A program made the translations under genes and the position numbers. The notes below the pieces were generated by a model. The model was given only the letters and a program-made list of their open reading frames with translations, was not told the origin of the DNA and searched no databases. DNA of 64,000 bases, taken from positions 62,001 through 126,000 of the forward strand of contig BQJD01000004.1 in the NCBI GenBank assembly GCA_021604525.1. The letters are read 5' to 3'. Shown in pieces: positions 1 to 64,000 of this stretch; the stretch's first letter is position 1; every line of letters starts with the position of its first letter. Source of the DNA: a marine bacterium B5-7 (GTDB lineage: Bacteria; Pseudomonadota; Gammaproteobacteria; Arenicellales; CAJQKF01).

Positions 1-224
1 AACTCCTCACCGACAATACCGTGGTCAGGATGGCGATCAATAATCAGTGCGCGCATGGCCTCTTCGGTTTGCCGATCGGCAATGGTGACCGGACTGCGAT
101 CCGACTTATGGTCGACATCGAGCGACTTCCTGAAATAATTGTTGGCGGTCTGTCGCCCGATGTCGGCAAGTTGTTGGGCGGTATGGACGAAATCGTCGAG
201 GTCGGTGGGGATGTTATATGTCAT
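1..224 (-). CDS. hisN: Histidinol-phosphatase / inositol-monophosphatase family, 5' part only
   Basis: This gene runs off the left edge; only its first 74 codons are visible, starting from the ATG at 222-224 on the minus strand. The visible protein contains ADRQTEEAMRALI followed by HPDHGIVGEE. These are the N-terminal landmarks of the Mg2+-dependent inositol-monophosphatase fold; the final Glu pair normally contributes a metal ligand. The spacing and the 'HGIVGEE' wording fit HisN-type histidinol-phosphate phosphatases better than SuhB or CysQ, but the substrate-determining part lies outside the window. HisN dephosphorylates L-histidinol phosphate in histidine synthesis. It is divergent from pdxH, with about 165 bases between the two starts. 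The family is fairly certain, the exact substrate is not. Confidence 0.72.
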   Translation of the reverse strand, partial: MTYNIPTDLDDFVHTAQQLADIGRQTANNYFRKSLDVDHKSDRSPVTIADRQTEEAMRALIIDRHPDHGIVGEE

Positions 225-239
225 GCAGGCGCTTCTGGG

Positions 240-268
240 TTGATAGCTTTATGGGTGGATAGTTTAAT
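240..268 (+). promoter_or_regulatory. Candidate sigma70 promoter for pdxH
   Basis: TTGATA (240-245) and TTTAAT (263-268) are separated by exactly 17 bases, each differing from the sigma70 consensus at one base. The pair lies in the gap between the divergent hisN-like gene and pdxH and would give a leader of roughly 115 bases before pdxH. It is a sequence match only. Confidence 0.4.
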
Positions 269-390
269 TATAACTACGGCTTCACCAATCAGGCCTTAAG
301 ATCTTCGGCACATCTCAGCGGCAGCCGGTTGAAAGCGGTGTATTCTATCCGCATTCGAGTACAAGTGTTTTACGAGGGGCAGGTGTAGCG

Positions 391-1032
391 ATGCGAGTAA
401 AGGAATTTTCCGTGGATTTTTCGCGAGATGGTCTGGATGAGTCGGATCTGGATGTAAACCCCTACCGGCAGTTTGAAAAATGGTATCAGGAGGCGGCCGA
501 TGACGGTATCGGCTCACCCAATGCGATGAGCCTGGCAACAGCATCGGCTGATGGTCAGCCGACTGTTCGAACGGTATTGTTGAAGTTGTTCGACGAAGAT
601 GGATTCGTATTTTTCACAAACTACGGTAGTACCAAGGCAAAACAGATAACCGAGAATCCGAAGGCTGCGCTGCTGTTTCCATGGATCATGCAGGGACGTC
701 AGGTGATTGTCACCGGTGCGGTAGCAAAAATTTCGACTCGTGAATCCTTGAGTTATTTCCTGTCGCGACCGCGCGGTAGTCAAATCGGCGCCTGGGCATC
801 TCAGCAAAGTGAGATCATCAGTTCACGCGTTGTGCTTGAGAAAAGCGTCAACCAGGTTGTCGAGCGCTTTCGGAACAGGAAAATTCCGCTGCCGGATTTC
901 TGGGGAGGCTATCGGGTCATGCCAGAGATCATTGAATTCTGGCAGGGTCGCAAAGACCGATTGCATGACCGGTTTCAATATCATCGGCATGGTGAGGATC
1001 ATGAGTGGGTGGTGAATCGGGTCAGTCCGTAA
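391..1032 (+). CDS. pdxH: Pyridoxamine/pyridoxine 5'-phosphate oxidase
   Basis: This is a 213-residue FMN enzyme of usual family length. PdxH oxidises pyridoxine 5'-phosphate or pyridoxamine 5'-phosphate to pyridoxal 5'-phosphate with O2. Recognisable segments are MSLATASADGQPTVRTVLLK near residues 48-67 (FMN-binding beta strand), FVFFTNYGSTKA, the SRPRGSQIGAWASQQS segment, and the C-terminal EFWQGRKDRLHDR block ending in VNRVSP, which is the family's terminal signature. GCAGG sits seven bases before the ATG as a ribosome site. The next gene follows after about 45 bases on the same strand. The PLP-using aminotransferase nearby at 1636-2901 is convergent and need not be co-regulated. Confidence 0.96.
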   Translation: MRVKEFSVDFSRDGLDESDLDVNPYRQFEKWYQEAADDGIGSPNAMSLATASADGQPTVRTVLLKLFDEDGFVFFTNYGSTKAKQITENPKAALLFPWIMQGRQVIVTGAVAKISTRESLSYFLSRPRGSQIGAWASQQSEIISSRVVLEKSVNQVVERFRNRKIPLPDFWGGYRVMPEIIEFWQGRKDRLHDRFQYHRHGEDHEWVVNRVSP

Positions 1033-1075
1033 TGAAAGTCTGTTGATTAATAGCGTTCACATTTCGGCTGGCAGG

Positions 1076-1600
1076 ATGAATACTGACAAACCTGGTGATC
1101 AGTCTCAGGAACTCCTTGACGTCGTCGATGACAATGATCGGGTAATAGATACACGCACGCGCGGCGAGATTCATCGTCTCGATCTCAAGCATCGTGCCGT
1201 TCACCTTTTGGTGTTCAATGATGCCGGTCAGCTATTCCTGCAAAAACGTTCGCTATTAAAAGACAATAATCCGGGGCTTTGGGATTCATCGGTTTCCGGC
1301 CATGTCGATGCGAGCGAAAGTTACGATGAATGCGTGGTCCGCGAAGCACGCGAAGAGATTGGACTCAAGCTGCTTGAAACTCCCGAACGCTTGTTTAAAA
1401 TCGACGCCTGTCCTGAAACCGACTTCGAATTCTCCTGGGCCTACCGTTGCATCGCTGAAGGACCATTTGTTCTCGACCCGGTGGAAATTGATTTGGGTGT
1501 CTGGCTCGAACCTGTTGAGTTTGATCACAAGTTGGCTGCAAATCATGAAGATTTTGCCCAGACCATCAGGCTGATCTGGGCGATGTACCGGCAAATCTGA
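1076..1600 (+). CDS. Nudix hydrolase, YfcD / IDI-like subfamily
   Basis: The 174-residue protein carries a complete Nudix box at residues 75-97 (G75, E81, R89-E90, E93-E94, G96), which binds the divalent metals for pyrophosphate cleavage. The N-terminal stretch LLDVVDDNDRVIDTRTRGEI followed by HRAVHLLVFN and LFLQKRS is typical of the YfcD/isopentenyl-diphosphate-isomerase-like Nudix group rather than MutT. The true substrate cannot be read from sequence. The ATG at 1076 is chosen because the family normally begins close before this motif; a TTG at 1043 in the same frame would add 11 residues. Neither start has a convincing ribosome site. The gene follows pdxH closely and ends 35 bases from the convergent aminotransferase. 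Confidence 0.85.
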   Translation: MNTDKPGDQSQELLDVVDDNDRVIDTRTRGEIHRLDLKHRAVHLLVFNDAGQLFLQKRSLLKDNNPGLWDSSVSGHVDASESYDECVVREAREEIGLKLLETPERLFKIDACPETDFEFSWAYRCIAEGPFVLDPVEIDLGVWLEPVEFDHKLAANHEDFAQTIRLIWAMYRQI

Positions 1601-1635
1601 AGTAAAGCAAGCGCAGCCTCGCGGGGCCACGTAAA

Positions 1636-2901
1636 TTACCTGTAAGCTGCCCGGATCTCTTCAGCAATGATGTCGATGCCGCGATTCAGAATATCTGCAT
1701 TGCCCGCATAGCTGACGCGAATACACTCGTAACGATGTCGCCAATCACTGCCTTCGAGCCCAGGGAAGAAGTGTTCTCCGGCCAGAACGAAGACGCCACG
1801 AGCCTTCAGGCGGCGGTAGAGCTCTTTGCTGGTGATGGGTAATCCTTCAAACCATAGCCACAGGAATATCGCACCTTCGGGCTGATGTATTCGGAATGGC
1901 AAACCGGCCAATGCCTGTTGCAGCGCGATGACCGCCGCATCAACTTTAGCGCGGTAAAAGGGTTTCACGAGTTCATTGGACCAGCGAATGATATCTCCAC
2001 TTTCAACGGCTTCAGTTATGAGGGTGGGGCCGAAGCTGCCCGGTGCGAGAGACAGAATCGCATTGGCTGCAGAAATAGCGCGAACCACCTCATTATCTGC
2101 CACCACGATACCGGTTCTGACACCGGGTAATCCGAGCTTGGAAAGACTCAAACACAAGATGACGCCGCGTTCCCAGAATGGTTTGGCATCGGTGAAGACG
2201 ATGTTGGGGAAGGGTGATCCATAGGCGCAGTCGAGGATCAAAGGAATGTCACGTTCACGGGCCATTTGCATCAGACTGTCGACTTCGTCGTCGCTGAGCA
2301 CGTTACCGGTGGGGTTGGTGGGTCGTGAGACGCACAACGCGCCGATGCTGTCATCGACTTCGAGGGAGTCGAGATCGACATGGTATTTAAAAAGGTTATT
2401 GTCGAGTCGTTCAATATGCGGTCGGTGCGACACAAATATCGATTCACCAAGACCGGCGTCGGCATAGCCGATGTATTCCGGGGTAAGGGGCAACATGATG
2501 TGGCGTCGGGTCTTATTTTCCGGCGAGAGGCTGTAATCGCCGGAAAATAGATTGAACAACACAAAGAAAGAAGACTGACTACCGTTGGTGACGGCGATGT
2601 TGTCAGTTTCAATCTGCCAGCCAAGGGTGTCGCGCAGCAGCTTGGCCACAGCCTCTCTGAAGCGTATCTCACCCTCGGGGCTGTCGTAGGCACCAACCAT
2701 CGAATCGAAACGCGGTTGATCGGTGAGAACTGATTTCATCGCCTCGCGAAACTTGACCTGCATCGCCGGTACCACGCCAGGATTTCCGCCGCCCAGCATG
2801 AACACTTCGCCGTCAAAGGCGTGTGCATCGCCGAAGTCTTCCATGAGTTGAACGATGCCTGAACCCCGGGTCAGAAAACGTCCAAAGTTCGAAAAGTCCA
2901 T
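1636..2901 (-). CDS. avtA: Valine--pyruvate aminotransferase (AvtA-like), PLP fold type I
   Basis: This is a 421-residue aminotransferase. AvtA moves the amino group between valine and pyruvate, giving alanine and 2-oxoisovalerate. The N-terminal FSNFGRFLTRGSGIVQLMED and MLGGGNPGVVPAMQ closely follow the AvtA pattern. The Schiff-base lysine is in LSLSKLGLPGVRTGIV, and SRPTNPTGNV precedes it as expected for fold type I. The ATG at 2901 is preferred over in-frame starts further out (to 2973) because AGAGGA lies upstream at good spacing and the AvtA alignment begins there. It is transcribed away from prc, whose stop is 112 bases upstream. Related MalY/AlaC-type enzymes are the alternative, but the N-terminal motif argues for AvtA. 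Confidence 0.88.
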   Translation of the reverse strand: MDFSNFGRFLTRGSGIVQLMEDFGDAHAFDGEVFMLGGGNPGVVPAMQVKFREAMKSVLTDQPRFDSMVGAYDSPEGEIRFREAVAKLLRDTLGWQIETDNIAVTNGSQSSFFVLFNLFSGDYSLSPENKTRRHIMLPLTPEYIGYADAGLGESIFVSHRPHIERLDNNLFKYHVDLDSLEVDDSIGALCVSRPTNPTGNVLSDDEVDSLMQMARERDIPLILDCAYGSPFPNIVFTDAKPFWERGVILCLSLSKLGLPGVRTGIVVADNEVVRAISAANAILSLAPGSFGPTLITEAVESGDIIRWSNELVKPFYRAKVDAAVIALQQALAGLPFRIHQPEGAIFLWLWFEGLPITSKELYRRLKARGVFVLAGEHFFPGLEGSDWRHRYECIRVSYAGNADILNRGIDIIAEEIRAAYR

Positions 2902-3013
2902 TATTGTATCCTCTAATACAATCATCCTGATTTTCAAAAGTGGTTTATTTAAGCAACCAGAGTTCAGGATCAACTACGATTTAAGGCACCCATTTTAAGT
3001 GGTGGGGTTTGCG

Positions 3014-5269
3014 CTAATCCGTTACCTGGCTGCTGACGCTTGCAGTATCGTTACTATCAGTATGTACCAGGTGGGGTTCATCGCGAATCTCGATCAGGTC
3101 AGCAAGAATAAACCCTGCTTCTTCGAGCAAGACGTCGGGCGGGAATTTATCGGGATCGTCATTCTCTTCGTCGGCAAACTCATCTTCGTCGTCGACGATT
3201 TCCTCAACTTCCACCGGCTCAAGTCCTCGAGCGCGACGCAATGTGTTTTCAATCTCATTACTTTGTATCCGGCGCGCGTCCAGTTCCTGCTTGCGTTTGG
3301 TGAGGTTCAGGCTCAGTGATTCAGTATTGCGTGCATCGTAGTTAAACATCTCTGCTTCATGAACATAAAGCATTCCGGGCGATGACTGTTGACGTGCCTT
3401 GAATCGTTCTACCACATCCAGTAGCAGGTTGCTGTCACCGACGGTGTATTGCGTTTCATACTTCGCTGGCGGGATACTGCTCCACGGTAGTGCATTATCG
3501 AACGAACGCTCGCCTTCTTTCTCGGAGTTGGCTGCGGTAGGAAACATGATGTCGGGGACCACACCGCGATTCTGGGTGCTTTCACCATCCACCCTGAAAA
3601 ACTGCGCAATGGTGAGTTTCAATTCGCCGAGCGACTCATCGTTACGAGAGTGACGATCGAGTGATACAAGATTCTGCACGGTGCCTTTTCCGAAAGTAGG
3701 CTCGCCAATGATTAATCCGCGCCGGTAATCCTGAATGGCACCCGCAAAGATTTCCGAGGCGGACGCCGAATTGCGGTCAACCATGACGGCAAGCGGTCCG
3801 GTGTAACTGACCGTGGGATCCGGGTCGACATTAATTCTGATAGCGCCAGAGGCGTCACGCACCTGAACTATCGGGCCGCTTTCTATAAAAAGACCGGTCA
3901 GCGAAATAGCCTCGCTCAGAGCGCCGCCACCGTTACCGCGCAAGTCGATAATCAACGCATCGATACGTTCGTCATTAAGTTCTTTTATCAGCTTGCGGAC
4001 ATCCTTGGTGGTGCTTCGATACAGCGGATCACCGTGATTTCGGCCTTCAAAGTCGGCATAGAAAGTGGGCAGGTCGATTACGCCAAATTTGTAGTCATGA
4101 CCATCATGGGAGAATTCGAGAACCGATTTTTTGGCCGCCTGCTCTTCGAGATTTATCTTGTCACGGACAATGGAGATAACCTGGGTGTCACCAAGATTAC
4201 CAGCTTTCTTGGGCAGTATCTTGAGTCGAACCGTACTGCCTTTGGGACCGCGAATTTTATCCACTACACTGTCCAGTCGCCAGCCGATGACGTCTTCCAT
4301 CTCGCCACTGGTATCCTGGCCGACACCGACGATTCGATCACCAGCGTGGAGTTCACCTGCCGTATCCGCAGGACCCCCTGGAACCACCCGTGTCACCTGA
4401 GTGTACTCATCCTTTGGTTGCAGCACCGCACCGATACCTTCAAGCGAAAGACTCATGCGCATCTTGAAGTTTTCAGACGCTCGCGGCGACAGGTAGTTGG
4501 TATGCGGTTCTACCGACTGGAGATAGGCATTGATGTAAAACTCGAATACGTCGTTGGCGTTTAATTGCTCGGTGCGGTTACGTATTTGAGCGTAGCGTTT
4601 GCGCAAGGTTTCGCGCGCGTCATCTTCCTCTTTACCTGATAGCATCAGACCGAGCAGGTCGTTCTTTACGCGCTTTCTCCACAAGTCGTCGAGTTCCTGC
4701 TGATCCTTTGCCCATGGCGCGTCGCTGCGATCAACGATGTAATTTTCATCGATCTCAAAATTGAATGGCTTGTCCAGAATATCAAGCGCATGATCGACTT
4801 GCTTGCGAACCCGGGTTCGGAAAACCAGAAAAATGGCAAATGCGGGCTCGAGTCGGCTGCTCTTGATGTAGTCGTCGAAATCATCGCGAATTTCGTCGAA
4901 TTTGTTTATATCCTGCTGCAAGAAGTATTGCCTGGTAGGATCGAGACTTTTCAGGTAACGATCGAGAATATGTTCCGACAGGGTGTCATCGAGAGGTATC
5001 TTGACGTAATGACGCTGATCCATGTAACTGCGTATCAGTCGCGATATATAAATGTGCTTTGGTTCGATATCCATCGAACCGACAGGCACGTTGCTAACAT
5101 GGCTTTCGGTACTGCTGGCATCGGCAGAACTGGCGAGTGTCGGTTGTGAAGTCAACGACACCGACAAGGCGGCGAAGCCAGCCAGAAAGGTGACCAGAGC
5201 CACGGTCAGGATGCGGAGAGCTGAAAGTCGCAAGTTGCGATATCGTGTCGTGACATCGGAAACAGGCAT
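3014..5269 (-). CDS. prc: Carboxy-terminal processing protease Prc (tail-specific protease)
   Basis: This 751-residue periplasmic S41 protease degrades proteins with nonpolar C-termini, including ssrA-tagged ones, and in Escherichia coli also trims murein enzymes such as MepS. An uncleaved or cleavable hydrophobic segment covers residues 17-40. The N-terminal Prc domain follows, then a PDZ domain at about 265-355, then the S41 core. The Ser/Lys dyad is S503 in NSASASEIFAG and K528 in PTFGKGTVQ, spaced 25 apart as in E. coli, with D514 between them. The C-terminal DUF3340-like helical part is rich in Asp/Glu near the end (about 710-730), longer than in the E. coli enzyme. It lies downstream of the dpp operon behind a terminator, so it probably has its own promoter in 5270-5340. 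Confidence 0.95.
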   Translation of the reverse strand: MPVSDVTTRYRNLRLSALRILTVALVTFLAGFAALSVSLTSQPTLASSADASSTESHVSNVPVGSMDIEPKHIYISRLIRSYMDQRHYVKIPLDDTLSEHILDRYLKSLDPTRQYFLQQDINKFDEIRDDFDDYIKSSRLEPAFAIFLVFRTRVRKQVDHALDILDKPFNFEIDENYIVDRSDAPWAKDQQELDDLWRKRVKNDLLGLMLSGKEEDDARETLRKRYAQIRNRTEQLNANDVFEFYINAYLQSVEPHTNYLSPRASENFKMRMSLSLEGIGAVLQPKDEYTQVTRVVPGGPADTAGELHAGDRIVGVGQDTSGEMEDVIGWRLDSVVDKIRGPKGSTVRLKILPKKAGNLGDTQVISIVRDKINLEEQAAKKSVLEFSHDGHDYKFGVIDLPTFYADFEGRNHGDPLYRSTTKDVRKLIKELNDERIDALIIDLRGNGGGALSEAISLTGLFIESGPIVQVRDASGAIRINVDPDPTVSYTGPLAVMVDRNSASASEIFAGAIQDYRRGLIIGEPTFGKGTVQNLVSLDRHSRNDESLGELKLTIAQFFRVDGESTQNRGVVPDIMFPTAANSEKEGERSFDNALPWSSIPPAKYETQYTVGDSNLLLDVVERFKARQQSSPGMLYVHEAEMFNYDARNTESLSLNLTKRKQELDARRIQSNEIENTLRRARGLEPVEVEEIVDDEDEFADEENDDPDKFPPDVLLEEAGFILADLIEIRDEPHLVHTDSNDTASVSSQVTD

Positions 5270-5346
5270 ATTTTTAAGACCGTTGAATTAGTTTGGGAAA
5301 TTGCACAATTAACGATATTAGCAATGATATCGTCACCGGTGGGCTG

Positions 5347-5374
5347 AAAAAATGGCAATTTACGGTAAATGCCA
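5347..5374 (-). terminator. Rho-independent terminator of the dpp operon
   Basis: Read on the minus strand, a hairpin (TGGCA-TTTA arms pairing with TAAA-TTGCCA, one bulged base, three-base loop; 5353-5374) is followed at once by six T residues (5352 down to 5347). It begins 20 bases after the dppF stop, so it should end the dppABCDF transcript before prc. Confidence 0.75.
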
Positions 5375-5394
5375 ACCGTCGAAATGCGAAATGG

Positions 5395-6405
5395 TCAGGA
5401 TTCCACCGCGTGACAAGCTACATGGACACTGCCATGTTGCTTAAGTTCGGGGCGGATGGTAGTGCACTGCTCCATGGCAATGGGGCAGCGTTTATGGAAG
5501 GCGCAACCACTTGGCGGGTCGAGCGGTGAGGGTAATTCCCCTTTCAGGACCACTCTTTCGGCGCGTTTGGTTGGATCGACGAAGGGCGTGCTGGCCAACA
5601 GCGCACGGGTATACGGGTGGCGGGGATTATTGAAAATCTCGGATTTGGGACCCTGTTCCACGGTGCTGCCGAGATACATTACCATGACTTCATCACTGAT
5701 ATGTTCGACCACGCTCAAGCCGTGGGAGATGAACAGGTAAGCGAGTTGGAATTCTTCCTGCAATTCCATCAGCAGATTGAGAACTTGCGCCTGGATGGAG
5801 ACATCCAGCGCCGATACGGGTTCATCTGCGACGACCAGTCGCGGTCGTAGCATCAATGCGCGGGCGATCGCAATGCGCTGTCTTTGGCCGCCCGAGAACA
5901 TGTGCGGATAACGTCGATAATGCTCACGCCGAAGGCCAACCCGCTCAAGCATGGCGTAGGATGCGTCGCGGCGATCATTTGTGCTCATATCGGTATTGAT
6001 CTTCAAGGGTTCTTCCAATATCGCACCGACCTGCTTGCGTGGATTGAGTGAGCCGTAAGGATCCTGAAAGACAATCTGCACCATTTTGCGAAAATCGCGC
6101 AGGGTATGGTGATCGGCTTCACCGACATTCTTGCCATCAAGCCAGAGTTGCCCGGCTGTGGGCGGTTCGATCAACGTGACTAATCTTGCCAGGGTTGATT
6201 TGCCGCAGCCGGATTCACCGACAACCGATAACGTCTGGCCGGGGACGAGGGAAAAGGATGCACCGTCAAGAGCCTTGAGCTGCTTACGACTGCCAAATAC
6301 CCCGTCGCGGACTTCGTAATAACGGGTCAGCCTGTCAGCTCGAACCACTTCGTTACCCTTGCCGGCAATGTCGGATGTGTTGGCAAGATCGACGGCGGTG
6401 CTCAT
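5395..6405 (-). CDS. dppF: Dipeptide ABC transporter ATP-binding protein DppF
   Basis: This 336-residue ATPase is one of the two motor subunits of the dipeptide importer. Walker A is [14 protein letters not shown], the signature is [15 protein letters not shown], and Walker B is [12 protein letters not shown]. The C-terminal oligopeptide-transporter extension contains the cysteines of GCAFHKRCP and EQC, typical of Opp/Dpp ATPases. The start at 6405 is chosen because its ATG overlaps the dppD stop as ATGA, the usual coupling in this operon; an in-frame ATG at 6432 lies inside dppD. It is the last gene of the operon, followed by a terminator. Confidence 0.94.
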
Positions 6406-7361
6406 GGGTGAGACTCGAGCGGATGCAGACAACGTACGGAGCCACCGGCATTATCGCCCTTGAGTGACGGTGCGGTAATCCGGCAGTCGGATTCGACGTG
6501 GGCACAGCGCGGGTTGAACAGACATCCGTCCGGCCGATCCCAGGGACCAGGCACCACCCCCGGTATCGTCGGCAGTCGACGGCGCCCTTGGCTGCGTTCC
6601 GGCAGTGCTTCAAGCAGCGCCGATGTATAGGGGTGAGACGGTTGGGTGAAAAGCGCATCAACGCCGCGTTGCTCGACCACCTGGCCGGCATACATGACGT
6701 TTACCCGCCGCACGGTCTCGGCAATCACACCCATGTCGTGGGTGATGAGTATCAGCGCCATGTTCTTGTCTTCCTGCAATTTCAAAAGCAAATCAAGAAT
6801 CTGTGCCTGGATGGTGACATCGAGCGCTGTGGTGGGTTCGTCGGCGATCAGCAGCTTGGGATTACAGGCAATGGCCATGGCAATCATCACCCGCTGATTC
6901 ATGCCTCCCGATAGCTGATGGGGAAATGCCGGCAGGCGTCGCGCCGGATCGGGAATGCCGACCTGGGCGAGAAGTTCAATGGTCCGTTCACGACGCTCGT
7001 TGCGGGTGCCGCCTTCGTGAATTTTTAGTGCCTCGTTAATCTGAAAACCGACGGTAAAACAGGGATTGAGACTGGTCATCGGTTCCTGGAAGATCATCGC
7101 CACATCCTTGCCGGTGATGGCGCGACGTTTGGCCGGCGAGATGGCCAGTAAATCCTGGCCGTCAAACATCAGTCGGTCGGCAGTAATCTTGCCGGGGTAG
7201 GCTATAAGGCCCATCAACGCCAGCATACTGACACTTTTACCCGAACCGGATTCACCGACAATGCCAAGCGTCTGACCCTGGTCAATCTCAAGCGATACGT
7301 TATCAACAGCGCGAAATTTCTCGAAGGTGACTGACAGGTTATCAATTTCAAGTAACGCCAT
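6402..7361 (-). CDS. dppD: Dipeptide ABC transporter ATP-binding protein DppD
   Basis: This is the 319-residue partner ATPase of DppF. It has Walker [17 protein letters not shown], signature [16 protein letters not shown] and Walker [15 protein letters not shown]. The C-terminus holds the Opp/Dpp extension with [15 protein letters not shown], a cysteine pattern conserved in this subfamily. The gene starts two bases after dppC ends and overlaps dppF by four bases, so the ATPases are probably made in a 1:1 ratio by translational coupling. Confidence 0.95.
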
Positions 7362-7363
7362 GC

Positions 7364-8281
7364 CTACTGCCTCTTGAGCTTTGGATCGAGGGCGTCACGC
7401 AGACCGTCGCCGAGCAGATTGAGTGCGAGAACTGTGACTAAAATGGCTATACCCGGAAACGTAACCACCCACCAGGCGCGTAGCACGAACTCGCGCGCCT
7501 CGGCCAGCATGGTGCCCCATTCCGGCGTCGGCGGTTGTGCGCCCATGCCGAGAAAACCGAGCGCGGCGGCATCTAAGATGGCGCTGGAAAAGCTCAAGGT
7601 CGCCTGAACAATCAGCGGCGCCATGCAGTTGGGCAGCACCGAGATGACCATCAGTCGCATCGGCCCTGCGCCGCTGACTCTGGAGGCGGTCACATAGTCC
7701 TTACTGAGCTCATTGATGGCGGCAGCGCGTGTCAGCCGCACCAGATGTGGCAGGTAGACGATGGAAATTGCCAGCATGGCGTTAAACAGACCCGGACCCA
7801 AAATGGCCACGATAACGACCGCCAGTAACAGGCTGGGAAGCGCCAGCATGATATCCATCATGCGCATGATGGATATCTCGGTTACGCCACGGAAAAACGC
7901 CGCTATCAGGCCGAGGGCTATGCCCAGTGTCAGCGATAACACCACCACGATGACGCCGATGATAAGCGAGTATCTCGCCCCGTAAACCAGACGTGAGAAA
8001 ATATCCCGCCCCACCGCGTCGGTGCCGAGCAGAAATTGCAGTGAGCCACCGTCCTGCCAAAATGGTGGTACCAGAAAGAACTCACGGTATTGCTGATTGG
8101 GTGCGTGTGGCGCGACGAAATCGGCAAAGATCGCCATCAGACAGATGGCAATAAAGACATACAAGCCAGTCAGCGCACCGCGATTCTCCTTGAAATACGA
8201 CCAGAATTCCGCAATCGGTTTGGGTGGTGCGCTGGCCGTGTTTTTTACCGGATCAATGGCCACGGATGGAGTGTCGTTCAT
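7364..8281 (-). CDS. dppC: Dipeptide ABC transporter permease DppC
   Basis: This is a 305-residue inner-membrane permease. The N-terminal cytoplasmic stretch ends in a first membrane helix at about residues 39-60, followed by a periplasmic loop with [20 protein letters not shown], the conserved DppC/OppC segment. Five more membrane helices follow. The coupling EAA-type loop reads [20 protein letters not shown], which docks onto the ATPases. It sits two bases after dppB. Confidence 0.94.
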
Positions 8282-8283
8282 GA

Positions 8284-9294
8284 TCAGCGCCTGTAACGGA
8301 TTCGCGGGTTAATCAGACCATAGACGAGATCGACGGCGAGATTGACCAAGATGACGGTGGTGGCGATCAGCAGTATCCCGCCCTGCACCGATGGATAGTC
8401 ACGACGGCTGATGGAGTCGATCAGCCATTTACCGATGCCGGGCCAGGAGAAAATCGTTTCCGTCAGAACCGCGCCTGCGAACAGGACACCGACTTGCAGG
8501 CCAATGACGGTGATCACAGGAATCAGGGCGTTTCTAAGGGCATGTACGCCAATCACCCGACGGGGTGCGAGGCCCTTGGCGCGGGCGGTACGCACATAGT
8601 CCTCGCCAAGCACTTCGAGCATCGCCGATCGCGTTTGTCGGGCAATGACCGCCAGCGGAATGGTGCCCAGAACTATGGTGGGCAGAATCAGGTGACTGAC
8701 GGCCGATGTGAATGCACCGTCTTCACCGGACAACAGGCTGTCAATCAGCATGAATCCGGTGACCGGCTCGAAGAAATACAGTAACGAGATCCGTCCTGAA
8801 ACAGGTGTCCAGCCGAGGATTCCCGAGAAGAAAATAATCAGTAATAAACCCCACCAGAATATGGGCATCGAGTAGCCGGTGAGGGCGGCTCCCATCACCG
8901 TATGATCGAACACCGAGCCGCGTCTGACGGCAGCCAGCACCCCCACTGGCAGACCAATGAATACCGCGAATAGCATGGCGCAAATCGATAACTCGACGGT
9001 TGCCGGGAACAAGGTAAAAAATTCGTTGACCACCGGTTGGCGAGTGACAATGGAATTGCCGAGATCGCCGTGCAGAATATTGTTGACGTAAATCCAGTAC
9101 TGTTCGAGTACCGGTTTGTCGAAGCCGTAGGATGCGCGAAGTTCCGCGTGTCGTTCAGGGGTTACGCCGCGCTCGCCGGCAAGCAGTTCGATAGGGTCGC
9201 CTGGAACCAGGCGAATCATGGCAAACGTCAGAAGGGTAATGCCGACAAAGGTCGGAATCACCAAGGCAACGCGCGTCAGGAAAAAACGCAGCAT
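8284..9294 (-). CDS. dppB: Dipeptide ABC transporter permease DppB
   Basis: This 336-residue permease pairs with DppC. The N-terminus LRFFLTRVALVIPTFVGITL is the first membrane helix of the DppB/OppB family, followed by FAMIRLVPGDPIELLAGERG in the periplasm. The EAA loop YVRTARAKGLAPRRVIGVHA is clear. A stable hairpin separates it from dppA upstream. No strong ribosome site precedes the ATG, which may help keep permease levels below those of the binding protein. Confidence 0.95.
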   Translation of the reverse strand: MLRFFLTRVALVIPTFVGITLLTFAMIRLVPGDPIELLAGERGVTPERHAELRASYGFDKPVLEQYWIYVNNILHGDLGNSIVTRQPVVNEFFTLFPATVELSICAMLFAVFIGLPVGVLAAVRRGSVFDHTVMGAALTGYSMPIFWWGLLLIIFFSGILGWTPVSGRISLLYFFEPVTGFMLIDSLLSGEDGAFTSAVSHLILPTIVLGTIPLAVIARQTRSAMLEVLGEDYVRTARAKGLAPRRVIGVHALRNALIPVITVIGLQVGVLFAGAVLTETIFSWPGIGKWLIDSISRRDYPSVQGGILLIATTVILVNLAVDLVYGLINPRIRYRR

Positions 9295-9325
9295 GGGTTA
9301 AATGTTTATATGACCTGCAAGTTAA

Positions 9326-9361
9326 CGATGAGGGGACCGGGATTCACCGATCCCCTCATCG
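9326..9361 (-). promoter_or_regulatory. Intercistronic hairpin between dppA and dppB
   Basis: Perfect 11-bp arms (9326-9336 and 9351-9361) surround a 14-base loop that can form a further short CGG/CCG pair. The hairpin begins 32 bases after the dppA stop. On the minus strand it is followed by GTTAAC rather than a T run, so it is not a classical terminator. Such hairpins after binding-protein genes usually protect the upstream message and thin out transcription into the permease genes; here that role is inferred. Confidence 0.7.
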
Positions 9362-9392
9362 TATTCAGGGCGTTGGCTATAAAAGCCGTCGC

Positions 9393-10982
9393 TTACTTGA
9401 GGTCAACTCCGTAGAAGATGTGTCCGCCGAACGGATCGATGCGATAGTCGACCACCTCTTTACGAACCGGCATGTAGACCACGGAATGGGCGATAGTGGC
9501 CCACGGTGCCTGTTCCTTGAAAACAAGTTGTGCTTGTTCATACAGCTTGGTGCGCTCAGCGTGGTCGCTGACTACCTTGGCTTTCTGGATCAGGTCTTCG
9601 AACGGTTGATAGCACCACTGTGCGCGATTGGAACCACCAACACCGTCACAGCCGAGCAGTACCGCCAGGAAGTTGTCCGGGTCACCGTTGTCACCGGTCC
9701 AGCCCAACAATACCGCGCCGTCGCGATCCTCATCCTTGGAGCGCTTCAGATACTCGCCCCATTCGTAGGAAACAATCTCCGCTTCCACACCGACGGCAGC
9801 CCAATCCGCCTGAATCAGCTCGGCCATACGCCGTGCATTGGGGTTGTAGGGGCGCTGTACCGGCATTGCCCAGATCTTGGTCTTGAGGCCGCTGACACCG
9901 GCTTCATCGAGCATTTTCTTGGCTGCTTCAGGATCGTAGGGATCGTCTACGGTGGCCTCGTTGTAAGACCAGATAGTTGGAGGAATCGGGTTTTTAGCTA
10001 CTTTGCCGGCACCCTGGAAAACGCCCTCGATGATGGCCTGCTTATTAATCGCCATGTTCAAAGCCTTGCGAACTTTCGCATTGTCGAACGGCGGCATCTT
10101 GGTGTTATAGGCGAGGTAGCCGACATTAAGTCCTTCCTGCTCCAGCAGATTGACATCGGCATCGGCTTTCATTGCCTCGATATCAGCCGGGTTGGGATAG
10201 GGCATGATTTGGCATTCGCCGGCTTTCAGTTTCTGGTAGCGAACTGACGGATCCTGGGTGATTGCGAAGATCAGATTGTCGATCTGTGCTTTGCCGGCCC
10301 AGTAGTCAGGATGTGCCTTATAGCGAATCACGGCATCCTTTTGGTAGGACACCAACTGGAACGGACCGGTACCAACAGGATTGAGGTCGACGTTCTCTGG
10401 AGTGCCTGCCGCCAGCATTTTATCGGCGTATTCAGCCGATAAAATGGACGCGAAATCCATGCCGAGGTTGGCGATCATCGGTGCTTCCGGTCGGTTCAGT
10501 ACGAACTTTACGGTGTAGTCGTCGACCTTCACTACATCTTTCAGCAGATCCGGCATGGACATGCCGTTGAAGTATTCATAGCTGCCGCCGGATACATTGT
10601 GATAGGGGTTTTCCTTATCGAACTGACGCATGAAGCTGTAGATTACGTCGTCGGCATTGAAATCGCGGCTGGGGGTGAAGTTTTCAGTGGTTTGGAATTT
10701 AACGCCTTTACGAAGATTGAACGTATATTCAAGACCATCATCGGATACCGACCAGGTTTCTGCCAGCCCCGGCACGACGTTAGTGGTGCCGCGGTCGAAT
10801 TCAACCAGGCGGTTGTATATGCTTTTGGAGGATGCATCGAAGGTGGTGCCCGCGGTATAGAGGGAGGGATTAAAACCCTCCGGGCTGCCTTCCGAGCAGT
10901 ACACCAGTGTTTTTGCAGCGAAGGCCATGGGCGAGAGCGCAAGACTCATCACCACGCCCGCACCAATTAGTGTGCGTTTCAT
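9393..10982 (-). CDS. dppA: Periplasmic dipeptide-binding protein DppA
   Basis: This 529-residue solute-binding protein delivers dipeptides to DppBCDF. A signal peptide ends near residue 22 (SPMAFA). The mature N-terminus KTLVYCSEGSPEGFNP is almost identical to E. coli DppA, as are SGGSYEYFNGM, CQIMPYPNPADIEAMK, MPVQRPYNPNARRMAE and GWTGDNGDPDN. The binding-site Asp of the last motif is kept. AGGAG stands about eight bases before the ATG. In E. coli DppA also serves haem uptake and dipeptide chemotaxis; nothing here shows either. Confidence 0.97.
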   Translation of the reverse strand: MKRTLIGAGVVMSLALSPMAFAAKTLVYCSEGSPEGFNPSLYTAGTTFDASSKSIYNRLVEFDRGTTNVVPGLAETWSVSDDGLEYTFNLRKGVKFQTTENFTPSRDFNADDVIYSFMRQFDKENPYHNVSGGSYEYFNGMSMPDLLKDVVKVDDYTVKFVLNRPEAPMIANLGMDFASILSAEYADKMLAAGTPENVDLNPVGTGPFQLVSYQKDAVIRYKAHPDYWAGKAQIDNLIFAITQDPSVRYQKLKAGECQIMPYPNPADIEAMKADADVNLLEQEGLNVGYLAYNTKMPPFDNAKVRKALNMAINKQAIIEGVFQGAGKVAKNPIPPTIWSYNEATVDDPYDPEAAKKMLDEAGVSGLKTKIWAMPVQRPYNPNARRMAELIQADWAAVGVEAEIVSYEWGEYLKRSKDEDRDGAVLLGWTGDNGDPDNFLAVLLGCDGVGGSNRAQWCYQPFEDLIQKAKVVSDHAERTKLYEQAQLVFKEQAPWATIAHSVVYMPVRKEVVDYRIDPFGGHIFYGVDLK

Positions 10983-11054
10983 GTCAACTCTCCTATGGAA
11001 TGTTTCCGTCAGTTTATTGATGTTTTGTTTACTTGGGTTTTTATGTGTGTTTCG

Positions 11055-11075
11055 CTGGCAAATTGTATTTGCCAG
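11055..11075. promoter_or_regulatory. Perfect inverted repeat upstream of dppA (operator candidate)
   Basis: CTGGCAAAT-TGT-ATTTGCCAG is a 9-bp perfect inverted repeat with a 3-base centre, 73 bases before the dppA start. On the minus strand its middle reads TACAAT, one base from the -10 consensus, so a protein bound here would cover the promoter. It could instead form a leader hairpin. Confidence 0.45.
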
Positions 11076-11220
11076 GTTACAGTTCCATTTAACCGCAATA
11101 AATACCCGGACGTAAAGGCCTTATGATGGGTCGGTCCATTCTTAAACGGGTGTCGGCGAAGCAGGTGTAATGATGTGGCTTCTGCGTTTGGGAAGAGTCG
11201 AGTTAAATACCCAACCGCCG

Positions 11221-12267
11221 TTACAGGTCTGGCAGGCGACCCGCGCCGAGCTCGGTAATGTAGCCTGTGACAAGTCGTGCCGGAGTGATGTCAAACGCCG
11301 GATTGGCAGCTCGGGTTCCAGTGGGCGCAACACAAATTGACGATCTCAGCTCGCCATTCGCACCGGTGATTTCGAGCACTTCGCGTGGATTACGTTCCTC
11401 GATGGGAATGCCGTTTGAGTCGGCGAGATCACGATCGATGGTTGAAGTGGGCAGAGCAACATAAAACGGCACGTTGTTATCATACGCCGCCAATGCTTTC
11501 AGGTAGGTGCCGATTTTGTTGCAGACGTCGCCATTAGCGATGGTACGGTCACTGCCGACAATGCATAAATCTACCTGCCCCTGCTGCATCAGGTGACCAC
11601 CGGCATTGTCAGCGATCAGGGTGCAGGGTACGCCGTGATTCATGAGTTCCCATGTGGTGAGCGCAGCGCCCTGGTTGCGTGGGCGGGTTTCATCCACCCA
11701 CACATGCACCGGAATCTTCGCATCGTGGGCCTTGTAGATGGGCGCGAGCGCAGTGCCCCAGTCGACCGTGGCTAACCAGCCGGCGTTACAGTGGGTGAGG
11801 ATATTGACGGTCGAATCGGTTGTCTCGAACCTGCGGCGTATCAGTTCCAGACCATGGTCACCAATCCTTGAATTTATGGCGACATCTTCGTTGGCTATGC
11901 GATCAGCTTCCCCAAATGCCGCCGCCACCTGATTGGCAGTTGCCGGCTGCTCACTCAAATGATGGCGCAGTCGATTCAGCGCCCAGGACAAGTTGACTGC
12001 CGTCGGCCGCGTTGCCAGTAGCCGTGAACACGCCTGATCGATATCCACATCGCCCTTTTTCAGCGCGAGGGCCAAACCATAGGCAGCGCACGCGCCAATC
12101 AGCGGCGCGCCGCGAACCTGCATATCGCGTATGGCTATTTCGGCGTCTTCAAGCGTATCAATTGCCAGACATTCGAAGTCATGGGGCAGGCGGGTTTGAT
12201 CGATAATCATCACCCGTCCATTGTCGTCCCGCCAGATTGAGCGACAGGCGCGGCCGTTGACATTCAT
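11221..12267 (-). CDS. mtnA: Methylthioribose-1-phosphate isomerase
   Basis: This 348-residue enzyme converts 5-methylthioribose 1-phosphate to the ribulose form in the methionine salvage pathway. The catalytic cysteine is C160 in THCNAGWLA and the aspartate D240 in [19 protein letters not shown], the same numbers as in the characterised Bacillus subtilis enzyme. [12 protein letters not shown] and [17 protein letters not shown] are also typical. The start at 12267 is chosen from the family N-terminus ([16 protein letters not shown]); the open frame continues upstream inside the hydratase gene but reads as non-coding there. It begins 28 bases after the enoyl-CoA hydratase and is probably co-transcribed. 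No other salvage gene is present nearby. Confidence 0.93.
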
Positions 12268-12295
12268 CGCTAAAACGTCAGCATCAATATGCAGT

Positions 12296-13072
12296 TCAAC
12301 GGTTCTTCCATTCGGGCTGACGCTTTTCGACAAACGCCGCCATGCCTTCATCCTTGTCTTCAGTTGCAAACAAGGCGTGGAACATGCGTCGTTCAAAACG
12401 CACGCCTTCGGCAAGGGTGGTCTCATAGGCGCGATTGACCAGTTCCTTGGCGACTGCAGTGGCGGGTCTTGATAGCTCGGCAATCGTCTGGGCAGTGGAA
12501 ACCGCGTTTTCGATAAGCTTTTCAACCGGCACAAGGCGGCTGACCAGCCCTGAGCGCTCCGCCTCTTCCGCATCCATCAGTCGTCCGGTCAGACACATTT
12601 CCATGGCCTTGGATTTGCCCACGAAACGCGTCAGGCGCTGAGTGCCACCGGCACCCGGGACGACACCGATCTTGATCTCCGGTTGTCCGAACCGGGCGTT
12701 TTCAGCAGCGATGATGAAATCGCACATCATTGCCAGCTCGCAGCCGCCACCCAGCGCATAGCCAGCGACCGCTGCGATGACCGGTTTGCGAGTGCGGGTC
12801 ACCTGTTCCCAGTTTCGGGTGATCAGGTCGCCCATGAATGCGTCGACGAAGTCGTGGCTCTTGAGTTCGGTAATATCAGCGCCCGCAGCGAAGGCTTTTT
12901 CACTGCCAGTGATTACCATGGCGCCAATGTTGTCATCGCCTTCACAATGATCCAGTGCATCATTGAGTTCCATCATCAACGGCGAACTCAAGGCATTGAG
13001 TGCCTGGGGTCGATTCAAGGTAATGAGACCCACGTTTTTGCGGGTCTCGAACAGGATGTGTTCGTATTTCAT
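12296..13072 (-). CDS. Enoyl-CoA hydratase (crotonase family)
   Basis: This is a 258-residue crotonase. It would add water to trans-2-enoyl-CoA during fatty-acid or amino-acid breakdown. The CoA-binding oxyanion segments are FAAGADI and [15 protein letters not shown]; the catalytic glutamates are expected in the second region and in [16 protein letters not shown]. The start at 13072 gives the normal N-terminus [20 protein letters not shown]; longer in-frame starts lie in sequence with no similarity to the family. It is divergent from the propionate operon and followed closely by mtnA. Short-chain enoyl-CoA hydratase is the likeliest activity, but the crotonase family has many reactions. Confidence 0.9.
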
Positions 13073-13239
13073 AATGGATTTCTGGTTTTTTCCGGTGATA
13101 AAAGGGGTTAAGATGTTGCGCTGCAACGCATGGTAGCTCGCGTCGCGATGTCTCGCAAACCGGGCTCAACCTGATAGCTGGCCCGGCGGCGATTCAGTGA
13201 GTGGTTAGCGGCTTGAAGTTCGATTCGGCCTGCATTGGG

Positions 13240-13253
13240 TTGATGTACATCAA
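13240..13253. promoter_or_regulatory. FNR/ANR-type operator (TTGAT-N4-ATCAA)
   Basis: TTGATGTACATCAA is a perfect palindrome and an exact match to the FNR/ANR consensus. Its centre (13246.5) lies about 41 bases before a plausible transcription start set by a CATAAT -10 element at 13275-13280. That is the class II activator position. It is in the gap between the hydratase gene (minus) and the propionyl-CoA synthetase gene (plus). Confidence 0.6.
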
Positions 13254-13274
13254 CATTGCATTTAGCCGGCGCGG

Positions 13275-13296
13275 CATAATAACCGCTCACTATAAT
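13275..13296 (+). promoter_or_regulatory. Two -10-like elements upstream of prpE
   Basis: CATAAT (13275-13280) and TATAAT (13291-13296) both precede the propionyl-CoA synthetase start at 13340. The first fits activation from the FNR-type box; the second is a consensus -10 without a recognisable -35 at 17 bases. They may be alternative promoters for the operon. Confidence 0.4.
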
Positions 13297-13339
13297 GGTC
13301 GTTTACAGCGACGTCTGGATAAATTATCAAGAGGGCACC

Positions 13340-15274
13340 ATGGTCGATATCTATGAATCCGTCCACAGACGGTCCATTGAAGATCCTGAAGGTTTCTGGG
13401 GCGAAGCCGCCGAAAATATCGACTGGAATCGCAAGTGGGACAAGGTTCTCGACGATAGCGACAAGCCGTATTATCACTGGTTCACGGGCGGCGAACTCAA
13501 CACCTGCTATAACGCGCTCGATCGGCATGTTGAGAACGGTCACGGTGATCGTAATGCCCTGATCTATGATAGCCCCATCACCGGCAATTCGGATACCTAC
13601 ACGTATTCGAGGTTGCTTGATGAAGTATCACGCTTTGCCGGCGTATTGGCGGGGCTTGGTGTGGCCAAGGGCGACCGGGTGGTCATCTACATGCCGATGA
13701 TTCCCCAGGCGGTGATCGCCATGCTTGCCTGTGCGCGACTTGGCGCGGTGCATTCGGTCGTGTTCGGCGGTTTTGCAGCCAACGAACTGGCTGTGCGAAT
13801 CAACGACGCCACTCCCAAGGTGCTGGTATCGGCTTCATGCGGAATCGAGCCGGCGCGGGTCGTCGCCTACAAACCGTTACTCGACGCGGCTATCGATATT
13901 GCCAAACACAAACCGTCCCACACGGTAATCTTCCAGCGCCCGCAGGCGGAAGCAACTATGGTTTCAGGTCGCGATGTGGATTGGGAAGAAGCCATGACAT
14001 CGGCGAGTTCCGTCCAATGCGTTCCGGTTGCGGCTACCGATCCGCTGTATGTGTTGTATACCTCCGGTACCACCGGCGAGCCCAAGGGCGTGGTGCGAGA
14101 TAACGGCGGTCACGCCGTGGCGCTTAACTGGACCATGAAGAACATCTATAACGTCGACCCGGGCGATGTATTTTGGGCGGCATCGGACGTGGGTTGGGTT
14201 GTTGGTCATTCATACATTGTCTATGCGCCGCTGTTTGCCGGATGTACCACGGTGGTGTATGAAGGCAAGCCGGTAGGCACCCCTGACGCAGGCGCATTCT
14301 GGCGGGTGATCAGTGAACACAATGTGCGCTGCCTGTTTACCGCGCCAACCGCTTTCAGGGCAATTAAAAAGGAAGATCCAAAAGGTGATCTTCTCAAGGA
14401 CTACGACATCAGTTGCCTCGAAACGCTGTTCCTCGCCGGTGAACGAACCGATCCGGATACGCTTCACTGGGCGCAGGAAAAGCTCAATGTGCCGGTGATC
14501 GATCACTGGTGGCAGACCGAGACCGGCTGGGCCATCTGCGCTAACTGCATGGGTATCGAAGCGCTACCGGTCAAGGATGGATCGCCCACCAAGCCGGCGC
14601 CTGGTTGGGATCTTAAAGTACTCGACGAAGGTGGTAATGAATTGCCGCGTGGGCAAATTGGCGCGTTGGTCGCCAAGCTGCCATTGCCGCCGGGCACATT
14701 CCCGACCCTGTGGAATGCCCGTCAGCGCCATTTCGATTCGTATTTGCGTGAGTACGAGGGTTACTACAGCACCTCCGACGCCGGAATCATCGATGAGGAC
14801 GGCTATGCATTCATCATGTCGCGCACGGATGACATCATCAATGTCGCCGGCCATCGACTTTCAACCGGTGCCATGGAAGAGGTGCTGGCTGATCATCCGG
14901 AAGTGGCCGAATGCGCGGTCACTGGTGTTGCTGATCCTTTAAAGGGGCAGGCACCGTTGGGTTTGCTGGTACTGAATGCCGGCAGTGCTATTGACCCGGA
15001 TCAGGTTGTCAAGGACGTGGTCAGGATGGTGCGCGAGCGCATCGGTCCGGTTGCTGCATTCAAGAAAGCCCTGGTGGTCAGCCGTTTACCGAAAACGCGT
15101 TCAGGTAAAATCCTGCGCGCTACAATTCGCAATATTGCTGACGGCGAAGACTGGAAAATGCCAGCCACCATAGACGATCCGGCGATACTCGACGAGATTA
15201 CCGAGGCGCTTGAGAAGGCGGGATTCGCCAGCACGCGCGATAAAACAAGTAACCCCAGTAACAGCGAAAACTGA
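13340..15274 (+). CDS. prpE: Propionyl-CoA synthetase (acyl-CoA synthetase, AMP-forming)
   Basis: This 644-residue enzyme activates propionate (acetate is the alternative) with ATP and CoA. The AMP-binding P-loop is [11 protein letters not shown]. The segment [19 protein letters not shown] and the N-terminal pattern [19 protein letters not shown] match PrpE better than Acs. [12 protein letters not shown] is the A5 motif. The acetylatable catalytic lysine is K590 in [14 protein letters not shown] precedes the ATG at 13340. The next gene, methylmalonyl-CoA mutase, starts 10 bases later, and the context of propionyl-CoA carboxylase and mutase supports propionate as substrate. Confidence 0.9.
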
Positions 15275-15284
15275 AGAATTACCT

Positions 15285-17429
15285 GTGGCAGAGTTAAAAA
15301 AACCCACGATCGACGAATGGCGTGAACTGGTAGCGAACGATCTCAAAGGTGCCTCACCCGATACGCTGAATACGCAAACGACGGAAGGCATAGAGATCAA
15401 ATCGTTATACACGGTCGAAGATCTGGATGGTATCGATCATCTGGATTCGCTGCCCGGGTTCCCACCGTATGCACGCGGTCCGCGGGCAGCCATGTATGCC
15501 GGTCGTCCCTGGACAATCCGCCAATACGCGGGCTTTTCTACTGCGGAAGAATCCAACGCGTTTTATCGACGCAACCTTGCCGCAGGCCAGGCCGGTCTGT
15601 CGGTAGCCTTCGATCTTGCGACCCACCGTGGTTACGACTCCGATCACCCGCGCGTGATTGGCGATGTGGGCAAAGCTGGTGTCGCTATCGACAGCGTCGA
15701 AGATATGAAAATTCTGTTCAACGATATACCCCTCGATAAAATGTCGGTGTCCATGACCATGAACGGCGCGGTGTTGCCGGTCATGGCAATGTACATCGTC
15801 GCCGCAGAGGAACAGGGCGTGTCGCCAGGTGCGCTTGCAGGAACACTTCAGAACGATATTCTGAAGGAGTTCATGGTGCGTAATACGTATATCTATCCGC
15901 CGGAACCGTCGATGCGAATCGTTGCCGATATCATCGGCTACACCTCGCGCAACATGCCGCGCTTCAATCCGGTATCGATATCCGGCTATCACATGCAAGA
16001 AGCCGGCGCGACCACGGTACAGGAGCTGGCGTTCACCATAGCCGATGGTATCGAGTATGTTCGCGCGGCCATATCGAGCGGGCTCGCGGTCGATGATTTT
16101 GCCCCGAGGTTGTCATTCTTTTTTGCTATCGGCATGAACTTTTTCATGGAAATTGCCAAGCTGCGGGCGGCAAGAATATTGTGGTCGGATCGAATGCAGA
16201 CATTATTCTCGCCCAGGGACCCCCGTTCGTGCACGCTGCGGACGCACTGCCAGACATCCGGTGTCAGCCTGACCAGCAAGGATCCCTACAACAATGTTGT
16301 CAGAACCACAATCGAGGCAATGGCTGCAGCATTAGGCGGTACCCAGTCGCTGCACACCAACAGCTTTGACGAGGCGCTTGGCCTGCCGACGGAATTCTCG
16401 GCCCGTATTGCGCGCAACACACAACTCGTTCTTCAACATGAAACCGGCATCTGCAACGTCGCTGATCCGCTGGGTGGTTCTTATTACATTGAAAGCCTGA
16501 CGGATACCCTGGTGAGTCAAGCTGGTGCGCTGATAGACGAGGTGGAAGAGTTGGGTGGCATGACCCGTGCGGTTGATTCCGGCATGCCGAAGCTTCGTAT
16601 CGAGGCATCCGCCGCTGAGCGGCAGGCGCGCGTCGATCGGGGTGAGGAAGTCGTTGTCGGCGTTAACCGATTTGTGAGCGATGATGAATCCGATGTCGAT
16701 ATTCTCGATATCGATAACAGCAAGGTTTTAAAATCACAAATTACGCGGCTTGAAAAAGTGCGCGCCGCCCGCGATGAGAACACCTGCCGCCGTGCGCTCG
16801 ATGCCCTCACCGAGGGAGCGAAGGGATCGGAGAACCTCCTGGAACTCGCTGTTCAGGCAGCGCGAGCGCGAGCGAGCGTGGGTGAGATTTCAGATGCGCT
16901 TGAGAAAGTATTCAGTCGCCATCGGGCGGTGATTCGATCCATCGCCGGCGTTTATGGGTCCGCCTTCGAGGGCGATATGGGATTTAAGAAAATACAGGAT
17001 GAGGTGATCAGGTTTGAAAATGACCATGGTCGAAGACCACGCATGCTGGTGGTCAAGCTCGGTCAGGACGGTCATGATCGGGGTGCCAAGATTATTGCTA
17101 CCGCGTTCGCCGATATAGGCTTCGATGTAGATATCGGGCCGTTATTCCAGGCCCCCGAAGAAGCGGTTCGTCAGGCCATCGAGAATGATGTTCATATCAT
17201 CGGGATTTCTTCCCAGGCTGCCGGACATAAAACTCTCGTCCCGGCTGTGATGGAAGGACTCAAGGCAGCGCAGGCGGATGATATTATTGTCGTCTGCGGC
17301 GGCGTAATACCGCCTCAGGATTATGCCATGTTATTCGATCTCGGGGTGTCGGCGATCTATGGTCCCGGTACCAATATTCCGGTTGCTGCCAGTGAGGTAC
17401 TGAAACTGATTCGCAAGTCGGATGATTAA
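15285..17429 (+). CDS. Methylmalonyl-CoA mutase (single-chain, B12-dependent)
   Basis: This 714-residue enzyme interconverts (R)-methylmalonyl-CoA and succinyl-CoA. The catalytic TIM barrel covers roughly residues 30-540, with [36 protein letters not shown] and [20 protein letters not shown]. The C-terminal B12 domain has the DxHxxG motif in [10 protein letters not shown], with cobalt ligand H597, and ends in GGVIPPQDY and GPGTNIP. The GTG at 15285 gives exactly the length of E. coli ScpA (714). An earlier in-frame TTG at 15210 lies within the synthetase gene and is unlikely. In TSGVSL, valine replaces the usual tryptophan. It is between the synthetase and the carboxylase beta gene in one operon. 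Confidence 0.95.
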
Positions 17430-17494
17430 ATAGCCGGTCATTTGAAGCCGTAATGATCGGTTGCCTGCCAGTTGAGACAAACAAGAATACGTCC

Positions 17495-19027
17495 ATGCAT
17501 GAAATAGTTGAAGAACTCGAGAAAAAGCGCGCCCGCGCCAAACTCGGTGGTGGTCAGAATCGCATCGATTCACAGCACGCCAAAGGTAAGCTCACCGCCC
17601 GCGAAAGAATCGACCTGTTGCTCGACAATGACAGCTTCGAGGAATGGGATATCTTTGTCGAACATCGCTGTAACGATTTCGGCATGGCCGATAACCGTAT
17701 ACCCGGTGACGGCGTGGTGACCGGTTATGGCACGATTAACGGTCGTCTGGTATTTGTCTACAGCCAGGATTTCACCGTGTTCGGTGGTTCATTGTCCGAA
17801 GCGCATGCAGAGAAAATATGCAAGATCATGGATCAGGCAATGAAGGTCGGTGCGCCCATCATTGGCATCAACGATTCCGGTGGCGCAAGAATCCAGGAAG
17901 GCGTGGCGTCGCTTGGTGGTTATGCCGAAGTATTTCAGCGAAACGTCATGGCTTCCGGTGTGGTGCCACAGATATCGCTCATCATGGGTCCCTGTGCCGG
18001 TGGCGCAGTGTACTCACCGGCAATCACCGATTTTATATTCATGGTGCGTGATTCAAGTTATATGTTTGTGACCGGTCCCGACGTGGTCAAGACGGTAACC
18101 CACGAAGTGGTGAGCGCCGAGGAACTCGGCGGGGCGCTGACGCATTCAACTCGTTCCGGGGTGGCCGATCTCGCCTTTGAAAATGATGTCGAAGCGTTGA
18201 TGCGACTGCGCAGTTTTTTTAATTTCCTGCCAAGCAACAATCACCAGGACCCACCGAAGCGTCCGACGCCGGATCTACCGGATAGGGTGGAACCCTCTCT
18301 TGATACACTGGTTCCGGCTAATCCCAATATGCCTTACGACATCAAGGAATTGATTCATAAAGTGGCAGATGAAGGCGAATTCTTCGAGCTACAGCCGGGT
18401 TTCGCCAGGAATATCGTCATAGGGTTTGCTCGCATGGAAGGCACCAGCGTTGGTATCGTTGCCAACCAACCCATGGTACTGGCAGGTTGCCTGGATATCT
18501 TGTCGTCAATCAAGGCGGCGCGTTTTGTGCGTTTTTGCGACGCTTTTAATATTCCAATTATTACCTTTGTCGATGTTCCGGGATTCATGCCGGGTACGAC
18601 TCAGGAGTTTGGCGGAATCATCAAGCACGGCGCCAAGTTGCTGTATGCTTATGCGGAATGCACCGTGCCGAAGATTACCGTTATTACTCGTAAAGCGTAT
18701 GGCGGCGCCTATGATGTCATGGCGTCCAAGCATTTGCGGGGTGACGTGAATCTCGCCTGGCCGAGTGCCGAGATCGCGGTTATGGGACCGAATGGTGCGG
18801 TGGAGATAATCTTTCGACAGGATGCCGGCGATGCCGGGAAGATAGAGCAGCGAACAGAGGAATATCGCAAAAAATTTGCCAACCCGTTTATCGCCGGTGC
18901 TCGCGGATATATTGACGATGTCATCCAGCCGCGTGATACCCGTAAGCGTATCTGTCGATCACTCGCCATGTTGCGCGACAAGGCGATTGATAATCCCTGG
19001 CGCAAGCACGGCAATATTCCTCTGTAA
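17495..19027 (+). CDS. pccB: Propionyl-CoA carboxylase, beta (carboxyltransferase) subunit
   Basis: The 510-residue subunit transfers the carboxyl group from biotin to propionyl-CoA. It shows both carboxyltransferase halves: the N half has [31 protein letters not shown] and the oxyanion segment [20 protein letters not shown]; the C half has [20 protein letters not shown] and the second oxyanion segment [15 protein letters not shown]. Length and sequence fit PccB rather than AccD or the methylcrotonyl enzyme. The ATG at 17495 is preferred to one at 17453. The biotin-carrying alpha subunit, usually adjacent, is absent from the window. Confidence 0.94.
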
Positions 19028-19077
19028 CAATTCCGTCGGCGCGACGCCGATATATCGGCTCACCACGGAAACAAATC

Positions 19078-19539
19078 ATGTTTTACAAAGGAAAGGGTTT
19101 CATCGAAGTCGAGATGGGTGAAACCTTTGGTGCAACGTTAACTGTAACGGAAGGTCACATCGTTACGGCGTGTGGCATGTTTGGTGACTTCAATCCGGTT
19201 CATAGCAATCATGAATTTGCGGCGCGGACACTGTTCGGTCGTCCGGTGTTGCATGGTCCGTTTACCAGCGCCTTGGTCACAGCTCCCGTGGGTATGTTCT
19301 TCGAAGGTACGGCGATTGCATACCTTGAACATAACTGCCGATTCGTAAAGCCAGTGTATGCCGGTGACACGCTGACTACTACCTGGACCATCACGGCCAA
19401 AGTCGAAAAACCGCGTCACGATGGTGGGGTGATATCGATGGCTGCGACATGTCAAAACCAGAATAACGAGGAAGTCGCCAACGCCGACGGCGCCATATTG
19501 GTTATGAATAAACTTATGCCGGAAATGAAATCTGCATAA
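19078..19539 (+). CDS. MaoC-family hot-dog dehydratase
   Basis: This is a 153-residue single hot-dog protein. The active-site motif is FGDFNPVHSNHEFA, in which the Asp and His of the D-x4-H pattern act in hydration of enoyl-CoA, followed by FGRPVLHGPF. Proteins of this type are (R)-specific enoyl-CoA hydratases or mesaconyl/methylmalyl-CoA-type hydratases. The position 50 bases after pccB, as last gene of the propionate operon, suggests a branched or short acyl-CoA substrate; this is inference. No terminator is obvious after it. Confidence 0.82.
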   Translation: MFYKGKGFIEVEMGETFGATLTVTEGHIVTACGMFGDFNPVHSNHEFAARTLFGRPVLHGPFTSALVTAPVGMFFEGTAIAYLEHNCRFVKPVYAGDTLTTTWTITAKVEKPRHDGGVISMAATCQNQNNEEVANADGAILVMNKLMPEMKSA

Positions 19540-19559
19540 GTATCGTTGAGGTCAGATGC

Positions 19560-19965
19560 TGATATCGCAACCAGGCGATGCCAGGCTGCAAGCGTAAAGG
19601 CCTTTATATTGCCAACTCGCCCGCGAATCTCGAACTCATCCACCGCTGATAAACGCTTCGCGTTGTGGATTGCCTGATTACGGGTTGATTCGGCAATCAG
19701 TACGTGAGTACTGGTTGTCTTGTTGAACTGTTCCAGGTGCCTGGGGCCATGGGCGAGCAGCAGTCGTGCGATAGTAAATGCGGGTAGGAAACGATTGCCC
19801 AGGGTGCCGCAGCGAACATGGTGTCCTCGGAATCTGCCTTCGTAGATACCGGATACAGTATCGACATGGCCACAATGAAGGCGAGCCGGATCCCGCCGAT
19901 CAGGATTTCACTGGCATCCTGACGTTTTTTTATTGTATCTTGTATCCTGACGGGGAGCTTGGCTG
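19560..19965 (-). pseudogene. Remnant of a membrane-bound class III adenylate cyclase gene
   Basis: No intact gene exists in 19540-20045. Read on the minus strand, one frame from about 19965 to 19775 gives KLPVRIQDTIKKRQDAS, EILIGGIRLAFIVAMSILYP and TMFAAAPWAIVSY, the N-terminal membrane region of a cyclase family with several membrane helices. The similarity then moves to another frame, AFTIARLLLAHGPR, and passes directly into LEQFNKTTSTHVLIAESTR and DEFEIRGRVGNIKAFTL, which is the extreme C-terminus of a class III cyclase. The catalytic core and most of the membrane domain are missing, a start codon is lacking and there is at least one frameshift. The simplest reading is an internal deletion of several hundred codons followed by decay. 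Confidence 0.6.
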
Positions 19966-20045
19966 TCGGGCGCGTGCCTTGCAGCCAGTATGAATCCTTT
20001 TAATAAAGTCGAACACGCGTCGTCCCTTGGGTATCTGCATTGATA

Positions 20046-20192
20046 ATGGATTCAGCGGACGTTATTTCAGGCCTTACGGTGATCACCCTGACGGATGGTC
20101 ATAGTATGGATGGTCATAGTAAAGATCCCCGCAAGACCTCAATACAATCGGCGCCCACTGAAACCTCGAGACAATCCAACTATCTGCCATGA
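20046..20192 (+). CDS. Possible small protein ahead of the glycosyltransferases
   Basis: An open frame of 48 codons begins with ATG at 20046 and ends in a TGA that overlaps the next gene's ATG (ATGA). It reads MDSADVISGLTVITL at the start and is Ser/Thr-rich towards the end. It has no recognisable domain and no strong ribosome site. Two near-identical 15-base units (GGATGGTCATAGTAT and GGATGGTCATAGTAA, 20093-20122) lie within it and encode DGHSM/DGHSK. The stop/start overlap suggests it might couple translation to the glycosyltransferase; it could equally be chance. Confidence 0.25.
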   Translation: MDSADVISGLTVITLTDGHSMDGHSKDPRKTSIQSAPTETSRQSNYLP

Positions 20193-21439
20193 GTGTTTCC
20201 CATCGACTGGATAATGCCAACGTCCTGATCTATAGCCACGATTCTTTTGGACTGGGTCATCTGCGGCGTTGTCGGGAGATAGCCCATGCCCTTGTAGACC
20301 ACTACAAGGGGCTTAGAGTTCTCATATTGTCCGGGTCACCGATTATCGGCAGCTTTGATTTCAAGGCACGCGTCGACTTTGTCCGGATTCCAAGCGTGGT
20401 CAAGCTCTATAACGGCGACTACACCTCGCTTAATGAGCATATCGATCTCGTGCAAACGTTGTCGATTCGCGAATCCATCATCAATCACACGGCAAGGGTG
20501 TTCAAGCCGGACCTGTTTCTGGTCGACAAGGAGCCGCTTGGTCTGCGAGGTGAAGTCAAAAGTACCCTCGAACTGTTCCGAGGGCGCGATACACGTGTGG
20601 TTCTTGGTCTGCGCGATATCATGGATGAACCGGGTGCGCTGAAAAAGGAATGGTCGAAGCGCGACATTGCCGCAGTTCTTAAAAATTACTATGACGAGAT
20701 CTGGGTGTATGGACATCCCACCATCGGTAATCCACTCGATGGTGTCGGCTTGCCGTCACACGTTGTCGACAACCTGACCTTTACCGGATACATCATGCGC
20801 CATGTACCGGATACGCCGATGGCGGACTGGCATGTTCCCAGCGACCCCTATGTGCTTGTGACCACTGGCGGTGGTGGCGATGGCAGCGAAATGATCGATT
20901 GGGTGTTGAGAGCTTACGAAAGCGGTGAACCGATCCCATATCCGGCACTGATGGTGCTCGGTCCATTCATGTCCTCGGACACTCGCCAGGAGTTCTCAGA
21001 GCGTGCGGTGCTGCTTGACAATGTACAGGTTCAAACCTTCTCTCCCAATATGGAACGGGTAATGCAGCAAGCAGTCGCGGTTGTTGCCATGGGCGGCTAC
21101 AACACCTTCTGTGAGATCCTGTCGTTTGATAAAAAGGCACTGTTGGTACCACGGTCGAAGCCACGCCGCGAGCAGTTGATCCGTGCTGAACGCGCCAGCG
21201 AACGCGGTCTTGTGACTTATCTCGATGGCGATGGCGAACGCAGTACGCGCGATATGGTGATTGCGCTTGGCAAATTATTCGATCAACCGCTGCCATCACA
21301 TGTCGGTATCGACAACATGCTCCATGGACTCGACACGATTAACGCGCGGGTTCTGGAATTGATTGGCGGCGGTAGTGACGAACCGGATGCATCACCGGTT
21401 GATGAACTACCGGTCTCCGAGGTTTCCCCGCTCTATTGA
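20189..21439 (+). CDS. GT-B glycosyltransferase, COG4671-like (first of a pair)
   Basis: This 416-residue protein has the two-Rossmann GT-B layout of MurG/GT28-like enzymes. The N-domain opens with VLIYSHDSFGLGHLRRC, where the GxGHxxR loop sits at the acceptor/diphosphate site. The C-domain holds LVTTGGGGDG and AVVAMGGYNTFCEILSFDKK, where the GGYNT turn would face the nucleotide-sugar, followed by PRSKPRREQLIRAERASERG. It has no signal peptide or membrane helix, so it acts in the cytoplasm or at the inner face of the membrane. Donor and acceptor are unknown. It ends in a TTGA overlap with a paralogue, and the pair must be made together. Confidence 0.8.
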   Translation: MSVSHRLDNANVLIYSHDSFGLGHLRRCREIAHALVDHYKGLRVLILSGSPIIGSFDFKARVDFVRIPSVVKLYNGDYTSLNEHIDLVQTLSIRESIINHTARVFKPDLFLVDKEPLGLRGEVKSTLELFRGRDTRVVLGLRDIMDEPGALKKEWSKRDIAAVLKNYYDEIWVYGHPTIGNPLDGVGLPSHVVDNLTFTGYIMRHVPDTPMADWHVPSDPYVLVTTGGGGDGSEMIDWVLRAYESGEPIPYPALMVLGPFMSSDTRQEFSERAVLLDNVQVQTFSPNMERVMQQAVAVVAMGGYNTFCEILSFDKKALLVPRSKPRREQLIRAERASERGLVTYLDGDGERSTRDMVIALGKLFDQPLPSHVGIDNMLHGLDTINARVLELIGGGSDEPDASPVDELPVSEVSPLY

Positions 21440-22620
21440 TTCTTTTCTACGTTCAACATCTGCTCGGTAGCGGTCACGTACAGCGAATTGTTCGTATTGC
21501 CTCGGCTCTGGCTGCGCGCGGCGAGTCGGTGGCCATGATTACTGGCGGCATACCTGTTGCGGGGTTGAAAACGGATGGTATCGAGGTGATCCAGCTCGAG
21601 CCCATACGAAGTGCGGCCCTGAATTTTTCGCATCTGGTCGATAGTCATGGTTGCGCGGTTGATGCATCGATTTTCAAGCGTCGCGCCACTGTTCTCGATA
21701 CCACGTTGAAACGGCTTCGACCCGATGTCGTGGTAATTGAGACATTTCCCTTCGGCCGGCGAGCATTCCGGAGTGAAATCGGTTCTTTTCTGAATACCGC
21801 TAAATCCTTTAGTCCGGCGCCGATGATCGTGTCATCGGTTCGCGATATCCTGCAGCGTCGTGTGGACAAGCGTGAGGCTGAGACCGTCGATTGGTTACAG
21901 CGTCACTTTAACGCAGTCATGGTGCATGGCGACCCGCGAGTGATTCGTCTTGAGGATTCGTTCGCTCGCGCCGCTGAGGTAATCGAAGCACTTAAAGATA
22001 ATCTGGTTTACACCGGTTATATCTCTGCACCGACGTTTATGCGCAACACGGCGAGGCGCGATGAGACCCCTCGCGAAATCATCGTCACAGCCGGCGGTGG
22101 TGCAGCCGGGCTGAAGCTCTATCAGACAGCGCTTGCCGTGGCGATGAATCACCCAATTGATCACCACTGGCGTTTTCTGGTAGGCGGGGGAGTCGGAGAA
22201 GACGACTTCAGATCGCTGCAACGCGGTGCTGGCAAACAGATCTTTGTCGAGCGTAACCGCAACGATTTTCTCGAGCTTATCAGTGCATCGCGATTGGTGA
22301 TCTGCCAGGCGGGATACAATACTGTGACAGATCTGCTGGTGAGTGGCGCCCGTGCCCTGACCATACCGTTTGAAGGATCTGGTGAGACCGAGCAGCGCAT
22401 GCGCGCAGAGCGATTCGTTAAACTCGGATACCTTCATATGTTGAGTGAAGATCGATTATCAATTGATTCTTTAGGTGATGCGGTGACTAAATTAACGAGT
22501 TGTTCCGTCACAATTGCCGAGGCTAGTCATATTGATTATCCAGCAATCGACCTAAACGGCGTCACTCAATCTGCCGACTGGCTGAGTCGCTGCATCTGGC
22601 GCATAAAACAAAGTCGTTGA
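21436..22620 (+). CDS. GT-B glycosyltransferase, COG4671-like (second of a pair)
   Basis: The 394-residue product is a paralogue of the preceding gene with the same landmarks: ILFYVQHLLGSGHVQRIVRI at the N-terminus, REIIVTAGGGAAGLKLY in the linker, and LVICQAGYNTVTDLLVSG with EGSGETEQRMRAERFVKLG in the C-domain. The start is a TTG whose last two bases are shared with the TGA of the upstream gene (TTGA, 21436-21439), so translation depends on the first gene. The two proteins differ enough to have distinct substrates or to form a heterodimer. No flippase, polymerase or lipid-carrier gene is adjacent to indicate the glycan. Confidence 0.8.
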   Translation: MILFYVQHLLGSGHVQRIVRIASALAARGESVAMITGGIPVAGLKTDGIEVIQLEPIRSAALNFSHLVDSHGCAVDASIFKRRATVLDTTLKRLRPDVVVIETFPFGRRAFRSEIGSFLNTAKSFSPAPMIVSSVRDILQRRVDKREAETVDWLQRHFNAVMVHGDPRVIRLEDSFARAAEVIEALKDNLVYTGYISAPTFMRNTARRDETPREIIVTAGGGAAGLKLYQTALAVAMNHPIDHHWRFLVGGGVGEDDFRSLQRGAGKQIFVERNRNDFLELISASRLVICQAGYNTVTDLLVSGARALTIPFEGSGETEQRMRAERFVKLGYLHMLSEDRLSIDSLGDAVTKLTSCSVTIAEASHIDYPAIDLNGVTQSADWLSRCIWRIKQSR

Positions 22621-22781
22621 TTGCGATACAATTGCGCTTGTACTTGAAGCGCCTGTGGGTTGTCATCAGATAATGTGAGATTCCATGGGCGCGCCACTAA
22701 ATTGTTGCCTCTTCACGGAATTGCTCGACCAATTGTTGCAACGTCCGTAGCGGCGATACCATCAATCTCACGCGAGATACA

Positions 22782-23810
22782 ATGAACATACTTAAACAAC
22801 TCCTTGAAACACGTCCCTGGCTGCTGGCTGACGGCGCGACCGGCACCAACTATTTTGAAATGGGATTAGGCCCGGGAGATGCACCGGAGTTGTGGAATGT
22901 TGATCACACGGACCGGGTGCTGGATCTGCATCGACGCTTCATCGACGCCGGTTCAGATATCATTTTGACCAACACCTTCGGTGGCAGCAGTTATCGCCTG
23001 AAGCTGCATAAAGCAGAATCCCGCGTCAACGAGTTGAATCGCGCTGCTGCAGAACTCGCCCGACAGGCGGCTGACGAGTCTTCACGCCCCATCGTGGTTG
23101 CCGGTTCGATCGGCCCGACCGGTGAAATTCTTCAACCGGTTGGAACCTTGTCTCATGCCGACGCGGTGGCTGCTTTTCGCGAGCAGGCGCGTGGCCTGAA
23201 GGAAGGTGGAGTCGACGTACTCTGGCTTGAAACCCTGTCATCGACTGAAGAACTCATGGCTGCAACCGAGGCGGCAGACCTGGTGGGTATGGACTATGTA
23301 TCCACCTTGAGTTTCGATACCAACGGCAACACCATGATGGGCGTGACACCGGGGGCGCTTGCGCAAACCTGCCGTACGCTCGTTCCTGCACCATTGGCCT
23401 TCGGTACCAACTGTGGTGTCGGCGCATCTGAAGTGGTGGCTACCATTCTCACCATGAGTGAGTCGCTGAATGACCCGACCGCAATCCTGGTAGCCAAGGC
23501 AAATTGCGGAATCCCGGAATACCAGGATGGCAAGATCGTCTACAACGGTACGCCCGAACTGATGGCGCGTTATGCGGTGATGGCGCGTAATACCGGTGCG
23601 CGCCTCATCGGTGGTTGCTGCGGCACATCGCCCGAGCATATTGCAGCGATGCGGGCAGCACTTGAATCATCTACCGAGGGCGAACCCCCGACAATGGATG
23701 AGATTGTGGCATCGTTAGGGCCAATCAGCGATGGTGCGAGGCGCCGCGGCGAACCTGATGTGAATCATGTGCCACGGCGTTCCTCACGTCGTCGCCGCTC
23801 CAGCGATTAG
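22782..23810 (+). CDS. bmt: Betaine--homocysteine S-methyltransferase (cobalamin-independent)
   Basis: The 342-residue zinc enzyme methylates homocysteine to methionine, with glycine betaine the likely donor. The homocysteine-methyltransferase barrel begins LLADGATGTNYFEMGLGPGD. Zinc ligands are the cysteine of GTNCGVGASE and the paired cysteines of GGCCGTSPEHIAAM. ILTNTFGGSS and VAGSIGPTGEI are also typical. The last 20 residues, beyond the barrel, are very basic (PRRSSRRRRSSD). S-methylmethionine or another methyl donor is possible. I looked for a SAH or SAM riboswitch in the 160-base leader and recognised none. Confidence 0.85.
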   Translation: MNILKQLLETRPWLLADGATGTNYFEMGLGPGDAPELWNVDHTDRVLDLHRRFIDAGSDIILTNTFGGSSYRLKLHKAESRVNELNRAAAELARQAADESSRPIVVAGSIGPTGEILQPVGTLSHADAVAAFREQARGLKEGGVDVLWLETLSSTEELMAATEAADLVGMDYVSTLSFDTNGNTMMGVTPGALAQTCRTLVPAPLAFGTNCGVGASEVVATILTMSESLNDPTAILVAKANCGIPEYQDGKIVYNGTPELMARYAVMARNTGARLIGGCCGTSPEHIAAMRAALESSTEGEPPTMDEIVASLGPISDGARRRGEPDVNHVPRRSSRRRRSSD

Positions 23811-23854
23811 AACCTGTCTCAACATGGCTGCCACTCATCTGGAGTCAGGTTCTA
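23808..23854 (+). terminator. Hairpin after the betaine-homocysteine methyltransferase gene
   Basis: TAGAACCTG (23808-23816, including the stop codon) pairs with CAGGTTCTA (23846-23854); CTC/GAG can extend the stem after one mismatch. The following bases (GTCAGTTTGG) are only weakly T-rich, so termination would be partial. Confidence 0.35.
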
Positions 23855-23988
23855 GTCAGTTTGGATTTCGGTCGCTTTGATTTAGTCCCATGGCGAGGCC
23901 CATCGTGCCGTACTGGAAGCGCGTCAATCTAATCATGCGTTTATTTGTGACACCGTGTGCTTTAGGGCATTTGTCATAAGGAGTATTT

Positions 23989-24915
23989 GTGAAGCATCTT
24001 TTCCTGATGAACCCGCTGTCGACGGTGAAGCCGTGGAAGGACACCACCTACCATTTGATGTTGGCAGCGGCAGAGCGTGATCACGATGTCTACATGGCTG
24101 CGCAGAACGATCTTACCTTAAGGCACGATGTATTATTTGCATCGGTGGTAGCTGTCACGGTGTTCGACAATCATGATAAGCCGTTTGAAACAGGCGCACC
24201 TTCTTACGTTGAGGTCGCCTCATTCGATTGTGTATGGGAACGAACTGATCCGCCGTTTAACCGGCGGTATCTTTACACCACGCTGCTGCTTGATTTTCTG
24301 CCGGAACCAGTTCGTGTAATCAATCGTCCTTCGGCGATTCGCGACTTTAACGAGAAACTGGCGGCACTCAAGTTTCCGTCCTTTACTCCAGGAACGCTGG
24401 TCACCGCCGATCCGAACGAGATACGCCAGTTTATTGGCGAACATGGACGAATCACCCTGAAACCGGTTGATGGTCACGGCGGTAAGGGGGTGGAGTTCTG
24501 TGATGCCAACAGCAAAGACCTGACCGGTATTCTGGAGCGGGTAACCGCACAGGGTACGAAGTGGACCATTGCGCAACAGTATCTCGCGGCCGCCAGCGAG
24601 GGTGACAAACGGATTCTGTTACTCGATGGCGAACCTATAGGAGCAATTCTGCGAGTACATGCCGAGGGTAAGGAACTCAATAATCTCGACGCGGGTGGCA
24701 CTGCAAATCCAACTGAGCTCACTGAACGGGACCATGATATATCTGCCGCCGTTGGTCCGGTACTACAGCAAGCAGGTATCGTTTTTGCGGGTATTGATAT
24801 TATCGGCGGCCTGCTGATCGAGGTGAATGTCACCAGTCCCACCGGACTTCAGGAAGCCTCGAAATTTTCAGGCAAGGCATTAAACCACCGTATTATCGAA
24901 TCACTGGAAGGGTGA
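23989..24915 (+). CDS. gshB: Glutathione synthetase
   Basis: The 308-residue ATP-grasp enzyme joins gamma-glutamylcysteine and glycine. Landmarks are RTDPPFNRRYLYTTLLLD, RVINRPSAIRDFNEKLAAL, the ATP-grasp TLKPVDGHGGKGVEF, EGDKRILLLDGEPIGA, FAGIDIIGGLLIEVNVTSPT with its metal-binding Glu and Asn, and the C-terminal helix. The start is GTG at 23989 with AAGGAG seven bases before it. It is slightly shorter than E. coli GshB (about 316). gshA is not in this window. Glutathione reductase and a glutaredoxin-like gene lie 5-9 kb downstream. Confidence 0.93.
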   Translation: MKHLFLMNPLSTVKPWKDTTYHLMLAAAERDHDVYMAAQNDLTLRHDVLFASVVAVTVFDNHDKPFETGAPSYVEVASFDCVWERTDPPFNRRYLYTTLLLDFLPEPVRVINRPSAIRDFNEKLAALKFPSFTPGTLVTADPNEIRQFIGEHGRITLKPVDGHGGKGVEFCDANSKDLTGILERVTAQGTKWTIAQQYLAAASEGDKRILLLDGEPIGAILRVHAEGKELNNLDAGGTANPTELTERDHDISAAVGPVLQQAGIVFAGIDIIGGLLIEVNVTSPTGLQEASKFSGKALNHRIIESLEG

Positions 24916-25534
24916 TCCCCATGCGCATTTGTTGTTGTCGCCAACTCACGGTTGGCACGATGATATCCAGGCTGTCGGGATAATCTACAGAGCATCCAAT
25001 CTTCCGAATTTACCGCTGCCCGTTCGTCACATGATGAAAACTTACCGAAATAGTGTTCATACGCCAAAATGATAACAGCGCAGATTCGATATCGTCGGCC
25101 ACGGCCCGGCGAAATGTAACTTGGGTGCGTTATTGATCCCGGCGGTTCCGATGAGAAATGTTAAAATGCGGCCGGCGTTGCGTCCCGGTCACTTGATTTT
25201 GCATGATAACGAACAGGAAATCTGTTAAGTACACGCCGCGCATACAGCCGTAGCAACTCGGAATAATTCCATTTTGCCGGGTTATGTTTACCAGAGCCCA
25301 TCTCAAGACGAGCAAATGCCGCATAGACAAGGTAAATGGGAGAAACCGCGTAATTTACCCATGTAAATGAGCAATTGAGCGAGCATTTGACACCGTACAG
25401 GTGGGTTGCAGCCATTTTGAGATAGGTTCCAAGGACACAGGGGTCATTGCCGTCAACAAGGTACGACTCCGACAGGGAGAGTAGCCGCATGATGTTGAAT
25501 CGACATATTGAGTTGACAGGCAGTTCCCGTATCC
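24916..25534. other. Long intergenic region between gshB and the cyclase-TPR gene
   Basis: The region holds no gene I can support. A 6-bp hairpin (GCCAAC/GTTGGC, 24940-24956) lies 25 bases after the gshB stop without a T run. TGTTAAAAT at 25159-25167 looks like an extended -10 on the plus strand. A minus-strand open frame (25161-25490, 109 codons) matches no family I know, lacks a ribosome site and is probably chance. Confidence 0.4.
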
Positions 25535-27352
25535 ATGGATGATACGCGCCGTAAGCTGACTGCCATCCTGGTCGCTGACGTCAAGGGTTATACCCGCTTG
25601 ATGGAACGTGACGAAGAAAGCACCCGGATTCTTATTAATCTCCATCGCCAGCGGTTCAAGGAAATCTGTCGTACTGTCGACGGACGGATTATCGATACAT
25701 CAGGCGATAGTATTCTTGCAGATTTTCCAAGCGTCCAGGCAGCGGTCGAATCTGCGGTCGCATTTCAAACAAATGGTGAATCAATACAGATAGACATCGA
25801 GCCTCGGAACCAGATGGTTTTTCGGGTTGGCGTGCATGTCGGCGATGTTATTGACGACGGTAAAAGTATCTATGGCGATGCGGTGAATACCGCAGCGCAC
25901 ATCCAGTCGCTGGCAACACCGGGTGGGGTGTGCGTGTCCGGTGCTGTGCGTGAGTTGGTTGAGGGACGTGTTGCAATGAACTTCGAGTTCATGCGCGAAC
26001 AACGGGTTAAAAACCGTCGACGTCTGGTGCAAGTCTTCAAGGTGTGCATCGGTCCCGATGCCGGCGGTAATATCGACCCGAAATCGCCGCGGTTATGGCG
26101 GGCGACTGGATCCATGCATCCTGGAATTGCGGTGCTGCCGTTCGTAAGCCTTGACGGTGGCACGGACAATCAATATCTGGGCGACGGAATTGCCGAAGAT
26201 ATCATTGTTGATTTATCACGGTTTCGATCAATCCAGGTACTGGCGCGAACGACATCATTTTCATTTCGTAACATCGATGATCGTTTTCAGAAGCTACACG
26301 ATGAACTGGGTGTTGACTATGCCCTTGAAGGCAGCATTCGGGCTGTAGGCGGCAAGGTCCGTATCAATGCGCAACTGGTGGATTGCGATTCCGGCAAGCA
26401 GTTATGGGGAGATCGATACACCCACGATGCCGGGGCAATATTCGAAGTCCAGGATGAAGTTGTCAGCATGATTGTCAGCATGCTCGAGAACCGCTTGTTG
26501 AAAAAGCGCGCGCCTATCGTGTCGAGCTCGGTTACCCACCGGGCCTACGACTATTGGCTGCGTGGTAATCGTCTCCTCGAACGAGGCGCCAAAGAGAATA
26601 ACGAGCTTGCGGAAAGCTTCTTCAACAAGGCGCTTGAACTCGATGCGAAATTCTCACGAGCATACACGTCGCTGGCCACCATTCTGTTCCAAAGGGCAAC
26701 CCTATTGCCGGGGGAGGATGAATGGCGCTCCGATGTCGACCGTGCGTTTGATCTATGTGTAAAGGCGTTGGAGATTGATCCGGCGGACGGCCGTGCACAC
26801 GCCCATGCCGGTTGGGGATGCCTGTTAAAAGCTAATCATGCGGGGGCAATCCATCACTATGAAATGGCTGGCGATCTTAATCCCAACGATGCCGATATAC
26901 TCATATCGAGGGCGCGTGCATTAGCATTTCTCGGGTCAGCTCCGGAGGGGTTGGTACTTGCTTGGCGTGCAATCCGATTGAACCCTGTTCATCCCGGTTA
27001 TTATCTTGAGCATCTCGCCATCGTTCAGTTCCTCGCGAGGCGCTTCGATGATTGTGTTCATACGTTGACTCAGTCTCCGCCGGTGTCACCGGAAGGTTCC
27101 GCGATGCTGGCGGCGGCCTGTAGTCATACGGGCGCTATCGATATGGCGCATGGTGCCGTGGCTGATTATCTTCAGGTTGTGCGTGCCAACTGGCGGGGCA
27201 ACATCTCGCCTGACACCGAACAGTGTATGCAGTGGCTTGGCAGAGTATTGCCGATTCGTGCGAGAGCTGACCGGCAACTATTATTTAACGCGCTCGAGAC
27301 GGTAGGCCTCGGACCACTAGCTGCTGAGTTGAGTCAACCGTTCGAGGCTTGA
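25535..27352 (+). CDS. Class III adenylate cyclase-like domain with FlgO/TolB-type and TPR domains
   Basis: This 605-residue cytoplasmic protein has three parts. Residues 8-170 are a class III nucleotide cyclase domain: AILVADVKGYTRLM holds metal ligand D15 and DTSGDSILADF holds D58. Residues about 190-330 match the domain commonly following it (GIAVLPFVSLDGG, YLGDGIAEDIIVDLSRFRSI, YALEGSIRAVGGKVRINAQL). The rest is TPR-like helices (SFFNKALELDAKFSRAYTSL, CVKALEIDPADGRAHAHAGW). The transition-state motif reads N118-TAA-H122, with His where active cyclases have Arg, and the position that usually selects adenine (before IYGD) is Ser. Activity is therefore doubtful. It is followed by htrA with a 173-base gap. 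Confidence 0.82.
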   Translation: MDDTRRKLTAILVADVKGYTRLMERDEESTRILINLHRQRFKEICRTVDGRIIDTSGDSILADFPSVQAAVESAVAFQTNGESIQIDIEPRNQMVFRVGVHVGDVIDDGKSIYGDAVNTAAHIQSLATPGGVCVSGAVRELVEGRVAMNFEFMREQRVKNRRRLVQVFKVCIGPDAGGNIDPKSPRLWRATGSMHPGIAVLPFVSLDGGTDNQYLGDGIAEDIIVDLSRFRSIQVLARTTSFSFRNIDDRFQKLHDELGVDYALEGSIRAVGGKVRINAQLVDCDSGKQLWGDRYTHDAGAIFEVQDEVVSMIVSMLENRLLKKRAPIVSSSVTHRAYDYWLRGNRLLERGAKENNELAESFFNKALELDAKFSRAYTSLATILFQRATLLPGEDEWRSDVDRAFDLCVKALEIDPADGRAHAHAGWGCLLKANHAGAIHHYEMAGDLNPNDADILISRARALAFLGSAPEGLVLAWRAIRLNPVHPGYYLEHLAIVQFLARRFDDCVHTLTQSPPVSPEGSAMLAAACSHTGAIDMAHGAVADYLQVVRANWRGNISPDTEQCMQWLGRVLPIRARADRQLLFNALETVGLGPLAAELSQPFEA

Positions 27353-27525
27353 GTGGCTTTACCATTTGGTCATTTACGACCCTTTAACTTTAGAATTTGT
27401 CTTCAGCATTCATAATAATCGCTGATCGAAGGGGATAGGCGTGTCAGTATGTTGTTATTGGCACGTCCTGGTCACACTTCGCATAGTATGTGATTCAATA
27501 TGAAGCAGCTCTAAAGGTAGTACAA

Positions 27526-28965
<1,440 letters not shown>

Positions 28966-28991
28966 CAAACTGATCGGCTTTATCCTGCACG

Positions 28992-29023
28992 AGGCCCCGG
29001 TACTTTTGTACCGGGGCCTTTTC
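28992..29023 (+). terminator. Strong rho-independent terminator after htrA
   Basis: A perfect 12-bp GC-rich stem (AGGCCCCGGTAC, 28992-29003, with GTACCGGGGCCT, 29008-29019) and a TTTT loop are followed by a short T run. It is 26 bases beyond the htrA stop and separates it from the convergent gor gene. Confidence 0.9.
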
Positions 29024-29083
29024 TACGAGTCGCTGTATAAGTGGCCGCACACATCGTCGCGCACTATCTGTCAATTGTATGAC

Positions 29084-30442
29084 TTAGCGAAGCGTGACGA
29101 GTTCTTCTGCGGCAGTTGGGTGAATGGCAACAGTGTTGTCGAAATCGGCTTTGCAGGCACCCATCTTTACCGCCACCGCAAATCCCTGGATCATTTCATC
29201 GGCCCCCTCGCCGATAACATGACAGCCGACGATCCGTTCATCGCTACCCTGGGTTATCAGTTTTACAACGCTCGGAGATTTGCGGTTTGTTACGCCATAG
29301 TACAAATTGGTGAAACGGCTTTGATAAATCTTCAGATCGTCGTGGCCGTACACATCCACGGCTTCATCCTCGGTCATGCCGACGGTGCCGATTGGTGGAT
29401 GTGAGAACACCACGCTTGGAATATTGGTGTAATCGAGGTGTGCTTCCTGTTGACCGTCGAAAAGCCGATCAGCGAGCCGTCTGCCGGCGGCAATGGCAAC
29501 AGGCGTCAGCGCGGGTCGGGCTGTGACATCGCCCACTGCATAGATGCCATCAACGGTCGTATTCTGGTACTTATCGATAGTAATAAATCCGCGGCTGTCG
29601 GTGTCAACGCCCGCCTTATCGAGCCCGATATCATCGCTGTTGGGACGTCGGCCGATAGCCCACAACAGGCAGTCGAATCCGCTGATCTGTGTGCCTTGTT
29701 CCGAATCGACTGCAATGGATTTATCTTGAGTTATTCCACTCAGTTTGAAGTGGGTCAGGATGTTGATGCCATCGGCCTGCATTTCTTCCATCACCATATC
29801 GCGCAGGGTGCAATCGAAACTGCGCAACAAAAATTCCTTGCGTAGCAGCATGGTTACATCCGATCCGAGGCTTTTCAAGACACCCGCCAATTCAGTTGCG
29901 ATATAACCGGCGCCGATCACCAGCACCCGTTTCGGCAGTTCATCGAGTTCAAAAAAACCGTCGCTGGTAATGCCAATCTCGGCGCCGGGTACCTCGCCCA
30001 TCATCGGCCGGCCACCGGTGCTGATCAGGATATGGGACGCGGTCAATTTCTGATCGCCGATGCGAACGATGTTTGCATTTTCCAATCGGGCATGACCGTC
30101 GAAACGACTGACTGCAGAACTTTCAAGGTTACGGTCGTAGATACCGTTAAGTCGATTGATATATGCGTCACGTCGCTGTTTCAAGCCGTTCCAGTTAAAT
30201 GGTTTCACATCGAGATCGAAGCCGTAATCACCGGCATCTTCAAGGGTGTGGGCCAGATGCGCGGCATGCCACATGACCTTTTTCGGTACGCAGCCAACAT
30301 TGACACAGGTGCCGCCAATACGTCCGGATTCGATGAGGGCTGTACGCGCGCCGAGTCCCGCCGCGCGACGCGCGGCGGCGATACCCCCACTGCCGCCGCC
30401 GATTACTATAAAATCGAATTCTTTATGTGTGCTGTCTGTCAC
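29084..30442 (-). CDS. gor: Glutathione-disulfide reductase
   Basis: This is a 452-residue FAD flavoenzyme that uses NADPH to reduce glutathione disulfide. FAD binding is in [20 protein letters not shown], the redox disulfide is C46/C51 in [18 protein letters not shown] binding is around [20 protein letters not shown], and the second FAD motif is [19 protein letters not shown]. The C-terminal catalytic pair H441/E446 is in [12 protein letters not shown]. The sequence is typical of Gor rather than lipoamide dehydrogenase, as [12 protein letters not shown] and the lack of the lipoamide C-terminus show. It is divergent from opdA, with an inverted repeat in the shared upstream region. Confidence 0.96.
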
Positions 30443-30470
30443 AGGAATTAGTCCATCGAATTAAAGGTGG

Positions 30471-30500
30471 GTTAACCGGCCGTATCCAGGTCCGGTTAAC
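30471..30500. promoter_or_regulatory. Inverted repeat in the gor/opdA divergent region
   Basis: GTTAACCGG (30471-30479) and CCGGTTAAC (30492-30500) are perfect 9-bp inverted arms 12 bases apart. Each arm itself contains the palindrome GTTAAC. They lie 29 bases before the gor start and about 50 before the opdA start, as expected for an operator serving one or both genes. The binding protein is unknown. Confidence 0.4.
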
Positions 30501-30552
30501 GAAGTGGACAGTGTGCTTCAACTTCGAATTCATGATCAAGCTGTTAGCTCAT

Positions 30553-32595
30553 ATGCAAGATAATCCGCTTCTCGATATTCACACATTGCCGCGCTTTGAG
30601 GATATCCGGGTAGAGCACATCGTGCCTGCCGTTGAAACCGTGTTGCAAGACAATCGCTCAGTCATCGTCCGGCTCGAAACATTAAACGAAGGCGCCAACT
30701 GGGAAAATTTCGCCGTTCCCCTGGAGGCCATCGAGGATCGTCTCAACCGTGTATTTGCACCCATCTCTCATTTGAACGGGGTGATGGACGAGGAAGAATT
30801 GCGCATAGCGTATGAAACCTGTCTTTCGTATTTGAGTGATTACCACACCGATCTTGGACAAAACGAAGGCCTGTATCGTGGTTTCAAGGCGATTGCGAAC
30901 AGCCCCGAGTATGCAACATTTGATAGTGCCCGACGCAAGATCGTCACTGACGCGATACGCGACTTTCATCTCAGCGGCGTCGATTTGCTGCCCGAGAAGA
31001 AAAAACGTTTCAAGGAAATCAGCGAGAGATTGTCGAGCCTTGGTAATCGATTCGGCCAGAATCTGCTGGATTCTACCGATGCCTGGTCGATGACTCTGAC
31101 TCACGAGGATGAAATCGCCGGCGTACCGCAATCCACCCTCGACATGGCGCGCCAGGAAGCCGAAGCGGTGGGTGACCACGGGTGGCGTTTTACTTTGAAG
31201 GCACCGTCCTACCTGCCGTTCATGACCTATGCCGATAACCGCGAGCTGCGCCGCAAGATGTATACGGCTTACGTTACCCGCGCAAGTGAAAACGGTCCGG
31301 GTGGCGAGGCGTTTGACAATACCGAAACCATTGACGAAATCCTGCGGCTGCGTCACGAATTGGCGGCGCTGGCGGGATTTCCCAACTATGCGGAATATTC
31401 GCTGGAAACGAAAATGGCCACAGATGTGAACGAGGTGGAAACCTTTCTCACCAACCTCGCCGGTCGTTCAAAATCGTTTGCCAGACGTGAGTTGGCCGAA
31501 CTGCAAAATTTTGCCCGCAATACCCAGGGAGCGAATGACCTGAAGGCATGGGATCTGGCCTACTACTCTGAAAAACTCAAAGAGGAGACTTTCAAGCTCA
31601 GTCAGGAGTCGTTGCGCCCCTGGTTTCCATTACCGAAGGTTATAAACGGCATGTTTGATGTAGTCGGTCGCTTATTCGGTGTAACGGTGAAGCCCGTTGA
31701 TGATATTCAACTCTGGCATCCGGATGCCAGATTCTTTGAGATTCGCGACGTTGAAGGTATGGTTTGCGGTCAGTTTTATGTGGATCTGTATGCGCGTAAC
31801 CGTAAACGCGGTGGCGCATGGATGGGCGAGTGCGTCAGCCGACGTATGGTCGATGGCGAGGTGCAGATTCCGGTGGCTTTTCTGGTTTGCAACTTCTCGC
31901 CACCGGTGGGTGATAGTCCATCACTGCTGACCCACGATGAAGTCACCACGCTATTTCATGAATTCGGTCACGGATTGCACCATATGTTGACCCGGGTGGA
32001 TTATGCATCAGTATCCGGAATCAACGGGGTCGAGTGGGACGCTGTGGAACTGCCCAGTCAGTTTCTCGAAAACTGGTGTTGGGAGTCACAAGCCCTCGAT
32101 CTGATATCGGGGCATGTTGAAACCGGTGAATCGCTACCCGTTGATATGCTCGACAAGCTGCGAGCCGGAAAAAACTTTCAAGTCGCCATGCAAATGCTTC
32201 GCCAGATCGAGTTCTCATTGTTTGATATTCGCCTTCATGGCGGATACCAGCTGGCATCGAACACGACTGTACAAAGCGTCCTCGACCAAGTGCGAGACGA
32301 GGTTGCAGTTGTGATACCACCGGCTTTCAATCGCTTTCAGAATGGTTTTTCACATATTTTCGGTGGCGGTTATGCGGCCGGATATTACAGCTACAAGTGG
32401 GCTGAAGTGCTGTCCGCCGACGCCTTTGAATGTTTCCTTGAAAACGGCATATTCGATTCCGACACCGGCAACGCGTTTTTGGTTAACATACTCGAGAAGG
32501 GCGGTTCGCAAGATGCCATGGATCTGTTCGTCGCCTTTCGTGGACGGCGTCCCGACATCGAGTCATTGCTCGAGCAAAGCGGTCTCGCCGCATGA
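30553..32595 (+). CDS. prlC: Oligopeptidase A (M3 zinc metallopeptidase)
   Basis: This 680-residue cytoplasmic peptidase has exactly the length of E. coli OpdA/PrlC. It cleaves oligopeptides, including released signal peptides. The zinc motif HEFGH begins at H469, with E470 catalytic, again as in E. coli. Other conserved pieces are PSYLPFMTYADNRELRRKMY, YLDLYAR-like YVDLYARNRKRGGAW, NGVEWDAVELPSQFLENWCW and FSHIFGGGYAAGYYSY. The start at 30553 gives the family N-terminus MQDNPLLDIHTLPRF; in-frame alternatives upstream add unrelated sequence. The stop overlaps an ATG (ATGA), though the next gene more probably begins at 32637. Confidence 0.96.
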   Translation: MQDNPLLDIHTLPRFEDIRVEHIVPAVETVLQDNRSVIVRLETLNEGANWENFAVPLEAIEDRLNRVFAPISHLNGVMDEEELRIAYETCLSYLSDYHTDLGQNEGLYRGFKAIANSPEYATFDSARRKIVTDAIRDFHLSGVDLLPEKKKRFKEISERLSSLGNRFGQNLLDSTDAWSMTLTHEDEIAGVPQSTLDMARQEAEAVGDHGWRFTLKAPSYLPFMTYADNRELRRKMYTAYVTRASENGPGGEAFDNTETIDEILRLRHELAALAGFPNYAEYSLETKMATDVNEVETFLTNLAGRSKSFARRELAELQNFARNTQGANDLKAWDLAYYSEKLKEETFKLSQESLRPWFPLPKVINGMFDVVGRLFGVTVKPVDDIQLWHPDARFFEIRDVEGMVCGQFYVDLYARNRKRGGAWMGECVSRRMVDGEVQIPVAFLVCNFSPPVGDSPSLLTHDEVTTLFHEFGHGLHHMLTRVDYASVSGINGVEWDAVELPSQFLENWCWESQALDLISGHVETGESLPVDMLDKLRAGKNFQVAMQMLRQIEFSLFDIRLHGGYQLASNTTVQSVLDQVRDEVAVVIPPAFNRFQNGFSHIFGGGYAAGYYSYKWAEVLSADAFECFLENGIFDSDTGNAFLVNILEKGGSQDAMDLFVAFRGRRPDIESLLEQSGLAA

Positions 32596-32636
32596 AGCGA
32601 TTGCGCCATGCCGGGAATGGCGTGTGGAGCCAGACT

Positions 32637-33209
32637 ATGCATATACATCGATTTCTATTTCTTTTCTCACTCGTTTCAGTGACTCTGCCAGCGTGGTCGG
32701 CCGATACGCTGTACAGAGTGACCGATCCTTATGGCAATGTCACTTATCAGGATCAGCCGCCACCTGAGGGCAGTAACTATCTAAGTGAACCTGTTGGCAC
32801 GGACCAGGCATTATCCGCGAAGGACGACAAAGTAGCCGTTTCCGGTCAGCGCGGTTCTGTTGGCCGCGACAAGATTCTGGCACTCACTGAAGAACGTCCC
32901 TTGGTGTTGTTCAGCGTACCCGACTGTGATGCCTGCGATTTTGTCCGCTGGTTTCTGGAACGCCGGGACCTACCGTTTGAGGAAGTCGATGTCAAAGTGA
33001 ATATCAATAATCAGATTCGCCTGAATGACGCGACCGGCGAATACCGAGTGCCGGTTTTGATGGTGGGTGACGAGCCGGTATTCGGATTCGACAGCGATAC
33101 CTTGACTGCGGCGTTGAGTTCCGCCGGATATATCAAGACGCCGATTGATAACGGTCCTGCAGAGAAGGATGTAAATCAAGAAACTCCAGCGACGCCTGAA
33201 GTTAACTAA
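32637..33209 (+). CDS. Exported DUF4124 plus glutaredoxin-like protein
   Basis: The 190-residue product has a signal peptide (MHIHRFLFLFSLVSVT, cut near PAWSA), a DUF4124-type beta segment (LYRVTDPYGNVTYQDQPPPE) and a C-terminal thioredoxin-fold domain of glutaredoxin type (VLFSVPDCDACDFVRWFLE, then VPVLMVGDEPVFGFD with the cis-proline). The active-site motif is CDAC instead of CPYC. It should sit in the periplasm, where glutathione is present only in part, so disulfide exchange or metal binding are both possible. GGAG seven bases before the ATG at 32637 supports this start over the ATG at 32592, which would precede the signal peptide by 15 residues. Confidence 0.82.
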   Translation: MHIHRFLFLFSLVSVTLPAWSADTLYRVTDPYGNVTYQDQPPPEGSNYLSEPVGTDQALSAKDDKVAVSGQRGSVGRDKILALTEERPLVLFSVPDCDACDFVRWFLERRDLPFEEVDVKVNINNQIRLNDATGEYRVPVLMVGDEPVFGFDSDTLTAALSSAGYIKTPIDNGPAEKDVNQETPATPEVN

Positions 33210-33279
33210 CTACAGGATTGTTTGCCTGGCTATCAGGTCGGTAATCCGTTCATGTCGGTGATTTACCCGTCTTCTTTGA

Positions 33280-33801
33280 TTAACGAGCACGGCTTGCCAG
33301 CGTCTGCCGATCAAAATCAATCGTCTGACCCGGGCGGATGTCAAGACGTGTTGTGGTGCCGTGCCTTAATTCGATGGCGAACTGCGCGGCAGCCGCACTC
33401 GGATACCGGCGTAAGCGTGCGTGATAGGCAGCAGTCGGTTCATCGACGCGTTGTAGTGGTTCGGCGAACATCTCTTTGACATCTACCACCGTGCCATTGG
33501 CATCGAGAAAAATAATATCCATATCGATGAGGCAGTTCTTCATCCAGAAATTCCGCGGCTTTTCATCAGGGAACGCAAACAGCATTCCGCCATTTTCGGC
33601 GATCTCACCGCGATTCATCAGACCCTGACTGCGACTTGCCGGGTCAAGCGCCAACTCAAGAACGAAAGGTTCTCCGCCAAGGGTAATGTTGATGATCGAC
33701 TCATCCGACTTCGCCGGCCTGTGCATTGCAACCATGACGGTCGCGATAACGACCAGCGTTAGAATAATATCGATCGAACGATTAAATCGAAGTTTCAACA
33801 T
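33280..33801 (-). CDS. Exported DUF192 family protein
   Basis: The 173-residue protein has an N-terminal hydrophobic segment (residues 10-26, SIDIILTLVVIATVMVAMH) that acts as signal or anchor. The DUF192 fold follows with LELALDPASRSQGLMNRGEI, GMLFAFPDEKPRNFWMKNCL and IDMDIIFLDANGTVVDV. DUF192 proteins are widespread small beta-barrel proteins of unknown function. It converges on the glutaredoxin-like gene and is divergent from rep. Confidence 0.88.
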   Translation of the reverse strand: MLKLRFNRSIDIILTLVVIATVMVAMHRPAKSDESIINITLGGEPFVLELALDPASRSQGLMNRGEIAENGGMLFAFPDEKPRNFWMKNCLIDMDIIFLDANGTVVDVKEMFAEPLQRVDEPTAAYHARLRRYPSAAAAQFAIELRHGTTTRLDIRPGQTIDFDRQTLASRAR

Positions 33802-33962
33802 GGGGCTTCGTCAAGTTGGATAAAGCCATGATTATCGGCTGCTCACGGCCGGTAATTCAACGTTGATCCAACGTGGACAGTGCCAGTGCGATTGGCAGTG
33901 GAAAATTCGTGCAGCGGTAGCTAGACTCAGCGCCCCTCTTGTCAGCTTATCGGTCCACTTTT

Positions 33963-35969
33963 TTGAAGCTTAACGCCGCCCAACGACGGGCCGTCATCCA
34001 CGAAGGTTCCCCGGCATTGGTGCTGGCAGGCGCAGGTAGCGGTAAAACCGGTGTCATTACCCGTCGCATTGCCTGGCTTATTGGCGAACGTGGAGTTGAT
34101 CCTGCGCATATTATTGCAGTCACCTTTACCAACAAGGCGGCACGGGAGATGAAGCACCGGGTTACCGGGCTCATGGGATCGGCGAAGGCTGCGTCAAAGA
34201 TCTCGGTATCCACATTCCACCGGCTGGGCCTTCGTATGCTGCGGGAGGAATGCGATGCTTTGGGTCTTGGTCGGGATTTCTCCATTGTCGGTCCGGCCGA
34301 TAGTTCGGCAATCATTGCCGATATCGTCAGTCGTAAATTTTGTATGGATACGACCCATGCCGATGCGGTTCGAAATGCCGTCTCGGCTTTGAAAAACGGT
34401 GCGACGACTGATACCGAATCCTTGCCCGAGTCGTTATCGAAAACGCCACTTGTCGAGATTCGCGATGCTTATCAGCGTTATCTCAAGGCCTGCAACGCGG
34501 TTGATCTCGATGACATGATTTGTATGCCGAGAGAACTACTGGCGAATCGCACCGATGTGCTCAATCGCTGGCGAGGTCGGGTTCAATATCTATTGGTGGA
34601 TGAGTATCAGGATACCAATGCCACGCAATACGACCTGGTTCGGCTACTGGCCGGCAGCGGCAAGGGCCTGATGGTGGTCGGCGATGACGATCAGTCAATC
34701 TATGCGTGGCGCGGTGCAATGCCGGAGAATCTGGGTCAACTGGGTAGCGATTTCAGCGATCTGGAAGTCATCAAGCTGGAACAGAATTACCGCTCTCGCG
34801 GGCGAATCTTAAAACTCGCCAATCACCTCATCAGCAATAATGTCCGACCTTTCGAGAAAACCCTGTGGAGCGAGCTGGGTTATGGCGATCCGGTGCCGGT
34901 GATTCGCTGCCTGAACGAAATTCGCGAAGTGGAGCGGGTGGTCAGCGAGCTCGTATCGGCACAGCAAAGAACGCGCGCCAAATACTCTGATTTCGCCATT
35001 TTGTATCGTAGTAATTATCAGTCGAGGTTGCTAGAGCAACGACTCATGGAAATGCAGGTTCCGTATCGATTGAGTGGTGGACTGTCATTTTTTGACCGCA
35101 CCGAGATACGCGACCTGATCGCCTATCTGCGGCTTATTGCCAACCCCCGCGACGATGCGGCATTGGTGCGGATCATTAATACGCCGCGGCGTGGAATCGG
35201 TGCCGGTACGCTTGAAAAAATTGGCGCATTTGCCCGCGACAGGGGCCTCACCCTGGCCGAATCGATTCATGAAAGCGAATTGCTATCGAATCTCACGCGA
35301 GGTACGGCAGACAAAGTGCAGAAATTCTCGACATTGATCATGCGTTATCAGGACGCTGCCAACGAGATCGCAACCCGTGAACTGATCGATGATTTACTTG
35401 AAGACATTGGTTATCGCGACTGGCTCGAGGAGCAGGCTCAGGATGACGAGCAGATGGCGCGTCGCTGGCAAAACATCATGGATCTGGCAGACTGGATCAC
35501 TCGTGCCACCGGAGCGTCCGGGGACGATGGCGAGGAATTAGCCGATGTTATTCGAAAATTGATCCTTGCCGATATGCTGGAGAAGCGTGACGACGAGGAA
35601 GACGTCTCTGACAAGGTCAACCTGATGACACTGCATGCGGCCAAGGGGCTGGAGTTCGACAACGTGTTCATTATCGGTGTCGAGGAGGGAATACTGCCCC
35701 ATGCCAATAGCGGCTCTCCCAGCGGAATCGAGGAGGAGCGGCGATTGCTATACGTCGGAATCACGCGCGCGCGGTTTAATCTGACTCTGAGCTTTTGCGC
35801 CAGACGACGCCGTTTTGGCGAGGTGATCGAGTGTCAGCCATCCCGCTTTCTCGATGAGTTGCCTCGCGTTGAGCTCGACTGGCAAAGCCCTGAAACCGAT
35901 AACAGCGAGGGGGCGCGTCAGGCCAGTCGATCCCATCTGGCTGGAATCCGTGCCATGTTGTCTCGATAA
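33963..35969 (+). CDS. rep: ATP-dependent DNA helicase Rep (superfamily 1)
   Basis: This 668-residue 3'-5' helicase unwinds DNA ahead of replication forks. Helicase motifs in order: LNAAQRRAV (Q motif), Walker A LAGAGSGKTGVI, VTFTNKAAREMKHR (Ia), VDEYQDTN (II), VVGDDDQSIYAWRGA (III), EQNYRS (IV), VNLMTLHAAKGLEFDNVFI (V) and EERRLLYVGITRAR (VI). Length and the LSGGLSFFDRTEIRDLIAYL motif point to Rep rather than UvrD. No ATG fits; the TTG at 33963 gives the N-terminus MKLNAAQRRAV, aligning with E. coli Rep (MRLNPGQQQAV). A TTG at 33939 would add eight residues. Confidence 0.94.
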   Translation: MKLNAAQRRAVIHEGSPALVLAGAGSGKTGVITRRIAWLIGERGVDPAHIIAVTFTNKAAREMKHRVTGLMGSAKAASKISVSTFHRLGLRMLREECDALGLGRDFSIVGPADSSAIIADIVSRKFCMDTTHADAVRNAVSALKNGATTDTESLPESLSKTPLVEIRDAYQRYLKACNAVDLDDMICMPRELLANRTDVLNRWRGRVQYLLVDEYQDTNATQYDLVRLLAGSGKGLMVVGDDDQSIYAWRGAMPENLGQLGSDFSDLEVIKLEQNYRSRGRILKLANHLISNNVRPFEKTLWSELGYGDPVPVIRCLNEIREVERVVSELVSAQQRTRAKYSDFAILYRSNYQSRLLEQRLMEMQVPYRLSGGLSFFDRTEIRDLIAYLRLIANPRDDAALVRIINTPRRGIGAGTLEKIGAFARDRGLTLAESIHESELLSNLTRGTADKVQKFSTLIMRYQDAANEIATRELIDDLLEDIGYRDWLEEQAQDDEQMARRWQNIMDLADWITRATGASGDDGEELADVIRKLILADMLEKRDDEEDVSDKVNLMTLHAAKGLEFDNVFIIGVEEGILPHANSGSPSGIEEERRLLYVGITRARFNLTLSFCARRRRFGEVIECQPSRFLDELPRVELDWQSPETDNSEGARQASRSHLAGIRAMLSR

Positions 35970-36002
35970 ATGTTGGTCACATCCCCGTAGTTCCCTTGGT
36001 TT

Positions 36003-36011
36003 TGTTATAAT
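36003..36011 (+). promoter_or_regulatory. Extended -10 promoter element before petA
   Basis: TG-T-TATAAT is a perfect extended -10 element, 84 bases before the petA start and just after the rep stop. No -35 hexamer is evident, which is usual for extended -10 promoters. It would drive petABC and perhaps sspAB. Confidence 0.5.
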
Positions 36012-36094
36012 CGCCGGCTTATGACTGTCGGTGGACCTTCGCCCGCCCGGGTGATGGTCTGTATTCCCAACTCCCCCAGAATTGTGAGGAATCC

Positions 36095-36694
36095 ATGAGC
36101 GACATTGGCCAAAATAATGGTCGCCGGCGTTTTCTGACGACTGTGACTACAGGGGTGGGCCTTACCGGTGTTGCGGTAGCCCTCGTTCCCTTCGTCTCCA
36201 GCATGATGCCCAGTGCCCGGGCACGTGCCGCCGGTGCGCCGGTAGAAGTCGATATCAGCAAGATAGAACCCGGTCAGATGCTAACCGTTGAATGGCGTGG
36301 CAAGCCGGTGTGGATCGTCAACCGCACTGAAACCATGCTGGATAACCTTAAGACGATAGAGAGCAAACTGTCTGACCCTGAATCCGATGAGTCGGACCAA
36401 CCGGCATATGCGCATAATGAGTTCCGTTCGATTCGACCGGAATTCCTTGTTCTCGTCGGTGTCTGCACGCATCTCGGCTGCTCACCCACCAAAAAATTTG
36501 AGATCGGTGCAGCTTCGGACATGGGTGACGATTGGGTTGGTGGATTTTTCTGTCCCTGTCACGGGTCGATTTTTGACCTTGCAGGAAGGGTATTTCGTAA
36601 CGTGCCAGCGCCAACCAACCTGCAAGTGCCACCGTATTCGTTTATCAGCGATAACCGCATCATGATCGGCGTCGATCCCGAGGAGGTTTCCTAA
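36095..36694 (+). CDS. petA: Ubiquinol-cytochrome c reductase Rieske iron-sulfur subunit
   Basis: This 199-residue subunit of the bc1 complex takes electrons from ubiquinol to cytochrome c1. A twin-arginine type N-terminus (NGRRRFLTTVTTGVGLTGVA) gives Tat export and a membrane anchor. The 2Fe-2S ligands are in CTHLGC and CPCHGS, with the extra disulfide cysteines that mark a high-potential Rieske centre, followed by the APTNLQVPPY loop. The stop overlaps the petB start by one base (TAATG). Confidence 0.97.
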   Translation: MSDIGQNNGRRRFLTTVTTGVGLTGVAVALVPFVSSMMPSARARAAGAPVEVDISKIEPGQMLTVEWRGKPVWIVNRTETMLDNLKTIESKLSDPESDESDQPAYAHNEFRSIRPEFLVLVGVCTHLGCSPTKKFEIGAASDMGDDWVGGFFCPCHGSIFDLAGRVFRNVPAPTNLQVPPYSFISDNRIMIGVDPEEVS

Positions 36695-37947
36695 TGTCGA
36701 GTTTCATGGAATGGGTCGATGCGCGTTTTCCCGCCACCAAGGTTTGGCAGGAACACATGGCCCAGTATTACGCCCCGAAGAATTTTAACTTCTGGTACTA
36801 CTTTGGCGCGCTATCCCTGATTGTTCTCGTGGTGCAAATTGCCACCGGCATTTTTCTCACCATGCACTACAAGCCGGATTCGCAATTGGCTTTTGCATCG
36901 GTTGAGTACATCATGCGCGATGTGCCATGGGGCTGGTTCATACGCTACATGCACTCTACCGGCGCATCGATGTTCTTTGTGGTGGTGTACCTGCACATGT
37001 TCCGCGCGTTGTTATACGGCTCCTTTAAGGCACCGCGTGAACTGGTGTGGATCATCGGCATGATTATTTTCGTCGCGCTAATGGCGGAAGCCTTCATGGG
37101 CTACCTGCTGCCCTGGGGCAACATGTCCTACTGGGGCGCACAGGTCATCATCTCACTGTTCGGCGCGATCCCTGTCATCGGCGATGGCCTGTCTGAGTGG
37201 ATTCGCGGCGACTTCGTTGTGTCCGATGCCACCTTGAATCGCTTCTTCGCATTTCACGTCATTCTGATGCCGCTACTGCTTGCCCTGCTTGTATACCTGC
37301 ATATCGTTGCGTTACACAAAGTAGGATCCAACAATCCCGATGGCATAGAGATTAAAAAGAACAAGGACGCTGACGGCAAACCGCTCGACGGCATCCCGTT
37401 TCATCCGTACTACTCAGTCAAGGATATCTTCGGGTTGATGGTATTCCTGTTAATCTACTTCGGTATCGTGTTCTTCGTGCCCGAGTTCGGTGGCTGGTTC
37501 CTTGAGAAAGACAACTTCACCCCGGCCGATATCCTGCGAACGCCGCCGCATATCGTTCCTCTGTGGTATTTCACGCCGTTTTACTCAATCCTTCGTGCTG
37601 TTACCTGGGAATGGTTGCCTGGCGGCGCCAAGTTGTGGGGTGTCATGGCCATGGGTGCCTCAATCGTCCTGCTCTTCCTGTTGCCATGGCTGGACAGGGC
37701 CCGAGTCAAGTCGATTCGTTATCGTGGCTGGATTTTCAAGACAGCAGTGGGCGTTTTCGTAGTAGCGTTCATTTTTCTTGGATATCTCGGCACCAAGAAT
37801 CCCACTCATGTCGATCTATTCTTGATGGAGAACGTCTACTGGGCACAGAGTTTCATGATTCTGTACTTCCTGTTTTTCCTGTTGATGCCCTGGTATACGT
37901 CGATCGATCCGACCAAGCCTGAACCGGAGAGGGTGAATTTCAAATGA
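36694..37947 (+). CDS. petB: Cytochrome b subunit of the bc1 complex
   Basis: The 417-residue membrane subunit carries two b haems and the quinol sites. Haem-ligand histidines fall in RYMHSTGASMFFVVVYLHM and FFAFHVILMPLLLALLVYLH. The Qo-site PEWY-type loop reads PPHIVPLWYF, i.e. lacking PEWY in the standard form (H-I-V-P-L-W-Y replaces the usual P-E-W-Y stretch). GAGGAGG precedes the ATG and the gene is coupled to petA by TAATG and to petC by ATGA. The length shows an undivided cytochrome b rather than the split b6/IV form. Confidence 0.96.
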   Translation: MSSFMEWVDARFPATKVWQEHMAQYYAPKNFNFWYYFGALSLIVLVVQIATGIFLTMHYKPDSQLAFASVEYIMRDVPWGWFIRYMHSTGASMFFVVVYLHMFRALLYGSFKAPRELVWIIGMIIFVALMAEAFMGYLLPWGNMSYWGAQVIISLFGAIPVIGDGLSEWIRGDFVVSDATLNRFFAFHVILMPLLLALLVYLHIVALHKVGSNNPDGIEIKKNKDADGKPLDGIPFHPYYSVKDIFGLMVFLLIYFGIVFFVPEFGGWFLEKDNFTPADILRTPPHIVPLWYFTPFYSILRAVTWEWLPGGAKLWGVMAMGASIVLLFLLPWLDRARVKSIRYRGWIFKTAVGVFVVAFIFLGYLGTKNPTHVDLFLMENVYWAQSFMILYFLFFLLMPWYTSIDPTKPEPERVNFK

Positions 37948-38672
37948 GAAACGCACTGGCTGCTTTCATGCTTTTGCTGACCCCCGCCATCGCAGCAGGC
38001 GCCGGAGGGGAAGCCCATCTGGACAAGGTAGATATTAACGTCTCCGACACCGCATCCTTGCAGCGCGGTGCCAAAATATTCGTCAACTTTTGTCTGTCCT
38101 GTCACAGTGCGTCCTACATGCGTTATCAACGTTTGGCGGACGACCTTGATATAGACGAGGAAATTGTCAAACAGGACATGATGTTCGCCGGTGACAAAAT
38201 CGGCGATCTGATGATAGCGACAATGCCAACCGCCGATGCCAAGGAATGGTTCGGCGTCGCGCCGCCGGATTTAAGTCTGGTGGCCCGATCCAGGGGACCT
38301 GACTATCTGTATACCTACTTGCGCAGTTTCTATCTCGACGATACAACGCCGAGCGGGTGGAACAACCTGGTATTTCCCAATGTCGCCATGCCCCATGCCT
38401 TGTATGAATGGCAAGGTAACCAGAAGCCTGTGTTCATTGTCGATGAGCATGGTAATAAGAAGTTTGAGCGTTTCGAACTCGTGAAAACTGCCCAGTTAAC
38501 CCCGGAAGAGTACGATACCGCCATGCGCGACCTGACAAACTTTTTAGTTTACCTAGCCGAGCCGGCCAAGCTCGTTCGATACGAGATAGGCTTCTGGGTA
38601 ATGATTTTTCTGCTGGTGATGATCGCGTTAACCTACGCTCTGAAAAAAGAATACTGGCGTGACGTACATTGA
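37944..38672 (+). CDS. petC: Cytochrome c1 subunit of the bc1 complex
   Basis: This 242-residue subunit passes electrons from the Rieske protein to soluble cytochrome c. A signal peptide (residues 1-19) precedes the mature protein. Haem c is bound through C50-LS-C53-H54. The Met-ligand region NVAMPHALYEWQ is present. A C-terminal helix (about 215-233, FWVMIFLLVMIALTYAL) anchors it in the membrane. It overlaps petB by four bases. Confidence 0.95.
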   Translation: MRNALAAFMLLLTPAIAAGAGGEAHLDKVDINVSDTASLQRGAKIFVNFCLSCHSASYMRYQRLADDLDIDEEIVKQDMMFAGDKIGDLMIATMPTADAKEWFGVAPPDLSLVARSRGPDYLYTYLRSFYLDDTTPSGWNNLVFPNVAMPHALYEWQGNQKPVFIVDEHGNKKFERFELVKTAQLTPEEYDTAMRDLTNFLVYLAEPAKLVRYEIGFWVMIFLLVMIALTYALKKEYWRDVH

Positions 38673-38772
38673 AGAATCAAGGAACATTGTGGCTGTCGAT
38701 GACAGATTCTAATCAGTCTGATGCGTCGTTATGTCTTCCAATCGTGCGGGCATTACTTGACGGGTGGAGGAT

Positions 38773-39393
38773 ATGAGCGTTTCCACGAGACGCGGCGTGA
38801 TGACGCTGTTCTCGGGAACTGATTGTCCCTACAGTCAGACCGCACGGATTGTCCTTCAGGAAAAAGATGTCGAGTGTGAATCGCGTTTTTTCGATGATTC
38901 CGAAGAACTTGAGCAATTGGCCGAGTTCAATCCATATCTTGAAACGCCGACTCTGCTTGATCGCGACGTGGTCCTATATGATTCCGCACTGATTTGCGAA
39001 TACCTTGATGAACGCTTGCCTCATCCGCCACTGATGGCAGTGGACCCGGTTGGACGGTCGCGTATTCGTTTGTTAATTCACCGTTTACGACGCGACTGGA
39101 TTGACTCCGTCAAGCAACTGGGCGGTAAATACGACGACCTGTCTGATGAGACACGTGCCTTGATTCGTGACGGACTGATCTCCATCTCCCCGATATTCCG
39201 CGAACAGAAATACCTGTTCGGTGAGGATTACAGTATGGCTGATGTGTTTGCGGCACCGCTCTTGTGGCGCTTGCCAGCCCTTGGTATCAAACTGCCGAAA
39301 CCGGCGGCACCGCTCAAGGAATATTCCGAGCGTTTATTCAACCGGGCGGCCTTTACTGTAAGCCTCACCGAAGCTGAGCGCGCACTACGATAA
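38773..39393 (+). CDS. sspA: Stringent starvation protein A (GST-fold regulator)
   Basis: The 206-residue protein has a thioredoxin/GST fold without a catalytic residue, beginning GVMTLFSGTDCPYSQTARIV. In E. coli SspA binds RNA polymerase and alters transcription in stress and stationary phase. YLDERLPHPPLMAVDPVGRS and APLLWRLPALGIKLP, the latter with the surface residues needed for polymerase binding, are well kept. The ATG at 38773 is preferred over a GTG at 38764, although the GGAGG before it is unusually close (two bases). It lies between petC and sspB, an order common in beta- and gammaproteobacteria. Confidence 0.93.
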   Translation: MSVSTRRGVMTLFSGTDCPYSQTARIVLQEKDVECESRFFDDSEELEQLAEFNPYLETPTLLDRDVVLYDSALICEYLDERLPHPPLMAVDPVGRSRIRLLIHRLRRDWIDSVKQLGGKYDDLSDETRALIRDGLISISPIFREQKYLFGEDYSMADVFAAPLLWRLPALGIKLPKPAAPLKEYSERLFNRAAFTVSLTEAERALR

Positions 39394-39419
39394 CCATCTT
39401 TAGTCCGGGAGAGATTCCA

Positions 39420-40025
39420 TTGGCCGAATCCAAAGATATCGACCTGCCATCCAAACGGCCTTATCTGTTGAGGGCCATCTGGGAGTGGTGCATGGATGCC
39501 GGATTGACCCCGCAGATTTTGGTAAATGCCACCGTCGCTGGTGTCGACGTACCCAATGAATTTGTCAAAGACGGGGCTATCGTGCTGAATGTGCATGACC
39601 GCGCGGTTCGCGATCTTGACATCGGCAATGAGACTGTCAATTTCTCGGCACGATTTTCCGGGCGACCGAGAAATGTTCTGGTTCCCATGGAAGCCGTACT
39701 CGCAATTTATGCGCGTGAAAACGGTCAAGGCCTGTTCTTCGAATTACCCGGGACATCGTCTGGTGATGAGCAGGATGCAACAACCCTTACTGATGCAGGG
39801 GGCGGTACGGTTCGCAGCGGCCCACGCAAACTCGAAGATGTGTCCAGTCAAAATGAGTCGAATGTCTCAGCCGATATGACATCTGTAGGTCACGATACCG
39901 TCAATTCCAAAGATCCTTCCAGGGACAGCAAAGAGGGTCCTGCTTCCCGGAATAAACCCTCTGACAAGAAGTCGGACGGTAAAGCGGGCGATAAATCTGC
40001 CCGGGGTCATCTCAAACTCGTTTGA
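39420..40025 (+). CDS. sspB: ClpXP protease adaptor SspB
   Basis: SspB captures ssrA-tagged proteins and delivers them to ClpXP. The globular substrate-binding domain is at residues 10-110 ([67 protein letters not shown]). A flexible, hydrophilic tail of about 90 residues follows and ends ARGHLKLV, resembling the ClpX-binding XB peptide at the E. coli C-terminus. The total of 201 residues is longer than E. coli SspB (165) because of this tail. The start appears to be TTG at 39420 with GGGAGAG upstream. Confidence 0.93.
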
Positions 40026-40047
40026 TACTTTTCCTTTAAGTGAACCG

Positions 40048-40593
40048 ATGAAAGATCTGATGCATGGCACCACGATCTTGTCCGTTCGTCGTGGCGACGA
40101 GGTCGTCGTCGGCGGTGATGGACAAGTATCTCTGGGTGATACGGTAATGAAAGATAACGCTCGCAAAGTACGGCGTATTTATCGTGATCGGGTATTGGCA
40201 GGGTTCGCTGGTGGTACGGCCGATGCATTTACCCTGTTCGAGCGATTTGAAGGCAAACTGGAAAAACACCAGGGTCACCTCGTTCGCAGCGCTGTTGAAC
40301 TCGCCAAGGATTGGCGTACTGACCGTTTGTTACGTCGTCTGGAAGCGATACTGGTGGTTGCAGACAACGATGATTCGCTCATCATCACCGGCAATGGCGA
40401 TGTCGTGGAGCCTCAGGATGGGGTGATGGCAATCGGCTCCGGCGGTAACTTTGCCAAGTCGGCGGCGTTGGCGCTGTTGCGTAACACGGACCTCGACGCC
40501 CGGTCGATAGTTGAACAAAGTCTCGGTATTGCCGCAGATATCTGCGTATATACCAACCGAAATCTCACAATCGAATCGCTTAAGACGACCTGA
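40048..40593 (+). CDS. hslV: ATP-dependent protease HslUV, peptidase subunit HslV
   Basis: This is a 181-residue proteasome-like N-terminal nucleophile hydrolase. The mature enzyme begins at the catalytic Thr of [12 protein letters not shown] after a seven-residue leader (MKDLMHG); a start at the second Met (40060) would leave [28 protein letters not shown] and NGDVVEP are typical. It stands three bases before hslU in an operon, downstream of sspB. Confidence 0.96.
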
Positions 40594-40596
40594 TTT

Positions 40597-41949
40597 ATGA
40601 CACAAATGACTCCCAGGGAAATTGTCGAGGAGCTCGACAAGCATATTATCGGGCAGGATGCCGCCAAACGTGCCGTGGCTATCGCACTGCGCAATCGCTG
40701 GCGCCGTTCCCAGGTAGACTCCGCCGATCTGCGCGATGAGATAACTCCCAAGAATATCCTCATGATCGGGCCGACGGGAGTCGGTAAAACGGAAATTGCA
40801 CGGCGCCTGGCGCGCCTCGCCAATGCACCTTTTATCAAGGTTGAAGCCACCAAGTTCACCGAAGTTGGTTATGTCGGTCGAGAGGTCGATTCGATTATTC
40901 GTGATCTGGCCGACATGGCAGTGAAAATGACTCGCGAAGAACAGATCAAGAAAGTTCAGGTGCGTGCCGAGGATGCAGCTGAAGACCGTATTCTCGACAT
41001 TCTGCTGCCACCGGCCAGGGCGTCTGGAACTGAAAAAAAGGAGCAGGAAGTCGTCCAGGGAAGCGAAGGCGCCGCTCGTCAGAAATTTCGCAAGATGCTT
41101 CGTGAAGGCAGTCTCGATGATCGGGAGATCGAGATCGAAGTCGTTGCGCAGCCCATGGGAGTTGAAATCATGGGTCCGCCGGGAATGGAGGAGATGACCT
41201 CGCAACTACAGAACATGTTTCAAAATCTTGGCAACCAACGCAAAAAGACCCGAACTGTAAAGATTTCCCAGGCACTGAAATTACTCACCGATGAGGAGGC
41301 CAGCAAACTGGTCAACGAGGATGACATCAAGCTGCGGGCGCTGGATCGGGTTGAGCAAGACGGTATCGTGTTTCTGGATGAGATCGACAAGATTGTATCC
41401 CGGGGCGAAGGTACGCGCGGCGGTGCCGATATCTCACGGGAAGGGGTGCAACGTGACCTGCTGCCACTCGTTGAAGGCAGCACCGTATCCACTCGCCACG
41501 GCATGATACGTACCGACTATATTCTGTTTATTGCCTCTGGTGCTTTTCAGTTAACCAAGCCGTCTGACCTTATTCCGGAACTTCAAGGTCGATTGCCTAT
41601 TCGTGTTGAACTCGATGCGCTCGGTGTCGATGACTTTGTCAGGATTCTTGAAGAACCGGACGCTTCTCTTACCGAACAGTACAGTGCGCTGCTGGCAACC
41701 GAAGGCGTCAGCCTGTCATTTAGTCATGATGGCATTCAGAGGCTTGCGGAAGTGGCCTGGCAGGTAAACGAAACAACCGAAAACATTGGTGCGCGACGAT
41801 TACACACGGTGCTCGAACGACTGCTTGAAAATATCTCGTTCGAGGCTGCGGATCGTAGCGGATCCACGATCGAGATCGATAAGGCTTATGTCGATGGTCA
41901 ACTTCGCGACCTTGCCAATGACGAAGACCTTTCCCGCTACATTCTTTAG
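40597..41949 (+). CDS. hslU: ATP-dependent protease HslUV, ATPase/unfoldase subunit HslU
   Basis: The 450-residue AAA+ unfoldase feeds substrates to HslV. Walker A is [15 protein letters not shown], the pore loop is in [19 protein letters not shown], the intermediate domain lies at about residues 110-240, Walker B is [11 protein letters not shown], and sensor 2 is in [14 protein letters not shown]. The C-terminal DLSRYIL docks into HslV. Substrates in E. coli include SulA and RcsA; those here are unknown. Confidence 0.97.
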
Positions 41950-42111
41950 GCAAATCCCCATATCGGGAGTGGTCGAGCGAACCCGCGCCGCCGAGTAGCC
42001 AGCGATAGACAGGCGTTCTATACTGCGAAGGACACCCAATCGCCGCCATATCACCCGATAACACCCGGTATACCCACGTTTTTACCGGCGGTGCTGGCGT
42101 TAGGAGCCTGC

Positions 42112-42891
42112 ATGCCAATGAACGTTCTCCTGGTAGATGGTCTTAACCTGATCCGGCGGGTTCATGCCGCCCTCGACCGTGATGAAACGGGTCTCGACAA
42201 AACCAGGCTACTCGATGCCTGCGAGTCGTCGATTCGAAAATTACTTAGTCGACAAAAACCGAGCCATGCCATGGGCGTTGTCGACTCTGACCTGTCCTCG
42301 TGGCGGCATCAGGAATTTCCCGAATACAAAGCCAACCGTAAGCCCATGCCGGATTCACTGGCACGTGCACTGCCAGCGATCATCGAACGTTTCGGGCAAG
42401 TGGGTGTGCAGACGTTTCAGGAAGATGGCTTCGAAGCGGATGACGTTATTGCCGCTATCGCCACTCGTATCGTTGATTCAGGTGGGCGCGTGACCATTGC
42501 CTCGACCGATACCAGTTTTTGCCAACTGTTATCCGAGCGACTCAAGGTATACGACCACTTTTCCGAACGTTACCTCGATCTTCGTTATGTGCGTAAGAAA
42601 CTTGACGTCACACCAGAGCAATTGCCGACGCTGTTTGCCTTGACCGGCAATCCGTCCGTCAACGTGCCGGGCGTTCGCTCAATTGGTGTCCGCACGGCTG
42701 CCAAGCTCATTCACGATTTTGGCGATCTCGACACGATTCTGGATGCCGCTGAGGAGATGAAAGGCCATATCGGTACCAAGCTACGTTCTGGCCGAGAGGA
42801 CGCGCGTCGCGCTTATCGATTGCTGTCGCTCAAACGCGATATTGAGGTGGGACTTAATCTCAAGGATTTCCGTTTGTCCCAAGCAGGCTGA
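42112..42891 (+). CDS. xni: Flap endonuclease Xni (5'-3' exonuclease family)
   Basis: The 259-residue protein resembles the nuclease domain of DNA polymerase I. LLVDGLNLIRRVHA holds the first metal Asp, GFEADDVIAAIAT and ASTDTSFCQLL the others, and VPGVRSIGVRTAAKLIHDFG forms the helix-hairpin-helix. RHQEFPEYKANRKPMPDSL matches E. coli Xni/ExoIX. AGGAG five bases before the ATG at 42112 fixes the start. In E. coli Xni lacks one metal site and processes flaps weakly. Confidence 0.9.
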   Translation: MPMNVLLVDGLNLIRRVHAALDRDETGLDKTRLLDACESSIRKLLSRQKPSHAMGVVDSDLSSWRHQEFPEYKANRKPMPDSLARALPAIIERFGQVGVQTFQEDGFEADDVIAAIATRIVDSGGRVTIASTDTSFCQLLSERLKVYDHFSERYLDLRYVRKKLDVTPEQLPTLFALTGNPSVNVPGVRSIGVRTAAKLIHDFGDLDTILDAAEEMKGHIGTKLRSGREDARRAYRLLSLKRDIEVGLNLKDFRLSQAG

Positions 42892-42928
42892 ACGGCCAGA
42901 TTACTGATCTGTCATAGCCTGGGTGTTG

Positions 42929-43480
42929 TCACGACTGCGGATGCTTCGATCCGAACCAGAGCTTGAGCAACCAGCGCATGGCAGGGAATCGCCATTTCGT
43001 TTCAATCGACTCACCGTCCGGTGTTGTCAAAGTGAATGGATTAACCACCATGGCGCGGGAGACTTCGACCCGATCGATAGGTTTGAGATTGGCATAGTCC
43101 GGATCAGATGCTATCGGTACGCAGATATAAAATATCACCCGCGATTCATCAAGCTTGATGGCGACATCTTCAACTATCACCTTAAGCCCCGTCTCTTCGA
43201 GGGTTTCCCGCGCGGCGGTATCTCGCGACGATTCACCGTCCATATGACTGCCGATGGGTAATTGCAGTCTATTGATCAAACGGTTAATGCCCATCACATA
43301 ACCGTGCGGTGTTTCGATAATGCAACCGGCGGCATCGATGTGATCCGGGTTCACCTCATCTCCAGCAAGTGCATTGTCGTTGCTTGCAATGGTTGCAAAG
43401 GCTGCGAATAAAATGATAACTAAAACTGCAGCTATCGCCCGTGACGCGCTCAACAATGTACTTCTATTCGACTCGTTCAA
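42929..43480 (-). CDS. Exported or membrane-anchored Nudix-domain protein
   Basis: This 183-residue protein begins with a hydrophobic segment at residues 15-33 (AIAAVLVIILFAAFATIA) and a possible signal-peptidase site (NALAG), so the rest should be periplasmic. The Nudix box at 77-99 is complete (G77, E83, R91-E92, E95-E96, G98-L99). Nudix hydrolases normally act on cytosolic nucleotides, so export is unusual. The substrate is unknown. Its start overlaps the end of the upstream exported protein gene by 17 bases, indicating co-expression. Confidence 0.8.
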   Translation of the reverse strand: MNESNRSTLLSASRAIAAVLVIILFAAFATIASNDNALAGDEVNPDHIDAAGCIIETPHGYVMGINRLINRLQLPIGSHMDGESSRDTAARETLEETGLKVIVEDVAIKLDESRVIFYICVPIASDPDYANLKPIDRVEVSRAMVVNPFTLTTPDGESIETKWRFPAMRWLLKLWFGSKHPQS

Positions 43481-44000
43481 GTATTGCGTTGATCTCTCGC
43501 TGAGCTACACCATTGCTAAACCGGTTGAAGCGCAGATCCAGCCCCTTGTCGGTGACAGTTCGATCATAGGTGAGGATTTCGTAACCACCATCATCATTGA
43601 TAAGCAATGCGTTGACAGTAAGCGTATCGCCGTTGATATGTGCCCAGAAATAGGGATCGCCCTTCATCGGGTCAAGAGGTTCATGCCCGCCGAACAGATT
43701 TGATTTCATCGCTGAGCTGAAAATTCCGCCACGACCTGATGGGAAAAAATGAATGGTATAGGATTTGGTTTTCTCGGAGCCATCGGCACGAATCCGGGTG
43801 GTAACCCATTCGAGAGTGAAGCCATCGTCACTTTTCTTGATAGTGACGCTGAGGTCGCGACGATATTCTTTGCCATTGGAAATATCGACGGTTTCACCGC
43901 GATAGGTACCGATAAATTTATCGTACTCGCTAGCCCATGCAGTACTACAGGCAAGTACCAGGAATAACGCGCTTGTTGAAAATAAACGAAACACTTTCAT
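43464..44000 (-). CDS. Exported beta-rich protein of unknown function
   Basis: I do not recognise the family. The 178-residue product has a clear signal peptide (MKVFRLFSTSALFLVLACST, cut near AWAS). The mature part, YDKFIGTYRGETVDISNGKE then RRDLSVTIKKSDDGFTLEWV and HFFPSGRGGIFS, alternates polar and hydrophobic residues as in lipocalin-like or DUF1579-like barrels. GGAGGAGATCG lies just upstream of its ATG as a ribosome site. It precedes the exported Nudix gene and overlaps it. Confidence 0.75.
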   Translation of the reverse strand: MKVFRLFSTSALFLVLACSTAWASEYDKFIGTYRGETVDISNGKEYRRDLSVTIKKSDDGFTLEWVTTRIRADGSEKTKSYTIHFFPSGRGGIFSSAMKSNLFGGHEPLDPMKGDPYFWAHINGDTLTVNALLINDDGGYEILTYDRTVTDKGLDLRFNRFSNGVAQREINAILERVE

Positions 44001-44068
44001 TTCGATCTCCTCCTGTTACTCGTTTGACCGTATATCTGGCCATCCAGACATCGATGTATGTGTCATGC

Positions 44069-44665
44069 CTACAATTTTTGTGAACCGCTCTTCGCTGCGA
44101 TAAAGCCCCACAAGGCGCCGACAGCGAGTCCCGTGGTGTGCGCGGTATTAGCTATTAGAACACCGAACAGTTCAAGAATTCCTGACCAGCAGATTACAAA
44201 CCATATCATGACCATGGTGATAAGGGCGGGATTTAATCTGATGCCAAATGACGGGTTGAACTTGCCCTGCATCCAGAGATAACCGAGGAGAGCAAAAATG
44301 ACACCCGACATTCCGCCGAACTCCGCTCCACTCATAATGTATTGACTTACGTTTGACAATACGCCAGTAACTATAACCAGACTCGCCATTACCCAAGTGC
44401 CACGTGCATACTCGATCAGGTTGCCAAGTTGCCACAGCCACATCATATTCAGGGCGACGTGAAGGAATCCGAAATGAATGAATATCGGTGTGATCAGCCG
44501 CCATAATTGACCATTTCTGATTTCGATCAAACCGGCATTGATATAATTACTGATCAACAGCGGCCGGATTGCATTGAAGTCATCACCGAACTTCGAATAC
44601 AGGGCAACCAGGACTGAAATGCCGATTAATACATACGTCAGGCGGGGGTGGAATCCGGGAATCAT
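44069..44665 (-). CDS. Rhomboid-family intramembrane serine protease
   Basis: The 198-residue membrane protein has six predicted helices. The catalytic dyad is S120 in GGMSGVIFALLGYLW and H176 in IANTAHTTGLAVGALWG. The oxyanion region HFGFLHVALNMMWLWQLG holds the conserved H69 and N73, and WRLITPIFIH is the family L1 loop. It should cut membrane proteins within or near their helices. The gene starts four bases after the preceding small membrane protein gene. Natural substrates of bacterial rhomboids are mostly unknown; anchored neighbours in this cluster are candidates by inference. Confidence 0.92.
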   Translation of the reverse strand: MIPGFHPRLTYVLIGISVLVALYSKFGDDFNAIRPLLISNYINAGLIEIRNGQLWRLITPIFIHFGFLHVALNMMWLWQLGNLIEYARGTWVMASLVIVTGVLSNVSQYIMSGAEFGGMSGVIFALLGYLWMQGKFNPSFGIRLNPALITMVMIWFVICWSGILELFGVLIANTAHTTGLAVGALWGFIAAKSGSQKL

Positions 44666-44668
44666 GGT

Positions 44669-45058
44669 TTACTCGGTGGCGCTCATTTCTATACGGTCAT
44701 TATCTCCGAGGGTCACCTCGCGGCCGTCGAGAGTGATGAAGCGGCGGCCTTCGATAGACATCTTGTATGCCTGGTAGGAAATTTTCAAACCGCTGCCATC
44801 GACCACTTCAATGTTGACGATCTCGTGCTGGTCCTGCCAATGAAGGACGAACAACAGTGCCGACAGGACGACGATCAACCCTAAAATTGCATAAATAACC
44901 GATCTGCTACTGACACCACCAGTGCTGGTAGCGGCACGCGTCGCAGTTGTTTTCGCTTGGGATTTGGCCTGAAGCGGGCCTTTCCTGTCGGTTTTATGAC
45001 GAAATATGAACGCGACAATAAGTACCACGGCGATGGTAAAAAGGACTTTGGTCAGCAT
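44669..45058 (-). CDS. Small membrane protein of unknown function
   Basis: I do not recognise a family. The 129-residue protein has a first membrane helix at residues 4-20, a basic linker rich in Lys, Thr and Ala (about 22-48), a second helix at about 53-72 (SVIYAILGLIVVLSALLFVL) and a short C-terminal beta-like domain containing MSIEGRRFITLDGREVTLGD. It overlaps ycgL by seven bases and is followed almost immediately by the rhomboid gene. Restriction to this operon type in related genomes would support a shared role. Confidence 0.7.
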   Translation of the reverse strand: MLTKVLFTIAVVLIVAFIFRHKTDRKGPLQAKSQAKTTATRAATSTGGVSSRSVIYAILGLIVVLSALLFVLHWQDQHEIVNIEVVDGSGLKISYQAYKMSIEGRRFITLDGREVTLGDNDRIEMSATE

Positions 45059-45318
45059 GGGTTGTCCATTCGGTCGAGCGGGTGGCCTGCCGCCGGCGGC
45101 ATCTGGACATAGTAGCCGTTGCTGTTGATATTTTTTATGACATCCGTGGCGTCCGCCTGGGCGAGTATTCTCTGTGGATGTAGTTCAAGCGCCATCACAT
45201 GCTCAAGATTTCCCAAAAGCTCCACGAGAGATGCAGGCAGATCTCCGATCTCGGCATTCTGTTCGACAAAAAGATACGTATCAGTCTTGCGGCTGGATTT
45301 ATAGATGTCGCAGTGCAT
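45052..45318 (-). CDS. ycgL: YcgL-domain protein
   Basis: This 88-residue protein belongs to the small YcgL family of gammaproteobacteria, whose role is not established. CDIYKSSRKTDTYLFVEQ near the N-terminus and the C-terminal GYYVQMPPAAGHPLDRM match the family. The ATG at 45318 is preferred; an in-frame start at 45354 would add 12 residues without family similarity. It is the first gene of the five-gene minus-strand cluster. Confidence 0.88.
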   Translation of the reverse strand: MHCDIYKSSRKTDTYLFVEQNAEIGDLPASLVELLGNLEHVMALELHPQRILAQADATDVIKNINSNGYYVQMPPAAGHPLDRMDNPC

Positions 45319-45457
45319 GAAAATTCTGTTCCGAATGACCCCGTAATTTACCATGGATACAGGCTTTGATTACGACTCCATCGAACGCCACGATGAAACC
45401 TGCGGTCACTAATACGGTCAATAAGTCACACAGTCGATAACACGACGGAGTGTACCC

Positions 45458-46621
45458 ATGAACTCAAATCAGCCAGGCCAGATGATCGGTAACAGGTTTA
45501 ATTTCGGTATCAATTGGCCATTCGTGACGACGGCTACGGCTATGATGCTGTTGTCGAGTCTGGTTCAGGCTGCATCAATGTTTGAAAGCCGCTGGCCCGA
45601 TACTGATTTTTCCCGGCAATCCGTGGATCTCAGCGAGATCATGAGCGGTGGACCACCCAAAGACGGCATACCGGCTGTTGATCAGCCTCAATTTATCGAT
45701 CTGGATGAGGCTGCGAAGTGGATCGAACCGCTGGAGCCCGTTATTTTGTTGCGTCTCGGCAATGAGGTTAAAGCCTATCCACTGCAAATCCTGATTTACC
45801 ACGAGATCGTTAACGACACGATTGACGGCATACCGGTCGCAGTAACTTTCTGCCCGCTGTGTAATGCCGCCATCGTGTTTGATCGTCGGCTTGCCGGCAC
45901 GCTTTTTGATTTTGGTACGACCGGTTTATTGCGCAACAGCGATCTCATCATGTACGACCGGCAAACCGAGAGTTGGTGGCAGCAATTCAGTGGTCAAGCC
46001 ATCGTTGGCGAAAAAACCGGTTCGGTATTGACGATCCTGCCTGCAGAAATCGTGTCTTTCAAGGCGATGGCTGAACGCTATCCCTTGGTCCAGGTGCTGT
46101 CGAGAGATACTGGTCATTCGCGACCATATGGGCACAATCCCTACCCGGGATATGATCGCATTGATCAGCGTCCGTTTTTGTTTCAGGGCCCAATTGATTC
46201 AAGGCTTCCAGCGATGGAACGGGTTTTCGGAGTGCGCCACGGCCAGATGAGGCGTATCTATCCGTTCAGTGCTTTTGAACATCAGCCGGTTATTAATGAT
46301 CGCATCGGCGATCTAGCTCTGCTCGTATTGGCTACCGACAAGGTGCGTTCGGCGCTCGATAGCGAGATGATCGGAGAGGGTCGGCTGATCAATAATGTAG
46401 TCGCGTACTCACGGCAGGTCGATGGACAGGTACTGACTTTTGAGAGATCCGGTGAGTTTCTGGTCGATACACAAACCGGTAGTCTATGGAACCGTTTCGG
46501 CGAGGCAATAGAGGGTGATTTGAAGGGTCGTTCACTGCAACTCATCGAAGGTGGGTCGCATTTTGCCTTCTCCTGGCTGGCCTTTAATCCTGATGTCGAG
46601 ATCTACGATTTCACGCGCTGA
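45458..46621 (+). CDS. Exported DUF3179 domain protein
   Basis: The 387-residue protein has an N-terminal signal segment (WPFVTTATAMMLLSSLVQAA, residues 20-39). The DUF3179 domain follows, with KAYPLQILIYHEIVNDTIDG, VTFCPLCNAAIVFDR and SDLIMYDRQTESWWQQFSGQ, then SRDTGHSRPYGHNPYPGYD. The CPLC pair is a family feature and may bind metal or form a disulfide. Function is unknown. GGAG before the ATG at 45458 supports the start. Confidence 0.88.
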   Translation: MNSNQPGQMIGNRFNFGINWPFVTTATAMMLLSSLVQAASMFESRWPDTDFSRQSVDLSEIMSGGPPKDGIPAVDQPQFIDLDEAAKWIEPLEPVILLRLGNEVKAYPLQILIYHEIVNDTIDGIPVAVTFCPLCNAAIVFDRRLAGTLFDFGTTGLLRNSDLIMYDRQTESWWQQFSGQAIVGEKTGSVLTILPAEIVSFKAMAERYPLVQVLSRDTGHSRPYGHNPYPGYDRIDQRPFLFQGPIDSRLPAMERVFGVRHGQMRRIYPFSAFEHQPVINDRIGDLALLVLATDKVRSALDSEMIGEGRLINNVVAYSRQVDGQVLTFERSGEFLVDTQTGSLWNRFGEAIEGDLKGRSLQLIEGGSHFAFSWLAFNPDVEIYDFTR

Positions 46622-46718
46622 AACTGGATACGCGTCATCGTGTCATCAAACTGGCCTGTTGCAATTACGCTCACCTCGCGCTAAGAATTGAGTCCGGGAA
46701 CAATGCAGGGGAGAGTTT

Positions 46719-47243
46719 ATGTTAAAAAAAGTAGTGATTGCGCTCGATGGATCCAAAAACTCCGAGCGAGCATTTGGGTTTGCCTGCGATCTTGGGGCAA
46801 AATTCAAATCCGAGATTCACCTGGTACATGTAGTTACCGAACGGGAAGTTCCTGACGATATCAAACGCATGGCTGAAATCGAGCGCTTGATACCCTCGCA
46901 GCTCAAGACCGAAGAGGAGGAAAGTGGTACTTCTCGTCGTTTCGGCAGTGTTTTGAAAACGGTCGATAAAGGTGGCGATACTTATCGGATATTGGAAAAA
47001 CTGGGTGAAAATCTCCTCGCCAGTAGCAAAGAGGACGCCGAGGGCAAGGGCGTTGGCTCGGTGACTACCGCATTACTGCGCGGTGATCCGGCGACCGAGT
47101 TGATCAAGTACCTCAAATCCAATGGCGTTGACGCTGTTATCTCCGGAAGCCGCGGACTCGGTAAGTTACGTGGTCTACTTGTGGGCAGTGTCAGCAGCAA
47201 ACTTGCGCAGTACGCGCCGTGTTCGTCGATTGTGGTCAAGTAG
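46719..47243 (+). CDS. Universal stress protein (UspA family)
   Basis: The 174-residue single-domain protein starts KKVVIALDGSKNSERAFGFA and ends in the ATP-binding signature GSRGLGKLRGLLVGSVSSKL followed by APCSSIVVK (G-2x-G-9x-G-S). It should bind ATP as a dimer. A 25-residue insertion around residues 50-90 is longer than in minimal UspA. AGGGGAGAG gives a strong ribosome site. Confidence 0.92.
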   Translation: MLKKVVIALDGSKNSERAFGFACDLGAKFKSEIHLVHVVTEREVPDDIKRMAEIERLIPSQLKTEEEESGTSRRFGSVLKTVDKGGDTYRILEKLGENLLASSKEDAEGKGVGSVTTALLRGDPATELIKYLKSNGVDAVISGSRGLGKLRGLLVGSVSSKLAQYAPCSSIVVK

Positions 47244-47251
47244 ATTGTTAT

Positions 47252-47282
47252 CCCCGGTCCGGTAAATAACCCGGGACCGGGG
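47252..47282. terminator. Hairpin between convergent uspA-type gene and gltA
   Basis: CCCCGGTCC (47252-47260) pairs with GGACCGGGG (47274-47282). It stands nine bases after the uspA stop and 24 after the gltA stop on the other strand. Neither side has a clear T run, so it may act as a bidirectional but imperfect terminator or as mRNA 3' protection. Confidence 0.5.
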
Positions 47283-47305
47283 CGACAGTGGTTTAGTTGA
47301 CCTTG

Positions 47306-48715
47306 CTACGGTTGTGAAGTTTCGTTTCGATTGCTACGCCATAGCCAGGACCAGCTAATTTTATTCTCGCTGTGCTGGCGACCTTCAACCGCGGTAAACG
47401 GGCGTTCGGTCTGACCGGTGTATAGCTGGCGTGGACGACCGATCTTGTTTTCTGAATCCCCCAGCATTTCCTTCCAGTGGGCAATCCAGCCGACAGTTCG
47501 CCCGATTGCAAACAGCACGGTGAACATATTGGTTGGAAATCCCAGTGCGCTCAAAATAATGCCCGAGTAGAAGTCGACGTTGGGGTACAGCTTGCGTTCG
47601 ATGAAGTAGTCATCTTCAAGTGCAATCCGCTCAAGCTCCATGGCAAGTTCAAGACGCGGATCATTAATACCAAGAACCTCCAGAACCTCGTGACAGGATT
47701 TTCGCAACACGGTCGCGCGTGGATCGTAGTTCTTGTAGACACGGTGGCCGAATCCCATCAGGCGAAAGCTGTCGTTGGGATCCTGGGCTTTCTTGACGTA
47801 CTGCGGGATTCGATCAATGCTGCCGATCTCGTTTAGCATGGCCAGTACCGCCTCGTTCGCACCGCCATGGGCAGGGCCCCACAGCGAGGCGATGCCCGCA
47901 GCAATACAGGCGAACGGATTAGCGCCGGATGATCCGGCCAGTCGTACCGTCGATGTCGATGCATTTTGCTCATGGTCAGCATGCAGAATGAGCAATTTGT
48001 CTATGGCACGAGAGAGAACAGGATTGACTTCGTACTCCTCGGTTGGCACAGAGAACATCATGCGCAACAGGTTGGATGAATACGATAAATCGTTTTTCGG
48101 GTAAACGAATGGCTGGCCCATTGAGTATTTATAGGCGTAGGCGCCGATGGTCGGCATTTTGGCGATCATGCGGTGCGCCGCTATCATCCGTTGCATCGGA
48201 TCATGAATATCGGTGCTGTCATGATAGAACGCCGATAGCGCACCCACCACGCCCACCATGACAGCCATGGGGTGTGAATCGCGTTTGTAGCCACGATAAA
48301 AAGTCACCAGTTGTTCGTGCAACATGGTGTGATTGGTAATGGTGGTGTCGAATTCCTGTTTTTCCTCGGGTGATGGCAACTCCCCATATAACAGCAGGTA
48401 GCAGACATCCATGAAGTCACTGTTTTCGGCAAGATCGGCGATCGCATAACCGCGATGCAGCAAGGTGCCCTGTTCACCGTCAATGTAGGTGATCGACGAG
48501 GAGCATGATGCCGTCGATGTAAAACCCGGATCGTAGGTAAATAACCCCGTTTGGCCATAAAGCTTGCGAATGTCTATAACTCTGGGTCCTACGGTTCCCT
48601 CAAGGGCGGGTAGATCCCAGGATTGGCCCTTCTCGTTATCGACCAGCGTAAAACCTGTCTTTGCGGATTTTTTGGTAGTGGAGGTCGATTTCTCTTTGGA
48701 GGGGGTTGGAGTCAT
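47306..48715 (-). CDS. gltA: Citrate synthase (type II, hexameric)
   Basis: The enzyme condenses acetyl-CoA and oxaloacetate at the entry of the TCA cycle. The core is very close to E. coli Glt[57 protein letters not shown] with an active-site His, and [17 protein letters not shown] with the second His; the catalytic Asp is in YPNVDFYSG. At 469 residues it is longer than usual (about 430): about 20 extra Ser/Thr/Lys-rich residues at the N-terminus and 23 extra ([18 protein letters not shown] and on) after the normal end near TAVEGR. The tail may come from loss of the original stop. Confidence 0.95.
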
Positions 48716-48912
48716 GATTCAAGCCTTAATTCTGTCAATGATTAGTATTGTGTTTTTCAATAAATACCGTGCATAACCTTGGTCATATTAATAGAAGAAC
48801 GGTGTGAAAACCAGCGTGAGGTAAAGTAATCCAGTGCCTTGAAATCTCCCAGACAATGCTTTACGCGAGTAACAATTACATGATCAGGTTCATGTAATTA
48901 CCAATAATCGTA

Positions 48913-50418
48913 CTAGTGTTTGAGGTTGCCGATCCGGTTAACGATATTCAGGTAATCGAGGACCTGGATCTTGATTAATGCGTGGTAGATCCTGACTCTA
49001 TGCAGAAGTTCTGACAGGAGTCCGAGGTGGCGCCGCAAGTCGTCACCAGAGTGGATCAATTGTTCGAGCCGATTCTTATTAGCGCCCATGTAGTTATCCG
49101 TGAAGTGTGCGTAGTTGGTATATGCGGCAACCTGCAGCAATGGAAATGTCGACGATTCCAGGAACGCCGGCGCTATTGTCTCAATCAGTCGATCAAGATC
49201 TGCAAGTCGTGTCGTGGCATGGTTGCCTATACTCTCTATCAACTGCTTCTTCACCGGCGTTAACGAAAATTCGCGCGCCATGACATCATGCTCTTCAAGC
49301 GGAGATCCGCTAAAACGACCCGCTGCCCAGGCGGCGTCAAATCGTATCCTGACACGAAATATCATTGCATAGTCGCGCGCGAACATTCTAAGAACATGGC
49401 GACGTGCAGTTTTGTTATCATCCGAGAAGACATTGCGCATTAACGCAGTTCGCATGAGCTTGAGTTGGCCATCAAGCCGATCATCACTGCCCTGGAAGCG
49501 GCGCTCGACCTCAGCGTCGAGTTCAGGGCTTGGCCATAGAAAATGCTGCGCATCGAAATAGTCAGGGCATCCGACGGCTTCGGCGCGGGCATTCAGTTGA
49601 CTGATCGATTTGCCTAGCAGACTGGTGTATTTCCGCACGGTGAATGCATACCAGAATGACGGCGCGGTTTCCGCTGCGAGGATTTCACGCAATTTGTGGC
49701 GATAGGGGTGTTCCACCATTCGGTTCATTCGCTTGATGAGTGGATCGCGGGAAAAAGACTTGGCCGGGAAATCCTCGTAGGCAAAGAAACCCTTTTCATA
49801 CCAATCTTCTATCGGCCCCAGGTGAATGCCGGTACGTGCGGCTTGCACACCCATGGGTTGCGGCGAGCGCAGGGCATTGTGTGCACTGCTCAAGAATCGT
49901 GTATAACGCTGCTGTTGTTTTTCAGTGACGACAGCCTGGGTTGGGAAAAGACCGTAACTTTCGATTTGATCGTCATCAGGAAGTCGTGGCGCTACGCTGA
50001 CCGATGGTTCGGTTTCAGTATCGATCGGTACCAGTGACTCAGGTGGATCGTGGCAGAACACCTCATGCCACAGGTGATGAAGATGTATATCGATACGCGA
50101 TTGCTTGTAGTGGCTGGTTAAATGGAGATAGCCGCCTGCAGCAGTATGCCTTTTGTCGCGACTTAAGAAATTAGCCAGCCGAACAAGCACCGCGCCAGCA
50201 GGGTAAGATGCGAATGCGCCCACCAATAGCGTAGTCAATTGATCAGTGGTGAGTGTTTGTGCGGTCAGATAATTGGTTTTTACAATCGTTGAGCTCATCC
50301 ATAAACTGATCAACACGCCGTTGCGCATGGCGCGTCGTTGCAGACTGCGTCCGGCAAGGAATAGCAGGTTCTCGGTAAGAACCAGAATTCTTCTTAGATC
50401 GCTGTAAAGACGAAGCAT
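48913..50418 (-). CDS. Unrecognised 501-residue protein
   Basis: I do not recognise this protein. It is predicted to be mostly helical, without a signal peptide; one weakly hydrophobic stretch is at residues 60-85 (TLLVGAFASYPAGAVLVRLA). Notable segments are HLHHLWHEVFCHD (about 112-124), YEKGFFAYEDFPAKSFSRDP and FLWPSPELDAEVERRF. Many His, Arg and aromatic residues suggest a soluble regulatory or enzymatic protein. The start ATG (50416-50418) shares two bases with the ATG of the divergent hydrolase; an in-frame ATG at 50328 is an alternative. Sustained open frame and codon use argue for a real gene. Confidence 0.65.
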   Translation of the reverse strand: MLRLYSDLRRILVLTENLLFLAGRSLQRRAMRNGVLISLWMSSTIVKTNYLTAQTLTTDQLTTLLVGAFASYPAGAVLVRLANFLSRDKRHTAAGGYLHLTSHYKQSRIDIHLHHLWHEVFCHDPPESLVPIDTETEPSVSVAPRLPDDDQIESYGLFPTQAVVTEKQQQRYTRFLSSAHNALRSPQPMGVQAARTGIHLGPIEDWYEKGFFAYEDFPAKSFSRDPLIKRMNRMVEHPYRHKLREILAAETAPSFWYAFTVRKYTSLLGKSISQLNARAEAVGCPDYFDAQHFLWPSPELDAEVERRFQGSDDRLDGQLKLMRTALMRNVFSDDNKTARRHVLRMFARDYAMIFRVRIRFDAAWAAGRFSGSPLEEHDVMAREFSLTPVKKQLIESIGNHATTRLADLDRLIETIAPAFLESSTFPLLQVAAYTNYAHFTDNYMGANKNRLEQLIHSGDDLRRHLGLLSELLHRVRIYHALIKIQVLDYLNIVNRIGNLKH

Positions 50419-50449
50419 GAATGACTCTCTTGTTCAAAAGCAGGCCGCA

Positions 50450-51304
50450 ATGACACAACGTCTGGTGGAATTTACGACCACCTCTGGTGTTATTCGCGGT
50501 TTCGAAACCGGTGCAGATTGTCCGCGAAAAATACTTGCCGTGCATGGCTGGCTGGACAATGCTGCAAGCTTCCTGCCGATTGCGCCGCTTATTGATGACG
50601 CACATCTTGTCATGATTGATTTACCGGGACACGGCCATTCCGATTATCGTCCCCCGGGTGTTCGCTATTATCTGGTCGATTACCTGTTTGAAATTGTTGA
50701 GGTGCTTGATCAGTTAGGCTGGCAGAAGTTTAACCTGCTCGGGCATTCTCTTGGGGCGGGTATCCTCACGTTGTTGGCAGCAGCCATGCCTGATCGTATC
50801 CACTCCTTATGTCTGATCGATGGTATTGGCCCGATAAGCGGCCGTGAGGAAGATGCCAGCGCACGTCTGCGGCGGGCTATCAATACACAAACTACCATCA
50901 GCAGCAAGGCACACGGCGTGCATAAAACGGTTGAAAGTGCGGTGGCGGCAAGGCTTCGTGCGACCACCATGCATGAGGCAAGCGCGCGCCTGATTGTCGA
51001 GCGTAACATCGTCCCGACTGACGGCGGGTTTACCTGGCGAACCGACCGACGGGTTACCATGACCTCGCCGCTTTATCTGACGGAATCCCTGGTGCAGGCA
51101 TTTCTCGGTGATATCGTTTGCCCGGTGCTTCTGGTTCGCGCCGAACAGGGGATCCTGAAAGACCGTGCTTCAACCGATGTTCGTATCGGTTGCGTACGTG
51201 ATATCGAGGTGGTGGATATACCCGGAGACCATCACGTACATATGGATGATCCACAACGCGTTGCCACTGCGCTGAATTCATTTCTTGCGTATGCAAATTC
51301 TTGA
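50450..51304 (+). CDS. Alpha/beta-fold serine hydrolase
   Basis: The 284-residue protein resembles serine hydrolase-like (SERHL/MhpC-type) enzymes. The nucleophile is in LLGHSLGAGILTLLAAA, the oxyanion HG motif in LAVHGWLDNAASFLP, DLPGHGHSDYRPPGVRYYL follows, and the catalytic His is in IPGDHHVHMDD near the C-terminus; the acid residue is probably in VRAEQGILKD. The substrate is unknown. The ATG at 50450 has AGCAGG six bases before it; an in-frame ATG at 50417 would add 11 residues and overlap the divergent gene's start codon. Confidence 0.82.
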   Translation: MTQRLVEFTTTSGVIRGFETGADCPRKILAVHGWLDNAASFLPIAPLIDDAHLVMIDLPGHGHSDYRPPGVRYYLVDYLFEIVEVLDQLGWQKFNLLGHSLGAGILTLLAAAMPDRIHSLCLIDGIGPISGREEDASARLRRAINTQTTISSKAHGVHKTVESAVAARLRATTMHEASARLIVERNIVPTDGGFTWRTDRRVTMTSPLYLTESLVQAFLGDIVCPVLLVRAEQGILKDRASTDVRIGCVRDIEVVDIPGDHHVHMDDPQRVATALNSFLAYANS

Positions 51305-51320
51305 AACAGGGACACTGGAC

Positions 51321-52853
51321 TCAATAATGTTCATATAGGTGTCTTAAGATGGCATCCTGAATCGCATTGCCCGAGCTGTAGGTCAAGCCGGGCGCATTTT
51401 GCAATATCACGACAACGACTAAAGTACCGCGCGCTGTGTGTCCATAGCCGGCTGCGGCGCGAACGTCACGCAATAGCCCGGTCTTCAAACGATAATGTCC
51501 GTTGACCGCGCTGTGGTTAAAACGTTTTTGCAATGAACCGTCTATACCTGCCAATGACATAGAGGCAAGCAACTCCTCACGATAGGGATGCTTGAGAACA
51601 TCCTTCAACAGATTGGCAAGGCCTCCCGCAGTAATCCGTGCATCGCGGGAAAACCCGGCGCCATTATCAATATTAAGTCCCGGCATCGGCAGGCCCCGTG
51701 TATTAAGCCAGCTTCTCAATGCAACCTGTCCCGTTTCTACCGTGGCCGGTGATCCATAAGTCGCAACGCCAAGTGTCAGCAGCAGCGAGCGTGCCATGAA
51801 GTTATTGCTGTACTTGTTGATTCCGGAAAGCACTTCAAGCAGGGAGTGCGATTCGTAAAGCAGAATTTCATCAGCGTCTTGAGGGATAGCGCCACGTTTA
51901 AGGGTGCCATTGAGATCTCCCCCGAGTCCTGACCAGATGCTTTGAAAAACGCCGAACAGATAATCATCGGCGTTAAGGACACTGCGGGTTATCTGTCGTT
52001 CGCCGCACTTGCGCGGATAGTTGCCAGAGAAAGTTACCTTTGTAACATCAATGCCCTGATTGACATCGATGCCCATGGCCCGATGCATCCCATTACATGG
52101 GCCATCGATAGTCTTCAGGCGGTTGTCGATATGTAATGTTGAGGCAGGTGGGTCGGCAAGGATGGTTACGCCGTCGTTCGTTGGGATAAATTCGAAACGG
52201 GTTGCCCGAAAGTTGATCGACAGTGGTCCGGGATAGGCGTGATAGGCACGATAGGGTTGATCGTCGATGGGCCTGGTGTCGATACTGTTGATGTCAAAGA
52301 TGCTGTCGTCGACAACCAGATTGCCATGTATCTCGCGCAGGCCGCGTTGCCGCAGGCGAAACAATATACGTAAGAAATCCTCAGTCAGTATCATTGGATC
52401 ACCACTGGCACGAATGTAGAGGTTCCCTTCAAGGACACCGTCTGTAATCGGTCCATCAATGAAGAAACCCGTTTCCCAGCGATAACCGGGTCCGAGCATG
52501 TCGAGTGCCGCGTAGGTGGTTAACAGTTTCATGGTGGAAGCAGGGTTGCGCGGCACATCGGCATTGTAGGAGAGAAGGGTTTTATTCACTTCGGGTACTT
52601 CGATAACAATGCTGATCGAGTCAGCAGGCAAACCGTATTGCATTAGTTCTGCGGTGACTTCCGGCCATAAGTTATCGTCGGCGAGGGCAGAGAAAGACAC
52701 GATGGATAAGGTGAAAGTAATGCAGGTGGCAACAGCCAGCAGCGCATTTCGCAGGTCAATCCATAAGCGAAGTATTACCTTGACCGAATGCATGGGCCGA
52801 GGGTGATGTTCGGGACGATGCAGGGCGTGGGAGCTGAATGTTGTTATAATCAA
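51321..52853 (-). CDS. dacB: D-alanyl-D-alanine carboxypeptidase/endopeptidase (PBP4 family, S13)
   Basis: This penicillin-binding protein trims and cuts peptidoglycan peptides in the periplasm. The active-site SxxK is S106-TM-K109 in NPASTMKLLTTYAA, SxN is in INKYSNNFMARSLL, and KTG is in HYRLKTGLLRDVRAAAGY. The S13-specific inserted domain lies between SxxK and SxN. A TTG at 52853 has GGAGG four bases upstream and gives 510 residues with a long n-region before the signal helix (about 35-57). An ATG at 52793 would give 490 residues and a more ordinary signal peptide but has no ribosome site. Confidence 0.9.
   Translation of the reverse strand: MIITTFSSHALHRPEHHPRPMHSVKVILRLWIDLRNALLAVATCITFTLSIVSFSALADDNLWPEVTAELMQYGLPADSISIVIEVPEVNKTLLSYNADVPRNPASTMKLLTTYAALDMLGPGYRWETGFFIDGPITDGVLEGNLYIRASGDPMILTEDFLRILFRLRQRGLREIHGNLVVDDSIFDINSIDTRPIDDQPYRAYHAYPGPLSINFRATRFEFIPTNDGVTILADPPASTLHIDNRLKTIDGPCNGMHRAMGIDVNQGIDVTKVTFSGNYPRKCGERQITRSVLNADDYLFGVFQSIWSGLGGDLNGTLKRGAIPQDADEILLYESHSLLEVLSGINKYSNNFMARSLLLTLGVATYGSPATVETGQVALRSWLNTRGLPMPGLNIDNGAGFSRDARITAGGLANLLKDVLKHPYREELLASMSLAGIDGSLQKRFNHSAVNGHYRLKTGLLRDVRAAAGYGHTARGTLVVVVILQNAPGLTYSSGNAIQDAILRHLYEHY
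52842..52850 (+). promoter_or_regulatory. Extended -10 element, plus strand
   Basis: TG-T-TATAAT is a perfect extended -10 element pointing toward the DUF1820 gene, whose start is about 170 bases downstream. It overlaps the first codons of dacB on the other strand. No -35 is visible. Confidence 0.3.
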
Positions 52854-53022
52854 AAATCCTCCGCAAGGGCAGTTAAACTGATTAACAGCACGTCAATCAA
52901 TGACGAGGTGGTTGATCGATTGTGAATCATAAGCCGGATGCCTTCACCGCTATTGGTGCATGCGGGCACGATTCGAATCAATTCAAACATGTAATGTACG
53001 CGACATGGTAGAGCACACCAGT

Positions 53023-53355
53023 ATGGCAAATAAACGGGTTTACAAGATTGTCTTCCACAATCAGGGCAACGTCTATGAGTTGTATGCAAGGGAGGTCAGT
53101 CAAAGTGGGATGTATGCGTTTATCGAGGTGGGAGAGATCATCTTCGGTGAGCGTTCGAAGCTGGTTGTCGACCCGTCAGACGAACGCTTGAAAGCAGAAT
53201 TCAGCGGGGTCAAGCGCACTTACATTCCCATGCATGCGGTCATCCGTATTGATGAAGTCGACAAGGAGGGGCAGAATAAGATCCTCGCGGGTGACGGCGC
53301 CAGTAAAGTAGCGCCGTTCCCGGTACCCATGACACCGCCGCGATCCCGAGACTGA
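53023..53355 (+). CDS. DUF1820 family protein
   Basis: The 110-residue protein matches the small gammaproteobacterial DUF1820 family, of unknown function. Landmarks are YKIVFHNQGNVYELYAREVS, FIEVGEIIFGERSKLVVDPS and GVKRTYIPMHAVIRIDEVDK. The ATG at 53023 gives the family N-terminus MANKRVYKI; in-frame starts back to 52960 add unrelated residues. It lies 17 bases before the SRPBCC gene and may be co-transcribed with it. Confidence 0.87.
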   Translation: MANKRVYKIVFHNQGNVYELYAREVSQSGMYAFIEVGEIIFGERSKLVVDPSDERLKAEFSGVKRTYIPMHAVIRIDEVDKEGQNKILAGDGASKVAPFPVPMTPPRSRD

Positions 53356-53372
53356 ATTAATTCAATGAAATC

Positions 53373-53924
53373 ATGAAAATTCTGCGTCTAGTCATTATCG
53401 GTCTGATCCTGCTGGTTGCCGTGTTGGCCGTCGTTGGGCTGTTACTGCCGGATACGGTACGCGTTGAGCGAAGTATCACCATTAACGCTTCGCCAGATTC
53501 AATTTTTCCGAAAGTTAATAGCGTGGCAGTATTTCGCGAGTGGTCACCCTGGTATCAACGCGATCCCGACATGGAAGTTAGTTACAGCGGTCCTGATTCC
53601 GGCGTTGGTGCAGCCGTCGAGTGGTCCAGCAATCAGTCCGATGTAGGCAGTGGCCGTCAAATAATCACCGAAAGTCGTGAATATGAGTATGTCGGATACG
53701 ATCTCGACTTCGGCGCTCAAGGTAAGGCGCAAGCATGGTTTGAATTCGAGCCCTCAGCGAACTCAACTACCGAGCAACCGATGACCGATGTAACCTGGGG
53801 ATTTACTACGGACTTTGGTTATGACCTGATCGGCCGTTACTTTGGGTTGGTTCTTGAATCGATGCTCGCACCGGATTATGAAGAAGGACTCAAAGGCCTT
53901 AAGACTGTGGTGGAGAAGGGCTGA
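53373..53924 (+). CDS. SRPBCC/START-fold protein with N-terminal anchor
   Basis: The 183-residue protein has a membrane helix at residues 3-26 (ILRLVIIGLILLVAVLAVVG) and then an SRPBCC-type helix-grip domain (VRVERSITINASPDSIFPKV, FREWSPWYQRDPDMEVSYSG, GRQIITESREYEYV). Such domains bind hydrophobic ligands. It is of the 'polyketide cyclase/dehydrase' annotation class, for which no specific role follows. It is convergent with msrA. Confidence 0.85.
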   Translation: MKILRLVIIGLILLVAVLAVVGLLLPDTVRVERSITINASPDSIFPKVNSVAVFREWSPWYQRDPDMEVSYSGPDSGVGAAVEWSSNQSDVGSGRQIITESREYEYVGYDLDFGAQGKAQAWFEFEPSANSTTEQPMTDVTWGFTTDFGYDLIGRYFGLVLESMLAPDYEEGLKGLKTVVEKG

Positions 53925-53992
53925 TTCTCTGTTTTACAACAAGCACGGCCTAGCCAAAACGCTATTGCCTGATTTAGTTGACAGCCGGCGGA

Positions 53993-54646
53993 TCACCTCG
54001 TCGCTTCGTTGACCGAATCCGGGTAGGTGATACCCGTACCACCCAGGCCACAGTAGCCACCCGGATTCTTGGCCAGGTACTGCTGGTGATAATCCTCGGC
54101 ATAGTAGAACGTCTTCAATGGCACAATTTCAGTGGTTATATTTCCAGCACCTCGCGCGTTCAGCGCAATCTGGTAGTTATCCAAGCTGGCCCGTGCCTGC
54201 TCTGCCTGAATGTCGTTGATGGTATAGATGCCGGATCGATACTGACTCCCGATGTCATTACCCTGGCGCATGCCCTGGGTTGGGTTGTGTGACTCCCAAA
54301 ACACCTTCAGCAGTTCGTCAAAACGGATCACTTCTGGATCGAATATGACTCTTACGGCTTCGGTATGCCCCGTATTGCCGGAACAGACTTCGTGATACGT
54401 CGGGTTAGGCGTTGTGCCTCCGCAATAACCAACTGCAGTTGTGTACATCCCGTTTGCAGACCAGAATTTTCGTTCCGCACCCCAAAAACAACCGAGCGCA
54501 AAAACCGCTTCTTCAAGACGGTCAGGAAACGGTGGCTGGATCGGATTACCGTTAACGAAGTGGCGGTTGGTTACCGGCATTGCATCGTCACGGCCCGTCA
54601 GGGCGCAGGATGTATCGACATGTTTATTTTTGTCTTTGAAAAACAT
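53993..54646 (-). CDS. msrA: Peptide methionine (S)-sulfoxide reductase MsrA
   Basis: The 217-residue enzyme repairs (S)-methionine sulfoxide. The catalytic cysteine is C53 in [53 protein letters not shown] and [18 protein letters not shown], the last with the resolving cysteine, are typical of the long E. coli form. There is no signal peptide. No MsrB accompanies it. A 14-base palindromic motif lies 23 bases upstream of the start. Confidence 0.96.
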
Positions 54647-54668
54647 CTGTAATTGTCCTTAAGCTATG

Positions 54669-54682
54669 ACCTGTACACAGGT
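54669..54682. promoter_or_regulatory. Short inverted repeat upstream of msrA
   Basis: ACCTGT-AC-ACAGGT has perfect 6-bp arms and lies 23 bases upstream of the msrA start. It could be an operator overlapping the promoter or leader; no regulator is suggested by its sequence (it lacks the N8 spacing of a LexA box). Confidence 0.3.
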
Positions 54683-54798
54683 TACTACAACACGCGTTCA
54701 AGATAACTGATAGACCCTGAAGGCACAAAACGGTTCCGTAATTTTGTCTATTATGGTGTTTAAGGCGGATATGTATCGCCGAGATCGCAGACCGCGAA

Positions 54799-55659
54799 TT
54801 ACAAGCAGGCGGCCTCAGCCCGACCGCCTGTCACCCGTTCACGCATGCCGAAATCGTTGCAGGTAAATATGTTCGCAAAGCCGCGTGACTTAAGCAATTC
54901 CCTGACTTTGTTTGCCTGATCGGCGCCATGCTCCAGCAATAGCCAGCCGCCTTGATGTAGATGTGCCGGTGCGGCATTGACGATAGTGCCGATGTCATCC
55001 AGGCCGTCATCACCGGACACCAGCGCCGCACGAGGTTCAAAGGCAACGTCGCCGATAGTGAGATGCGGGTCATCACGGCGGATATAAGGCGGGTTGGCGA
55101 TCACCATGTGAAAGCAATCGCCGTCAAGACTATCGAACCATCTACCCGATATGAATCGACAGCTTTCCGCGCCGAGCCGAGCAGCATTTTCATTCGCCAG
55201 ATCGATTGCCGATGGATTGATATCAACCCCGATAATTCGACATTTCGGCCTTTCGCTATGGATGGCAATGGCGATGTTTCCGGAACCTGTGCCGAGGTCG
55301 AGAATGTCCCATTGCGCATCTTCCGGGATGCGCTCGATGGCAGTGGCCACGAGTGTCTCGGTATCTTCCCGGGGTATCAACGTCGCTTTACTGACTTTCA
55401 TATCCAGCGACCAGAATTCGCGTCTGCCGGTAATGTAGGCGATGGGTTCACCGGCGAGGCGTCGATTAACAAGGCGTTCGAAATCGGTTGCGAACGCTGC
55501 GTCAAGTGGAGTCGGGCCGCGAATGATTCGCGTCGTCTGATCCCATCCGGTGACCGCGCCAAGCAATACTTCGGCATCGAGCGCGGCGCTTTGTGAGGTA
55601 CTGGCGAGTCGTTCGCGTGCCAAAAGCAAAGCCTCATTTACGGTTGTTTCAATGACCAC
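54799..55659 (-). CDS. prmC: Release-factor glutamine N5-methyltransferase PrmC (HemK)
   Basis: This 286-residue S-adenosylmethionine-dependent enzyme methylates the Gln of the GGQ motif in release factors RF1 and RF2. The N-terminal helical domain recognises the factor. The SAM-binding motif is DILDLGTGSGNIAIAI and the catalytic NPPY is in MVIANPPYIRRDDPH. ITGRREFWSLDMKVSKATLI is also typical. It directly follows prfA, its substrate gene, with 27 bases between. Confidence 0.96.
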   Translation of the reverse strand: MVIETTVNEALLLARERLASTSQSAALDAEVLLGAVTGWDQTTRIIRGPTPLDAAFATDFERLVNRRLAGEPIAYITGRREFWSLDMKVSKATLIPREDTETLVATAIERIPEDAQWDILDLGTGSGNIAIAIHSERPKCRIIGVDINPSAIDLANENAARLGAESCRFISGRWFDSLDGDCFHMVIANPPYIRRDDPHLTIGDVAFEPRAALVSGDDGLDDIGTIVNAAPAHLHQGGWLLLEHGADQANKVRELLKSRGFANIFTCNDFGMRERVTGGRAEAACL

Positions 55660-55686
55660 TGTCGCCAGTCGCGCGGTATACCTGAT

Positions 55687-56772
55687 TCAACCACTCGCCA
55701 GGGCTGCAAGTTGATCGGCCTGGTATTCCGACGTCAGCGGACCAATGATTGCATCGACATTGCCTGAAAGGACCTCATCGAGCTTATACAAGGTGAGATT
55801 GATACGGTGATCGGTTACACGGTTCTGAGGGAAGTTGTATGTGCGGATACGCTCCGAGCGATCGCCGCTACCCACCAGCTGACGCCGGGTCATGGCTTCG
55901 GCATCCGTCTGTTCGCGAACCTTGGCTTCCAGAAGGCGTGATTTCAGAACACTCATGGCGCGGGCGCGGTTCTTGTGTTGAGAGCGCTCATCCTGGCATT
56001 CAACCACCATGCCGGTTGGCAGATGAGTCAGGCGAATGGCTGAATCGGTTTTATTGACATGCTGGCCACCGGCGCCGGAGGCCCGATAGGTATCGACGCG
56101 AAGCTCGGATGGATCGATTTCAATTTCGTCGATCTCATCCGCCTCCGGCAGTACCGCCACGGTACAAGCCGAGGTATGAATACGACCCTGGGCTTCGGTT
56201 TCAGGCACGCGTTGGACCCGGTGCGCGCCGGATTCGAACTTCAAAAGCGAATACGCGCCCTTGCCTTCGATGCGAGAGATGATTTCCTTGAATCCACCCG
56301 CCTCGCCTTCACTCTTGCTTAATACTTCAACTTTCCAGCGCTTCGAATCGGCATAAATGGAATACATGCGAAACAGGTCGCCGGCAAAGAGCGCCGCTTC
56401 GTCGCCACCTGTTCCGGCACGGATTTCGAGAAAAATATTGCGCTCATCATTGGGATCTTTGGGGATGAGTCGTTTTTCGAGCTCGGCTTGTGCATCCTTG
56501 AATTTCTCGAGTATCTGCGGCAGTTCCTGCTCTGCCATCTCGCGGATGTCTCGATCGTCGTCGCGCAACATCTCCTCGGTTGCCTCGACCTGTTCGCGGA
56601 GATCGGAGACGCTGCGGTACAAGCCGACAACGGGTGAGATATCGGCGAGTTCGATGGTCAACTTTCGATAATTGGTCTGATCCTCGAAGACATCCGGCTC
56701 TGACAGCAGGACGTTGATTTCTTCTTCGCGTTCTATCAGATTCTCGAGTTTACTCGTTAGAGAGGGATTCAT
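55687..56772 (-). CDS. prfA: Peptide chain release factor 1
   Basis: RF1 ends translation at UAA and UAG. The 361-residue protein has the GGQ catalytic motif at 235-237 ([17 protein letters not shown]) and the stop-codon reading PxT motif as P-E-T in [35 protein letters not shown] is the usual domain 2 signature. Its ATG overlaps the hemA stop (ATGA), giving the coupled hemA-prfA-prmC order found in E. coli. Confidence 0.97.
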
Positions 56773-58025
56773 TTATCCTTGAGATCGAACAGCGCACGGG
56801 TGGCGGAAATGAGGTGAGCATTACCAGATTCGTCGGCTTTACGCAGCATGTGGCTCGGTCCGTGAGCAAACTTGTGACCAAGATCCCGGGCAAAACGTTT
56901 AAGGGTTTCGCCTGGGTCCGCCCCGGCTTCGAGTTTTTTCAAAGCGCGTTGCAACTCAGCCTCGCGCATATCATCGATATGTTGACGGAAGGTGCGAATG
57001 GTCGGTACTGAATCGAGTGAACTCATCCAGCGCATGAAGCGAACCACTTGCAGATCGATGATTTTTTCAGCTTCACTTGCGGCTTCACGACGGGCGTTCA
57101 TGTTGTCTTCGACCACTTCGGACAGGTCGTCGACTGTATAAAGATAGACATCGCGCAGATCGCCGACTTCGGGTTCGATATCCCGGGGTACTGCCAGATC
57201 GACCATGAAAACCGGTTTATGACGACGTTTTCGGGTCGCTCTTTCCATAGTGCCCTTACCAAGAATCGGCAGGGTACTGGCAGTTGATGCCACCACGATA
57301 TCCGCCTCGTGCAGACGTTGGGGCATCTCGGCCAGGGAAATGGCCTCGCTGTGAATTCGCGTTGCCAACGATTCGGCCCGTTCGATCGAGCGGTTGGCAA
57401 CAATAATATGTCTGACGCCCTGCTCGAGCAGGTGACGGGCGACCAGCTCGATGGTTTCGCCAGCACCGATCAACAGCACGGTTTGTTCGGCAAGATTTGA
57501 GAATATTCGTCGCGCGAGATCAACCGCGGCATAGGCTACCGAGACTGCATTGGCGCCGACGGCGGTATCGGTGCGAACCTGCTTGGCTACCGAGAAAGTA
57601 TGTTGAAACAGTCGGTTCAAAATCTTGCCGGTGGTGCCCGCCTTGTGGGCAATGGCAAAGGCATTTTTCATTTGCCCAAGTATCTGTGGTTCGCCCAAAA
57701 CCATGGAATCAAGTCCCGAAGCGACCCTGAATGCGTGTTTTACTGCCCGTGCATCTGGATATCCGTACACGGATTTCTTGATTTCATCAGGGCTTAAACC
57801 GCTGTAACGGCACATCCATCGGCCGACCAGCGAACTGTCATGGGCGTTGAGGCGGCAGTAAATTTCAGTGCGATTGCAGGTTGAGAGAATGGTTGCCTCG
57901 CTGATACCGCGATTACGGGCAAGATCCTGAACAGCGTCCTCAAGCCCATCTGTCACCATAGCTGCCCGTTCGCGAACCGAGACGGGCGCGGTAGTATGAT
58001 TCAGGCCGAATGCGAGGAGTTGCAT
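56769..58025 (-). CDS. hemA: Glutamyl-tRNA reductase
   Basis: This enzyme makes glutamate-1-semialdehyde from glutamyl-tRNA, the first committed step of tetrapyrrole synthesis. The 418-residue protein has the N-terminal [20 protein letters not shown], the catalytic C50 in [12 protein letters not shown], the [15 protein letters not shown] segment, the NADPH-binding [20 protein letters not shown] and a C-terminal dimerisation helix region. It supplies haem for the bc1 complex and cobalamin precursors for the methylmalonyl-CoA mutase. No clear ribosome site precedes the ATG. Confidence 0.97.
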
Positions 58026-58056
58026 GTAATTGAAATATAAGAAAAGGAGTCTGCGT

Positions 58057-58084
58057 ATTGTCCGATATGCTGGTCACTTGTCAA
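58057..58084 (-). promoter_or_regulatory. Candidate promoter of hemA-prfA-prmC
   Basis: On the minus strand a perfect TTGACA (58084 down to 58079) is followed after 16 bases by GACAAT (58062 to 58057). This would start transcription about 25 bases before the hemA ATG. Confidence 0.5.
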
Positions 58085-58252
58085 GATGTCCAGGACAACA
58101 AATGAACACAAAATAGCACCACTTGCGCACACTTCAAGGTGTGCAGATGAGGCATCGTCTGGTAATGAATTTATCGGACCATAGCAGGAACGTTATTAAA
58201 ACGTTGAATAAATGCCCCACGAAAAGTGATCCGATCGCGATAATCAAGCGCA

Positions 58253-59896
58253 TTAACGGCGAAAATTAACCACCACGCCGATACTTGCCAGCACGCCGAG
58301 GACGATGACGGCGAGATACGATGCGATCCCCACGGCATTGAGGTCAAGTATGGCATTGATCAGGCGTTCGATGCCAAGCCACCAGAACATTAATAACAAC
58401 GCAGCTCCACTGGCCAGCAAGGTTTTATGGCTGGTATTAAGGCGCTGTGCGGCGAAACTGCAGACGGTGAGCAGTATGCCGCACATGAGGATTGCGAGCG
58501 CGCCACCGGCAAACCAGATGGCAACAGGTAATGCACCGATGACGAGAATGATTATCGCGAACCCTCCACTATCGATGAAAAGCAAACCCTCAAGAACTGG
58601 AAATCGAACCAGTTCGGTGGGAAGAACCTTCGCGGATTCACGTTTTAGCGTGGTTGTTACAACGCTTAGCGCGATCCATGTCAGTCCGGCAAATACCGAC
58701 GCCACCACTGTCACTAAGTAGCTGGGCTCGAAGGGCAAATTGCCACCTGATTCGGCAATGATAGTGATGAGGTAGTCAATCACTGGGGCAAATTCAATTC
58801 CCTTGTTCCAATCCGTTACCGCAACGGACACATCGGGTGCGATAGCGGGTCCCGCCAACCAGACGATAACAACTGTTAGCGCAATCAGTCCCTCTGCCGT
58901 ATTGGCAAACGGGCGCCTTGAAGTCGTTTGCATAGCCTCGCTGCTGGCTGACGGCATCACCAGCCAGGCCGTCAGCGGTATTATCCCGAAACTGGCACAA
59001 GCCAGAACCAGTGGCAGGGCGGCAGGCCAGTCGGGATGTCTGAAATATGCGAGATAAGCTACATCCGGTCTTTCCAGAAGCAACAGCAAAAGAAATACGA
59101 TGAGGAACAACCACAACCCGATGGACACAAAAGTGGTAAACGTGGCAGTAAACGCCTGTTTTGAGAAAGAAGGCTCGTTATTCCGACTAGATAATGTCAC
59201 CATCATCGCGATAACCAGGGCCACAAATATCACCAGGGAACGCTCGGTAAATATGTCTGCAGACAAAGCGTCGATAGCGTAAGGAGAGAAGGCAACACCG
59301 ATCAGGAATGCCGTAACACCGGCGATGAATACCGTAATTATTCTCGATACAGGATCCTCCGTATCGATCACCGCTTTGTTATCAGATGTTCGATAATGCC
59401 AACGACTGATTGGCAGCGCGATCAGGAACTGGATGCCAACAACGATCAGTGTCGACGGATAGCGTGTAACGATAGTCGTTAAGGCAACCACCAATATCGG
59501 CGTCCAGATTGCCAGCAATGTCAGCAATATTATGCGAGTTACAGTTTGCAAACCTGATCCACACACCGGCTCGAGCGAATCCAGGCCGTGTCGACCGGGC
59601 GTCAATGAAGCAAGCCAGCGCATGGATGTGTTTAACAAGACTGCAATGACAGTACCGCCGACCAGAACCCAGACATAGATCGGTGTCCATCCCCAGGTAA
59701 GCGCCAGGGCGATTCCAAAAACCGGTAAAATACCGCTGCTGACTCCGACAGTCCGGATGTCGATTCCCTCGTTTCTATCCGAGTCTCGCCTCACATCCAA
59801 TGGACGCAACACCGTCGCCTCAAGGAAACGGGCAAAATAACGGTGACCCATCAATAAAACCAGGGCGCCTATGGTAAACAGAAACAGGGAGTTCAT
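58253..59896 (-). CDS. Divergent CstA-like membrane transporter
   Basis: This 547-residue polytopic protein has about 14-16 hydrophobic segments. Its N-terminus, MNSLFLFTIGALVLLMGHRY then FARFLEATVLRPLD, matches the start of carbon-starvation protein CstA (peptide/pyruvate permease). SSEAMQTTSRRPFANTAEGL and MNSLF resemble CstA too, but the highly conserved GHHFxxIAGAGPxxGP stretch after the first helix is not present, so the substrate may differ. The ATG at 59896 is preferred to an upstream start at 59950. It lies between hemA and the TPR-lolB genes, which are usually adjacent and divergent. Confidence 0.55.
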   Translation of the reverse strand: MNSLFLFTIGALVLLMGHRYFARFLEATVLRPLDVRRDSDRNEGIDIRTVGVSSGILPVFGIALALTWGWTPIYVWVLVGGTVIAVLLNTSMRWLASLTPGRHGLDSLEPVCGSGLQTVTRIILLTLLAIWTPILVVALTTIVTRYPSTLIVVGIQFLIALPISRWHYRTSDNKAVIDTEDPVSRIITVFIAGVTAFLIGVAFSPYAIDALSADIFTERSLVIFVALVIAMMVTLSSRNNEPSFSKQAFTATFTTFVSIGLWLFLIVFLLLLLLERPDVAYLAYFRHPDWPAALPLVLACASFGIIPLTAWLVMPSASSEAMQTTSRRPFANTAEGLIALTVVIVWLAGPAIAPDVSVAVTDWNKGIEFAPVIDYLITIIAESGGNLPFEPSYLVTVVASVFAGLTWIALSVVTTTLKRESAKVLPTELVRFPVLEGLLFIDSGGFAIIILVIGALPVAIWFAGGALAILMCGILLTVCSFAAQRLNTSHKTLLASGAALLLMFWWLGIERLINAILDLNAVGIASYLAVIVLGVLASIGVVVNFRR

Positions 59897-60145
59897 AACG
59901 ATCGTGGGCAGGTTGCAGGCAACTCGAAGATTGTTTGGATAGCTTAGCATGCGTGGACAGGGTCGCTTTTACTGACTGACGACGCGTTTCCCAAAATGTT
60001 AATGCGGGTGCCTATGGATTGCCATCACTGTCGTCAATTCTGCTATTCTCATCGTGCTCCAATTCGTATACATCCGAAGGCCTTCTTGAATATCAAAACC
60101 CACCGTCTAGAAGTATCGATCCCTGTCACTCCGCGCGGTCCGCAA

Positions 60146-62020
60146 GTGGATCGGCGTGAGTGTGTCGGTACCAGAAAATCATCAGAAAATTTACCAAGAA
60201 TCGATGCTGGAACTTTGACAGGCATGATGATTGGTGTAACGCTGTTGATCGGTGGTTGCGCGAGTCTGGAACCAACCACGTCAGCTGTTGAATCGGGTGG
60301 GAGTAGTCATACCGCAACACCTGATGACACGGGTGATTCATCGTCGGCACTTCCTGGGTCTTCGACGACCACTGACGACGCTGCTGATCTCACTGCGTCA
60401 GAGACTGATGGCGCTGGTGACAGGCCAGTTACCGCGCTACAACCCGACATCATCTTCAATTACCTCCTCGCCGATATAGCCAATCGCCGGGGTGATACGA
60501 CGACATCGTTGGATGCACTCGAACGGCTGGCTACAAGTACGGACGATCCGGTGTTGATACGCCGCGCGTACAGATCGGCAATGCGGGTCGGTAACGCCGC
60601 CATAGCCCTGCGTATGGCCGATAAACTCGAAGCGGCTGGAGAAGAAGCCGTGCGAGTCGGATTTGCCCGCGCCCAGGCTCACCTGCTTGCCAACGATGCG
60701 GATTTGGCCAAAGAGGTCATTCTCGAACTGCTTCGCCAGTATCCGGATGAGCGAGAACGAATATTTAACAACGCCGCTGAAGTGTTTTCTCGTCAACCGG
60801 TCAGCGCAGATTACCTCGATGCCATGCAGACCCTGGCAGATGCATATCCTGAAGATCCTCACGGCTTTTACGCACTTGCTTATCTTGCCAACCGTTCGAG
60901 CGATTCCGTAGTACTTGACCAGGCTATCAACCGGACCCTTGAGCTCGATCCCGATTGGGAGCAGGCAGCCGTGGTGAAGTTTGTTCATTTACTGCAAATC
61001 GGTCAGGGTGAAGATGCCGGGATGTTTGCCGGTACGTTCCTCACCGCGAATCCTGATGCGGTACAACTGGCGGAACGATATGGACGAACTCTGGCCGCAT
61101 CTGGCGATTTTGAAGGCGCCTATCGACAATTTCGCAATATCCTTCGGGTGGATCCGGATAACAGCGATATTTTAATTGCATCGGCACTTATTCAGATGCA
61201 ATTGGAACATTGGTCTGATGCACGCAAGTTGCTGTTACGACATCTTGACCTTAATCCGGATAACGATGAGACGCGGATGCTGCTGGCAAGGGCAGCCTAC
61301 AATCGAAAGCGCTACGATGAGGCGATCAAATGGTATGCCGGGGTGCGTGATGAATCTCTTGTATTCGATGCCCAGGTTCGAATTGCCGATGCCCTCGAGG
61401 AATCTGAAGGCCCTGAGCGCGCCCTTGAGCACCTTACTTCTCTGGTGCCGATTTCAAAGGACGAAGAAGTACGCCTGCTACTTGCGCAGGAGCAGATCCT
61501 AAGAAGTATGGGTCGATTGCAGGACGCCCTGGCGTTGATAGACGGCGCGATTCGCGAGATTCCTGACGACAGCGATCTGCTGTACTCCCGAGGGCTGCTT
61601 TATGCCGAACTCGATCAGATCGAGCAGCATGAAACCGATATCCGCCGCGTTATTGAGCTCGATCCGGATAACGCCCATGCATATAACGCACTTGGCTATA
61701 CCCTGGCTGACCAGACCGATCGTTATGACGAGGCATACGAACTGATTGCACACGCACTGGAACTTGCCCCGCAAGACCCGTTTATTCTCGATAGCATGGG
61801 CTGGGTTCAATATCGACTGGGTGATCTCGTCAAGGCTGAAGATTATTTGCGTCGCGCCTTTACTATTCGTAGCGATGCAGAAATTGCCGCGCACCTGGGC
61901 GAGGTGCTGTGGATTACCGGATCCCGTGACGAGGCGCGCTCATTGTGGCAAGAAGCGCTCAAAGCTCACCCGGATAATGTCATTCTGCTCGACACCCTGA
62001 AACGACTCGAAATGCCATGA
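60146..62020 (+). CDS. TPR-repeat outer-membrane lipoprotein
   Basis: The protein has a lipoprotein signal ending in LLIGGCASLE, a Ser/Thr/Asp-rich linker, and then about ten TPR-like helical repeats up to the C-terminus (for example FRNILRVDPDNSDILIASAL, RVIELDPDNAHAYNALGYTL and HALELAPQDPFILDSMGWVQ). It corresponds by position and form to the TPR protein next to lolB in Pseudomonas. The start is uncertain: GTG at 60146 gives a 38-residue lipoprotein signal and 624 residues; the frame is open back to an ATG at 59996, but that stretch is Cys/His-rich and looks non-coding. It ends in an ATGA overlap with lolB. Confidence 0.85.
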   Translation: MDRRECVGTRKSSENLPRIDAGTLTGMMIGVTLLIGGCASLEPTTSAVESGGSSHTATPDDTGDSSSALPGSSTTTDDAADLTASETDGAGDRPVTALQPDIIFNYLLADIANRRGDTTTSLDALERLATSTDDPVLIRRAYRSAMRVGNAAIALRMADKLEAAGEEAVRVGFARAQAHLLANDADLAKEVILELLRQYPDERERIFNNAAEVFSRQPVSADYLDAMQTLADAYPEDPHGFYALAYLANRSSDSVVLDQAINRTLELDPDWEQAAVVKFVHLLQIGQGEDAGMFAGTFLTANPDAVQLAERYGRTLAASGDFEGAYRQFRNILRVDPDNSDILIASALIQMQLEHWSDARKLLLRHLDLNPDNDETRMLLARAAYNRKRYDEAIKWYAGVRDESLVFDAQVRIADALEESEGPERALEHLTSLVPISKDEEVRLLLAQEQILRSMGRLQDALALIDGAIREIPDDSDLLYSRGLLYAELDQIEQHETDIRRVIELDPDNAHAYNALGYTLADQTDRYDEAYELIAHALELAPQDPFILDSMGWVQYRLGDLVKAEDYLRRAFTIRSDAEIAAHLGEVLWITGSRDEARSLWQEALKAHPDNVILLDTLKRLEMP

Positions 62021-62691
62021 CCGTGCGTATTGCTCTGGTTTGTATGGCGACGTTCTGGTTATCCGCATGTGCCACGGTCACGCCCATCACGGGTCAGTTG
62101 AGTGGCGAGGTGTTGACACGCTGGCAGCAGCGGACACAGCGTCTCGAAGTCGTTGATCAATGGGATATCAAAGGCCGCATGGGAGTACGCACAGCCGATG
62201 ACGGCGGTTCCGCTACGTTTGTCTGGGAGCGTACCGGCCAGACACATCGAATCGAGATGTTTGGACCATTTGGCAGTGGCCGCATCACTATCGAGCAAAC
62301 CCCATCCGGCGCTACTTTGACCGATGGCGATGCGCCACCGGTTCTCGCTGATAGCGCGGAAGAACTTCTTTATTACAAAGTTGGCTGGCACGTGCCGTTT
62401 CAATCCCTTGAATCCTGGTTGAAAGGGATACCGTCACCGATAGTGCCATACCATTCTCTGGAGGTCGATACCGAAGGCCGGGCATCAGGATTTACCCAGG
62501 ATGGCTGGGAAGTATCCATCGTCGACTACGATAAGGGTGATTTGCTGGATTTACCCCACCGGGTATTTATTCACGCACTTCCCGGAACGGTGCATCTGGT
62601 AGGAGAATCGGGCGAGGATCTTGGTGATCGCCTTGATGTCCGGGTGGTGTTGAAGCGCTGGCAGATCACAAACGAGACACCGCGCACGTAA
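62017..62691 (+). CDS. lolB: Outer-membrane lipoprotein receptor LolB
   Basis: LolB takes lipoproteins from the carrier LolA and inserts them into the outer membrane. The 224-residue precursor has the lipobox WLSACATV with acylated C18. WDIKGRMGVRTADDGGSATF, GPFGSGRITIEQ and LESWLKGIPSP fit the family, and DGWEVSIVDYD and LPHRVFIH follow near the C-terminus. It overlaps the TPR gene by four bases and precedes ispE by 53. Confidence 0.93.
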   Translation: MTVRIALVCMATFWLSACATVTPITGQLSGEVLTRWQQRTQRLEVVDQWDIKGRMGVRTADDGGSATFVWERTGQTHRIEMFGPFGSGRITIEQTPSGATLTDGDAPPVLADSAEELLYYKVGWHVPFQSLESWLKGIPSPIVPYHSLEVDTEGRASGFTQDGWEVSIVDYDKGDLLDLPHRVFIHALPGTVHLVGESGEDLGDRLDVRVVLKRWQITNETPRT

Positions 62692-62744
62692 CCGGCGCAG
62701 ATGCAGAATGTCCGAACGGGGCGTGATTCGCAGATGAAATCATT

Positions 62745-63602
62745 ATGACCAACTTGCGACACTGGCCGGCGCCAGCCAAGATCAACCTGTTTCTTCACGT
62801 CATCGGTCGGCGCGATGACGGCTATCATTTGCTGCAAACTGCGTTTCAATTCCTCGACTTCTCCGACTACCTGACATTCGATATTCGCGACGATGGCGTC
62901 ATCCGTCGCATAGGTAATACGGAATTGCCGATAGAAGACCTGAGCGTACGCGCAGCACGCCTGCTGCAGCGTCGAAGTGGTGTATCTTGCGGAGTGGATA
63001 TTCGCATCGATAAGCGGATTCCGAGCGGTGCCGGCCTTGGCGGTGGCAGTTCCGATGCGGCAACCACGCTACTCGCATTAAATAACCTGTGGGGTGTCGG
63101 CATGAATCTCGAATCTTTAGCTGGTCTTGCCACACAGCTTGGGGCCGATGTGCCCGTTTTTGTCTCAGGCAGGGCGGCATTTGCCGAGGGAATTGGCAAT
63201 CTGTTGACGCCGATTTCGCCGCCCAAAGCCTGTTATGTGATTATTAAACCGCCCGTTAGCGTCGATACGGGTACGATTTTCACCGACCAGCAATTGACAC
63301 GCGACACGCCGGTGATCAAAATACGCGGTTTTTTAGCGGGCGAGGCTCATAACGATCTTGAACCCGTTACGTGCAGACGATATCCAGAAGTTGGCCATGC
63401 GCTCGATTGGCTGCGGCGCCACGCACCGGCGCGCATGACTGGTAGCGGTTCAGCGGTTTTCGCCGAAGTGCCGGATCGTTCGCGTGGTGAGGCAATCCTG
63501 GCCGATTTACCGAACGCCTTCACGGGTTTCGTTGCCCATGGGGTTAATCAGCATCCGCTTTTTTTGGAATTGGCAGTGGCTGATCAGCAATGTGGACCAT
63601 AA
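62745..63602 (+). CDS. ispE: 4-diphosphocytidyl-2-C-methyl-D-erythritol kinase
   Basis: This 285-residue GHMP kinase phosphorylates the fourth intermediate of the non-mevalonate isoprenoid pathway. It begins WPAPAKINLFLHVIGRRDDG and contains the ATP loop PSGAGLGGGSSDAATTLLAL and the C-terminal RMTGSGSAVFAEV. It lies between lolB and tRNA-Gln, the conserved gammaproteobacterial order. Confidence 0.96.
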   Translation: MTNLRHWPAPAKINLFLHVIGRRDDGYHLLQTAFQFLDFSDYLTFDIRDDGVIRRIGNTELPIEDLSVRAARLLQRRSGVSCGVDIRIDKRIPSGAGLGGGSSDAATTLLALNNLWGVGMNLESLAGLATQLGADVPVFVSGRAAFAEGIGNLLTPISPPKACYVIIKPPVSVDTGTIFTDQQLTRDTPVIKIRGFLAGEAHNDLEPVTCRRYPEVGHALDWLRRHAPARMTGSGSAVFAEVPDRSRGEAILADLPNAFTGFVAHGVNQHPLFLELAVADQQCGP

Positions 63603-63655
63603 TACCGTCGAGTCAGCCCGTTGTGGCACATCGAATGATCGAGTGTTCCGTGTAT

Positions 63656-63732
63656 TGGGGTGTAGCCAAGAGGTCTAAGGCACCGGATTTTGATTCCGGC
63701 ATTCCCAGGTTCGAATCCTGGCACCCCAGCCA
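63656..63732 (+). tRNA. tRNA-Gln (anticodon TTG), CCA encoded
   Basis: The acceptor arm TGGGGTG pairs with CACCCCA, followed by discriminator G and an encoded CCA. The anticodon stem CCGGA/TCCGG carries the loop TTTTGAT with anticodon TTG at positions 34-36. The T arm has GGTTCGAATCC. Sequence is very like E. coli tRNA-Gln(UUG), including the weak first T-A pair used by glutaminyl-tRNA synthetase. It lies between ispE and prs. Confidence 0.97.
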
Positions 63733-63789
63733 TATGGCCGGTTTTGGTATTCGACGGGCTGAAGAAATCGATACTCCAGAGGTTTGCCA

Positions 63790-64000
63790 GTGGGATTAGA
63801 GAACATGGCAGTGTTCAGCGGCAACGCCAATCCGGCGCTTGCCGCACTGGTCGTGCGCCATCTTGGTTTGCCGATCGGTCGTGCTGTGGTCGACAAGTTT
63901 AGCGACGGCGAAGTCAACGTCGAAATCATGGAGAACGTACGAGGGCGGGATGTCTTCGTAATCCAGCCGACTTGCGCGCCGGCCAACGACAATCTCATGG
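63790..64000 (+). CDS. prs: Ribose-phosphate pyrophosphokinase, 5' part only
   Basis: The gene runs off the right edge; about 70 codons are visible. PRPP synthetase makes 5-phosphoribosyl 1-diphosphate for nucleotide, histidine and tryptophan synthesis. [34 protein letters not shown] and [15 protein letters not shown] are the family's N-terminal hallmarks. A GTG at 63790 with AGAGG seven bases upstream is the likely start; an ATG five codons later (63805) is possible. Confidence 0.95.

Follow-up and report, generated by a model that had tools for sequence, protein, structure and literature searches.

The window, the whole 64,000-nucleotide stretch of DNA analysed here, encodes an exported Nudix protein that belongs to a conserved family; this family is the main result and the part worth following, and the proposal of a five-gene system around it is weak. 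Nudix enzymes are generally regarded as cytosolic house-cleaners. The data jointly point, with a probability of roughly 0.6, to an intact Nudix pyrophosphohydrolase that is exported to the periplasm, stabilised by disulfides and directed at soluble diphosphate substrates, and whose gene was a late joiner to a neighbourhood of ycgL, TMP (a two-helix membrane protein), rhomboid and beta-barrel genes. The gene order, the conserved export signal, the intact Nudix box, the cysteine pattern and the predicted Nudix fold were directly observed.

An exported Nudix family with its own cysteines

The Nudix gene occupies positions 42929–43480 of the minus strand and opens with TTG. Its product contains a complete Nudix box, GSHMDGESSRDTAARETLEETG (residues 77–98; 43187–43252, minus strand), which fits Gx5Ex7REx2EExG; the superfamily motif Gx5Ex7REUxEExGU was counted as matched, with threonine at the U position preceding xEE. 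The box residues G77, E83, R91, E92, E95, E96 and G98 are invariant in the 64 members of the family, and Glu139 and Arg164 are likewise invariant across the alignment. The general NUDIX model of Pfam recognised the protein above its gathering score (5e-5), the scores against every NCBIfam equivalog of a named subfamily (MutT, RppH, NudB, YtkD and others) fell far below the cut-offs, and no Pfam or NCBIfam model names the family. The AlphaFold model (pLDDT 83.8) matched Nudix structures in Foldseek with an E-value of 2.6e-7, assigning the Nudix fold, and the matches, which include NUDT6, NUDX1 and DR1025, single out no substrate. The protein shares a complete box and the fold with cytosolic MutT-type Nudix hydrolases such as mycobacterial MutT2 (5zrc), DR1025 and NUDX1, but differs from them in its export signal and two invariant cysteines.

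In the export signal (43361–43480, minus strand), a signal peptidase I site, read by eye, probably follows NALA. The preliminary description had placed the complete Nudix box behind an export signal and had named a wrong start codon as the finding that would overturn this. The window gene has no ATG and a GTG at 43354 lies just ahead of the domain, as would be expected if the N-terminal segment were an artefact and the protein a cytosolic one starting at that GTG; the homologues make this exceedingly improbable. Those from the same genus open with ATG upstream of the signal (G001, MDERRRAVFSVILLATLITSATIADD...; G002, MDRRRGAAIGALVACLWTPAIDAG...) and lack any start codon between the signal and the domain, the lone in-signal TTG of the G001 gene falling within the hydrophobic stretch. 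Outside the genus, in G027, G009 and others, the frame also opens with an ATG followed by a signal, and the conserved cysteine pair is atypical of cytosolic paralogues. In the window itself, the TTG candidates at 43480, 43456 and 43453 all precede the hydrophobic stretch. The signal is therefore genuine and not an artefact of the start codon. In G003, a genome of the same family, the Nudix frame (L017, 7078–7631) is in place, lacks an ATG and is broken after EVSDVFS; decay and a sequencing or assembly error cannot be told apart as the cause.

An alignment scan of 84,980 species genomes, seeded by the single peptide pattern TA[AH]RETxEE and hence giving a lower bound on family size, returned 78 loci. 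Ten hits of cytosolic type and five fragmentary frames were removed, and the remaining 63 together with the window protein gave the 64 aligned members. They come mostly from Gammaproteobacteria (Alteromonadaceae, Halieaceae, Alcanivorax and others); L125 and L152, from bins assigned to Nitrospira and Acidobacteriota, may reflect transfer or misbinning. A tblastn search for plasmid carriage gave no match. All 64 members have an uncharged stretch of 12–32 residues upstream of the domain; in the small set of controls, such stretches of 12–14 residues also occur in two of the five aligned own-genome paralogues and in one rejected hit. The lipobox column holds cysteine in 47 of the 64 members, among which aspartate at +2 is rare (three members), and this rarity fits the outer membrane rather than lipid work at the inner membrane. 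From their sequences, most of the members with four cysteines look like lipoproteins, and the proteins of the window's clade are probably soluble after cleavage by signal peptidase I.

Cysteines at the positions of Cys53 and Cys120 are present in every member (64/64). A second pair, with one cysteine after the signal and the other inside the Nudix box, is complete in 51 members and wholly absent from 13, never being represented by one cysteine alone. Cys53 is absent from all five own-genome paralogues whose box was strict enough to align (five of 11), and the AxC pattern of strand A is missing from the ten hits set aside as cytosolic-type. On the tree, the second pair traces to a single gain or loss event, and a test of independent pairs had one pair, without statistical support; its co-occurrence therefore does not amount to many independent tests and is consistent with, rather than proof of, two disulfides. 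In the structural model, Cys53 lies in strand 50–54 and Cys120 in strand 115–122, which we take to belong to one sheet of the Nudix fold. We infer that outside the cytosol the fold is stabilised by a Cys53–Cys120 disulfide, to which the four-cysteine branch adds a second one.

Genes surrounding the Nudix gene

Five minus-strand genes lie head to tail in the order YcgL, TMP, rhomboid, exported beta-barrel and exported Nudix. Re-checking the coordinates reproduced exactly the head-to-tail arrangement described earlier, with overlaps of 7 bases (YcgL/TMP) and 17 bases (barrel/Nudix) and a gap of 3 bases (TMP/rhomboid); the rhomboid and barrel genes are separated by 68 bases. The five reading frames stand where they had been placed within 42929–45318, but this end falls inside ycgL and the cluster really reaches 45354. 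A gene for a DUF3179 protein with a signal (PF11376, E 2.3e-96; 45458–46621) is divergent from ycgL, and in G008 and G014 a similar gene likewise lies close to the cluster.

The YcgL-domain protein (100 aa; 45052–45354, minus strand) was assigned by PF05166 (E 7.2e-27, 94 bits against a gathering score of 25). TMP (129 aa; 44669–45058, minus strand) has an MLTKxLFT start and a basic loop and matches no Pfam family. Across its homologues the MLTKILFT start is almost invariant, and the conserved C-terminal domain, also without any Pfam family, is probably periplasmic. The rhomboid (44069–44665, minus strand; Pfam Rhomboid, 3.2e-28) is a GlpG-type protease core whose GxSG serine, Ser120 in GMSG, and C-terminal His176 are invariant in 18 homologues, which bears out the intact dyad reported before. 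GlpG structures are its best match (E 9e-43) and share the catalytic core and Ser/His dyad, but the window protein lacks the N-terminal cytosolic domain and is recurrently linked to TMP and ycgL within this order; as a core-only protein, it scored 146.7 bits against the TIGR04239 equivalog cut-off of 250. An assignment as a rhombosortase acting on GlyGly-CTERM proteins was rejected, the TIGR03902 score being 49.6 bits against a cut-off of 84 and the GlpG model scoring far higher. GlpG-type rhomboids in Shigella clear orphan membrane proteins, according to PMC7232013, and by analogy the rhomboid probably serves in membrane-protein quality control, with TMP as a possible client.

The barrel protein (178 aa; 43464–44000, minus strand), noted earlier as exported and beta-rich, has a signal peptide and a predicted 10-strand beta-barrel, its model showing ten long strands (pLDDT 88.6). 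It belongs to no named family, with neither a Pfam family nor a PDB relative found by sequence, and its structural match is nitrobindin-like and weak (E 2.7e-4). It resembles nitrobindin- and lipocalin-type barrels in the predicted 10-strand architecture, but identity is 13%, TM scores are 0.54–0.63 and the conserved haem histidine is missing. An identity as nitrobindin was rejected, as no histidine is invariant or nearly so among 18 barrel homologues. The barrel gene is present twice in the window's own genome, the other copy (L239, G000:C100, 1717–2301) adjoining an apparent IS66-type transposase fragment; G001 of the same genus likewise has a second copy (L238).

Gene order was surveyed in 41 genomes of the order, with adjacency counted from coordinate tables. 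YcgL and TMP are neighbours in 19 genomes, TMP and rhomboid in 16 (about six families), rhomboid and barrel in 10, and barrel and Nudix in four, namely the window's genome, G001, G002 and G003, which form one family. The window, G001 and G003 (with the Nudix frame broken) have all five genes in one uninterrupted run, and in G002 the set is split at contig ends. The preliminary description would have fallen if the genes were not co-located in relatives; the same order is seen again in the three nearest genomes, so the cluster is not due to chance. Among 185 genomes sampled across the class, TMP was found in eight, including the window's, and the barrel in two, and no ycgL, rhomboid or barrel homologue was detected beside TMP in the other seven. 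The wider neighbourhood in several families contains gltA, the DUF3179 gene and xni, named by eye from similarity to the window's genes, with gltA directly before ycgL in G007; with these housekeeping genes and the DUF3179 gene present, adjacency by itself says little about function. Within the cluster, ycgL-TMP-rhomboid forms the older unit; it frequently includes the barrel gene and is dispersed among about ten families of the order. This neighbourhood of a single order is old and prone to reshuffling, and the Nudix gene is a late addition in the window's family only.

Outside that family, neither a rhomboid nor ycgL accompanies the exported Nudix gene, whose relatives elsewhere have unrelated surroundings or occupy other places in the genome; G009 has the exported Nudix protein and no detectable rhomboid of this type. 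Nudix gene neighbours differ by lineage, and gene context does not indicate the substrate. In Alteromonadaceae (L131–L187), the Nudix lipoprotein gene is divergent to an RND-type efflux pump at 35 loci and precedes an acyl-CoA-dehydrogenase-like gene at 31. These partners, the commonest ones and named from their sequences, represent lineage-specific synteny, and a function drawn from them was rejected.

Predicted function and alternative readings

The Nudix protein would be exported by Sec and cleaved by a signal peptidase, with lipidation in most of its relatives, and would fold oxidatively in the periplasm. It is predicted to use a metal and the invariant glutamates of the box to hydrolyse soluble X-P-P-Y compounds; Glu139 is also acidic and conserved, and may take part. 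Its most likely substrates are soluble molecules with a diphosphate linkage that enter the periplasm, for instance nucleotides from outside the cell, dinucleotides or nucleotide sugars, which it would cleave for salvage or clean-up. The last bases of the barrel gene lie within the Nudix gene, and the two are probably translated together, an arrangement that needs no direct link to the rhomboid.

The preliminary description instead suggested that the rhomboid could release or mature its anchored neighbours. On this reading the five genes would form a dedicated envelope system, with the rhomboid cutting TMP or the N-termini of the Nudix and barrel proteins to set them free. The order that the window shares with G001, G003 and contig-split G002, the overlapping or nearly overlapping genes and the TMP-rhomboid adjacency across about six families are in keeping with such a system, and TMP is a conceivable client in the light of orphan-protein clearing by the Shigella enzymes (PMC7232013). 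However, the Nudix gene joins in one family of four genomes only, no rhomboid lies close to its relatives elsewhere, and the barrel and TMP are each found without the others; YcgL is not a membrane protein, and gltA and xni share the neighbourhood. The N-termini resemble typical signals for signal peptidase I or for lipoproteins, which require no rhomboid. Neither the five-gene functional system nor maturation of the neighbours by the rhomboid found support, and we consider the system improbable; the position of the Nudix gene beside a rhomboid is apparently a local accident of genome arrangement. An action on an envelope lipid-linked diphosphate, for instance in undecaprenyl diphosphate recycling, also seems unlikely. 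Lipid diphosphates exist in the periplasm and geranyl diphosphate hydrolases (NUDX1) are among the nearest structural matches, but these match no better than nucleotide enzymes, Asp+2, the inner-membrane signal, is absent from most of the lipoprotein members, proteins of the window's clade appear to be soluble and the recurrent neighbours show no link to cell-wall genes. A bolder version of the reading as a periplasmic hydrolase, put forward tentatively and as rather unlikely, is a marine gammaproteobacterial family of periplasmic or outer-membrane disulfide-bonded Nudix enzymes with a dedicated extracytoplasmic substrate novel for Nudix, the barrel co-made in the window's family presenting or collecting that substrate.

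Secreted Nudix effectors of plant pathogens act in hosts, as summarised in a review (PMC4981494). Set side by side by description, they resemble the exported family in leaving the cytosol, but the family has periplasmic or lipoprotein signals and occurs mostly in marine-bacterial genomes. Literature searches, which bear little weight as they mostly covered journals outside subscription, returned nothing relevant on periplasmic, secreted or lipoprotein Nudix proteins beyond these effectors, and nothing relevant on YcgL with a rhomboid.

A conserved exported Nudix branch with its own cysteine signature implies periplasmic diphosphate chemistry in common marine bacteria, perhaps in the salvage of dissolved nucleotides. 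Ala-x-Cys at strand A and a second cysteine at strand C, combined with an export signal, would serve as a marker for such enzymes.
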